Origin: Arctopsyche grandis
Lineage: Eukaryota; Arthropoda; Insecta; Trichoptera; Hydropsychidae
Direction: 5' to 3'
DNA: 64,000 bases
Assembly (NCBI RefSeq): GCF_051622035.1
Contig: NC_135358.1
Location: 16,340,501-16,404,500 of the forward strand
Positions 1 to 64,000 of this stretch are shown here, piece by piece (positions within the stretch are counted from its first letter, which is position 1; each line of letters begins with the position of its first letter). The notes under the pieces were generated by a model. It was not told where the DNA came from. It saw only the letters and a program-made list of their open reading frames with translations, and searched no databases. Position numbers and translations under genes: made by a program.

Positions 1-126
1 GTCGACCCACAACAGCAAGCGTCGACACACAGCACCAGACCAGTCGACCCACAACAGCAAGCGTCGACACACAGCACCAGACCAGTCGACCCACAGCAGC
101 AAGCGTCGACACACAGCAGCAGACCA
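1..126. repeat. 42-bp tandem repeat, three units
   Basis: Units start at 1, 43 and 85 and differ by a few substitutions (AACAGC/AGCAGC, AGCACC/AGCAGC). The same unit occurs once, reversed, near 2790-2835 in the solo LTR, so this is an expansion inside an LTR and not a CRISPR or a gene. Confidence 0.85.
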
Positions 127-566
127 GTCAACATACAGCTCCTGACCAGCCACCACTACACTACGCGGACTTGGAAGATCAACCAGCCGGACGAGCCAGC
201 AACACACTGCCGTATCCAGAGACCTTCCGTACATAGCTGAATGCTGAGCCAGCGACACTCTACCATATCCAGAGACCGCTGAACGACATACTTTTGCCCA
301 CAAATACCATACCTTTGTACAACCATAGGCAAACAATAAAACTTTATAAAACTAGCACAACAGTGTTTCGTTAGGCCGGGATACGGTCAACACACATGTA
401 ACCCGCCTACATTGGTACTAATCCGACGTGATCTACGCAACCTTCTGATCATCCAACAGCGCTGTCAACACATCGCTACCCCGCCTACATTGGTGACCCC
501 ATCTTTGAACCACACAACAGTGTTTCGTTAGGCCGGGATACGGTCAACACATCGTACCCCGCCTAC
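1..566 (+). mobile_element. 3' end of an LTR retrotransposon, cut by the window edge
   Basis: Opens with three 42-bp tandem units (1-126) built on GTCGACCCACARCAGCAAGC. The stretch 230-411 is the reverse complement of the solo LTR at 2382-3152, including an AATAAA signal (about 335) and the terminal run ending ACCCGCCTACA at 411. The LTR end is followed at 412 by TTGGTACTAATCCGACGTGA, which looks like a tRNA primer-binding site. Further LTR-like ends occur at 489 (followed by TTGGTGACCCC) and 566, so the end is partly duplicated. The 5' start lies outside the window. No protein remnant is visible. Confidence 0.65.
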
Positions 567-1357
567 ACGACTTTCGATGCAGTGACGGCCGCCGGTCCAC
601 AATACGTTCGTAAGCCAAGAATACATGAAATTAATACCTACTTTACATAGTAATAACCAGGAGGTCTATAGTTACGATAGTCGGTTGCCGTCACGGCGTC
701 ACTGCAAGGAAGTGACTTGATGGAAAGTTGAAAGATGTCAAAAATTTAAATCGATTCGTCCACTCGTTGTTAACGTAGGTGGGGTTTGAGATTTGAAAAA
801 TCTTTACCATGTGCCAGGGTTATATTATGATGAAAGAAATAGATAACCCCGATCTACGTTGACGACGATTTTAATTTTTTCCATCTTTCAACTTTTCATA
901 AAGTCACTTCCCTTGCAGGGACCCAGACCCGGCAGCACAGTCTCCACTAAGATACTGTAGGGATATATCGCATCGCGTACTTATTCATTATCAATTTCAA
1001 CACACACGCATACTCCCACTCCTGGAATGCACTTCCAATCAAGCAGAACAGCCCTAGACAAGGACAACCGCAGAAACTGTCTCACTGTCAGAAGACACCG
1101 TGAGGAAAGCCAGCGCCGACGCTTACCACAAGGTATACAAACTTCACGACATCAGGTGGCGTCTCGATTGAGAACCCCTGGCATCCGTACAATCAAGAAT
1201 GGTGATAATAAAAAAGATTAATGTTATATTGGGAGGGCCACAGTTCCGCAGCCCATACGAACTGATTCTTACTAAACTTTACGGAAGAAGAAATAATGAT
1301 GACAAACTCCAGTCGAATATAGCGAAAGACTGGTGAAAATGAGTAAGTAGATAACAA
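567..1357. other. Non-coding stretch between two transposons
   Basis: It contains one foldback element (703-917). The rest (918-1349) has a short ORF at 1027-1221 with no recognisable domain. The ORF includes an exon-like piece EDTVRKASADAYHK bounded by AG and GT, but nothing connects to it. I see no supportable gene here. Confidence 0.5.
703..917. mobile_element. Short foldback (MITE-like) element
   Basis: The two ends are inverted copies: TGCAAGGAAGTGACTTGATG on the left and the complement of CATAAAGTCACTTCCCTTGCA on the right. The similarity continues through AAAGTTGAAAGATG and an inner AACGTAGGTGGGGTT / AACCCCGATCTACGTT pair. There is no coding sequence and no clean target duplication was found. 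Confidence 0.6.
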
Positions 1358-1652
1358 GGTAAAAGTGAGAACGCTCGACAGGAAAAGCGGGGCTAGATGT
1401 TGGTTGCCATTATGCCGGCGCCAGACATGTGTTCAAAGATGTGATCAAATAAGTGTTCACATGTGTGGCACGGGCATTTGATACTATTGTCACATATTTG
1501 ATCACTTAAGTGCGCTTTGCCGTTCCGTGTCGTTTTTTTTAGCGCACATCAAAGGGATAAAAGTCTAAATGTTTGTGTGCCTGCCACACTGCGCGAAGCC
1601 CAGTTGCGCGAGCCTAGTTGATCAAATCTTTGAACACTTCTCTGGCAGCGGT

Positions 1653-1946
1653 CTCCGTGACGAGACAGAATGTTAAATTACAGAAAACGCAAATATCGGA
1701 AGGCAAAGATCGAAAATCGAAAGATCTTAAGTCGAAAGATCGTATTAATGTGCGCGCGCAGAATACGGGAGGAAAAGCATGTTCCTCTTGTTCCTGTTGT
1801 ACCCTGCTCGCGCAAATTAAGTGAGTATGTACCGTTTACCATGCACCCTTTTTTTTTGATCTTTCGACTTTAAGATCTTTTGATTTTCGATCTTTGCCTT
1901 CCGATATTTGCGTTTTCTGTAATTTAACATTCTGTCTCGTCACGTA
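1653..1946. mobile_element. Foldback MITE family A, copy 1
   Basis: Arms of about 90 bp are near-perfect inverted repeats running from GTCTCCGTGACGAGACAGAA through GTTAAATTACAGAAAACGC, CGGAAGGCAAAGATCG and AAAGATCTTAAG. A short unique middle contains GTGCGCGCGCAGAATACGGG. Flanks share TCTGGCA (7 bp) on both sides. Other copies are at 16026-16310 and a single arm at 38264-38369. The small ORFs here are translations of the repeat. Confidence 0.85.
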
Positions 1947-2381
1947 GACCCATCTGGCAAATACAACTATAGAACAGGTGGTCGAGTGAAAGGTTTCGAC
2001 CGTTTCCCGGCCTATGGAAATTCAGTTGAGTTTGAAAGAGGATCGTTTATTTGCGTTCAATTGGTACAATGGTTATTGTATGTACGAAGAGGCTTCTTCG
2101 GAGAAGTGATCTGTTTGAACTCCAGAGGCTCACTCTGCCGGTGGAGGTTGCTGCGTTGCTTTATAAACGTTTTAGGTTGAAGTGTGTCGTGTGCACATCT
2201 TTTGTTCTCGGTACTCGCGCTGCCCTAGTTATGCTGCGAGCGTGGTTTTATGGGTTCATACGCCTGGACGTAGTTCGTGGTTTTTATGGGTTCAGTGTGT
2301 TCTTCCTTTGTTTCCCAGACACGTGTATAGAAACACGTGCCGACCTTTTGACGAGGCGAGCGTGTGCCATGCGTTAATGAC

Positions 2382-3152
2382 TGTAGGCGGGGTAGGATGT
2401 GTTGACCGTATCCCAGCCTAACGAAACACTGTTGTGCTTGTTTTAATAAAGTTTTATTGTTTGCCTAAATATTGTACAAAGGTATTAGAATATTTGGGCA
2501 AAAGTATGTCGTTCAGCGGTCTCTGGATATGGTAGAGTGTCGCTGGCGCGGCATTCGGCTATGTTCAGAAGGTCTCTGGTTGCGGCAGTGTGTTGCTGGC
2601 TCGTTGTTCGGCTATGTTCAGAAGGTCTCTGGGTGCGGCAGTGTGTTGCTGGCTCGTTGTTCGGCTATGTTCAGAAGGTCTCTGGATGCGGCAGTGTGTT
2701 GCTGGCTCGGCGTTCGGCTATGTTCAGAAGGTCTCTGGTTGCGGCAGTGTGTTGCTGGCTCGTTGTTCGGCTATGTTCAGAAGGTCTCTGGTCTGCTGCT
2801 GTGTGTCGACGCTTGCTGCTGTGGGTCGACTGGCGTTGTTTGGGTTGTACCTCCTTTTATAGTGTTTCTGGTTGCTGGCTGTTGTTGATGCGTATGCGAG
2901 GAATGTGCTTTTGTCGATGGGGTAGAATTTTCTGGAATGATTGGCACCGTTCCGCTCGATGTAGTTTAATGTCTGCAGGTGTGCTTCGACCGGTTTGTTT
3001 CCGCTCTACTGGTAGGGGTGGAGCTTTCTGGAACATTTTTGGCACCGTTCCGCTTGAGTTTAGTTTAATGGCTGCAGGTGTGCTTCGACTGGTTTTGGGA
3101 ATGTATTCTGCGTCGCAGTAAATGTTTTGATGAATGTGACGAGATTCCCACA
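2382..3152 (-). mobile_element. Solo LTR with 4-bp TSD
   Basis: The 771-bp segment runs TGTAGGCGGGG...GATTCCCACA, with TG/CA ends and a 4-bp duplication TGAC at 2378-2381 and 3153-3156. In the minus orientation it ends ...CCCCGCCTACA, exactly like the LTR at 1-411, so it is the same family, lying antisense. It contains the 53-bp tandem array and a diverged duplication of about 115 bp (2935-3100). The size, ends and TSD suggest a Gypsy-type LTR left after LTR-LTR recombination. Confidence 0.8.
2549..2795. repeat. 53-bp tandem repeat, about 4.6 units
   Basis: The unit starts GTTGTTCGGCTATGTTCAGA and runs through AGGTCTCTGG and GGCAGTGTGTTGCTGGCTC. Because 53 is not a multiple of three, each unit shifts frame, which explains the stack of overlapping short ORFs. 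It lies inside the solo LTR. Confidence 0.85.
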
Positions 3153-3359
3153 TGACTTTCCTGGATATGTGTCGCAGTGACCTGATGAGATCATTTCAGT
3201 TGTACTATATGCCTACACAACAATATGTGACCAAATGTGTGAGCCAAGCCTTCAATGAAGTGATCACTTCTTTGAACTCATGTCTGGCACCGGCATAATG
3301 GCAACCAACATCTAGCCCCGCTTTTCCTGTCGAGCGTTCTCACTTTTACCGATAACAAT

Positions 3360-3555
3360 TGATTTGAAAGAGAGATTTCGAATTTGGAATAAGCGGGGTG
3401 GGGCGCTGCGTAGGTTGGGTAGCGTGCGCATTCGCGCAGTGCAGAGTGCGGGGGCGGTTGTGGTTGTGGCCGTCGATCGGTGGGCGATCGGCGATCGGCG
3501 ATCGGCGTGTTGTGGTCGAAGATTACATCGGTGATCAGTAGGCGATTACATTGCG
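3360..3555 (+). promoter_or_regulatory. CpG-rich promoter and 5' UTR of Snx27
   Basis: Base composition changes abruptly to GC- and CpG-rich after the transposon ends at 3350 (GCGCTGCGTAGG, GTGCGCATTCGCGCAGTG, GGGGGCGG). A 7-bp repeat (GGCGATC, three to four units) lies at 3480-3506. No TATA box is seen, which fits a housekeeping-type dispersed promoter. The exact start site is unknown. Confidence 0.55.
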
Positions 3556-6500
3556 ATGAACGGCGAGGAGGGGCCGCGCGTGGTCACCATCTGCAAGTCG
3601 GAGACGGGGTTCGGGTTCAACGTCCGCGGTCAGGTGTCGGAGGGCGGCCAACTGCGCTCCATCGGCGGCCAGCTGTACGCGCCCCTTCAGCACGTCAGCG
3701 CCGTCCTCACGAGGGGTGCGGCCGAACGCGCCGGCTTGCGCAAAGCGGACCGCATCCTCCAAGTGTCAGTTCACACCACCACCACTTCACCACTTCTCTA
3801 CACATCACTCCCACCACCACCACCACCACCACACGCCACAACCCGCCCCTACCCCTCTGATTCATCAACTTAACCTCAACTGCACCAAGTTTAAACACCT
3901 CCGCCTCACCCCCCCCCCCCCTATTGATTTTTTTGAATTATTTATTTATTTATTTTATTCTAAACAGACCATTGTGGCATAACAGGAATTCCTAAAGCGC
4001 CACAATGGTCAAAAAATATAACACAAAAAATCAAAATAACAATTAAACATAAATTAATACATAACGAAAATAATATACTCATCAATTATACATAAAAAAA
4101 ATATATTTGAACATAAACATAAATACATCCATACATAAACATAAAAAATAGCATTTAATAATAACAGATAAAGTAAAAATATCAAATAAAAAAAAAATAT
4201 AGCATAAGGAATGCCTTGCACCTACAGGCAGTTTCAATAAATATGTAAGAAACAACTACAAATACAAAACATCCCTGTAAGGCCCAAATGGAAGAGAGTT
4301 AATCAAAATTTCACTCATAAATCACAATCAATCATGAAAACAATGATGAGCGCAGACTACCAGATAAATGGGTTAGAGTAATTTCCAACAATTTACGCTC
4401 ACTAAGGTGGAAAATATCACATTCAGTCTCGGCAGCAACGATTTCATTAAGAAGTCGAATAGCTCTTGGAATAGGAGCCATTCGAAAAGGAACTGTGCGG
4501 GCAGGAGGTACAGCCAGCAAATGATGATGTCTACCACGCACATAGTGATTAGGGAATTATCTACTATGTACTAGTGTTTTTATCAGGTTTCGCTCGGTAT
4601 TTGTAATATAAACTGCTTAACCCTTTGTGGCCCAACCTTTTTTTTGGGGTTTGGTGCATCCGCTCTAAAATCGCCAGATTAACAGAACGGCAGCTTTAAA
4701 CGTAATCCTCGTTTTCTCGAATGATAGATTGCACATCAGATGACGGGTAACCTTTCGATGTGCACAGATGCAATTATTAAAATTGAGGTGGATCTTTCTG
4801 GCGAATTTATTAATAAGGCAAGATTCGGAACTTATCGAATCTTGCCTTATTAAACTCGCCTGAAAGATCCAACTCAATTTTAATAATTGCATCTGTGCAC
4901 ATCGAAAGGTTACCCGTCATCTGATGTGCAATCTATCATTCGAGAAGACGAGAATTGCATTTAAAGCAGCCGTCCGTTAATCTGTCGTTCAATTTGTCTG
5001 GCGATTTTAGAGCGGATGCACTGCATCCTTTTTTTTTTGACGTATTTTGACATATTTTCTGGGATTTATGGGTTCATAGAAATTAAATAAAGATAAAAAT
5101 ATGAATTAAAAAAATTATTTATTTATAATAACATAGAAAAATGGTGGTTCCACAGTGGAACCACTGGGTCACTGGCCACTTTAAATTATTTGTGGAATAG
5201 CTTAAAGCAATTATTTTTATCACTAAAACATAGTCCCATTAATATATTAATCCCTTTTAATTGTTTCATTTCTGCCATATTCGTTTGAAGAGTCTTCTGG
5301 TTGCCAAAATTTTTTTGTATATCATACAAATTTGTTTCAATTACAATATTTTGAATCAACTCTTCGGGAAAAAATTTAAGAAACACATCAGTGTTTAAAC
5401 AAAATCTAACCTGTTGTTTGAACAATTAAATAAACTTCATAAGGAATTTTAAATTCAAATTCCGGAGGTCAAAAATTTTTGATGGCATCTAAAAGTGACT
5501 CAAATACGTTGCCATTTCTGACCAGCTATCTCCGAATGATGACAGATTGTTTATCAGTGAGTTGGAGTTGGAGTGAGTTGATGATTTACAATGTCCAACC
5601 TAGTTTTTTTTTACTTACCTCCTTTACGTTTTTCTTTCAATTCAATTTCAACTACGGTCAGCCACTTAGACTAAAAAAACATTCGCGAGTCTCCTGACAG
5701 TTTTCCAACAATCCACTGTTGAGGAAGTAAACTGGTATTATTCTTTCTCTTTGAAAACAGGCTTTCGACGATTGATGTTTTACCTCCTATCTACTGTTTG
5801 GGTCAGTTGTTAAGATTGTATATCTCGGGTAGTTATTCCAGTCAACGGTTGTGCTTAACTCTTCCTTGAACAATTTGATCCTCGTCAATTCTCTGGCCCA
5901 TCAATATGAAAAACGAATGACTGTTCGTTTCATGAATGGTAGAAGACTTGCCAAACCACTTTCAGCAACAGATTTTGCCCTTTCTTTCGACTAGACAATT
6001 AGAGCTTCAATTCATGTTTTCTTACACACAACCAACATCCTAAATGCTGAGATACCTCTCTTTTGTAAGAATTTCAATAAAAAGTTCTTCTAATACACAT
6101 TGTTTGTAATTACAAAAAACTTTTATTTTTCAGTCAATTTACACTATTATAAACTTTTCGAAATATCACTGATCTGATTTTGATTTTTAAATGCTTTTTA
6201 TTATTACTAAATTATGTTCACAATGAATCTTATATCTATTTTAATAGCTTCTGATGTACTAATCATTTTCTATTTTACAAATGTACAGCGTAATAGGAAA
6301 AAGAGCTCAAAAACCTATTTACAATTCTTATAAATGCTCTTAATACATAATATTAACTAAAGACTCTCTAAAGTCGACGATCTAAGTTGATTTTTTTTAA
6401 AGAATAATGTTTGTTTGGTTTTTCATCCGATCTAATTTTTCTGTAGCCTATAGAATTGTACTGTTAACAAAAGGTTTCTGGAAATTTAAAATTTTGAACT

Positions 6501-9500
6501 AAGAATTTATAGAAACCACCGACGTCAACCCTGGCAAAAATCCTTTAAAGGTATTTTTCCGATCACATTATATACATAGGTGCAATTAGGGTGGGGGAAG
6601 TAATGCCTAAAAAAATCAACTCGTGTTAATTTTTTGAATAACATTGTACAATTCAAAAGCACACTGCAAAATAATATTCTTCTATAATATTATAACATTT
6701 TTTATTAGGTTTGAATGTGAAACTATTAATTTGAGCTCTTGCCTAATTGGTTGACCTTTACAGTTTAATTGGACAAATATGTACTGTATTTGTACTGTTG
6801 AATTGTCCAGCTGGCTTGCAAATACAGATAATATAAAATTTATCTTCTATGTATACAGTAAATTTATTACCAATCATTTATTATTGTAAAGCAATAAAGC
6901 AAATATACAAACTTAGCATGAAGTGTTCCACCTGCAAATACATCTTCTAAATATAATTTATTAAGACATTATTATGAAGTTCAAAGTTTATGGAACGGAA
7001 TCGATTTATTGATTGTTTATAAACTATATCCTGTTTATAAAAAAAACTACAATTTACATGTGTGCATTAATTGCACAAAGATATACTACAAATCTATTAA
7101 GCTGTGTATAAATAACTAAAAGAAACTGTCTCGTTAAATTTTTTAGTAAAATTCTTATCGTTTTTATCTCTTACTTTGGTTTAGTTCTCATTGCAATTGC
7201 GTTTGTTCAAAGTTCGTATGCAAATAATCACCAAATAGAAATATGTACATATATATATTATATATACAGTAGCAAGATCAAAGGTGAAAAATATCATGAA
7301 AGTATATGAATTCTTGATTTGGTTTCAAGATTCATAGGATTTCAGATTTAAATTGAACGAACCACAAAATCTTCGTAGAATATCTGTTTAAAACATTATA
7401 TTATTTGACTCGTTAGATATAAAATACCTATTTTGTGGTCTAATATTAAATTTTACTTTATTAATAAAAAAAACTTTAATTTTACAGAAATGGAGTGAAT
7501 GTTGAAGGAGCTACACATAAGCAAGTTGTAGATCTGATAAAATCTGGTGGTGATTGCTTAACACTAACTGTGATATCGGTGACGCCCCAGGTAATTAATA
7601 TTTGTAGGTTTTTTTATTTTCTATATTGTAATTGAATATTTTCGTAATCTTTCAATGTTACAATATAGGAGGCAGAACGTTTAGAACCATGCGATGACGG
7701 TCCTGGATATAGTTACGTGGACTATAGTGAAAAAAGATCATTACCAATCTCTGTTCCGGATTATCAATGCATCGAAAGAGGGGGCCAAAAGTACGTTGCA
7801 TTTAATATTTACATGGCTGGAAGGCATCTTTGCTCGCGACGCTACAGGGAATTTGCCAATTTACACGCTCAATTGAGAAAGGAATTTGTAGGTCAGTCTA
7901 AACAATTTACAAAATTTATTCATAAGTAATTTATATTGAATAATTTATTTATGTCGTTTTTTTTTTTGTTTATATTTTAGGTTTTAATTTTCCGAAATTG
8001 CCTGGCAAATGGCCTTTCGCTTTGAGTGAACAGCAGTTGGATGCTCGTCGACGAGGTCTAGAGCAATATTTAGAAAAAGTAATCATTTTATATGAAAAAT
8101 CATGAATAATTTATTTTAATAAATTCAATATTTGTATATTATATGTATGTACACTAAAAAGTTGTTATTTATAAATTTTATTAACGTTCAAAGGTATGTG
8201 CTGTTCGTGTAATTGCCGAATCAGATCCCATTCAGGAGTTTCTCACTGACACTGAAGATTCAATTAATGCTTCGCCCGTTGACTTAAAAATCCTATTGCC
8301 CGATAAGGAAGTGGTGACTGTTTCTGTAAAGAAGTCTACCAACGCAGAGGATGTATACAGAGCTGTGGTAGATAAAATAGGACTATCGAAAGCAGTTGCT
8401 AAATATTTTTATATTTTTGAAATTGTAGAATATAATTTTGGTAATTATATTTCTTATTATATTATATTTAAGTTTTCACGTAGCAAGAAATATTGTGTGT
8501 GTTTAATAATTACTTAATCTATTTACAAAGTACATATGTATTGTTTATGAGAGATTTTGATTGATATTTACTCAGTATTGATCCTTAATCGCATTTTTTT
8601 TTAAATGTGCGTGTATTTTGGAAGTAATTTTAACACTCTTAATCCTGTCACTTCCTATAGAAAGGTGAAACTTACGTGGTAATTTTTTTTCAAAACTTCC
8701 CCTTATAAGTGATATCTTCCAAATTTATATTTACATATCCAGTAGCTTAGATATGCTATCATGTGTACAGATAGTCACAACTTCATATAAATTTGCTATT
8801 TCATATTCCCTTACCAAATTTGTCACAAAAGCATCACAGTTCAAAAACATTTCCTTAAAATTTGTTAACATAATATGAATAAATAAACACAAAATGGAAT
8901 TTATTAATTTTCACACACTCATTTTTCACTTTTTCGCATTATGTAAAAAATTGAGCTGTCTGTAACGTGAAAAAATCTAAATATATACTTGGATCATTTC
9001 ACATTAGGATTGTTATTAATTTCAGAACGGAAACTTCAACCCGATGAATGTCCACATTCTTTGTATATTCAAAATTATTCAACTGCATCAAGCAGTTGTC
9101 TCACAATTAGGAAATGGCTATTCAATTTGAATATTGAGGCTGAAATGATTCAAAATGATACGCAAGCAGCGTCATTCATATTTTGGCAGGTGGATATTTT
9201 TAATATATAGTCTATTCAAATTTAAGAACATACATATGTACATATTCTATTTTCATTAACCTATTTCTCCAGGCGGTAGATGAAGTGAATCGAGGCACCT
9301 GTATAGCTGGAGAAAGACTTTATCAACTTAAAGCATTGCAAGATTTGTCTAGATGTGGAGAATATTTGGCTTTGGCTCAAACCTTGCCAGGCTACGGACG
9401 AGCTCATCTGCCACCATGTCATACCGATTCTCGTAAAGAAGGAAAAGTTATGCCAATCGTCGGCTTTTCTTCTTTGGCTCTTCATGCATGTCGAACCGAT

Positions 9501-9797
9501 GGCTCTTTAGAAACACAAGTAGTAGAATTTCCATTGAATTCACTGAAGCGCTGGGAAATGGACCCCGTAAGTGGAGCACTTCGTATCCATTGTCAGCGTA
9601 CTGATAGACCACCACGATGTCTCAATATATTCACTCCTTATGTAAGTATATGTTCATCATCATGATATACAACATATGTACATTGTTAACATACTATTTG
9701 CGTAAAAATTAATCATATTATGAATTAGTTCCAGTTTCTAAGCGACTGTTTGGACAGGATAGCGGAGGAAGCCAAATGGGTCGATACAGGTGAATAA
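3556..9797 (+). CDS. Snx27: Sorting nexin 27 (PDZ-PX-FERM-like)
   Basis: Eight exons: 3556-3764, 7488-7590, 7669-7891, 7981-8078, 8194-8440, 9026-9189, 9273-9641, 9729-9797. All phases agree and give 493 aa. Residues 8-101 form a PDZ domain with the carboxylate loop TGFGFNVRG. The insert SEGGQL...[10 protein letters not shown] matches the retromer (VPS26)-binding hairpin. The PX domain (about 115-215) keeps RYREF, PGKWPF and [11 protein letters not shown], the PI3P-binding basic residues. The C-terminal half is the FERM-like module that reads NPxY cargo tails. SNX27 works on early endosomes, returning PDZ-ligand cargo to the plasma membrane with retromer. The protein is shorter than human SNX27 (541 aa) mainly at the C-terminus. 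Start: first ATG, just before the PDZ. A likely poly(A) signal AATAAA is at 10339. Two weak sites: donor GTCAGT after exon 1 and acceptor AAAG at 8193. Confidence 0.95.
3930..4560 (-). mobile_element. LINE 3' end (non-LTR retrotransposon fragment)
   Basis: On the minus strand 4332-4541 reads [31 protein letters not shown] and [12 protein letters not shown], the usual extreme C-terminus of an insect non-LTR reverse transcriptase polyprotein. Non-coding 3' sequence follows, ending in a TTTATTTATTTA simple tail (3939-3960) as expected of target-primed insertion. It is 5'-truncated and sits antisense in Snx27 intron 1. Confidence 0.65.
4655..5020. mobile_element. 366-bp near-perfect foldback element
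   Basis: Two arms of about 180 bp start TGCATCCGCTCTAAAATCGC on each strand and meet at a tight turn near 4830 (GGCAAGATTCGG / CCGAATCTTGCC-like). The arms differ by scattered substitutions and a small indel (the right arm has extra CAAATTGAACGACAG). There is no ORF of substance. Since the intron is transcribed, the element would fold into a hairpin of about 180 bp in the Snx27 pre-mRNA. Confidence 0.75.
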
Positions 9798-11933
9798 TAG
9801 CTGTGTAAAGATAATGCGAATTTTAACTGGCATAAGTTATTTTTGTGATTCGCAAAACTAATTACTTTCAAACTATACATAGAACACTCAGTCACTAATA
9901 TCAATCCTATTTTGAGTTATTAACCAAACTATGAATGCATGTATTTCGTGTGACTAAAAGATTCTATGAATTGTATTAGTAATGTTCCGGTGATATTTTA
10001 TTATTTATGATTATATTTTTTATTTTCAATACTTGATATATACATATATATGTATATCTAGTTAAATTTTAATATACTGTTTTTATTCTTTGTTTTTAGC
10101 AGTTTAGCTAAATTTATTATTGTGATACTATATTGTAAAATAATTGAAAGCAAAATTTTTTTATTTATTTAACAATTGCTGAAAATCGTAATGTGATCAA
10201 ATTTTTCTTTATTATGTACAAAAATTATAGCATTTTATCCTTATTGATAGTTGAGTTTTTAATGATTTATGTGACTTAATTACGTTATAGTTTCTATTAA
10301 ATGAAATTATATTTAAAATAATTAAAAAAAATGTGTATAATAAAACTAGAATCTTGTTATGTTGTCAGTATTTTATAATGTTAGTTGTAAATGTTTTATA
10401 AGGTGAAAATGTTTAAGAGTCTCATTTGACTAACTGTAATACATTCACTTTGGTGATTTGTTCTTATTTTGTTGTACAATAAGCCATTCAAATTATTTTT
10501 AAATGACGGCTATGTTCTGTTTTGTTCCCTGAAATTGATATATTTTTCAACCTTCAAAACCTTATGAATAACTCGGATAGCATGTGTAGAAGGTAGGATC
10601 ATAATTGCATGTCTGCTGTTCTTGTGGTCCCCTATTTGCATTACATCATATTTCGTTTTCATAAATATTTATGTAAATAAACATTTATTTGATCACAGAG
10701 AGATTTATGTTTATTTTTTAATAGCATAAAAAATTCGAAAAAGCGAAATTGTGAATAATGCCATCTATTAAATAAACATCAGAAATTATTTTTGAATACT
10801 TTTCATTTAAATATATCGTATTAATTAATATAATCCTATCCTTTAAATTACTTAAGTTGTAAAACCACCATATTAAATATACATATAATCCCATTTATAT
10901 ATTACAAACTGAAAAAACTATAGTTACTACGAAAGTTAACTTTCTCAATCAATTCATATGAACATGCTAATTTTAATTATACTGAGTTGAAAAATTAAGG
11001 GACCAAGAGTATTACATTCACTTAAGTTAATGGAAAGAAACTTGCCTAATTTCGATCTATAATACAATATCTGTTTAAAACTGTAATCAATTATCACTGC
11101 AACTTGATGTTTTGAGTAGACAAATGACTATTTAAAAGGGACGTTACTGCTTTAAGCAGCCATCTGAAGAGTCAGCTGCTCGGTTTGATATTTTAGTAAT
11201 AATTTACTTTTAATTCTGAAATTTTAACTGGTCGAAATATATCCTTTTTACAAGGCTCTTCTATATTTCGCTTCTTTATTTATATAAACATATATATGTC
11301 TGACTTAAACCGTTTTAGAATATTTACTTTACTTTATCGTGTGTACTTTGTTATAAAAATATTACTTAAGTATAACTTTCTTAAAATACGTGTAGAATGT
11401 CCATAAATTTTAGCTGAAATATGATTTTACGTTTAATTAAAAATTATTTTATTTCTATTATAATAATTCTCATAGAGTAGAATCTCATTTGTGATTTGAC
11501 AATTAATACTGCATGTGACTAGTGATGTGAGACGAAAGTTCCGATTTGATTGCCCAAATATCAATTCATATATCAATCTCGTATAATAGGAAAAATTGAC
11601 TTTGGTTTGAAACATACAGAATGCTTATTTTGATTATTTATTATAATATTATGATGATTATTTATTATAATATTATATTATATATTCACTACTTTAGACA
11701 CCCACAATTTCACTCACATAGGTTTGATTTTACAAAACAAAGAAATTTGCATTTGGATTTTTATTTAAGTCAACATAATTGATTGTGATTCTCTTTGGTT
11801 TTTCCAAGTTGTACATTAACAATTGTTTATTTTTTACTACTTAATAAACACATCATGCATTGCACACAAATTGTAAATACTTGCACTATGACGTGTGCCC
11901 GTTCACGTGTACTCGTATACTAGTTACAAGAGT

Positions 11934-12031
<98 letters not shown>

Positions 12032-14453
12032 GTTATAGACATAATCCTTTTGTTCGTGTTAATTAAACTCAAATCGTACAATTTGATGTAAATGTATAAG
12101 AGGAACATATGAAATGTTTTGATGACAAGAAATTTTTTTTTACTGCTGCAATTGTTAATCTCTATTTTAGTTTCTAGATAAAGACCAATTTATGTTTTCA
12201 AAAATATATGTATATACATATAAATTTATCAGTATTGTTATATCGTTACACAAGTAAAAGTAAAAATAGTAATAATAATAAGTTTAAAAATATAAATTTC
12301 GTATAGTGCCATGTTTAACAGAAAATTGTACAATTAACGGCATTTGTTAAAATTTAAATAATTCAATGTGTGTTCCTGATATTTTAATTGTGTGCACTAT
12401 TTACTTTTTTATATCTATGATACGACGATATATAATATTTTAGTCCATCATTTATGTAACGGAATAAACTTGTCAAAAACTGTTTTCTATTCCAATATTT
12501 GAATTGCAATGACAATGGATCGGTCATGTTTGTCGAAACGCATACATATTGTATTACTCGTAAGTATGATTTTGTTCAATCCTTAAAGCAATCGAAGTAT
12601 TCCATCTGTCGAGCTACATACAATGCGATTCATATTAGATGCATTTAACGATAGTTACGATTGCAATTCTTAATAGTGACAAGTTCGTCGCATTGATTAC
12701 ATTCCAATATTATTATATTATATCATTTGCTTGGCATTTTATTTTTGCAATAAAACTGCGATGAATCCCTCCCAAATAAAATTTTAGGCTAATTGTAACT
12801 AGATATTTGATGATTTGGGATGCATCACAATGTCGGTTTTATTGCACTTGACAGCCTTATACAGACATGCAATATTAGATTAGATTATATGTAGATTTAC
12901 TCAATTACGATGTTCAACAATCATATTAAAACAACGGGCAGGCTCCACTCTCATATAGGTAAATATATTATATTATACATTATACATATATATATATATA
13001 TAATCTTTATAAAATATATTATTTCGTGAAGAATGCATTTAAATTGAGTTTTTATTTTAACACACCCAAAAAATTATCCTCCACTTTGACAAAAAAAAAA
13101 GACAACCATACAAGATGAATTGAAAATTGCATGGTATGTATTAGAGATGGCTGAAAATAAAATTACGAGTACTTTGTCGTCGTTATTTTTAGCTGTCAAA
13201 TAATAATAAAAAAGTTGATATTTTATTACCAGATGATAAAAGTATTTTTTTAAATGACTATAATCCAGTGTGTTCAAAAACATGAATTTTCGTTGTACAT
13301 ATGTTAATTATGATGTGAATTATTATAACTGCTTCAGATAGTGTAAAATAAAACATGATTCGATACATAGAAATTTATTACGCAGAAAAATATTTTTGGT
13401 ACATCTTCATAATTCCGAATAATGTTTATCACAGAGTTTTTAAATATCAGTAACAAAATTAAGAAGTATTGAAAAACGTTCAAAATATCCATCAAATTTC
13501 GGGATCTCGAAAATGTCAATTAAAACAACCCTGCCTTGTTAATTTAATTAGTATATAAAATAGAATAATACATCGATCAATTAATTTTTATTATGGAAAA
13601 AATCACCTATCATTTTCAACATTATTAAGTTTAAATCATTCGATAAACAATTACATGAAGAAGACCCTTCTATGTACATTCACTACATACAGACATGCAT
13701 TGCATAAATCTGAAATTGTCATATTTCACCTTTAAATCTGATATTATTATGTAGAATGGAATTTTTCCAGGAATACACATTAAATCAACATTCATACTTC
13801 AAAAGTAGCAAAGTAAAAAATTATTATAAAATTACAAAAAAAATACGTAAATGGAATAAAAATATACATAAATAAAAAAAAATGCAAACATTTAATAGTT
13901 TCCTAAATTAAGCCAGTGCATATTTTTGGTTAATTTTATAATTTTGATCGACAATGCAAATATAAATGTGATTATCATAATAAAAAAAAACACGAAAATT
14001 CAAATGAATAAAAAAACATTCATATAGTAGGCCACAAGTATCAATTGTTATGTTAATTTTGAATGGATACCTGAAAAACTTGTGATTTTCAGAAACATTT
14101 AATTTCAACCTACGAGACAAACTGCTGTTACTTATGACCCTTGTGTGGAAAATACACCATCACACTACAAGCAACATCTTCTATGCGTTAGTGCAAATGT
14201 ATCCTACAAATGTACGATTTCAGTATTGATGCACGTGAACTGAAGCGCAATAGAGTAGCATTTGTAACATTCATATTTCTCAAAAACCCAACCGACTTTC
14301 CAATACCTACATCTTAACGAGACATAACATCAATATATTTTTATATTACAAGTATGTATTATATGTATTACAATATCAAACACTTAAATAATGGTGCCTG
14401 GAAGCAAAGAGAAGTGAAATAAAAGCTTAACGATACACACGTAAATTGAATAT
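9798..14453. other. Intergenic stretch between convergent genes
   Basis: 3' UTR and spacer: AATAAA at 10339-10344 (Snx27 sense), several lone tRNA-free AT-rich blocks, and a (TA)n tract. All ORFs are short and low complexity. I see no exon with convincing splice sites on either strand. Confidence 0.55.
11936..12027. repeat. (AT)n microsatellite
   Basis: About 46 uninterrupted AT dinucleotides. Its translation gives the IYIYIY string, which is not a protein. Confidence 0.98.
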
Positions 14454-17047
14454 TTATACTTGTAAAAGCCTTTTTCCTTTCTTATCTCTATTATAGGTTT
14501 CATCTTTGTATAAGTCTTTCTTAGGCTCATATTCTTTGTACTGGTAGTTTTGTTCCTTTTTCAATTTATAATCTTTAATTTTGTATTTCTCCTTCTTCAC
14601 GTCCTTGTTGTTGTCATTTCCTATATGCTTCTTAGCCGGTTCAGGATGTTTGAGATTTTTGCTTTCATCAATTTTAAGTGACTCCATATTTGCATTTTTG
14701 AACTTTTTGTTTGGGCCTTTTCTAAATTTTTCATTCTCAATATTTTTGTAATTTAAAGATGTTTCTTTTAGATATTTCTCATTTTTCTTTTTCTCTTTCT
14801 TGGCATATTTTTTATTTAAGTGAGATGCATTATTTTTGAGATAATAAGCATTTTTATTTTTGTATTTTTCTCCAGAATTATCATGCATGTACACATCGTA
14901 TGTCTTCGGCCCCATATTAATCATGTTATGATAACCTTTAGGAATTGCTCTTTTGTATACTTTTTTCGAAATATCACGTTTTGAAAGTTTGCGTCTAGCA
15001 TAAGGTTGTGGTATATAATCATCATTCAACATAGAATTTAAGTTTGGAGTTTCATCAATTTCAATTTTGTTACTAAATTCATCAATTGTACCGTTTAGTT
15101 TTGGAATTTCACTTTCTTTAAAATTAATTGAATCAGTTACATTTTTAGGAAAAATGTCAACATTATCATCATTAATACATTGGCAAGATGTTTTTTCCTG
15201 TTTTAAAAACTCTTCAGTTTGTTCTTTAGCAGTGAGATCGACGAAATTTTGCGATGATTTCCTATAACTTTCAGTTTGATAGAGAGAAAGAGGTATTTGA
15301 TTTGGACGGGGGTTTTTGGACTCTAAGACTTTTAGTTTCGATTTGAGAATATAATTCTCATGTTGTAATTCTTGCATATTGTATACCAATTGACTCAAAG
15401 ATGAGAACATGTCGGGGGAGCAATCGTCAGTTGTGCCCCACATATGACCGATTGCTAAACAGGCTGTGGTAATGATTGTGCCAATTAGCACCATATTGAG
15501 CACGGCACTCAGTTTATTATTTCTCTTGTGAATATAAGACCTGACTTTTGAATTCGTAAAGTACTCGTCGCAAAGTTCATCTTCGCTTCCCCGTATTGTA
15601 GCGGTGGAAACAGAATCCAAATCATTCATGAATTCTTTCGTATAGTGAGGTGGGTAAGGTTGCTTTAGGTTGTTTTCGTTTTGGATTGGATTGTCATGGA
15701 TTGGAATGTCAATTTTTTCATTACGATAACATATTGAGTTATCGTCTTCCATCTTAATAGTAGCTGCATCAGCTTCTTCGTCGCTTATAATAGATACTCC
15801 ATCTGTGTCGGTGTCTTCTTCAACTTTTGTCTCAGTTATTCTGAAAAATATATATAATATCATCTTTTATTTCTAAGTTTTTTTCAGTCTTTACTTTATT
15901 TTTGTTGAATTAACATTTAGCATATTGACAATCATTTGAATACTTGTCTTTAAAATATAGTCAATTTATAAATGCCCAATTTTCACCAATCTATTATTAG
16001 TTTTTCACATTGCGATTAAATCGGTTTCCGTGACGAGCCAGAATGTTAAATTACAGAAAACGCAAATATCGGAAGGCAAAGATCGAAAATCGAAAGATCT
16101 TAAGTATTAATGTGCGCGCGCAGAATACGGGAGGAAAAGCCTGTTCCTCTTGTTCCTGTTGTACCCTGCTCGCGCAAATTAAGTGAGTATGTACCGTTTA
16201 CCATGCACCCTTTTTTTTTGATCTTTCGACTTAAGATCTTTCGATTTTCGATCTTTGCCTTCCGATATTTGCGTTTTCTGTAATTTAACATTCTGGCTCG
16301 TCACGTAGACCCCGATTAAACATACATATATACATATGTATGACAACATCTCATTCACGAATATTTTTTTCGACAACAACTCACAGCCGTTCGTTCACTG
16401 ACGCTTCGTTCATGACCGTTAGTTCACAGATATGTCGTTCACAAATATATAATAACAGTGGAGGGTCAAACAAAGTGTCAGTAAACGAAATTTCCGCGAA
16501 CGACTTGTCGTGACACCGCACATACTACATATACATATATATTACTACTAATATAAATAACTTGATTTGAAACGTGCAATTTAATAAAATTTTAATTTGG
16601 AAAGCGTTGTTTAATCTTTTTACTGTAAGCAGACTGAAATAACGACCCACAAATTTCAGCATACATATGTACATATGTTCTAAATATAGCAACAAACTCG
16701 TGACATTACAATATTTCTTTTATGCAGTGTCACAGTAAGAAAAAGTACAATGTGCAAATATGTATGGCCAACAGACCTTATTCATAATGGCTCTTATTCA
16801 TAAATTTTGTAAGTCGAACACAATTTCAGTCACATAAATACAGGTGAGAGACTTCGCATTTACTCGGAAAAATTTACCATTAAAAAAGTTTATAGTATTT
16901 ATAAAAAACTTACTGAGTATTTCCTCTCGAATTATCTGATTTTTCGGAGATTTCAGCATCGTTTGGTTCGTTTGCTTTTTTATCTAAAATCGTCCAGCTA
17001 TCGATGGAATCAGAATCACTGTTATTATCCCCAGTAGGCTCTTCCAT
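14454..17047 (-). CDS. CCPG1/PBXIP1-like single-pass membrane protein, probable ER-phagy receptor
   Basis: Two coding exons, 17047-16914 and 15840-14454, joined in phase (CA|A), giving about 506 aa. The N-terminus DSDSIDSWTIL resembles the start of human CCPG1 (SDSDSSCGWTVI), where W-x-x-[IVL] is the LC3-interacting motif. An acidic stretch (EEDTDTDGVSIISDEE) follows. A membrane segment (about 155-177) ends in AIGHMWGTTDD, comparable to CCPG1 GFGHFYGT. A short heptad stretch follows (188-218), then a long Lys/Tyr-rich tail. In mammals CCPG1 sits in the ER membrane and recruits FIP200 and ATG8 proteins. The tail differs and could in principle continue through a donor at the final codons (CAAGTATAA). 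The start is the first ATG after an acceptor at 17052. The family call rests on the N-terminus and membrane region. Confidence 0.7.
16026..16310. mobile_element. Foldback MITE family A, copy 2
   Basis: Same inverted arms as copy 1 (GTTTCCGTGACGAGCCAGAA on the left, complement at the right). A perfect 8-bp repeat CGATTAAA lies on each side (left just before TCGGTTTCC, right after CGTAGACCC). It lies in the CCPG1-like gene's intron. The middle is almost identical to copy 1, implying recent movement. Confidence 0.85.
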
Positions 17048-18188
17048 TGTTCTGAAATTGAAAATCAGTTAAAACCAACTCGGTCAGCTTATACTATATA
17101 CTTGGTAATTACTCTATGATAGTTAAAAGGTAAAATTTCATGTGATTTTTCTCTATGAAGCATCCTATATTTATATCAACTGGCATTAATATTATAACAA
17201 TGCGGTTGTTGAATTATGAATTACATTTTATCATCAAAGGATTATATTATCTTGTGTATTTGTCGTATATACATATGTATCTTGTGATTGCATTTTGAAA
17301 TTTTAACAGTAAAATTCAAGGTAAAACTTGTATTTAAAGTTTTGTAAAACAATTGGACTTAAAATAAAAGTATAAAAATAATAGAATTAAGTTCATGAAA
17401 ACATAAACAAAGACCTGAACAAAGCAAATCTTAGCAAGATTTGAAATTTGGAGTTGTGCCAAAATTGTTGAGAATGTAATTATATTTAAATTTATCGAGC
17501 CTTTGTTGTTGTTGCAATGGTGTAAATATATAATATTTATGAAAATGAAATATTTTGACGGACTTTGAACTGGAGGAAAGGTAAACATGTTCACTCCATT
17601 ATAGGAAATAGTGCAGAGTGTTTATAATACAACAAAAAAGATATTATCAATACAATAATTGAAGTGCAAAAATATGTATTAAAGCAAAGAAAACCAAAAA
17701 TTTTTCCAATTTTAAATGTCAATACTGCCCATACATGTCCTCGACGAGCCCAAGATTTGTAGGATCTGCGCGTTGCGTGCAGAACGCGGTCTGCGCGAAA
17801 GCGCACTGATATTTAAAAGCTGTGCGATGGCATAAATAGGAATGACAAATATAATTAAAGAGAAATGGCAAAAAAAATAACAAACCAGTAGAACACAACA
17901 ATGGCGAACCGAGCTGTCAGCGAACGGACATAACTATTTGTAAAACGACCATGACCATTTACAATTTTAATCGATTAATTTTATTTACAATTAAATATTG
18001 GATCACCTGCAATGTTATTATGGTCTAACGTGTAATAAAATAAATATTATTGAAGCTTACAAAATTTTATTTTTAAAACCAGTTTTTAGACAAATGATAT
18101 TTAAATTGATTAATAAATAATAGTGGGTTTTTTTTATGTATTTTAAATGTGCTTTATTTTCATTTTTATCTAGATTTTTTATACTTAC

Positions 18189-18275
18189 CTAGCCGATTTT
18201 ACGTCAGCTCCGTGATCACCAATCGGTCAACTATGACTAACTGTCTGTAGCCACCATCTTTCCGATAATGGATGA
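18189..18275 (-). promoter_or_regulatory. Candidate non-coding first exon and promoter of the CCPG1-like gene
   Basis: On the minus strand AAGATGGTGGCTACAGACAG leads to a strong donor (CTAG|GTAAGT at 18189/18188), with a CCAAT-type box (CGATTGG) and CRE-like TGACGTAA close by. This would splice to the acceptor at 17052 just before the CCPG1-like start codon. An alternative start is the TCAGTG initiator near 17805. Confidence 0.35.
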
Positions 18276-19434
18276 CAGTTTACTATCATATTTATATAAA
18301 GTGACCACATATTTTTCGTTTAAATGCGGGACGCGCGTCAAAAAAAAAACGCGAGCAACATCTCTTTTCTATTACATTTGTTTCTACTCTACGGTAAAAT
18401 AGGGACTTGGCGTTTTTTATTATTGCATTGTTTAAGTTGGCAGCAATGGGCTACTCACACACACACAAGCATTCAATATCTTTGTTTTGATTCATCTTAA
18501 TACTTATTACAAAACAACGCGACAGATGCGAATACTTAAAAATCAAACTATTGAATGGTTGTATGTATGGGAGTAGCCAAGTGCTGTCAAAAAAAACTAT
18601 GCAATAATAAAATACGCTAAATACCTATTTTATCCGATGTTCGACTCAAATCTGGCATTATCCCGTACAATACAGGACGTCTGATCATTTTATATTTATA
18701 CAAATTTGATATTTGAGCTATCGTTATACAATGTTTGAGAATATAAACCCTTTTAACTATATTTAATATAGGTAGCATACCAATGTATATTATAATTAGT
18801 CACCGGAGCCTGAGGGGGCCGTGTATTGTTCAAAGGTTGTAAATGCATTGTTAAAGGTTTGCCGAACAATGGATAGCACTGTGACTATCCTACCTCTAAT
18901 TATAATATAACAGTAATTGAAACAATTATCTTGTAAATAGTTGATTTCTACTGGGTTTTTATATTTTTCTTTTGTTTCCACTTTCTACCTTCTCAAAATT
19001 AAAAATAGTAATAATGCTGAAACTAACCAAATATGACGAACATTCACACGCAACACACGCGCAGCACGTGGGCACGCATTAGGCTATTATTATATACGAT
19101 TGTTAATAGAATAAATAATGAATCCAAAATATTGGTTATTAATAATTTATTTATTTAATTTAAATATTTACATTGATATACATACTAGCATAGTTATTTA
19201 CTATAATATACAATTCATACTATTTATTTGTAAATGCTATGCAAAGAGAGATTGTTGATGTGAAAATTGCATATATTTACATCAGTATGAATTATATCAG
19301 AAAATAAAATAAAAAAATAAATAGTTGTTTATGCTACGAGTTAGATTATCTATACAAGCAGAATAACAAACTTAAAAATTATAATTATTAAGTTATATAC
19401 TACAAAACTTGGATTAAGTTGAAATGTATATAAA
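18276..19434. other. Spacer between CCPG1-like and SLC12 genes
   Basis: AT-rich spacer with the 3' flank of the SLC12 gene and one 101-bp MITE (18797-18897). No other gene seen. Confidence 0.5.
18797..18897. mobile_element. 101-bp MITE family B, copy 1
   Basis: The sequence TAGTCACCGG...CTACCTCTA is bounded by an exact 8-bp duplication ATTATAAT (18789-18796 and 18898-18905). It is present again, inverted, at 37680-37781. Too small to code. Confidence 0.85.
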
Positions 19435-22400
19435 TTAAGAGTAAAAAGTTAAGACCGATGACTGATTTCCTCTTACAAGTAAGAATGGTGGCATATCGCG
19501 AGTCATTACTTCCAGCCATGCCATATACAGTGGAGCAGATACTGTTCCTTTCCTAGGCATTGGAAGGGACATGACTATTAATGAAGACTCCATTGAGTTC
19601 TCCAACAATAATTCTCGTAAACGCAATTGTCGATTTGTCTTTTCTTCCAATGTAGCCAGTTCAGTATCAGTAATTTTGCAATCTATAATAAGATAAGTTA
19701 ACATTTAAAAATAATCATTTAATTCTGTTTCAAAATGTGTATATACATATGTAAATGTAAGTTTTACCTGGTCGGGAGACTTCTGACTCTCGGAAACCAT
19801 TTATTATGCCATCGAACATTTGTACTGTAGCTGGTTTTGGCTTTTCTGTTATGTCTTGAACCATTGTTAAACTAGAGTAATCAATTCTAAACTTCGAGAG
19901 GAGATTTGCCATACTAAAAGAAGTAAGGCATTCAATAAAAAAATTTGCTCATTTTAAATAATCTAAGTTTTACGTTTTAAAGATTTAATGTGTATATAAA
20001 TAAACATACTTTCTTTCTTCCAGCTCCATTTCATTTCTTCTATTTGTGAGAGCGAATATCCTTAATTTGCATCCTGCCCAATTGTGTCGAGTGGAAATAA
20101 TATATGGCAGTAAAATGGCAAGACCACCATCATCGTATAACCACCACACATCGATAGTACCTTTGCCTTGATTGTTTTGGAACAAACTCATTTTATTTAA
20201 AGCTTCCTTCGATAACTGTGCTCCATTTCTAGCCTGATATATGATTTGTTTTTGTAGAGCTTTTTTCTTCGGCTTAAGCTCGTTTAGCATAATGTGCTTA
20301 GTAGGTGGAGCTGTAATTAATTTAATTTAATTTTTTATCATAAATATATATTGATATAACAAACTAGATTGTATTTATAACAGCTTACGATTTGGCAATG
20401 TGCTACTGTATGGTGAAGGTGATTCACTTTGCGCCATATGCATAATATCCAAATTGGAGTCGGCGTGCATCATTTGTCCGCTGTGTGGAGTTACCCTATG
20501 GCTGATAGTGAGATCGCCAGTGGATGCTCCACTGGTGAGCATACCAGCGGGAGTAGAAACTTCGTCTTCCCCTAACAATTTGGAGAAATCAAGACCTCCT
20601 GATAATCGTAAAATAACTACGGCCATTCGGTTATCGAAAGCGTTGCTGAAAATGTATTAGAATTTAAGAATATATTATATTTATATCAATATATGTATGA
20701 AGTAAGTTTAAAATTTATCTTACTGCAACACATTAAAATAGGCATTCAGATCTTCCCAAGGGCACGTTCTCCAATCTTGCTTGTATCCCATCATCAATAC
20801 GTTTGGTGTTAGTTTTCCTATACCGGCCGCCTGAAAAAGTGCTTTTGCTCCACATTCGAGACCGAAACCATCCACAATTGTAAAAAACGACTTCACCTTT
20901 CTATCTCTCAGCCACTCATATCCTACTTTGTAATTCATAGCTTTCTTTCTATAAGATATTTTTATCTAAACAACAGAATAAAATGTATGAGATTTCATAT
21001 ACATATTTATAATTTTATCAAAAAGAATTATATTGATGGAAAATTACCGGTGAAATATCTGCACATAGAAGTAGAGAATTATGCTTTGTTATAAGATTCG
21101 CAAGATCCACTAGCGGTGGTCTTGAATGTGGCTTTCCCGAAAGCACCAGTATTTGTGGCCTATAGTTTTTCACGTGTTCACTTATGTTTGTCATTTTATG
21201 TGTGGAAGTTAGAGCATTTTTATATGTTTGAGCTTGTGTCGAAGAACCCCAGTTCACATCTAAAATAAAAATTAAGTTTCTGATAATTTTAATAATGTAC
21301 ATACATACTCTAATCTAAATTTACATATTTGTATGTCTTACCCGGTTTTCTGTACACTACAATTAAATATAATGCAAATATTATTATAAATGTAACAAGT
21401 GAAGTCGTCCAATCAATTAAGAACATTATCGTCACACACATTATAAAACCAAACAAACTCAGCCATAGATTGTAAAACTGAAATAAAACATTAGTTATAC
21501 TAAATTTTGTCAAGAAATTGGTGGGATTATTGTTATTAATAATAAAAAAAATACCCTGAATGTCGGTCTCCACCCTACTGGTTTAATTAGAGCAGCATGG
21601 AAAGTGCAGAAGTTAATGAGAGCATATGACGCCAAATAAAAGTTTGATATCAACGGAGCAATCAAATTCAATTCAGCTGAGGAATAACATTTTCAGTTAA
21701 TTTTAATTATGTACATTAATAATAGTAGATTTATTTTGAAAAAATCAATACCTATTAATAAGAAAACGGCAGCAACTACGAAAGTTAAAACATATCCTCT
21801 ATAAGGTTCCCCCGATTTTCCATATCCTTTGGAAAAGAATATGAGACCCGGATATATTCGGTCAATGCCCAAAGCTTGAATTAATCTCGGAACTGATAAC
21901 AGATTGGTAAGAGCTGTACTGAGTGTGGCCGCAAAGCATCCGGCATAAATAAAAGGTCCCCACGAAGACATTAGCTGCATTACCTGTGATACAAAATGCA
22001 TCAGTGATTATTTCGCATTATATTTAGATGCATTAAAATATAAATTTTAAGTTTCGTTTACACTGTAACTATTGTGCAATCCATATTTACAATGGGGAAC
22101 ACAATCGGCCAAAGTGCCATTAAAAAGGTCAGTAACATTTCCAGATGCATCTCTTAATGCTGCTCCTCCAGCAAACACAACAAATAATGCATAGCTAAAC
22201 ATTGAAAGTAGAAGAGACAATAAAGTGCCTTTAGGTATGGAACCTGCCGGATCCTGAAATATTAATTACATATGGCTATTATATGTACATATATATAGGT
22301 ACACTATTTGACAGTTATTTAACATTGATTGTATGTAAATATACCTTTAAATCACCAGATATATTTGCACCTGCTTGAATGCCAGTAACCGATGGGAAAA

Positions 22401-25400
22401 ATATGGCAAATACTGAGAAAAAATCTTGATTAACGTTTTCACTGTATCGATAGTCAGGTCCCCAATTTTTTTTAAAAACGTCCACTAAAAATTTAAAATA
22501 AATATTTGGTTTTTTATACTTTAAGATATACATATGTGCTATGTACATAGACAATATATTTAATCGCAAATATTAGACCTATATTTCATGAATTTGAAGT
22601 TTTTGAAAAAAATTATCTCAAGCGAATAAGAGAAGTTGATTAATCAAAAAAGTAATCTTTCCTATGAAATGGAAAGAAATACTAAATTTTTTAACCTAAT
22701 TCATGAAAAAAGATACTCTTACAAACATGATAAATTGTAATTTTTGTATCACAACTCCACAACTGGAATACCAAAAAAATCATTCTAATATACTACATAC
22801 ATATATGTATGTACATATTCGACTTACATTCAAATCCTGGAAATCCTTTTGCTTTTTGATCATCATCTAACGGTCCGACAGACGTACCTATTAAAAAGTC
22901 TATAATTGCTCCTACGATTATAGCAACCAGGAAATTCTAGAATAAAGATAAAACTTATTAGATATATCATATTTACTATGTATGTATATTGATATAAATG
23001 TAAATGGTATGCAATACTGTTTCAACAATAGTTACATTAGAAATATGTACCTTTAAATATATACAAGTTTAAATAAGTTACTCAAATTGATAATTCTATT
23101 ATTATAAATAACATATTACATATTATCAAATGAACTCACTTGGGCTTTGGTTTCCCATTCCATTCCAACGGCACATATAAAAATCATTATGACCAAAGCG
23201 ACGCAGCCAATGATCCGAACATCATTATTCCCTCCATCGATAATCTTCACATCATACTGACTCAATAAATCATTTAATGAATTACAAAACCCTATTGTGT
23301 TCATACTGGCTGCAACTGCATTTGCAAATGCAAACACTATTCCAACAGATGCACCAAATTCAGGACCCAGTGAACGGGATATAATATAATATATACCACC
23401 TAAAATTAAAATAAATGTAAAAATAATTTATCTGGACCTAGACAAGTTATAGTATACATTCAAACAATAGATTACCTCCTTTAACTTCGCCATTTGTGCA
23501 TATGGCTGAGAGTGAGAGTGTAGTTATAACACATACAATAGCTGATATTCCAATTATAATTAAAGATTGTCCTATGCCTGATTGTGCTACAACCCAAGAT
23601 AGCCGAAGAAACAACATCACTCCCCAAATATTGAGAAGGCATGGTATAAGTACTCCCTATAAATATAATTTATTGTTATATAAATTTATTAAATGTAAAG
23701 GTTGAAAGGTTGTAAAATTGATATAAGTTTATCTTTAACATACTTGGATCCATCCTAATTTGATTCCTACGTGTTCATGTCCAGCTGCAGCAAGTTTTTG
23801 ATCAAGATCTCCAATTTCATCCTGAAATCAATGAATTAATAATTTAATATTATAATCTATATTACAGGAATTCCCAAACCGCGTTCCATAAGTTCCGCAA
23901 AAATTTTGCTATGGTTTTATCGGCTGCAACACATTTAAACAACTTCTACCTCAAATTGAAAGTTGAGTGATGGTATCTCCACTGATGTTTATGAGGTCAA
24001 CAATCTAAGTACATGCGGATGGAGAGTTTGAATTGAAATTGGACACGGAAAAAAAATTGTGGAAAAAGTATTACAATATATGTAAGGTAAAAGTAATTTA
24101 AGAGATAAAATTCAATTTTGGATTTCATCAGTTGAATCTAATAATTTTGATTGTTTTCCAGTCTTAGATGAATGACTTAAATTTTAATGTATATGAAAAG
24201 CCAGTAGTTTTAAATTAGATGAATTTTAAAGCCATTAAATGATTTCTGAGCGAGTTTGTCAGAAGAATACCCCAATATGGCAAAACCAGCTATTTTTGTC
24301 TTATTTTCATTTTCTACATCCTATTTATGCGAAGCAGAATTTTCTTATTATGCTGCAACAGTCAAAGTGCAGGAACAGGCTTGACGCAACACTACATATA
24401 AGAATTGAACTCACCTTTATTGTGCCTGATATCAAGAAGATTTGCGATTCAAGGACTCAGAATCATCAAAGTCGTTAAGAGCTTTGTTTACTATATTTAT
24501 GAAATAGATAATAAGTGTTTAATAATATATTTTATTTTATATTTACCCAACTTTAAAAATAAGCTAAGTGTTCCGTTAAAATTTCCGGGTTTGTAAAGTG
24601 TTCCATTGCAGAAAAAGTTTGGGAAACCCTGATCTATAAAATTAGATATTGACAACACTTTAGCTTGATTTATTGTTTCAATGACATAAGCTTGATTAAA
24701 AAGAAATTGCAGAACCTCGACTCTAAGTAGAAACATTATTTGGGTGAGCTTAACTATTCAGATATATGACTGGATTGGAATTGAGTAATTGAAAATTCAT
24801 AAATTTCATTATTATTTATCTGTTAAATAGTACGTGTTTATTAATATTTGGTTAAATTACGTATATTAAAAACAACAATAAAATGTGAGTATTTTTTTGA
24901 GTTGTGAAAGAGTTATTCACAAAGTTAAAAAAAGTCTATGAGCTGGTTTTTTGGTCATGGGGCCCGAAATCATTGGTTTTTTCCAGGGCCCGGATGTGCT
25001 CTCGATGTGCTATATAAACTAAGGAAAGATTTGAAAAATATTTATATGAACGAATGGTTTTTAGTTTGCTTCATAAGTCAATTAATTCAGATTTAATCAT
25101 CTGTATCTACTACATCCAATAATTTCGATGTAAACATTCATATCGTACGCCTACATACGTACATATATATGTATATATTTTTGTTGACCAATTTTCTAGA
25201 TAATTGAAAAAGTAATTAGTGCATCATTGATATTTGTGAAACGCATTCGAGTTTGTTCTTCAATTTAATTCGACATATTTCCCAACAGTTTATATGTTTT
25301 GAATGATGACGTCAAAACTACTGACCGATTGTCAATTTGAAGAAATCTGGCACCTTCTACTTTGAACTGGTTAATGCCGGATTTTCACAAAATCACCTTT

Positions 25401-28400
25401 GAATTTATTTTCAGTTTAGCAAATATCGTTTTTATAACAGGCGATGAGATGATCCAGTGTTCAATAGGAAACAGTCACCAAATCTATGACAATAAGATTG
25501 TACATATTATATATACACACATGCATATATGTAAATATGTTTGTATACTCCCTAGAAATCTACATACATATATGATTATATAATTAATCATCGATACATA
25601 TCAATTCGATGATTGATTTTGTCTAGATTGACAAATGGATTCCATGAACTTTTCATTTAACACTTACATACTTGTTGACATACAATTGACGCAAATTGAT
25701 TAAATTTTAAGTAGACACACTCGTACATACATAGTATAACAATAAAAGCTTTAATAATTTTATTTATTCATCATTGGTTTTACCATTGAGCGATATTTTT
25801 TATGGTTATTTTAGGCACAATTTTACTGTAATGAAATATCAAAGGTGAATATAATGTATAAATCATTTTCAAAATATTATATAATATGTCTATTGAATGG
25901 GTGTATACATATGTAGTATTTTGAAAAATTTGCTGATTGCACACATATTTGAATGATATTTCCTCTTTTGGTGGTTGCTCTTTTACCACAACATCTTTCA
26001 TTATTATATTTTAACATTTTCAGAAATGAAAATATTGATCATTTTAATACTAACATGTTGTAAATCTATCGATCCATTTATAGTATTATATTTTTTATCA
26101 CACCTCATATACATATGATACAAAAATCGAAACATAAATGAGTTTAATAAGGATTGGCTCCACCTTGACATTAAGTTATTAAACGGAGAATTACAACGTT
26201 ACTGTATAGGTATTTTGTAATTGGTAAACTAATTGAGCCATTTTCAGAATGAGTCCGATGAACCTAGAGATGATTAAACTCAACTCTCAGTGCAGTGGTG
26301 TAGTGCTAAATTTTGAGGTGCCGGTACGCTCGATTTTGCACAATTTTTTTTGCAAATTTTTTTTGTACAATTTTTACAATACATGCATTTTTACATAATT
26401 AATTTCGACTCTACTTAAATGACTCTAAGGTCGAAAACGCTACATGCCGGAAGGCTCTTCTTTGTCAGTACTTTAAAAGATGATTTAAAAGTATTGTTCG
26501 GTGAGAAGGTGGAAGCCCAACACTTTACCGGGAAAGGAAGCAAATGGAAAAAGGAAGTTAATTTAGAAGCTGGAATGGTATTAAAAATAATATAACGATA
26601 CTACAAATAAAAAAAAAAGTTAAAAACATACAATTCATTATTACTTAAATTTAACAAAGAATAGTGACAAACTCAGAAAACTATAATAACTTCCAGAGTT
26701 CATCTTCATTGACATCGTTTTTATTTACCAACATTCACATTTTTCACATATCTACCGAATGCTTTTTTTATACGCACCCATTACTCCTTAATTTCTTAAC
26801 TTCTCGTGACCATACAAAAAAAATCAGACCCTTTTTTTGCATTATGCAAGAAATCCTCGAAGCAATCTTCGAGTGATGAATGTATCCTTCAGTTCATGAC
26901 ACAAAGGCGTTTGTTTGTTAATTCATTTGAGAACTATGTACCTACCTACCTTCATGTATCGATAGTACAACTGAACATCCACCCTAGACAATGGTTTGAG
27001 CCGTCATAAACGAAAAAAAAGGTCCAGAGCCCATTTATTTCGTTAATGCGTCCATAAATGGGGACCAATATTTAAATATGCTAAAAACACATCTGGTGCC
27101 TCACACGTGGTATCCTTGAACCTGACAGTATTTTTATGCACGGCATCGCTCTTTTTCATCTAGTTTGGTTGAAAAATATATTTCAAAGGTGGTAAAACTT
27201 TTCGAAAAAAATAAAGTTTTATACTATTTTGATTTTTGAAATTTTTATGGCGGGTCGCGTACCGATGCCAATAAATAGTGGCGGGACGCCATACCGGCGC
27301 GTACCGGCTATTCTACAACCCTGACTCTAAGGCAAAACTGGTAAACGGACTACTAGTCATATGTAAACCAGTCACAGGACAACCGGTCGCGCTAGATCGG
27401 CTAGATCACGAGAAAACTGATTGACCGATTTTAGGGTGTGACCAGTTTTCTCGTGACCAATTTTAGGGTGTGACCAGTTTTTTCGTGACCAGTTTTAGTG
27501 TGACGGGTGATCACGTGTGACCGATCTAGAGCGACCGGTTGTCTTGTGACCGGTTCACATTTGACTAGTAATCACCGAACCGGCAAAACTATATGTGCCA
27601 GACACTATTTTCAGTGTATTTGCATATAATTTACATTCAAATTCAGATACCTGTTGGCATACTACTATTCAGTTTCAATTTATTTGCGACTATGCCTGAT
27701 ATCCGAAAGTTAATACGATGGTGTGAAAACGTTTTTCAGACAATTTTCTGCTAGCTAGCAGTGTTTACATATTAAATGGATATTGAGTATGAGGCGATAA
27801 TTGAGACGCGTCTTTACTTGTCGACGTTAATTCTCTTTCATGTAAATATTTAATTCTGAAAATAAATGCACATACATACGTATGTCTTATATAATATGTA
27901 CGGGCAATGTGTATGGGCAGTTTTCGAGTTGTGTGGCAAAGTCAACAGTTGACGACCTCTGATATTCGCATTTTGCGATTTCCCATTCAACATTTCAAAA
28001 CAATGGCTATTATCGGTGAATCGGAAAGAGTGTCACTCACAATGTCGCGTAATAACCGCACTCTTGAAAGTCATTTTTATTGATAAAAACATTGCAAATG
28101 TCTAGGCTGACAATAAATCTGTACTTGAGATATATTTTTTTACAACTGTGTCAGCGCTGGATCAAGATCTAGTCAACCTTGAATTTTCAAAGAAAGCTTT
28201 CGAGTAATTGATAATTTTTTTATCAACGCAATTTCATATTTATCAATTATTGTTTATTTTTATCACTTCGACAATCGTTTTAAAAAAAACTTTCCCTATC
28301 GAGAATTTTATATAATACAATATTATATATACATATGCATGTACTTAGATATCAATAAAAGTTTAAAAGATTTTCTACGTAATTTTGTAGAAAACACTTT

Positions 28401-31400
28401 ATTCATTAATTAATTTTAGATAAATATTTTATTTATAAAATAATTCAAGTAATAAATCGTTAAAAAATCTTGTTTTGCAAAAAAGTAGTACTATTTCTAT
28501 ACGAATACATATGTATATTATTGTATATATTTACATATATGTATATGTACATTATCATAAAAAGCAAAACAATGATGACTTTTGTATTAATTAAGTTGTA
28601 CTTTTGTAATTAATTATGTTTTATGAATATGTGGAAATTAAACATTCACGTACATACATATATGAGCACACAGCTCACTGGTTTAGTTAGAGAGGTCGAG
28701 GGGCTCAAGTCCCAACCGGAATCGAGTAATTATTCAAGATCTGGATGATTACTAAAGCCAGATCGACCGACTCCTGTTAGAGTTTGTCATTTTATCTAAC
28801 ATAACTGCAATAAAATCGGCATCCCCTTCCCCTCTCTTTGGTCGCAAATCCGAGTTTGTTGATTTGTAGAATGTGTTCAGTATTAATGTACAAGTTTGGC
28901 CATAGATGTCAATGTAGTAAAAATGAAATATATATATACAAAATAAAATAAGAAGTTTGTAGAAATTGATTTCATTTGTTTAAATTTATTCAGAATGGTG
29001 AAGAAATTGATAATATGTATATTTGAACAAACATTAAACATCCTTATTTCAGTTTTAGCTAGATTTAGAACCTAATAATATATGACGTCAACCTCACACA
29101 ATATTTGTAATACATATGTATGTATATCTAAACTATGAATCTAGAAGTGTCATCATAATTTGTACACGAGTACAAAGTCGATCGTTATCTTGTTGTATTT
29201 TATCCTATTTGACAGTGAAAACGGTCAATAAACTATTTATGTATGTATGTTTCACAAAAATAATTCGAATTTTTACAGTCACTTGTGATACATTGCATTT
29301 TCATAAATCAACACTGCAGTTAGTCAATTTTTTCAACGTGTTAACGGTGACTGCTAAAAATCTATTGGCAATTTACAGCACTGAAGCCGTGTAATTCACC
29401 CGATTATTCGATGAATTGCTGATAATTACAGTCATTGTTTGTAGACTATTTTAAAATTGGCATTTTTTGACGCTTATTTTTTTTTTCTTTTGACGACTAA
29501 GAAAAATCATGCTTGAGATCGATTCTCATACAAAGATCGTAAATGGCGCTACTATAGCGTGCATTTTACCATCACAATACACATGTATGTACCTACATAT
29601 GTACATATGTGTGTGTATATTTTGAGGAACATGTTGATTGCATTTGTCTGAAAATTATTGAAATGTTTATTTGTAGTGTTGACTATCCATTATTCGATAG
29701 TGAACTTTATTATACGTGTAATTGTTTATTACGTATCTAACTGTAGTAACTACATAGGCTAAATATGTTTTTAATATGCTAATATACATATGTTTGTACT
29801 ATACTTAAATTTTATGTGCTATTTATATAACTATGCAAATGGCTATGTATGTATTTGGACTAAAGCAATCCCTGACATAATATACATGCATTATACATGT
29901 ATAAATGAATTTAAAATGTTTGTCCACTATGCAATTCTATAGATACAATTTTCATCTTTGGATTATCAAATTTGGTATACCATCCCATAATATCCTAACT
30001 TAGACCATCGATGGGGTTATAGAAAGATATTTTTTTTTCTTTCATCCACCTAAGCAACGCCGCGAATAGATAAAAATGTTGGAAAGTCTGCTGTAAAGTT
30101 ATTATAAAAGCTAATTTTCGTATATCTAATGTCATACTACATAAAAAAATACTCTTTATTATACAACATGTATCTATAACACTGAGAAACAAAAAATACC
30201 TGAGCGGAAACTAATCAATATTTAGTTTGAGCCACTGAATTCGAATATAACATAAATTTTTTTTGGCTTACTCTTATTTAAGACATAATTTTTGGCTGTT
30301 GCAGTCTTTAATTTCAGTCTAGTATTGTTGTGCCAAAAGTGAGTATTTTAATCAATAATCAGATATTTTTCTGTTGATTGTCATTTTTTATTGTTTTAAA
30401 ATCTAGCGAATTATAAAAGTCAAAAATACACTGTGACACATGAGCTAATTTCGCAAATGTTTCACTTTACCACGTTTATATAAGGGTTGGCTTTCAATCT
30501 CAATATTTTATCTGAACGTACTAATTCGAGCGGTAAATGATTTTAAATTACAATATGAAGTTATAACATAAGGAATAAAATATAAAAGAGCCTTGTAAAA
30601 AGCTGGACGCATCGATGGCATCTTGGTATTTTCTTTGTGAAGTCGTTCTTGAGGGTCGAACGAATGTGAAAAGAAGGTCAAGGAGAAGGTCAGAGTGCAC
30701 ATGTACTTACATACAAAATTTGTCTAAAAAAGTTTGAAAAAGTATTGTGTGCATGAGTTGATGTGTTTATAATTTAAAGCCCTTAAGATTTCTTCGGATC
30801 GGTTTCGGGGAAGATTTAGCTTGAGTCAGTGAGCACATATGTATGTATGTACATATATGTATATAGGCACGTACAACTGTAATATATTGTACATACATAA
30901 AATGTATGTATGCATATATGTAAAATTTGCGTGGCTCTTGGGCCGATTCAAGGGCGCCGCGATTTGTGTCCCCGGCGTGGTTTTGTTATGATGCAAATTG
31001 AGTCTCTCAATATCGAAACGGTCATTTTCTTTAATTGAGAGCATCGCGAATTACGTGGACAAACAGACACCTGCGGCTCTAATGGCCAACGCTCGGTTTC
31101 AGAAAAATTGACAGTCACGAGACTGAAAAAAATCTGAACACAAGCGGATGTAGCTGGTTGATGATCGTGACATCATCCCGTCTCGTCGTCTTTTCGACGA
31201 GTGATGGTACTAATCTAAAGGGCTGTTTGATCGAAAAAAGAGTGTAGACTTTTTTCTTAATAATATATTACACGTACAATGGACCATATTTTTTTAATAA
31301 AGGACACATAAAGAATCGTTTTATAACTTGAAAAATGCTTTATAAGGTAGTAATATTTATTATAAAATAAATATTAGCATACAAAATTTAGAATTTTACA

Positions 31401-33494
31401 ATTTATTGAAATTTAAAAGACATTTACCACTCGAATTAGTGTACGTTAAGATACAAAACAAAAATATATTGAAATAGAAAACCAATAAACGTATGTAGTT
31501 AAGTTAAATTAGCGAAATAAGCTCATTACATTACATTAAAATTTAAAAAAATATCGCAATGAATAGAGAAAACATCTGACTATTAATTTAATTACTCACC
31601 TTTGGCATAGCAATTCTAGATTATGAGTTAAAAGACTGTAAAAGCCAAAAAAATTGTAAAAATTGTGCATTTTTTAAACGCTAATATCACAACACACAAA
31701 ACAACAAAAACCATTGTCATATTCGAATCCAGTGGGTCAAATTTAGTAAAGATTGATTAGTCTCCACTCCGTTAATTTTATATTGCTCAGTATAATCAAA
31801 TACAGGTTAAATATATTTTTTTTAAATATTTCGGCGTTAATATTTTTAGCGATTCGATATTATAAAAGGGCAATTTTTGGATATAAATAAATCTAAAGGA
31901 TAGAGCAATGAAATAAAGGACTGTCCTTTTAAATAAAGGACTTATGTATGGTCAGCGTAATTATACGTACCTATGTATGTAAATGTAAATATCATTACTT
32001 ACTAAGAAAATTCCTATTTTTTACAAGCTTTTTATGAACTCCACTCTGTTATTTATGGTGCATTCGATATTATATAATATAATATCGATACTTTTTTTAA
32101 GATCAGAAAAGATCTTTTAGGGAAATATCAGTTTTCTTATGGACTATTATTGAAAAATGAAAATAAAAAAATACAAAAGAAATTTTAGCTATCATTTAAG
32201 GAAATAAATACACACATATGTATGTTCCTACTACATTTATGTATGTACAATGTAACTTTTATGGGATCAGTGACATGTTAAATGTCGATGGATAACACAT
32301 CACATGTTACATTAGTTATTTTTAATGGATTAAGTGCATATTGTCTGTCCGAGTATTATCGCTTATTGGTAAATTTGACCCTGACTAAAAAAAAGTCGTA
32401 AATTGTGCTAAACAATGTCACAATTTAGTATGTGAAATTTAATTGGGTCATTCGTGACAATGTGATTTTTCACGTTTAATACTCATCATACCTATTTCGA
32501 AAAACTATCATACTATTAAGTAATATTTATCAATTTTTTTACTCCCATTTATGGAATTTCATTTACATTATTATGATTTTAAAATCTTCAAAAATTATAA
32601 ATCGAATTCTACTGTTTTGAAATCACATCTCTAATATGTAAAACATTATATTCATTCATTGATCTCTTTCTGAGAATTGTTAGGCTTCTGTTTCAATGTG
32701 AATTTCACGCATTTCAACACTAATGATTGCTTGATTGTTTAATTTGCATCATTTCTTAACCACTCCTTGAGACAATAATGTAGATTATGTGTATAATATA
32801 CGGTTGTACCTGTACAAATTTCAATGTAAACATTAGCCATTAGCCATTAAAGCTCATCAATTTGTCGATGACACGCGCTACTTCCATTAACGTCATCGGC
32901 TACATTGATACTTCAACTTTCCTTTCACGGTTACAATTACCACTAATAAACCAGGCATGTATATAAGATAATTTAATGCATTTCCTACTTATTGCAATTG
33001 TGAAGAAAAATAATTGTATTGCCGGAAAAATGGAACAAAAAACACATATTTAATTCGTTTTGTGAGCAGTGTGCGAATTATTTGGTTTTATACACAATTT
33101 GGCAAATTAATTTTATCTTACCCACCAAATAACTATATATATGTATGTGCGTATTTGATATGGTGAAGCAACTTTACTCCAAATATGTATAATATGTATG
33201 TATGTATGTATGTGTTATTCGACCGATAAAAGCTAAAAATATTACCTTTTCGTGTATTTCTCCATGTAGCTCTCCAAGACTAGGTCTCTTCAGGGCTCTC
33301 TTAGATATTCTGTAATTATCCAGACGTGGTAGGGCTTCTCTGGTCAGTTGGGCCAGAGATCTTTTCCGGTTTCCCACATACTCCACATCCAAAGATGACG
33401 TGATGGTGCCTGCCTCCAGGTTTCCATTGCTGCCTTTATCTTCGTTTAATTCGAAGCCGTTGTTCACTTTACAAATATTGAACCTTCCGTCCAT
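19435..33494 (-). CDS. Ncc69: SLC12 cation-chloride cotransporter, NKCC/Ncc69 type
   Basis: Sixteen coding exons: 33494-33246, 23821-23744, 23656-23476, 23399-23140, 22936-22828, 22484-22345, 22253-22062, 21983-21752, 21676-21555, 21477-21342, 21259-21048, 20965-20724, 20645-20389, 20310-20010, 19913-19768, 19682-19435. All phases agree, giving about 1034 aa. It moves chloride with Na+ (and probably K+) across the plasma membrane. The N-terminus has RFNI (4-7), a fit to the SPAK/Fray docking motif RFx[VI]. Thr51 in [12 protein letters not shown] aligns with the regulatory threonine of NKCCs, and [10 protein letters not shown] follows. The core has the 12-helix landmarks [36 protein letters not shown] and GWRP. 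The C-terminus ends [15 protein letters not shown], the family signature. NKCC versus NCC ion specificity cannot be read here, so the symbol is tentative. Confidence 0.93.
23865..24631 (+). mobile_element. Degraded hAT transposon
   Basis: Ends are CAGGAATTCCCAAAC and the complement of GTTTGGGAAACCCTG, i.e. the hAT-style CAGGGTTTCCCAAAC. On the plus strand 24239-24478 keeps a broken dimerisation-domain remnant ([32 protein letters not shown]) like ZBED5/FAM200-type hAT proteins. Flanks have an imperfect ATCTATA duplication. The rest of the transposase is missing. Confidence 0.7.
26293..27323. mobile_element. hAT-like non-autonomous element
   Basis: The left end CAGTGGTGTAGTGCTAAATT and the right end ...GCGTACCGGCTATTCTACAACCCTG are inverted to one another (CAGNGNTGTAG, with GCCGGTACGC inside). 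The flanks ACTCTCAG and ACTCTAAG match in 7 of 8 bases. No transposase; short ORFs only. Confidence 0.6.
27340..27581. mobile_element. 242-bp foldback element with 9-bp direct flanks
   Basis: Inverted arms run from GGTAAACGGACTACTAGTCA / GGTTCGGTGATTACTAGTCA through AACCGGTCGC and CTAGATCGG. The centre is a short tandem of GTGACCAGTTTT(C/T)TCGTGACC. Identical 9-bp sequences GGCAAAACT flank it (27331-27339, 27582-27590). A 9-bp TSD would suggest Mutator-like transposition, an 8-bp one hAT. Confidence 0.7.
28667..28935 (+). mobile_element. tRNA-derived SINE
   Basis: The head resembles a tRNA: an A-box-like CTGGTTTAGTTAGAGAGG followed at 28700-28712 by a B-box GGGCTCAAGTCCC. A non-tRNA body and an AT-rich tail follow (about 28920-28955). 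It does not fold as an intact tRNA, since no acceptor stem closes. The limits are approximate and no target duplication was identified. Confidence 0.5.
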
Positions 33495-33653
33495 TTTGAC
33501 GAAATCAAAAATAAATTACTAATGTTACACAACTACAAAGTTTTCGTGTGTCGGATACACGGGTGCGACAGTGGATTGAAATCAAATGTTGCACAACATA
33601 TGTTCATACTTTCACAAATATACATATGCGATTACGCGAACTAAGCACCGAAC
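33495..33653 (-). other. 5' UTR part of SLC12 exon 2
   Basis: An acceptor TTCATTTTCAG|GTTCGG puts the exon start at 33653, and the first ATG (33494) opens the RFNI-containing N-terminus. The sequence between is untranslated leader. Confidence 0.5.
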
Positions 33654-35324
33654 CTGAAAATGAAGTAAACGATAAAAAATGTTAATTATCACAATGCATA
33701 AAAAATTCCAGATTTGCGGGAATTTGAAAAACAATTATTTGTACGAGAATGCATTGTTATCAACAATAGTAAAAACAAATAAATCGTTTTAATAAATCAT
33801 TGAACAAAACATTCCGTTCGTAAAATACGAATCGATCTTATTGAAACAGTTCCACAATGGCATTAAAAACGCGTTAAACTATGTCTGTAAGTGAGAATCA
33901 ACACATGTACCCACAAGCGTTCATCTTTTTATTTAAACTCATTTTCAAACATTAGAAACCCTATTTCAATAAAACAAATGAAAAAGTTATTATAAAAAAC
34001 AATCGAATTCGGTGAATTATAATGATATCAGTTTAATAGATTTTGAATCAATGTTAAAATATAATTAAAAATAAAGTCAAGACCACTCAAGATTTTAATT
34101 AATTTCTTATCAGTTAATTGACTCGATGTGATTTCACGCCTTTTATAATACGTTCGACGTACATTAAATTGTGGACGTTTTCAGACAAACTGCATTTTCA
34201 GCTTGTTTTTCATTCAAGATTGGCGAATTAGCACCAGTGCGCTAATTTGCGTGTTTTTCTCAATTTTGTAACTAAAAAACAACACAATAGGATTTCACAC
34301 GTACAATTTATCATATGTATGTAAGTGTCAACGAATTTAGCATAAAATCACAGCATGATTGCGATCGAACATTTTCGCTGAAAGTATCTGATCCGTTGAT
34401 GGAGAATTGGGTCAAATGATCTCAATCTTATGTGTAAATTTCACGGTCAATGGAAAATTAATTGATGAAACTTTTCCCTCTCTTGATAATAAGCTATGCG
34501 ATATATCACTGTAGATAATCAACTTGCATTGTGAATCGTATATCTGCAATATATATGCATTATCATGCTAAATTTTATAGTTTAAAGTTATAATAATAAA
34601 ACGCTTGTGAGTACATTGTACATTTATCAGCTGCGATGTTTGATATGTAACAAAATCCTTTCAATCACTTTGAAAGCTTTTAGAATGTATTTTTTAATTG
34701 TATTTGTAGGTATCGGTTACAAATATACTTAAAGTAATATCATTTCCGTTGAAAATAAGCCGATGAAATTGCTTCTATGTATGTGTATAAATACATACAT
34801 AGGTGCTAATATAGATGATTATTAGGTACGTATACATTTTTTAGTTATTTTTTATTATTATCATAATATATGAATATAAACTATTCAAAAATTGTAAAAA
34901 AAAAGCACAAATTGAAAATTGAAACTGAAATCAAATCGTGAAACAGGGATTGTAAAATTGTGTGAATCATTGATAAATTTGGACAGTTTTAAAAGCATAA
35001 ATTGAACAGTTTTAAAACTGTTAATTAAAGCTTGCAATATAAGATGATTAGGTTAGTCCCAAAAATAAACACAAAATTTTCTTATATTATATATTAATAT
35101 GAAAAATTTATTTTTAAATTAAGAATTTTTCATACATTCATAAAAAATGCATAAAAAATTTATTTTAAGCAGAGTAATCGTTATATTTCATTACTATTGT
35201 ATGAAATATCCAAATATTAGTGTAAGTTACTATTACAATATTAAATAGATCATATGTGTACTTTTAATAAGACTAGTTAATTTAATAAATCATATAATTT
35301 TCATGTTAGAGTTATTGTACTCAC
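33654..35324 (-). other. SLC12 5' intron
   Basis: 1.7 kb between the candidate leader exon and exon 2. AT-rich; I see nothing recognisable in it. Confidence 0.4.
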
Positions 35325-35500
35325 CTTAATGAATGTTATGATGTGTTCTATACTGTTTGGGCACGAACAATTTTCTCGTTTTCGTGGATAATTTTCTTCG
35401 ATGTGCGGAAAAGCGAGGAAAAACTAGCGTCGCGACGCGCTCATAGCGACGCCCGTACGACAAGTGTGTCGCGCTAATGCGATCGCCCTTCTTATAAACC
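35325..35500 (-). promoter_or_regulatory. TATA promoter and non-coding first exon of the SLC12 gene
   Basis: On the minus strand a TATA box (TTTATAAG, 35491-35498) in GGTTTATAAGAAGGGCG is followed by a CpG-rich leader (GCGCGACACAC, GGGCGTCGCTATGAGCG, CGTCGCGACG). The leader ends in a consensus donor AAG|GTGAGT at 35325/35324. Transcription should start near 35465. The donor would join the acceptor at 33654. The link to the SLC12 gene is by position and strand. Confidence 0.55.
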
Positions 35501-37219
35501 AAACACCGGTTAAACGTTATACCATCAAATTAGAGGATTGCCAGATCAATCGAGACAAGATAACCATTTGCAGATATATATACATATGTACGATATTGAA
35601 GATTTCTGAAACAGTAGTGGTAGATAATGGAGTGTGAAAATATAGACATGTACGTACATACGTTCGAGTGTGTCTATCCATATAAATTGACTTTTCACTT
35701 TCTTTATATACTTACATATCTGTTTATACCCAATTATTGAATAAAATATAAACATATATACATACATATATTTAGGCAAATTTCCTTTTCTCATTCATGA
35801 AAACATTTCCGCTATAATTAAAAGGTTTCTATGTGCATATGTACATATGTACATTTGGAGTACTTACAGGTAAGAGTTGTGTTCATATTTATGTACACTT
35901 CTTTATATGTTACAGTTGAAGTTGAACTATTCAAAATATATCTTCCATTTATAATATATTTTGAATAGTTGGAATATATTGCATCTAGCCTGGTACCAAG
36001 TACCGTTAAAGTGTATTTTCAGTTGAAATACATTTTGACTGGAATATATTCCGTCTAACCTACGTAAGTCGATTCATATGGTGAATTACATTCCAACTGG
36101 TCAAAATATATTACAACTGAAAATATGTACATCTCAACTATAAATTTGTGTCAGGTTAGATGAAGAAGTTAGGCTTTCGTGAAATCCTCACTCGACCAGT
36201 AAATTGAGTTGGAAAGTCACATTTTTGTTTTGAACACATTCTTAGGGTTATTGCAATACAGTACTCATTACTTTTATTCGTAATACTCAAATATAAACGC
36301 ATTATTGTATTCTGAAGCATTCATAAAAACAGTAGAGTTGTCAAGACTCAACTGTTATATTACAACTGGAGCACATTGTCGAAAGTGTATTTGCGCTTGT
36401 AGATATGTATATAATTTACTAGTTGAATTGTATTCGAATATTAATACAATACACGAAATAGACTAAAAAACGCCGATTGGAATATATGTATTACAGCTGA
36501 AAATACACTTAGACTGTAACCTATGTACATATGTAAGTATATATACATATACTAATAATTAGTTTCATATATTTTTGTTATTATTTCGTTTCAACGTCAT
36601 CAAGCTAATAATTTTTAAATAATTCAAAAACCGGAAAATGCACAATAATAATAATACAAACATGTTGTCAAGGACAAGTGCACAGAATTGACATTAAAAT
36701 TATAAGTGCAAAAATGATAAGATTAATATCTAATTCAGAATTTCGAAACTCAAACATAAACAATAATAGTCCTTCAAACTTGTGTCTCCTTGAACTTAAG
36801 TGCTTTTCTTACGATTTCAAATTTTCCAAATTCCAAATTGTACGTTACGCTTGATCATTTATTCAATCACATCTCACAACCTGATTATTCAAGCATCACT
36901 TCTTCACTTTCACAATGTTTTGAAGGTTCATTACGTTGAAGTATAAATTTCTTTAGCAATATATGTATGTACATACAATTCTAATCCTATGTAAAGTTAA
37001 ATGTATTCTAATCATATGTAAAGTTTGTCGGTTAATTGTGTATGGAAGATCTCATATTACAATATGTATTGACTTTTCTTAAACTTTCTTTCACAGTACT
37101 ATTATTGCTTTGTTACTTTTAAGCTAAAGACATACGGAGAGGTATGCGGTACATGGTTTTTTTAGATAGTAGGCCAAATTTGTACAGTCGCGTCCCTTCG
37201 TAAACCTCACCCGCTAGAG

Positions 37220-38250
37220 CAGGGTTTCCCAAACTTTTTCTGCAATGGAACACTTGGCAAACCCAAAAATTTTAACGGAACACTTAGCTTATAATTTAGG
37301 TTGGGTAATTCCCAGGGCCGCCGAGAGGAATATCGGGCCCTGGACAAATAATTTCGGACCCTATGACAAACTAAAAATAGATATAGGTATTTTTAATATG
37401 CGAAAAATATATCGGAACTATTAGAAAAATACCTATTTAAAAATACTTACAAATAAATATAATATAATATAAACAAAAAACATGAATAGATAAAGCACTT
37501 AATGATTTTGATAATTTAAGTCCTTGAATTGCATATCTTCTTGATATCAGGTAAGTTGCATTCTACATAATATCTGGTGTGGCGTCGAGCCCGTCCCTGC
37601 ACTTTGACTTCGTTGCAGCATAATAAAAAAATTCCGCTTCGCATAAATAGGTTGTAGAAATCGGAAGTAAACCCATAATTAGAGATAGGATAGTCACAGT
37701 GCTATCCATTGTTCGGCAAACCTTTAACAATGCATTTACAACCTTTGAACAATACACGGCCCCCTCAGGCTCCGGTGACTACCCATAATAGCTTGTTTTG
37801 AAAAATTGGGGTACTCTTCTGACAAACTCACCCAGATAGCATTTAAAGGTTGATCTTTGTATTTTTGTTTCAAATCAGTCACTAATTAAATTAATTAGAT
37901 TTTCATACTTACTTGCGCTTAATCCTACTGGTTTAGTCACGGAAAATGGATGGTTGTTTTCAAGTTATATAGGTGTTCTAAATAATACTTTGGAAACTTC
38001 TTCATCTACTTTAAAATTTAATTCATTTAAACATTCATGAAAGGCAGGAAAACTATCAAAATTATTAGATTTAACTGGATGACATCCAAAATTGTATTTT
38101 GTTATCAAAAGATGCAATTTTATTTATTAAAAATTGTAATCCTTTTCGTTGTAATGATAAGTTAACTTCATTGCACTTGGTAAAAATATCTGCCAGATAT
38201 GCAAGTTTTATCAGTCATGAAGGATTTGTTAAAACTTCAACAACATTTAT
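37220..38250 (-). pseudogene. Degraded hAT transposase, minus strand
   Basis: It begins at the hAT-type end CAGGGTTTCCCAAACTTTTT. On the minus strand broken pieces read LPISTTYLCEAEFFYYAATK and SKCRDGLDATPDI (dimerisation domain). Further upstream, KLAYLADIFTKCNEVNLSLQ is a region seen in ZBED5/FAM200-type hAT proteins. Stops and frameshifts separate the pieces. A 102-bp MITE interrupts the dimerisation-domain region at 37680. Same family as 23865-24631. Confidence 0.7.
37680..37781. mobile_element. 101-bp MITE family B, copy 2 (inverted)
   Basis: Reverse-oriented copy of 18797-18897, with an exact 8-bp duplication CCCATAAT at 37672-37679 and 37782-37789. It is inserted in the decayed hAT and is therefore younger than it. 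Confidence 0.85.
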
Positions 38251-38263
38251 TTTGTTTAAGTTT

Positions 38264-38369
38264 TAACCTTTTTTTTTATCTTTCGACTTAAAATCTTTCG
38301 ATTTTCGATCTTTGCCTTCCGATATTTGCGTTTTCTGTAATTTAACATTCTGGCTGGTCACGGAGACCA
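38264..38369. mobile_element. Single arm of foldback MITE family A
   Basis: ATCTTTCGACTTAAAATC through TTCCGATATTTGCGTTTTC and ACATTCTGGCTGGTCACGGA matches one arm of the copies at 1653 and 16026. The partner arm is absent. Confidence 0.75.
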
Positions 38370-40747
38370 ATCGATTTTATATGCTGAAAAATCGATTCAC
38401 TATATTTAAAAAAAAAATTATATTCGAGAAACAAAAAAGAAAATCTCGAATTCTCGAGATTCAAATATTCCGAGAAAATGAGATTCTCAAATTTCGAAGA
38501 TTAATTTAAAAAAGTCGAGAAATCACAACCTCTACACACTCAAAAATGCAGCATGGCACGCTTAAAGTTGGACTCCAACTGTGATAGACGTGTCTTCGTG
38601 TCATTGATAATTCGTGTTATCTTATATTTCTTACATTTCTTCAAATACAGGAATCATCGTTATGGATCACTGTCAATAAATGGATAAAATATGACCAAAA
38701 ACACTTCAGGAGGTGAGCTGTGGGTAAGATCGCGATCGTACAGTAGTACTAGGCATGAAAGAGTTTTTTTGGCATGTGCAAAAATATCTAAAAGAAAGTG
38801 CCGCGTACCACTATATGTGTCTTCTCACTCATGTATTCCGTTTTCTATCACTCCTCGTTATGCCAAGTATGCATCGTTCCATACTTCTTTGAGTGCACTG
38901 CCCAAGCTCAAGTTTCGCACCTATACGTCATCACTTCCAAAACACATTGTTTGAAGATCTTTTTCTTCGGGCAGAGTGGTATTTTAGATTTGAAAACTGC
39001 ATTCAATATATGTTAATAAACATACATATATAGTAATATGAATTCCTTAATTATTGCATATTATTAAAAATTCGAATTATTTCATAAATTTATAATACCA
39101 ATGTGATACATAAGTATGTACTTACAGACGAATGTTTGTTTGATTAAAAAAATGTTGATCAACATCTCAATTTATACCGAAATACTTGTGAATTAAATTA
39201 ACCGTAAATGCAAAATATATTATCACCTCTCAATCACATTTCATGCGTGTTATAAATCTTAGCACTGTGCGAAAATGTTGCCTATAACAAATGCTACTTC
39301 GGTCACACAACTTATGCTTGAAATATTGTGTTTGGATAGTGATTATATAGTATCTATATACATATGTACTATTACAAAATTTAAAAATATTAATGTGTTA
39401 TATAAAATTTGGTTGACAAAAAAGGATGTGAGGGGCTAATGTGTCAACCTAATTCGTTGTCATTAAAATATAAATGTATAAAAAACTTATTATGTACAAT
39501 TTTCACTGTCAAAACTTTATAAAATCGTAATAAATGATGAGAGAGATTTTTACCAAAAAATAAAACACAAACAGATTAAATCATCCAAAAATTTATTTTG
39601 GAAAAATAAAAGTAATAGTAGCATCACATTTAACATGTTTTAACATCATATATCGTAAATCAATACAAAATATCGTTATTTCATTGATCATTCATTATCT
39701 GTATATAACTTAAGCAATTCACATGCATATTGTGCAATAATTTAATTCTAATTAAATAGATAGTATAATATGGACAATTGATTGCAAAATTTTGTAATAT
39801 TTTTTTTACATACATACATATATATATTTACAAAATTAATAAATAAAAAGCTTGCACATGGAGAAATTTGTGCCTTTGATTAGACAATTTTTAAATAAGC
39901 ATTTTATTCATTATAGTTTTTTTATTACACCATTAAAGAACATTGTCAAATAACATGAAATGTCATAATTTTTCTTTTACTAAAAAAAACAAGCTAAAGC
40001 ATATGCAAAATTGTATAAATAAATACATAATCGTGTAATGAATATAAAATTTGAGGAAATATGTATAAATGGAAGTCCAAATGTCAACTATCTATTCTTT
40101 TACGTATGTATATTATGTTTAATTTACGAAACCAAAAAAAATCGCAGAACATATTCAATATGCATTTTTAATTTTGTAAAAACTAAATATAATTTCTTAT
40201 ATAATTATTTATATGTACATCAAAATATAATAATGCACATTGTAATTCATATCTCAAAAAGTCCATATTAAAAATCTTAATAAGTAAGTACATATGTACG
40301 TATGTATACATACAATGTACGTATTTGAAATATAAATTTTCTGTTATGTATCGTGATCTCATTTACGAAAAACTATCAATAGAGTATAATACAAATCGTA
40401 CAGTTGTTTTCTTACATAAAAAAAGCATTCAAGATTGATAAATAATTATTAAAACTATTTAAAATAACATATATGTACTAAATAACACAAATACATAATA
40501 TTGTCTATTACAACTGGATTTAGATTAATATATAATATATATTTAAAATTGAGCACTGTGGTATTTTATCATAGATTATGGGTATTATATTTATATAGGT
40601 ATGATTAATCTTCAATAGAAACTTATTAATAAACAACATTTATTTAAATACACATCAGTCGAGAGCACATTGATTTTTTTTAATACGTTCTAGGTTTGGT
40701 CCGCGAAAATTATTGTATTTAATTATATTAATGTCATGTCTGCGCAA

Positions 40748-43700
40748 CTATATAGAGTCCAATATTCCTCCAGTTAGTTTTGTAGCATATTCACTCAATA
40801 CCTAAACAAAAAGCAATATTCATTGATAATACGCTCATTTTATGTTATGCAAATTCACTACATATTACATATGTATAATATACACGTTTATAATTAAGAC
40901 TCACCTTATAAATAAATATGTATTGATCTTTAGTTTGAACAGCATTTGCCCTGTCTCTTCTAATTCTATATACAGTCTTTGGTATATCTACAGTTCTAGA
41001 CATTTCGAAATCTCTAATACCGATATCACAAGCAATCAAGGCTCCAGTACGACCAGTTCCCGGGCTACAATGCACTATCAAAGGACCACCTTTTCTTCTT
41101 CCATCGGTACCCTCATTGTTATTGGATGTCATCGTTTTACCATTTTTAAACCTTTGTTCTGATTTTTGATTATTGACATCGTCGCCGTTAGAAGCATCAT
41201 CCTGTTCCGCCGTCCCATTCATTTGATTTGCTCCATTTTGAACTACCATCGAATCTTGACCATCTTCGTCATACTCTTTGGCCACTTGGGACGCTTTCAA
41301 ATAACTCCTCGCCTCTATCAGGAAAGCGATGATAGAGTGACACTCGTCAGGCACACCTTTGGCCGGCCAAAAGTACCACATATGAGTGACTTCTCGCCAC
41401 ACTTTCGTATTCATCGACTTCACGTGTAGTATTGATATCACATATTTGTCTCGTATTTCACGCTTTTTCAGTGTGATTTGATAATCTCCATAGAGTCTTT
41501 TGCTGTCTGATACTTCCGACGGAGGCAAATATTCATAGCATTTTTCCTAAAATATATTTTCATTAATCATACATCACATTGCATCTTTATGAAATATGTT
41601 TATAAGAAGAAAATGATTATGATTCGAATACATAAATTTAGAAATGATTATGAATATACTTACTACACCATTTTCCATAAACTCAGTGAGCATCAATATC
41701 ACTCTTGAGTTTTGTTCCCAAACCATTCTCCAGAAATCATTTACAGTGGAAGACAGTGGAGCTTGACATGCAATGTAATAATTTTTCATATTCTTAGGTC
41801 CCTGTAAATTAAATAAACGAATTATTTAATGAATTTATTATTCTCTATTATTATTATGAGACCAATATTCATCTATGTGTGCATATAATCAGCCCTGACG
41901 AAGGGTAGGGGGTGGTGCTGAGGTAAAGTTCGAGCCCTCCCACCCCCCAGAGAAAATCATAACTATAATATATATATTTTTAATAGGTCGTGTGATGAGT
42001 CATCACTGATGACTGTGCCTGCTATAGATTTATGACTATGTATGTATTATGAGTATGACCGAATTTCGAAGAATTCGTTTGAGCATATACAAAGTAATCG
42101 AGTCATATTACATAATACAATGTATGGACGTTCATACATTGTCGAATGCCGAAATAAAACTCTTTGAACAAATATTCTGAGGTAACTTATAGCGAGTGTC
42201 AACGATGCAAATCTCCGACTATAGTTACGTTTTCTCCGGCAGCAATGTTTTGAAATAATACAGACGGTACTAAAAATCCAGTGGCCCGTAGCGGCGCCCA
42301 TTTTCTGCAAACAAATTTACTTACAATGTTTGATTCTTCTTTCCTACCTACATATACATATATTAATTATATATGGGTACATATACCATATTTTATATTA
42401 CCTATTCTAAATTAAAATACATATATCTATTTAATGCTAAATGTTTATTATTTTTCGATCCACGAATTCTTTTAGATCAAGTCCCTTTGAAATCGTACCC
42501 GATCATACTTTCTTATTCAACTATTTTGAAAAATACAGGTTTCTAATAGATTTTATATATCTATCAATTATATGATTTTTAATTTACTACTAGTGTTTAT
42601 CGAAATAGTACATATGTACAATTGAATACAACAAAATTTAACGACATCTATTGAAATTTAAAACTAAGCTAAAACAGTTCATATATTCGAACAATGAGAC
42701 CAAAGCCTACACAATATATTCAAATTTAAAATTAAATTATTCATGCTATATTTAATTAAATTTAGATTTAAAAATCTAATTTGGAATGGATTTTCTAGTA
42801 TCAATATTTATGATTGAATAAAAATAAAATTACGGTTTTATATATGTAGTGTTAGTATAGATATTTTGGTTCAATTCACTCCTAAATTATCCTCATGAAT
42901 CATGATATTGTTGATCACAATTTTTAAAACACAAAAAAAACCGCAAAATTCATTCAATGATATAAAATATAAAAAAATAATTCTTGAATAATATAATAAT
43001 TCTTGTAGTATCCCATTGAATGGATCGTTTCGTTGAATAAATATTTAAAGATTCAAACTATTACTATAATGAACGTATCAATCAATCAACGTAAAGATCA
43101 ATTTAATTACATAATTTTAGGTGTTTTTTTTAATAACAATAAAAAACAACTGTATGCAATCCAAAATTTTCAAGAATTAAGTCAAAATCTCGTTGCAAAA
43201 ACGCTTGTATGAAAGTATTTTTTGCGTGAAATATCAGGAGATTATACTAAATGCAAAATATATACATAAAATGGCCAGGCTTTTTACCTGTATAAAGCTG
43301 AAAATAAAAATGTAAATGTGATTGTTTGAACTGTTATATTCTTTTTTTTATAAATTCAGATTTTTGGTGCTGGCGCCGGGATCCCGAGATTGAAAATTAA
43401 CGTGATCACATAATCTCTGAAAAAAGATTCTGGGATTGGAAGCTCATGATTGGAAACATGATTTACTGATACACTTAATTACCGAAACATTAAGCGGCAG
43501 ATAGAAGCTCGTCGGGAAGTAAATAATAATAATAACTTTTTATTCCAGACGATAGGGAGATTAGTGCAATCCCCATCGTCCATATAAATAATATATAGAT
43601 AATAGATAAATAGGTAAAACAAAATTTCAAATCTTCAGTCAAGTACAAATAACCGTGTGTCGGGAAAAATACTGTTTAATATTATGATTTTAATAGTAGA

Positions 43701-46700
43701 ACTTTGTAATCTGTGTTGTTTCATTTGTGATTGATATTATAGAAATAAACATTTCGTAGAATGTACATTCCTGTTATTCGGTGTAATTTTTTTTACAAGC
43801 CTATTTATAATATGAAATAAAAACCTTGTAAAAACATATTTCATTAATTTCTTATTTTTTTCACATTTAACAAATAGTCTATTCACTCTACTATCTACCA
43901 AAAAAGAAACTGTGGCATTTTTGTAAAAGAAAATAGTACTGCGAAGTCTTATAAAAAGAAATCACGAAATGAAAATCTACTTTGGTTTGAATTTACTGCT
44001 GTTGAGTAATTCCGACCACGTATCGAAAGAAGATTAACGTACGAACTGGAAATTGGTTTACCGGCAGTCGTCTACCATTTGACACCCGATCGCTTTTTCT
44101 GTTGCTGAGCGAAAATAAACCTAATATAAACCTTGTAAAAATAGCACCGATAAAGTTCTCCAAATAATTGAATTTCAATTTCAATCAACAGTCTAAACAG
44201 GAAATCGGAGACTGGATAAATCGTTGAATCGTTGACGAAAGCTTTATTCACCAAACGGAAGAACAATGGTGGTCTAATGCTTCCTCAACAGTGGATTCTT
44301 GGAGGACTCGGCAGTGCTTTTTAATTAATCAAATTTGATAATCGCAGTTCGGAAACATCAATGGCGGAAATCTAAGACAATATCAAAGACAAAAAAAATG
44401 GGAAAGGGGCCTTTCAAGTATTACGTAAGCACTATAGGGGGGCGGGGGGGTCTTTGCTTTGCTTATTTTTGATGACATGGGGGGTGGGGGCGAGATGGTG
44501 ATTAAGTCAGCAGTAGTTATTTTTTTTTTACACATTGGCAACCCACACATTGTCTATGCTTGAAAACCAAACACATATTCGGGTATTCCCACAAATACTG
44601 AATATGCATATAGGTACCAATGTTTACGTAAGCATGGGAGGGGGGGGGGGGTAAGAGCTTTGCTTACTTTTGCTTACAAGGGGGAGGAGGGGGTGAATAA
44701 TTGTAATAAATCTGCTTACGTAATATTTGAACGGCCCCAAAGGCTTAATTTGATAATTTTAAAGTCAATCATCACTATAATTTCATGGATCTTAATTAAT
44801 ACATTAATTCACACCCAAACAATCGAAAGAATCTGGGGATCTGCTAAATAGCGAAATAAATGATACCGATCAGTTAAAATCGTATTCGATTGAATTTATT
44901 TGGAGACAGCAAGTCTTTAATTTTGTTTGTATCGCATGATAAAAATTCCTATTTGGAAAAATAATTATCTGGCAAAGCCAACTGAGACCCAAACATGCGT
45001 GTATTAAAAATTGAAATACGATACATTGTATATCTTTCAAATACGAAACGTTTTATTTGAAGGCTACCGACATACACACATGTACCTACGTATTCAAAAA
45101 GGCACGTGCAGTTGAAAAAAAAAACCTGACTGCTTGCGAACGGGCACATTCATTTCGAATTTGCAGGAGAAAATATGTATATCTACAAATACAATTCTTG
45201 TATGAAACGCAATCCTGTGCAAAATATGCACACAGGTAATATCGACTGAATATGTAATATGGGTGCAACAAAGTATTATATCAATTATACTAATAATTAA
45301 ACAAATGCGTAGTTACACATACATATATCATTATATTATAAGAGACATTTAGAAACCAGCATGAAGTCCTGAGGAAATGTCGTTTCATTGCGGTAAATTC
45401 TTTTCATCTTTTTTTTTTGGGGGCTCTTTTCGATTCTACGAAATGTTGCTAGACAAGGCGGAGCCACAAGAATATTGAAATGGTATATGTTACATTTGAA
45501 CTGTGGTGATAAATTAAGTAAACACAAAAGAAAAATGGAAACGCCTCCTACCGCTGACTCCATGTTGTTTCTAACATCTGGTGGTTTTCTCATAAAATTA
45601 TAATATTTACCCTGACGTAATTGGCATTGATGTAATCGGAAGTCTCATCAGCTCCGATAGGCGTAAGCATAACTCTGGTCTCCGGTAGCGGAATCACGTT
45701 CGAGTACCGATTCTTGGACTCGCATCCTGGAGGAACTTCATCAGCTCTTGCAGTTATTGTCGGTATATCGTTAAATTCGCTCATTATGGAATCTTGGTCT
45801 AGTGCGAAATTGGCCAATGCGGCAAATTGCATCGGATGAGAGGTTGCACCCTGTAGTATAAGTGTAACAATTAATTACATTATTAATAAATAGTAAAGAT
45901 ATGATACTAACTCTTTTCTCTATTCATTCATTCATGGATTGGAAATTCATAGTAACCGAGAAGATTTCGTATGAACAATTGTTTACTAACGGTTAAAATA
46001 AAGTGAGATGTAGAATGTTGGCGACAAAAAAATGAAAGTAATTAGTAAGTATTGTTAGAATGCATTGTCCATCTAAAGAAAAACTCTTTTTCATACAAAA
46101 TACATTCAAACATCCCCTGTTTTTTCCATTAGGCACGGGTAATATACGAGATTTCATGCAATAATAGACGATGTCTCTATTTGCTATTGTTCGTCCATAA
46201 AAAATTTTACTTTGCATGTAAAAATAACTTTAGTGTTTACAAGCGAAATTTATTATTTCCGCATGTGTTTCTATGTATTGTATTGAAATTTTTTTTTTAA
46301 AAGACAAACATTTTTCAACACATTTAATTTAATAAATCATACATTTACATTAAAAATTAAACGATTTTATATTCACATTACGCAATATGTGTTTAGCATT
46401 ACGCAAATTTAGTATAGGTAAGGAAATAAATACATATGTTTACATACATATTATGTATTTTTCGTCTTGAATATCGGCAATTTGTAAAAGGTCTCAGTCA
46501 AAGAAACCGTGAGCGACATTAGTCAATATTACGGATCTCTCGTAAATTTGTCAACTGGGTGTTAGCCATTAGTATCATGTAAGCAAAAACACTTCATAGG
46601 ATAAAACCAGTAATTTTTTTTAAACACAAATTCTTCAGCGAAAATGATTTTTAATATGGGAGATATTTGCAAATATCTCCCATAATTAATGTTTAACCAG

Positions 46701-47209
46701 TATTTTGCAGAATTTTATAAGAGCATTCAAGAATACTAATTCATTATTTCATAAATTTGCGTCCATAATTCTTTAGCATTCATTTTTGATAATTGAAGAA
46801 TTTAGAAATTACTTTTTGGGAAAAATGTCCTAATTTTAAATTAAAAAAAATGGTCACCTCACGCTTGCATCTTTGAAAATTAATTATATACATACATATA
46901 TACAGACCAAAATAATGTTCGCCACATCTGATCGCGTTATCGCGACTCGTATAAACAAATGTGTTCGATCTGTACTAACTTGCATATGTGTTCGATTACA
47001 AATTTAATTTAAACAGAAAAAAATCGAGTGAGTAGATTAAATACCGATTCGTCATAAGCGGGGTTTCCATAAGAACGCTTCGATGGTCTTCTAGCCTTTC
47101 TTCGAGTTGATCCACTGATTGATACATTGTCGAGGCTGTACGAATCCAAAGAGACGGGAGTACATCTTTGTCCGTAACCCCCACTGCGTCTACGCCCCCT
47201 GGCCACCAT
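40748..47209 (-). CDS. PTP-ER: Tyrosine phosphatase, KIM/PTP-ER type, with catalytic-domain insert
   Basis: Five exons: 47209-47045, 45850-45611, 41801-41664, 41546-40905, 40801-40748. All are in phase, giving 412 aa from this ATG. The PTP domain starts near residue 60: [10 protein letters not shown] (substrate loop), [18 protein letters not shown], then the P-loop [10 protein letters not shown] with Cys341 and Arg347, and the Q-loop QTKDQY (about 385). The tail [19 protein letters not shown] resembles fly PTP-ER and the vertebrate PTPRR/PTPN5/PTPN7 group, which dephosphorylate ERK/p38. An acidic Asn/Gly/Asp-rich insert (about 269-333) splits the domain before the P-loop. The WPD loop reads WPAKGVP (241-247), so the usual general-acid Asp is Ala. 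The N-terminus (GRRRSGG...[10 protein letters not shown]) is basic. The first ATG directly follows an acceptor, so further upstream exons are likely. The donor after exon 1 (GTATTT) is weak. Confidence 0.85.
41802..45610 (-). other. 3.8-kb intron of the PTP gene
   Basis: Mostly AT-rich. It holds a LINE-like tail (TAATAATAATAACTTTTTATTCCAGACGATAGGG region, about 43525-43620), a G-rich repeat element (44406-44738) and a fragment CCTCCCACCCCCCAGAG near 41940. No exon was seen. Confidence 0.5.
44406..44738. mobile_element. 333-bp repeat with GGGGCC/GGCCCC inverted ends
   Basis: It starts GGGGCCTTTCAAGTATTACG and ends with the inverted CGTAATATTTGAACGGCCCC. Both ends carry TTACGTAAGC next to G-rich runs and AGCTTTGCTTAC-like boxes. 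AAA lies on each side, a possible 3-bp duplication. Similar elements are, to my knowledge, common in insect genomes. Not coding. Confidence 0.65.
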
Positions 47210-48757
47210 CTGAAATATAACAAAAAAACTTAAAAACACATCGATTGGTTATTTAAGCTATTAGTATAAACAAAAATTCAATAATATGATATATTATCAT
47301 ATGTATGTTTTTTACATCGTTAAAAACCTCCTTGATTTAAAGGCGGAAATATTAAGTAATAGTATAAGTACAGGATAGGTAAATTCCAATTTCCCGGAAT
47401 CATGGATATAGAAGCTCATACATTTATATGTACGTACATTAGATATTTATATAACACATAAGTATATATCGACTTGACGGTCACCTTAAAAACCGGGTAA
47501 CCTCGAATGACATCATGAACGAAAGCACACGTGCAATTTGGAATTTGTGCAAACCCAAGTCGTAAATACTAGGTACTTCCACATGTCGAGTGGGTCAAAT
47601 ATTACATTTCTTCGGAGTGAATTTTCGCATTTTGTTTTGTTGAGTTACAAAATATGTGTAGTGTATGTAGGTATGTATATAATATACGAGTAAGTACATT
47701 ATATGAGCACGGAGGCAACATGCATACATTGTAATACAATGTTTCATATATTTTCGTATCATATTTAAAATTATTCTAGAACCTAATTTTAATTTGATAA
47801 GACCATTGATTATATACAATTACGTAAGAGAGCAGTATAATAAACAAGATCGATTAAAAAAGTTATTGATCCAACGTGTTAGGTAAAGATATTACAGCTT
47901 ACAGCGAGCTTCATATATTACTAAAGTGGGCAATTAAACCAATGGCTTCAGTTTCCTGTGAGTTTTTTTTAATATTTCAAGTTGTTGATTTACGATTTGT
48001 TTGCTGCGACAAAAATGAACGCTCAAAGATTCGAAATGGTTAATATATTTTTATTGCACCACTGTAATTTCAAAGATTCGTCATAGAGAAGAAGCAGATA
48101 AAAAAATTAATGATATTATGTAGCACGAAAAATATTTGTAATACAGATTAATTATCATCATCATTTACAGCCACTCTCTATCTACGGCTCAATGAAAACC
48201 TCTCCATAACGCTTTCATTCGTCTTTGTTTTGAACAACTTTTCATCTCACCTCAAACATTTTTTTCTAATTACATCTACCCATTGTGGCCTTCCTCGCAA
48301 CCTTTTACACTATCTCGAGTACCATTCAAGCACTTTTTGTTTATCTTTCAACGATTCTTCCAGCTACTTGACTCATCTAATATTATTTCAATCTCTCTAC
48401 TCGTTCTCATTGATATACATACATACATATGTACCTTTTCATCGATTTTCGCTCTACTATGTACCTTTTCATGGCATTGAATGCCCAAGTTACTCATCCA
48501 TATTGTCATCACTGGAAAGACAGACTATTCGAATATATCTTTCATCAAATAAAGTGGCATTTTTTATTTAAAAGCAGCAATTATTCGCCCAATTGCAATC
48601 CATCCTAATTTCGTACGATTCTTTATTTCTTCTTTTTTGCTACCGAACATCTCAATACTTTGTCCTTTATAGATATATGTACGTACCTACATTTATAAAT
48701 ATACATAATTTCTAATTACTTTTACTGTTTTTACAAACTTTTTATGTTACATATATA

Positions 48758-49778
48758 CAGGTAGTCCTCGACTTACGACCGAAAAAAAGTAATATATATT
48801 TTTTTAATTAATTATTTTTCATATAGATTTTTAATTTTTTCTTCAATTTAAATATGTATTCATTTGACTTATTGTATTAATAAAAATAAATTAAATAAAA
48901 TAAAAAAGTTTTGAAAAAATAAAAAATAAAATTTTGAAAATATAATTCGATCTATTAATAACTAATAAGTACGGATGATGTAGATCAGCGGTTCCTAACC
49001 TGTGGTACGCGTACAACTTGGTGGTACGCGGTTGATGGTTGGTGGTTCGCGGAAAAAAATCAGTAATGGCGGACATGCAGAAATGAATGATTTACAATTA
49101 TAAAAATAGAAATATTTTCATATAATTAATAAACATTATCTTCGTTTATAATTAATAAACATTAGTCATCGTTGACGTCAATATGTACGGTTGATGATCG
49201 ATAATCTGGCAATCTATACGTTTTCCTCGGATCCGGCATTGAGTGCATTTTTTAATTTATCGCTTTAGCGCTCCAATAAATAAATAACTTGAATTTGACA
49301 CTTGAGAACAACTCGATAATGATCTTTAATGTTGCAGATAAAATTGAAAGTATGATTAAAAAATTAGATTTTGGAATCTATGTATCGAAAATGATCAAAC
49401 TGAAGTATTTGAAACTTTACATAATTTCTCATCTGATTATTATTTTTTGGCTAGGTATTAGTGAAGAATATGAACAGCTTTCTGACATAGAGCTTATTAG
49501 TGATAATAATAGAAGCATGACTAAATAGTAGATAAATATATCATAATTGTGACTCCGCAAATAAGTGGTACGTGAATCAAAAATGGTTGGGAACCGCTGA
49601 TGTAGATGTTTAATTTTTTTTCTATTTAAATATGTATTCATTTGAATTATTGTATTAATAAAAGTAAGTAAAACTACCGAAAAAAAATATATACACATAT
49701 ATAGATTCGACTTACGACAGATTCGACTTACGACCGAGGCTCAGGAATGTATCTCCGTCGTAAGTCGAGGAATACCTG
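48758..49778. mobile_element. Tc1/mariner-like element with TA duplication
   Basis: The ends CAGGTAGTCCTCGACTTACG and (inverted) CAGGTATTCCTCGACTTACG are flanked by TA on both sides (48756-48757, 49779-49780). The right end also has a second and third CGACTTACGAC. No transposase. A hAT element is inserted in the middle, and the flanking internal sequence (ATTTAAATATGTATTCATTT) is repeated on both sides of it. Confidence 0.8.
48986..49599. mobile_element. 614-bp hAT element nested in the mariner-like element
   Basis: The ends CAGCGGTTCCTAACC and (inverted) CAGCGGTTCCCAACC have an exact 8-bp duplication ATGTAGAT (48978-48985, 49600-49607). The ORF 49289-49528 keeps a fragment of transposase-like sequence (VADKIESMIKKLDF), but most of the gene is deleted. 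Confidence 0.85.
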
Positions 49779-50292
49779 TAATGCTATCTGCAGGGATAAA
49801 GTTGGGGAACGCGCCGTAACTGGCTCTTTCCACAAGGTTTTTATTAGTTTTTAAGGAAGGACGTTTTGGTACTATAATATTTAAGCTTTCATATAAATAA
49901 TGCTAACTTTTATGTATTATCTCAGATTTTCGAATCCCGTTAATAAATGTATGTAACTTCTAAGAACCGAAAAAAATGATATAATATTTATGACTGTTTG
50001 TGACTCAAGAGGTAAATGATCAATCCAACTTTACACCGTTTCGAGTTCCTAAAAACAACCTGAAGTACCGTATTGAATGATTTGGGGTTAGGAGAAGTGG
50101 ACTTCTTTTCCTATAAATTAATATTACCTATACAACAAATGCTAGTCTAGGAATATCACATTAGAATATGTCTGTATTCATTTTGATTGAATGGATGATT
50201 AAATGTCTAATCATTTGAATATATTATTGCTAAGATGTAATACACATATAGGTACATACATAATGTACTCATCATAATATGTGCAAAAAAAG

Positions 50293-50490
50293 TCATCTCA
50301 TCAATATTGAGTCATCATTAGTACCAAATCGATTATGATTTTGAAAATTGAATCTTTTCAAAAAAAATTTCGTATCCTTTCCATGCTTATTAAGCTTCGA
50401 CAAATTCGATTTACCCTTGACTAACTTCGTCACATTATCGACCGCTTCTGGCTTTGGGTTTTTAAAGGCATATACAAACACAACAAATTA
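50293..50490 (-). CDS. Possible orphan terminal exon, basic 50-60 residues
   Basis: The open frame ends in a stop at 50293 and reads PEAVDNVTKLVKGKSNLSKL, then HGKDTKFFLKRFNFQNHNRF, then GTNDDSILMR. Its composition looks coding and like a soluble basic tail. Candidate acceptors are weak (AAAG or CCAG near 50440), and no donor exon has been matched in phase. It could be the cytoplasmic tail of the membrane protein at 57-61 kb on the same strand. It is not part of the PTP gene, since it ends in a stop upstream of it. Confidence 0.25.
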
Positions 50491-51729
50491 GGCATGAAGT
50501 AAAAACTGACATGTTTATGAGTTTTGAAAGAAAGATTTAATTTTGTTGCCTGCCTACTTTCCACGTTTTCTTCGTCTCGGTCGATTTGCAGCGAATATAT
50601 TTTGACCCTCGGTTCTTAACTGAGCTAACCGATTTTTGAAACCGAGATACAATGTATGCCTTTATTTTTGCAACAGAAGCAAATGTGTTTTGAATCGTAT
50701 TTCCCATGTTGCAATCGCGAGCGACAAAATCGATGAGATCATAAATGAATGCACATTGTACATGGGTAAAAATTGTTTGCGAGCTAAGAAGTTAGTAATT
50801 AGTAAAAAGAGAACAAAATGACTACCTGGTATCAAAATCCAAAAAATTGAACATCCTTTTGAATGCGCAATATTTTTAATGAGGAAACAATTTTAATGGT
50901 TAGTAATTGTTACGAAAATTTACCGATAAATAATATGTAGATAAAAATGAACGCAGTCGGAGACCAATAATATAACATTGATCATTTATTTACAGATCAA
51001 ATCATTAAATGAGGGTTTGTTTTTCATTACATTAACTAATCATAAAAGAAATAATTCTAATGAGTGCGTGTCGCAGTCGTTTAAAATTATTATAAAATTA
51101 AAAAAAAGTGCTACTCTAACTTTATCGTGCCTCGGACCGGTAAATACCGTTTGGTATTTACTCACACAGACTGGCTTAATTTTTTTGGAATGAGATGGAA
51201 ATCTCCCTTCCTCCCCTCATTTGAGAATTATATATCTTGTATGAGCTGTTTTTCCATATTGATAGCAAGATCGTGAATTCTTCAAACCATATTTTCATTA
51301 GATAATGGAACTCATTCGACTTCGAATTGCTATCTTCCATAGCAATAAATCTCAACTGAATAGATCAAATTTACGAGTAGAAGCAGAATGAATTCTTTTG
51401 GATCGGTTTTGAGTTGATTCACTATCCAAATCTGAAGAATTAGAAGAATTGTGATGTGCTCTATCAGATAGATAAAAACGATACATTTCAGAAATGTCTA
51501 CATTCTGAAATTATAATTCTGGCTCCGATTTTGAATATAATTTCATTATATATTCAACACAATTATGTAATTGAGATCTTACCGCAGCGATTTCCAAACG
51601 GACTTGTGAGGTGAGGCGCGGACTATTGTACAAAGTAAAAGAACAAAAAATCATGGTTGACAATAGTGAAACATTTTTTTATGCCAAACCATCGTCCTAA
51701 CACTGTTCTTTGTTCATAACATAAAATAA

Positions 51730-52000
51730 AATATTATATACCTATAAAAAAAACTTTCAAAACATAACATTAAAATTTGTCCCTGAAACGCAAGTAATTT
51801 TTGATTGGTTACAAGAGAAAATCCAAAAATAATGAAGTTACTGACAGTAACTAAAAATAGTAAGAACATAAGCGACAAGAAACAAGGAAGTTGAAAAATC
51901 AAGTCGAGAAGATACGATACATCTTATTTATCAACGGGATTCAGTGCTACTAATTATGGCTTGAAAAGACCAATATGTAAGCTTACCGCGTCGTCTTTAG
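51730..52000. repeat. Diverged direct repeat, copy 1
   Basis: Matches 53190-53470 in the same orientation. Shared blocks include AACATTAAAATTTGT, CAACG-type CTG(A/C)AACGCA, GGTTACAA and GACTTGAAAAGAC-like boxes. The minus-strand translations are also related (QILMLCFE versus QILMLYFE). Its nature is unknown. Confidence 0.5.
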
Positions 52001-53189
52001 TAAGAGAGCCTTATTATTTATGTAACTTTCTGTACTCTTTGCTTTTTGTGAAAATAATAAAAAAAAACAACACGAAAGTACATCTTTCTCATCAGTCATC
52101 ATACTCTACAAATTCATAAATTAGTTTAAGTGTCCGGCTTAAGAGTTAACAACGTGCCCAATGTTTACCAACCTTAGAACTTAAATATTGACAGCAAATA
52201 AAAATGTGTTTTTAAAGTATCCTATATGTATTTGCATTCGTGTTTGATATAAAAAAGTTATGTGAATAAAAGTTAATTGATACAGTTTGTGGATATCAGT
52301 TGCGTCTCTATCTACACAGATTTATTACATACATATATTTATATATTTTTAATTATTTTTACTAACCTGACTTTTACTTTCTTTATCAAAAAGTTTTTAT
52401 AATATTTTTTGTACAGATATGTATTGGTACATATAAATCTAATAAAAATTAGACTGCATCTTACAACTGATGTCGCCATATTATATCTAATCGATAAAAT
52501 ACACTAAACGATTCATCGAATATTGAATATTGTGTTCCCGCTAAACAGGGCGGCTAAACAGCCGCCCAAAGCCCCAGCTGAATCAGATAAATATTTTTTT
52601 TTAAAAGACACTTATATGATGACATCGATGAACGAATAGTAGCGTTTGACTTTCGGTGCACTTTTGGACCTGATACTCCATTTTACTTTATTATTATAAG
52701 TCATGCAAAGCATGAGAGCCCAATTTTCTATAGATACACTCAATATAATTTACCATTGCCCAACTAAAAATTATCTAAAGTAATAATAACAGAGCGAAAC
52801 TAATAAAAAGGTTGTAAAAATGACTCGAGCTTTGTATATACATACATACAAACAAAATATTATTTTGCTTCATTACCGATCGCACAGAGCTATAAAACTG
52901 GGAAACAAAAACAAAACGGTTCCTTCTTTAGATATTTATTAACGAAGGTACATTTTTTGGATTACTTATAAATAGCGGAAGAGGGGACAGATTCTCCGGA
53001 CTTGTGCTATTTGAAGGACCCTACATCAGAAAAAATCATATTATGACTATCACGATCAAATAAACCAATAAATGATTTTTGTATAGTGCTCTTTCTTTCT
53101 ACGTATACGAAGGGGGGAGGGGGCTTGTATGATTCTTCTATAAAGGCCCAAAATTCTAGCGCGAAAAGTTCATTGCTAACATAAAACAA

Positions 53190-53470
53190 TATATACTTAT
53201 ACATACTCTTTCAAAATATAACATTAAAATTTGTTCCTGCAACGCATGTATTTTTTTCATGGTTACAAAAAGAAGTCCACTAAAAACTTTGTAAAAATGA
53301 AAATACTGACGGTAATACGAGCCAGAGAGGTAGGAAAATAAACGACAGGAAACAAGAAAGTAGATATATCGATACAAGAAAATACGATTCATCCTATGTA
53401 TTGACCGGATTTACAAGTTCTATTACAGATGACTTGAAAAGACTATGATAATTTTGGCTGCTGTATTTAG
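53190..53470. repeat. Diverged direct repeat, copy 2
   Basis: Partner of 51730-52000, about 1.45 kb downstream, with many substitutions and small indels. It could be an old tandem duplication of a gene fragment or two old transposon copies. No intact ORF. Confidence 0.5.
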
Positions 53471-54382
53471 TATGAAACCAATCAAACGACACCTTGAAAA
53501 TATGCATTAAAATTACATTAGTAAGCCCATATAATTTTTCTAAATAAGATCAGTTTAATAAACAAAAGTAAACATTCAAGAAAATAGTTTCTTTTTGATC
53601 ATATGCAAAAAGTTCCTTATAGATTAAAGTTCCTTATACATTAATTTTTCCAGCAGCAATTGATATGGTTTAAATAATGTTTGGCTTATCATATGCGAAA
53701 CAGTTCCGAAAATTACCGATTGCTGATAATACAGTTGGAAGAAGAATTATATTGTTCCGTAAATTACATACATATGTAATCGCGAAAGGGTAATAGATGC
53801 TGTTCATTCGAATGGAATTCTCAATTAGATATATTTTTTCCTATTTAATGAAAAGGAAAAAAATGGGATAAAAAATCCATAGTACATATCGATTCAATGA
53901 GTACACTATTTTAAAAATTTATGATTATGTCAAGTAATTAAGGTGTTTATTTATCTTTCCCATATTTTTTTATGTACAATGTATATACTATACTAACACA
54001 TACAATTTAAAAACTTCAAAAAGTGTTTATTTAAATTGAATTCTCAACTGAAATTTGTTTTGGATGACTAATTATGATTTAACGATAATGATTGATTTTC
54101 AAACAGCGCATCTTATCATATGTCTGCGTGTGAAAGTCTTCTTGAGATATCAACACGTGTTAAAATATGAAAAGTTCGGTTGACGCTTTGTATAGTTGGA
54201 ATGCTTATTCATATCATACACTTCATTTATTAATGAAACGGATAACGAACCTATGGTATATTTTATAAATTAAGTACACATTTTTTATAACAAATTCATG
54301 CTACAAATTATAAATATTTCGATCGTGGAATAGTATGGAAGCTAATTCGACTCGATTTGCAAAAAAGGCGGGCATTGGTTTC

Positions 54383-54420
54383 TATATAAAGGCAGATCCC
54401 CCTCCCTGGATCAGCAGTAA
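54383..54420 (+). promoter_or_regulatory. TATA promoter of the microRNA-cluster transcript
   Basis: TATATAAA at 54383-54390 is followed 30 bp later by an initiator-like TCAGCA (54411-54416). Sequence downstream is unusually GC-rich for the area (AGTCTGGACCTGAAAGGGG) and ends in a splice donor GTGAGT at 54492. This is the strongest TATA/initiator arrangement on the plus strand of the window. Confidence 0.6.
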
Positions 54421-54681
54421 GAGTCTGGACCTGAAAGGGGTAGGGTCCCTTGGTGCTTCCTCTCCGGTGTAGTCTACACGAAATCGAGGCAGTGAGTACT
54501 TGTGCTGTTAGTGGAATTTTCTTTTAAAGTATATTAATATATTTTTTTTTTTCAGCTTCAATTGAATATCCATCTCATATCATTGCATTTAAGAAGTCAT
54601 AGGACAATGTACGGTATTAACAATTGTCTTTGTTATTTATAAGTCTTCACCAAATCTTCACGTGCTTGGTTCATATTAAAG

Positions 54682-54744
54682 TAAACGAGGAAGTGGCGCA
54701 TACATATTTTATTTATTGCAATATTATGCACCACTTTCTTGCTT
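54682..54744 (+). ncRNA. miRNA-like hairpin 1
   Basis: The 5' arm ACGAGGAAGTGGCGCATACA pairs with the 3' arm AATATTATGCACCACTTTCT (starts 54720) over about 22 positions with G-U pairs and one bulge. The loop is about 15 nt. The 3' arm is the conserved one across the cluster and the likely mature strand. Confidence 0.75.
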
Positions 54745-54810
54745 ATTTTTTTAATGATTATATCACAATCTTGCGGATACGGATCGTCGCGTCTCATTTC
54801 TTTTTAAATC

Positions 54811-54868
54811 AGCAGGGACGTGGTGCATATATGTTGTTTAAATTAATATTATGCACCTCTTCCTCGCA
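54811..54868 (+). ncRNA. miRNA-like hairpin 2
   Basis: The 5' arm GCAGGGACGTGGTGCATATA pairs with the 3' arm AATATTATGCACCTCTTCCT (starts 54845). The same first 12 nt as hairpin 1 are kept while the remainder varies, the pattern of a seed-conserving family. Confidence 0.75.
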
Positions 54869-54963
54869 GATTTTTAATGAAAACTCCATGGCTATTTTTT
54901 TGTGCTTTAAATTATTTCTTATTTTCAGTTGGGCAAATACTAACTTTGGACTTGCTATTGAAT

Positions 54964-55030
54964 TGGCGTGGAAGACATGTATATATATTGGTGTTATATT
55001 ATATAAATATTATGCACGTTTTCCACGGGG
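54964..55030 (+). ncRNA. miRNA-like hairpin 3
   Basis: The 5' arm GGCGTGGAAGACATGTATAT pairs with the 3' arm AATATTATGCACGTTTTCCA (starts 55006). The lower stem CGTGGAA/TTCCACG pairs well. An acceptor-like TTATTTTCAG ends at 54928. Confidence 0.75.
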
Positions 55031-55135
55031 ATTTTTTAGCAGAGGTCCAACAGATTGATTTTATTTTTTTGGTTATTTCATTTATTTTTCTTCAAACATA
55101 TATTTAATCCCTTCTTTTTTTCAGCGAGCTTTTAA

Positions 55136-55200
55136 ATTTACATAGAACATGTGCATTAATATTGCATTTGATAAAATATTATGCATGTATTCTTTGTAAA
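55136..55200 (+). ncRNA. miRNA-like hairpin 4
   Basis: The 5' arm TTTACATAGAACATGTGCAT pairs with the 3' arm AATATTATGCATGTATTCTT (starts 55175), closing with TTTACA/TGTAAA. This is the best-paired member, with a stem of about 26 bp. An acceptor-like TTTTTTTCAG ends at 55124. Confidence 0.8.
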
Positions 55201-55271
55201 TTTTTTAAGCTATATTCTCCAATCTGATTTAAAATTTTACGTTGATCTTCCGATTTCTTGTACCTTTTAGA

Positions 55272-55336
55272 TTTTCGAGAAACAGGTGCATATATATTGT
55301 GTTTGATTCAATATTATGCATCTATTTTTCGAGTAT
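55272..55336 (+). ncRNA. miRNA-like hairpin 5
   Basis: The 5' arm TTTCGAGAAACAGGTGCATA pairs with the 3' arm AATATTATGCATCTATTTTT (starts 55310). The lower stem TCGAGA/TTTTCGA pairs. An acceptor-like TACCTTTTAG ends two bases before the stem. Confidence 0.75.
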
Positions 55337-55756
55337 TTTTAAGTGTAAATTCTCCCATTTACCATTTTTTTGTTCTCATAATTTTTATTATTTTTTTCCT
55401 TTCTTTTCTGTTATTTCTTTTCTTTTCTTTTCTGTTTAATTTAGGTACGGTTGTAAATTTGGAGAGTCGTTAGCTTCGTGAAAAGTTTATTTTATCGTGT
55501 GTATTCATTTGCAATCACGGTAGATATGACTTTTCTCGATGACTAATGTAACGAGCACCCCATTTTATTCTATTCTGAGTGTTCCAGTTTATTTTCCGAA
55601 AATGATTGGAGAAGGGGTGGATGAATATTGTTTTTCTAATATTATTCGCCTTTTCTTTAAGTGTTTTCTGAAACATTCACATTTTATATTTTGTGTTCAA
55701 TTTCATTCCATGTCAATTCAGAAGATCTCGTCCACGTAAAATTTGCATTGAAGACT

Positions 55757-55818
55757 AGGTGGAATGTCTAGTCTTAATATTGTACTTCAACAAATATTAT
55801 GACTGGTCAATCCATCCA
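55757..55818 (+). ncRNA. miRNA-like hairpin 6
   Basis: The 5' arm AGGTGGAATGTCTAGTCTTA pairs with the 3' arm AATATTATGACTGGTCAATC (starts 55793). It keeps AATATTATG but has A instead of C at the next position and a different body. It lies 0.42 kb after hairpin 5, a larger gap than within the first five. Confidence 0.7.
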
Positions 55819-55913
55819 AGTTTACGATGCTACCGCCGACACCGCAAGCGTCAATCTTATCCACGTTCTTTGTAATATGTATTTCATTGCTATTTCAGGC
55901 CGACTGTTACATT

Positions 55914-55993
55914 GGAGTACTGGCGGAGGTGGTTTTAATAAATTACATATTTGTTTACTTGTATTTATTAGATCACTTCTGTCAGTACTACTG
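55914..55993 (+). ncRNA. miRNA-like hairpin 7 (different sequence)
   Basis: The long stem GGAGTACTGGCGGAGGTGGT / ATCACTTCTGTCAGTACTAC has about 28 paired positions with several G-U pairs, extending through TTTTAATAAAT / ATTTATTAGA. It does not share the AATATTATG start, so it is either an unrelated neighbour or a strongly diverged member. The mature arm is unclear. Confidence 0.65.
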
Positions 55994-56100
55994 TGATACA
56001 CATTCAACATAATTGGACCATTGCGCAATTCTATATATGTATGTACTTTTAACATTTCAGAAGAGGCGCTCAACAATTCCACCAATATCCGAAAGCTCTG

Positions 56101-56178
56101 AGTGCTTTAAATCGGGGCTTTGTGATAATATTGTGTTTATAAGTCAATATTGCACATAGTCTGGATTAAAAGCATTTT
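56101..56178 (+). ncRNA. miRNA-like hairpin 8 with a miR-92-type seed
   Basis: The stem runs from GTGCTTTAAATCGGGGCTTT (5') to AATATTGCACATAGTCTGGA and TTAAAAGCAT (3', starts 56146), about 30 paired positions. If the mature strand begins UAUUGCAC, its seed AUUGCAC is that of the miR-25/92/310 group. An acceptor-like AACATTTCAG ends at 56060. Confidence 0.7.
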
Positions 56179-56479
56179 TGAATTAACACCATTGTAATTG
56201 ACGATTTTGTGAATTTATTGTCATTGTGTTGTAATGCATTTTGAATTTCAAGCCGGGGGGTAGCACATGTGTAGGACAGCCAATAGCGATCGAGTTTTAC
56301 CGAAGAGGGCGGAGTCTCCTTTTTGATTGGCCAACGGCAGTGTGGGGGCAGAGCTTCATTGCGCAAATTTTGGCAGACGAAGAATACCAAATTATAACCC
56401 TCGAAAATGATTATTACTTGCAATATGTATTGTCAATTATTTCATATTCCTATGTATTACAAATGTTTGAAATAAATAC

Positions 56480-57183
56480 AATTTTTTTAAAACTTTTTTA
56501 TATTACTTTATTGCATCAACATTCCATACACACCTACCCACACATCAAATAACTATCTGCATTGATGCTTTGATTTCTACACAAGGTGACGTACGGCGAA
56601 ACCTCTAGAAAGTTCTACACACATGTAGTTGTATTTACTTCAAATATTAACTACATTGATGCTTTAATTGCGCACAGTTAATTTTTGCATATTGTTTGCT
56701 GTGGAATCGTGACTAAATGAACTTGCGAGTCTTAAATAAGCAGCTTGTTAAAACAAAATCAAGCGACTCCTATTCAGTTATCGCATTTTTATCACTTCGT
56801 TGATGTATGTGAATTTATAATGAACGCATGGCTCATGTTTGCGACATGAGTGATTAATTAATACCGAATGTTTGCAGATCTGAGACGCATACATATTTTT
56901 TTTGATTACTGAAATTAGAGAGGAGACTTACAAATGTTACACCCTCAGATCCTAAATAGTTATACGAGAATGCACTCGAATTGATCCTGACAATTTTAAG
57001 TTTAAAATAAGGAGGTTTGTAAAAATGTGTGGGTTATTAAAGCATGTTGAGCTAGCAAGTTTGTTATGGAAGGTGCAAACGAATTTAAAACTCATGATAA
57101 ATTAACTTTGATCAGGTTTTGTTCTGATGTATAAACAATGGTTGATCAATTTTGTGTAAAAAGGCTGCCCTGTCTAATACTTA
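56480..57183. other. Spacer between miRNA cluster and membrane-protein gene
   Basis: AT-rich, no gene seen. It would be intronic for the membrane-protein gene if its tail exon lies further down. Confidence 0.4.
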
Positions 57184-57184
57184 C

Positions 57185-57195
57185 GTTTTATATAT
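57185..57195 (-). other. Candidate 11-nt microexon of the membrane-protein gene
   Basis: On the minus strand AATATGACAG|ATATATAAAAC|GTAAGT has both sites close to consensus. Read in phase after the helix it gives I-Y-K plus two bases, placing a basic residue right at the membrane exit. It lacks a partner exon in matching phase. Confidence 0.3.
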
Positions 57196-57283
57196 CTGTC
57201 ATATTGGTAAAATATTTAAAAAAAACTATTGCATTAAATTGATTGCAATAGGTAAGTATGAAAATCAGATGATAAAAACTCAC

Positions 57284-60200
57284 CAGTACGCCGACAAGCA
57301 GTAAAAGAGCTACGACGCCGATGACGCTGATCGTAATTGCAGCTATAGCTCCCGATCCATCCATAGATTCATCGAATTTGTCACTGTTCATATATGATGG
57401 AGTTGTTTCACCTGCAAAGCCTTCTACAGAGTCTGGAGCTAATTCTGAAAGATTTGGTTTGATGACTTCAATATTTGATCCGGATGTGGAAGTTGATGTG
57501 GGTATTCGGCTCTGATTGGGTTTCAATACAGAGCCATCGGCTATGCTATAATTAATGAAATCATTATTGCCGTTGTCGTGATCTGCTGTAGATTCAGTTT
57601 TGTTTAAGATGCTCGTTGGTATTTCATTGCTGTCTAATTGTTTTATATCAACTGTCACATCGGGTGAATCTATCCATTCTTCTAAATTGTCATTTTGGTC
57701 GGGGGTGCTAAACTTATCCTCATCATCTGAATTAGTTTTTTTGATCTCTTGTGAATCGAAGTTTTCTTCAGATCCGATTTGGGTGGTAGTAGAAATATGC
57801 GATTTTGTTGTAGCAGCTGTAACTTTAGTTGGAGCAATTGTTTGGACGGTGGTTTGTTCCGATGTGATGTCCGACGTGTGTTCAAATGTTAATTGTTCAG
57901 TTTCTAACTGTCGCAATGTAGTTGAAGATGGAGAAGTGATTTCGACTTTTATATTTGGATTGTAGTAAACTGTTGATGCCGTTTGTATATCTGATATGTT
58001 TTTCATGTCTGTAGTGAACATATAAACTGAGTTTGAATCTTCTGTAGTTGATAAATCAGGAAAATCCAAATCCACATCATCTAAGTTTTTACTTTCAATT
58101 TCATAAGTTGAAGATTCGGTAGTAAGTGTAGTTTCACTGGCAAAGTTAGTTGTATCGGAAATCGGTGTTGTAGTTGTAGATATTTTATAATTCTCAGCAT
58201 CTATATCCAATAAACCAGTGGTTGGTAAATTAACAGTCATACTGGCATCTGTTGTAGTAATTGCTTTGTAAACGCTCTCAATTTCTGCTTCTACATGACT
58301 ATTAACCGTTGATACATCATCTAAGAACTCAGTAGTCACTTCAGTAGTTGTTTTAGTTTCATAGTAATTTTTATTATCAGTTTCAATTTCTGAAGTTGTT
58401 GATTTTATGAGAGATTTTTCATTGAAATAAGTAGTCTCAAAGTCATTATCTGAGATAGTTGTTGTGTTTTCATCTATTTTACTTGATATAGTGCTAAATT
58501 CAAGTTTATTTGATTTGACAGTGGTTATAATTGGAATGTTATTTTTTATATTATTTACAGACACAGTTGTGGATATAATATCATCACTTTCTTCTTCTGT
58601 AGGATTATTAAAATCTTCCGAAGTGAAATCTGGTGTAGAAAAATCAGATCCTTGTGATTCATATATTGGTGTTGTTACTGTACTAGGAAATTTAGTAATG
58701 GATTCAAAGTATTCGTTGTCTTCAAACGTTTCAGGGACTTTATTTTGTTTTATCTGATTCAATTCTGGATTTTTGGAATTTGGTAATGTGACTGCAGCAT
58801 AGTCAAATTTACTTGCACTTGTAAGTTCTTCATGAGTATGTTTATTTTCAACAGAAACTTTGGTTGGTGCTACATCACTTGTTCTGTTGATTATGCTTTT
58901 AGATGTGAAATTTGCCAATGCATTATACATTTGTTGCGGTTCTTGGGCACTTGTTTTGCTATTTACAGTATCTGAAATGCAAAAAAATAATATGTTAATG
59001 TAACATTAATTTATTTAAGAAATTAAATAATCATTAAGATTTTCAAGAAAATTTATAGTACATTGACAAGCAAATTGCTTTACTAAAATTTTAAAATAAA
59101 GTTGATTTAGTTGTCTTTGATTCTATGCACATACATACATATTTATGTTTGTAATTCTATAGTTTGTGGATTCAAAAGCGAGAGGAGTTCACTTACCTGT
59201 GATTTTATCTAGTTTTTGTAGGTCATCTTCAGCTTTTATAGTAACGTCCTCTCGTGGAATTGTTGTATCTTGTGACATGTTTTGTCTTTTGCTTCCGGGA
59301 GGATTTTTCATTGAAATCAATGCCCAAGCAGTGGCAGTAGGAGGAATACTAAATTGGAATTCTGTATCATCTTTTTCTACATTTGTTGAATTGGTTGTAT
59401 TTCCCTCATAATACTTAAGCGAACCACGTTTACGTAGGAATGGAATTGAATTTTCTGCATTCGATCGTGTATGATCGGCCATGCGGGTTGGACTAATATC
59501 TGCTTGATATACGGGATCTAATTTTGAAGATGTGGTTGTAAATGTATCATTTAAATTCGAGGTTCTTCTTCTTGGGAAAGGAAATAGTTTAACGAGTTGA
59601 GGCGACTTCGTTGTTGGAAATTTTTCTGTTGTAATTGACGTACTATTGGCTTCTATTTTATTTTTCAATGAAATTCTGATTCTTGGACGTGGAGTGGAAT
59701 GAATTCTCATGCGTATCGCTAATAATTCTTTTCGAGTTTCATTGGTTTTATAATGTTCAATACGTTTTGTTGTGTTTGGTTCCTTTTTCTGAATTTTATC
59801 TGAGCTTATAACTTCATTTATAATTGAAGATGATGTGGTAATATCACTTTTGTCTTCTTCAGGAATTATTTTGATTGTCGAGGAACTTTGGTCATATGTT
59901 TCTGTAGATAACATAGATGTTTCATAAAATATTTTAGTACCATTCGCATCCATATAATCGCTATGCTTAGACATTGGATTTTCTGAATCTGTTAAAATGA
60001 TTTCTTTGGTATTTTTATATATAATTTTGGTGTTATTGTCATTCACTGCTTCAGAAATAAGTTTGTCGAAATTTATGGAATCAGAGTCACTGGTAAGTAA
60101 TTTTTCTGTTGAGACTTTTTCATTTTCATCATTAGTATATTCAATGTCAGCTAAATTTTCTTTAATACTATCAGATACTTCTTTGAACCTTTGATCAAAT

Positions 60201-61439
60201 AGATCAGTTTGAGGTGTAGTCAGAGCTCCATTATCCACTTGATTGTATCTGTTAGGATATGGTGCAGATCCTACACTTACAAAATAATCAGATACATTAT
60301 CTGGTACAATAAAATGTTCAACTTCTGGTGATATTGATTGAGAATATACATTGTTTATATCATGAAACTCTGAAGAGGTGTATTTGTCAATATTAAATGT
60401 TAAATCCAAAGATTTGCCACTTTCGTTTCTATTAACTAATTTATTACTTTCTGTTACATTTATATGAGGCATTTCAGTAGTATTAGGTATAACATTAGGT
60501 CTAGAAGAAGTATTTGTTTCATTTTTTCTAAAATGAGATTTGTAATCAGGCAAATACAAGTTTTTTGTTTTGGATGGCAATTTGTTTGGCTCCTGTTTTT
60601 CGGACACTTCATTTTTGCTATTTGTTGCATTTCTTTTCAAATATGGATTTTTAGGTTTAAATGGAGGCCTAGTTGCAAAGTACTTGACAGATCCTCTAAA
60701 ATTAATTTTGTTTCCATAACTGATTGTTGTTTCAGTACTATTTCCAGTTGAATTAGAGGTGATCTGGGGATTCTGGTTCACTGTCATGTTTCTTCTTTGG
60801 TACAGCCATGATTTATTTCTAGGATGGAACAATGTGTTATTTCTATCTTTGGACGACAAGGTGGTGGATTCTATAGATGAGTTGTCGGTCACATTGTTAT
60901 TAGATTGAGAACTACAGCATTCAAAGTACACAAGAGCCAAGAGAAGACATAGTCCTAAAACATACAATATGCAATATATATGTGTTTTCTTTTAAAAATA
61001 TAATACTAAAGGAGCATATGTATATATTTAGTCAGTAATTTTGCTTGATTTGGGCATTCAATTGATTGTCGATATGTTAAATTATCAATCAACGACTGCT
61101 GTATATTATAAACAAAGAGTTTCCTGGCCGTTCATTAATATTTATTCAGTAGTGCCCCTCTCTGCTCTTAAAAGCAAAGAAAAATGTTTCAAAAAAATAA
61201 TAGAAAAACAGTAAAATCAATCCAAGACATTTGTGATACGACAAAAATCTGTATTTTATTCATTTAAAGAAATTCACATAACCACTTCATAAATATTATT
61301 GAATTTTAGGTGTGCAACTATAACAGTACACTTTTACTACTGGATTTTTGCACCAGTTACTGACCATTTAATTTTTTGCAATTATTAAATAAGGTTTTAT
61401 TAATGCAATACCTATATTAATTCTCACGGGTGACTCCAT
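57284..61439 (-). CDS. Mucin-like single-pass membrane protein, 3' end unresolved
   Basis: Three coding exons: 61439-61412, 60954-59197, 58971-57284. They are in phase and encode 1158 aa, ending at an in-frame donor (CTG|GTGAGT at 57284). A signal peptide is made across the first junction: MESPVRINI + GLCLLLALVYFECCSS. The extracellular part is Ser/Thr/Asn-rich with many N-glycosylation sites (NVTDNSS, NSTGNSTE, NMTV) and long Thr-rich stretches suited to O-glycosylation. There is little Cys and no folded domain that I recognise. One membrane helix (about 1135-1158) reads AIAAITISVIGVVALLLLVGVL. The cytoplasmic tail must come from further exons; an 11-nt candidate (57195-57185) would add Ile-Tyr-Lys. 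Features are those of a cell-surface sialomucin. The function is unknown. The two large exons are open over 1.7 kb each. Confidence 0.8.
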
Positions 61440-61491
61440 GCTTACTTCATCTCTGCAATCTCGTTTTTTTTTCACCAGTAAGTAGTCCTGA
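61412..61491 (-). other. First coding exon with 5' UTR of the membrane-protein gene
   Basis: The acceptor AATGTTTCAG|GACTAC places the exon start near 61491, with translation from 61439. An upstream in-frame stop (ATGAAGTAA) lies in the leader, so the ATG at 61439 is favoured. Confidence 0.5.
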
Positions 61492-64000
61492 AACATTAAA
61501 GTATAGAGTTATTGTAAAATATCGATGATTTACAGTCACTCAAATAAAAAAATTTAAACAAGACAAAAATTAAAATTAATTGACTCCTCTGAACGTTAAC
61601 TTTAAAAATGTATTTAGCAAAACTTTGATCTACTTGAAGAAAAATGTAAAATTCCTTAAATATTAAATATAAGGTTTTATTATTATTATTATTACATATT
61701 TTAAATTATAATTAATTTTGAACATTTATTGGACTAAGCTAAAAGTTTTGCATGGTTTCTGTTTTTGTTTAAGTTAATATTTGTTGTCAAATTAGTAGCA
61801 CAAAAATAGCATAGATGTCACTAAAACCACAATGTTTTGTTGTATTTTTTTATATAAAAAATAATAAGCATATGTACATATATGCAGAAAAAATATATAT
61901 GTAATTAATAAGTTAACAAAATATTGAATTAATTAAAATATTCTATATTTTCGTGCAATTTAAACTGAACTGAACTGAAAATCTGGCTTTATAAATATTT
62001 CTTGATATCTACCTGATATTAGTTAATGATAACCTGAATATGACGTGTGATTCATGTTGGTTTGACTCATTTTAACTTTGACGTGGGCGAAAAATCTCAG
62101 TCCTCCACTCACAAGATAAATTTAAAATGAAGGTCATTCAGAGTGTAAGTACATAAATTTTTATCCCCACTCTAATTTATTGAAATAATTCAAACCTTCT
62201 CTCGAGAGAGAGTTGATTTATGTCGTATTATTGGTATACTAAATACATATTTACTGTCGTCGATGTAATTAATTACATACTCTTAACGTAGTTATTTTTC
62301 CAATTTTATTTGGTACGAAAAATGTGTACAAGAATGGAAAAAATGTACCTAATTTGCCTGTTACAGTTTTAATTACAGTACCCAATAACAAAATTTTTCT
62401 GTAATTTTGTATAAGCATATTATCACAAATTATATTTTGAAAACAGAAATTTAAATACACTATTTGCATTGTAATTTAGATTTGGATATGAACCACATAC
62501 TATAATTATCATTAATTTTCACTAGTAACATTTTGTATTTTAATCATTATTATTGGACATCTAGGTCAAATAATTCATTTAATTTTACAAATGGTAAATA
62601 ATACTTTTATGCGGAAAATTTTGGATATTAATTATAAACAAAATAAATCCTACAATAATGAAAATGATATATAAAAGCGTGAGGTGCGCGGTTACCTTTC
62701 ACCGTTGAACACTATGTAAACGTCCTCGAAGAATAATTATATAGGAAGTTTTCAACATTCTATACGAATAAATTATTTAAAGTATTTCTTTATGAAAATC
62801 AATGTGTTAAAGTAAAAGTAAATTAAAAATCGTTAGTGGTGATAGCGAAAGTTGCTTAAACATCAAAAATCGAAGTCTTTCCGGTATCACAGTCGCATCC
62901 AAGAGGCATAACGAAATTTATGGGCGAGACCGAAGATCATACTATGTGATTTAGAAACGTTCCTCATTATACGTACATGTACGTATTGAAATTTGGTTTA
63001 GATCAATTTCAATGGCGTCAAACGTATGTAGAACGCGACCGAGACGTTTTGACGCGCGCTTAACTGAACACACACGTAGAGATGTAACCATTTTTCGAAA
63101 GAAGAATTTCAATACATAAAATCAAAAACGATTCTGACAATATGAACAATCTGTCGAACGTTCCAGTAGTCGTGATAAACTTTCGTTTTCAAGATACTTT
63201 TGAGCTCAAATGGAATGAGAAGTATTGGAGGTGTGGTACAGGAAGAGTTACGGCACGTTCACCTGATTATATTGTGGCAAACGAAACAAAAACTGGATTT
63301 TGAAACAGAAATATACAAAGATGTAACACATTGTCATGCTTAAGGAATCGATCGATTGAGTTTTTCCGAGTTGGGTTGAACAACCCTTATCACGAAATAT
63401 CTATAGCATATTATATTTACTACAACATTTGTTTCAAAATGAAAATCCATTTAAACACGAAAAATATCACATCCGAATAATAAGATATAGTATAATGATT
63501 AGTGAGAATTATCATCATTGATGTTATCAAGTAAGTATTAAAAAATGTGCATATTTTAAGAAGCAAGACCACACCATGCAAATACCTGGTGGTCAGGGAA
63601 ATATCTGAAGGTGTTAATGCCCTGGTTGCGTGCTGTGAATTATAGTGTCGTTCGTGTTTGCGTCAATTCATTTACGGATAAATAACTATTGAAGTTAAAT
63701 TACATTTGAACATGCAATTTTTGGAAGGTGGTCAACCTAACGCAATTTCCATGTGCCAATATTGATCTAAAGTTCTTCAGACTTGGTAACGTATTCTGTC
63801 AGTGTACCTGATCGTTTATTTCTACCCTGCATCAAGGAATCAATGCGATCAAGATATTGCAAATTTAGGGTCTCCTCGACAAGAAATTTCGAGAAATATT
63901 TTGAAAGGTTTATTAATTAATTACATACCTACAATATACATTTATGTAATAACGCCTCAAATACTAATCTTTCCAAGCTCCAAGTAATACAAAATAAATC
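61492..64000. other. Upstream region of the membrane-protein gene
   Basis: AT-rich with no ORF of note. A minus-strand donor GAAAG|GTAACC at 62696, preceded by more CpG-rich sequence up to about 63070 (GCGACCGAGACG, GACGCGCGCTT), is a candidate non-coding first exon and promoter. Nothing else recognised to the window end. Confidence 0.35.

Follow-up and report, generated by a model that had tools for sequence, protein, structure and literature searches.

Eight hairpins stand in a row on the + strand of contig C4, at 54.68–56.18 kb of the window (the whole 64-kb stretch of DNA that was analysed), and most probably constitute a polycistronic microRNA cluster that grew out of the tandem duplication of a mir-92 gene. 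The last hairpin (H8) would have kept the miR-92 seed, while the others would descend from a copy with an AU insertion. At the level of sequence, family models establish that H1–H8 are kin and several members are likewise tied to mir-92. A further proposal, to which we give about even credence, is that the two-base insertion in the seed changed the targets, that it was tolerated at once through AU repeats in the opposite arm and was followed by multiplication to at least five copies, and that the seed of miR-2763 was reached independently in this way, being perhaps favoured repeatedly in insects.

A row of related hairpins

The sequence-only reading of this DNA had described eight tandem hairpins on one strand, and all eight were found where it had placed them, on the + strand. 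Each is one stem-loop with 27–33 base pairs, an MFE of -21.2 to -31.5 kcal/mol and a fold z of -4.2 to -7.1, more stable than 500 of 500 dinucleotide shuffles. Annotation of microRNAs looks for a single hairpin of about 60–90 nt that is stabler than its shuffles and carries its product on a stem arm, and the eight agree with this description, the product being a predicted one. The features of the locus are listed below, with the number of shuffles as stable as the hairpin.

54383..54390, + strand: TATATAAA, putative core promoter for the primary transcript, judged by eye
54412..54491, + strand: possible first exon, ending at a donor-like GTRAGT at 54492 (by eye, putative)
54677..54749, + strand: H1 hairpin, candidate 3p from about 54720 (AAUAUUAUGCACCACUUUCUUGC); fold z -6.7, 0/500 shuffles; member by the family models
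54804..54874, + strand: H2 hairpin, candidate 3p from about 54845; z -5.3, 0/500
54958..55035, + strand: H3 hairpin, candidate 3p from about 55006; z -5.2, 0/500
55132..55204, + strand: H4 hairpin, candidate 3p from about 55175; z -4.2, 0/500
55267..55339, + strand: H5 hairpin, candidate 3p from about 55310; z -7.1, 0/500
55466..55549, + strand: X1, extra hairpin missing from the earlier reading; z -6.5, 0/500 (- strand z -2.0)
55598..55667, + strand: H6 hairpin, candidate 3p AAUAUUAUUCGCC from about 55638; z -6.8, 0/500
55750..55822, + strand: H7 hairpin, candidate 3p AAUAUUAUGACUGG from about 55793; z -5.0, 0/500
55905..55995, + strand: X2, extra hairpin missing from the earlier reading; z -7.3, 0/500
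56102..56175, + strand: H8 hairpin of mir-92/mir-310 type, carrying the miR-92 seed in its candidate 3p AAUAUUGCACAUAGUCUGG (from about 56146); RF04249 47.7 bits
56471..56476, + strand: AATAAA, possible poly(A) signal 3' of the cluster (pattern listing)

Together, TATATAAA at 54383, GTRAGT at 54492 and AATAAA at 56471 would fit a primary transcript of 2.1 kb, short motifs of this kind being weak. Within 54200–56700, GTRAGT occurs at 54492 only, and there are five more TATA-like matches besides TATATAAA. The AATAAA at 56471 is a weak signal because the + strand of the window holds 144 of them, another one at 55937.

In a sliding scan, the 1.55 kb of 54651–56200 yielded 10 pre-miRNA-like hairpins, whereas 200 shuffles of this stretch averaged 0.32 and never had more than 2. 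Window-wide, there are 63 such hairpins on the + and 52 on the - strand (53 and 50 outside the cluster), and two shuffles of the whole window gave 18 per strand. Hairpins as such are no rarity there; it is density and kinship that distinguish the cluster. X1 and X2 were matched by neither family model (H1–H5 or H1–H7) and are possible additional microRNAs.

As had been noticed from the letters, AATATTATG opens the 3' arm in six hairpins (at 54720, 54845, 55006, 55175, 55310 and 55793) and AATATTATGCA in five, and the positions bear this out; H8 (AATATTGCAC) and H6 (AATATTATTCG) start differently. All five copies of the 11-mer AATATTATGCA in the window are inside the cluster (0.35 expected), whereas the 9-mer AATATTATG is weaker evidence, with 10 copies in the window, four of them elsewhere, against 4.26 expected. 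Among H1–H5, identity counted from the start of the 3p arm is 100% over the first 11 nt, 52% over nt 12–24, 57% at positions 25–40 and 37% at 41–60.

The 5' arms had been said to co-vary so as to keep pairing, and a covariation test on H1–H7 upheld this. In the alignment, 87.0% of cells are paired, compared with 34.8–55.9% when the partner is slid, and two-sided changes occur in 9 of 23 pairs; the covariation score was reached by none of 500 shuffles and the count of two-sided pairs by four of 500. Stems kept by compensatory change are thereby found among H1–H7 as paralogues of one species. The statement that loops and spacers are unrelated did not survive, since loops and near flanks share motifs: ATATTG or ATGTTG stands on the 5' side of the loop in seven of eight hairpins (ATATTT in H1), and ATTTTT after the stem is common to H1–H5. 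H4 and H5, 74% identical over 95 nt, look like recent duplicates.

Covariance models were built from H1–H5 or H1–H7 and run over a search space of 64 kb, the E-values of such home-made models being rough. The H1–H5 model matched H6 (E 3.2e-9), H8 (7.4e-4) and H7 (3.8e-3), the most diverged member, with the top match outside the cluster, members' reverse strands aside, at 0.094. The H1–H7 model matched H8 at 0.0074, and its top match outside the cluster had an E of 0.18. The proposal of a duplicating microRNA family is thus well supported by sequence evidence (folds, density, family models and covariation), and a microRNA cluster appears to be the best explanation of the hairpin row. In the genome examined, an assembly of 475.67 Mb in 189 contigs (about 476 Mb), the cluster is real, apparently single-copy and probably functional.

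Kinship with mir-92 and a probable change of seed

The miR-92 seed AUUGCAC was found on the 3p arm of H8 and of none of H1–H7. On the Rfam mir-310 model (RF04249), H8 scored 47.7 bits with a cut-off of 48 (E 5.2e-10 in 2 kb), and this genome's own mir-92, on contig C6, scored 43.0 bits, 5 bits below the same cut-off. Compared with canonical insect mir-92a/mir-92b, H8 has in common with the C6 mir-92 AATATTGCACAT and 12 of 13 bases of the loop segment ATATTTTGTTTAT, whereas the cluster lies at a separate locus on C4. Of the other members, H6 reached 19.8 bits (E 0.59) and the rest of H1–H7 were absent up to E 5; low scores on RF04249 mean little, because the reverse strand of H8 also reaches 24.2 bits. 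In the whole window no Rfam family was at or above its cut-off, and hits to mir-3817, mir-5728, mir-242_2 and mir-4536, with scores far below their cut-offs, were ignored.

The family models lead to the same mir-92. When stretches of 3 kb around it were searched, it came first with both models (E 0.0097 and 0.0039, two stretches), and the H1–H5 model ranks it top within 10 kb (E 0.0064). A reciprocal model from mir-92 and H8 matched, apart from H8 on either strand, H5 best of all (E 0.0023); next, at 0.012, came a chance hairpin at 30829, above H2 (0.051) and H3 (0.35), and H1, H6 and H7 were absent from its matches, so that this outcome is support for the kinship and not proof. A second mir-92 pattern match, on contig C10, folds as a short palindrome, had no match to any Rfam mir-92 model and was dropped; a hairpin-shaped pattern match on contig C1 was unmatched by the family model.

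Alignments were judged against 97 of the 115 hairpins scanned in the window, 18 being dropped (the cluster's own 10, 2 from the opposite strand of the cluster, 3 nearby and 3 of AT-repeat). Over the whole precursor, H2, H3 and H8 aligned to mir-92 better than 97 of 97 controls, and no more than one in 1000 pair-preserving shuffles equalled any of them (for H3, no control and one shuffle were as good). H5 beat 96 controls and 999 shuffles, H1 94 and 998, and H4, H6 and H7 were unremarkable, with 31, 30 and 23 of the 97 controls as good. Part of these scores is due to palindromic shape, because the reverse complement of H2 scored 105 with the best control at 96; X1 equalled H1 with 94 of 97 controls beaten, but was matched by 96 of 1000 pair shuffles. 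When aligned to the RF04249 consensus, H8, H6 and H2 beat all 97 controls and were equalled by 0, 3 and 0 of 300 pair shuffles.

The resemblance extends beyond the mature arm. When the 5' arm and loop of mir-92 were compared without it against 17,704 overlapping controls, none was as good as H2, which is the nearest member to this genome's mir-92 in that part, and 2 were as good as H5, 58 as H3, 74 as H1 and 152 as H8; for H4, H6 and H7 the numbers were 2131, 679 and 2426. Precursor likeness to mir-92/mir-310 outside the seed is therefore seen in some members only, and H4 and H7 are tied to the family through the family models alone. Our verdict is an ancestry in mir-92 rather than in miR-2763.

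Relative to mir-92, H1–H5 have two added bases inside the seed, AAUAUU-GCAC becoming AAUAUUAUGCA. When H2 is aligned to mir-92, the 5' arms need no gap (GGTGCATATATTTTGTTTA and GGTGCATATATGTTGTTTA), and the 3' arm of H2 is two bases longer within the seed. The 5' arm of this genome's mir-92 already contains GUGCAUAUAU, which offers GUGCAUA as a partner to UAUGCAC of the lengthened 3' arm. An insertion could therefore have left the hairpin intact with its opposite side unchanged. Inserting AU in silico at the site in mir-92 gave -27.5 vs -25.8 kcal/mol, tied as best with GU among 16 dinucleotides; when dinucleotides were inserted all along the seed arm, 13 of the 192 variants equalled or exceeded this stability. 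The inserted AU opens an internal loop above the seed and does not reproduce the fold of H2.

For the order of events, and for how the locus is transcribed and processed, where the 5' ends lie and what the products target, we infer the following course. A gene of the mir-92 family would have been duplicated in tandem, H8 being the copy that kept the miR-92 seed, and another copy that gained AU inside the 3p seed would be the ancestor of the remaining hairpins. This copy would have multiplied to at least five hairpins, of which five retained the first 11 nt of the 3p while their bodies and 5' arms drifted jointly. Drosha and Dicer would then cut the primary transcript into several 3p microRNAs whose common seed would be approximately UAUUAUG or AUUAUGC, according to where the end precisely lies, and these may repress targets other than those of miR-92. 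Since target choice depends on the part that holds the two extra bases, one would expect the copies to act on genes of a new set.

The likeness to miR-2763 and other explanations

The sequence-only reading had suggested the lepidopteran miR-2763 family, and with regard to seed and start the suggestion was right. The silkworm bmo-miR-2763 is given as AUAUUAUGCUCAUUUCUUUGGAU (PMC2824724), the 3p of H1–H5 reads AUAUUAUGCA with a seed equal to that of lepidopteran miR-2763, and the start AUAUUAUGC is present on the 3p arm in five of eight hairpins, H7 having AUAUUAUGA and H6 and H8 differing. As an ancestry it found no support. If the cluster were an expanded miR-2763 family, orthologous to the lepidopteran microRNA, with its mir-92-like neighbour arriving separately, this would account for nine identical nucleotides in the same position of the same arm, and also for the whole-precursor alignments: to the published Pararge mir-2763 precursor (PMC4640560), H5 beat 97 and H4 96 of 97 controls (equalled by 0 and 1 of 300 pair shuffles), and to the RF03225 consensus H3 and H4 each beat 96 of 97. 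A precedent for duplication is Cameraria ohridella, in which miR-2763 is described as duplicated, other Lepidoptera being single-copy (PMC4408404). The listing of tca-miR-2763-5p in a Tribolium microarray table (PMC10094939) means that the name is not confined to Lepidoptera.

Such orthology is nevertheless unlikely. The Rfam mir-2763 model (RF03225) matched H3 alone, with 17.8 bits and a cut-off of 50, and without the seed arm no member stood out: by 5' arm and loop the best was H5, with 143 of 17,704 controls as good (top 0.8%). As this part alone gave a null result, the likeness to mir-2763 comes mostly from the shared seed arm. Between the Pararge mir-2763 and this genome's mir-92 there is no resemblance (442 of 1000 pair shuffles were as good), whereas the cluster is similar to that mir-92. 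Canonical miR-2763 was absent from the genome when searched as one exact 22-nt mature pattern. A main-text search for the mature start returned, among insect papers, only those on Bombyx and Pararge by title.

The identity of the host also bears on this question. Contig C1 carries mitochondrial genes in a nuclear copy, where trnM-trnQ-trnI precede a frame taken by eye for ND2. Most Lepidoptera have the tRNA order M-I-Q. The order M-Q-I is given for a mason bee (PMC7671597), and the term also appears in papers on hydropsychid caddisflies and stick insects. The oxidase protein of the copy has, by eye, a hymenopteran look. By this order the host is apparently not a moth. With non-significant likeness outside the seed arm and a genome that does not look lepidopteran, convergence on the miR-2763 seed is more likely than orthology.

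A deeper connection is conceivable, with a comparable insertion into mir-92 giving rise to lepidopteran miR-2763 as well, and with the cluster as the intermediate; H5 resembles both mir-92 and mir-2763, and H8 adjoins hairpins with the 2763 seed. This is quite improbable, as the direct similarity between mir-92 and mir-2763 was not found in the Pararge comparison and miR-2763 has been dated to the common lepidopteran ancestor (PMC4640560).

Remains of dispersed inverted repeats, or a structured non-coding RNA uncut by Dicer, are a very improbable source of the row. Genome-wide, AATATTATGCA outnumbers its reversed control 2.6-fold, and among the first 100 places listed (contig C1) a spacing of exactly 329 bp recurs in three pairs, from which it follows that some repeat, probably dispersed, carries AATATTATGCA. 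However, no second copy of the cluster was found genome-wide (476 Mb), the only other match at E <= 0.001 being a T/C-rich stretch of 74 nt on contig C5. Around eight other AATATTATGCA sites the best of the family model was 18.9 bits (E 0.064), and the 3p arm is conserved in the fashion of a microRNA, with covarying stems.

That former mir-92-type genes have lost expression and decayed is hardly credible: the strong divergence of members beyond the first 11 nt would fit, but all ten stems are far stabler than shuffles, and two-sided compensatory changes are unexpected under decay. Chance hairpins were set aside on the shuffle tests and hairpin density, and an antisense origin on the lower MFE of the + strand for all ten hairpins and its stronger z in all but H4, for which differently placed 85-nt frames gave -23.3 on the - and -21.2 on the + strand.

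Known clusters and the surroundings

The closest parallel to a mir-92 origin is Drosophila mir-310~313, described as a fast-evolving mir-92 expansion with mostly 3p products that are thought to be maternally deposited (PMC3923130). Both are local tandem expansions of mir-92 with fast-evolving bodies, and the mir-310 model is the one on which H8 reached 47.7 bits. Here, in contrast, most members have the two-base seed insertion, there are more hairpins, and the neighbours are SNX27-, SLC12- and tyrosine phosphatase-like, with none of the named fly neighbours (qsm, Nnf1a, bl) among 10 selected frames scanned. The cluster resembles mir-310~313, which is a separate mir-92 expansion, with a rebuilt seed. 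With lepidopteran miR-2763 it has the 3p start in common, the 5' arm and loop being not significantly similar. Large multicopy microRNA clusters of the early embryo in Tribolium likewise combine many clustered hairpins with shared seeds, but excerpts describing them give different seeds and families and report no mir-92 kinship.

Seed change is usually attributed to arm switching, point changes or a shift of 5' ends. The last has been reported for mosquito microRNAs. Fast-evolving microRNA clusters are already known (PMC3923130). What probably sets this cluster apart from the mir-310~313 expansion is a seed rebuilt through a two-base insertion. An ancestor-like copy (H8) stands beside seed-changed copies, while the genome has a mir-92 at another place; one small insertion, accommodated by the opposite arm, would suffice to lead from the one kind of copy to the other. 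A single species, together with its relatives, thus offers a direct test of how new microRNA target sets arise. In main-text searches of open papers, no published account of the cluster was found, and pattern scans of viral contig and genome contig collections gave no match.

The window is animal DNA, with Pfam matches in 7 of 10 selected frames, among them the SNX27-, SLC12- and protein-tyrosine-phosphatase-like ones. Directly after H8, the stretch 56255–56370 has a higher G+C content and two opposed CCAAT boxes (56280 and 56326) and looks promoter-like by eye. On the - strand, 57191–60991 holds two long Ser/Thr-rich open frames of 605 and 600 aa without a Pfam match, the first (605 aa) with a likely membrane segment by eye. 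The mitochondrial copy on contig C1 (36080001–36090000) is long, with open frames resembling COX1, COX2, ATP6 and COX3, and includes an inverted duplication of trnY-trnC-trnW-ND2-trnI-trnQ-trnM; an assembly artefact could also account for it. Elsewhere in the window, 27422–27504 is a short repeat in tandem with TTTTAGGGTGTGACCAG, and 2511–2806 is made of tandem repeats of 53 bp.
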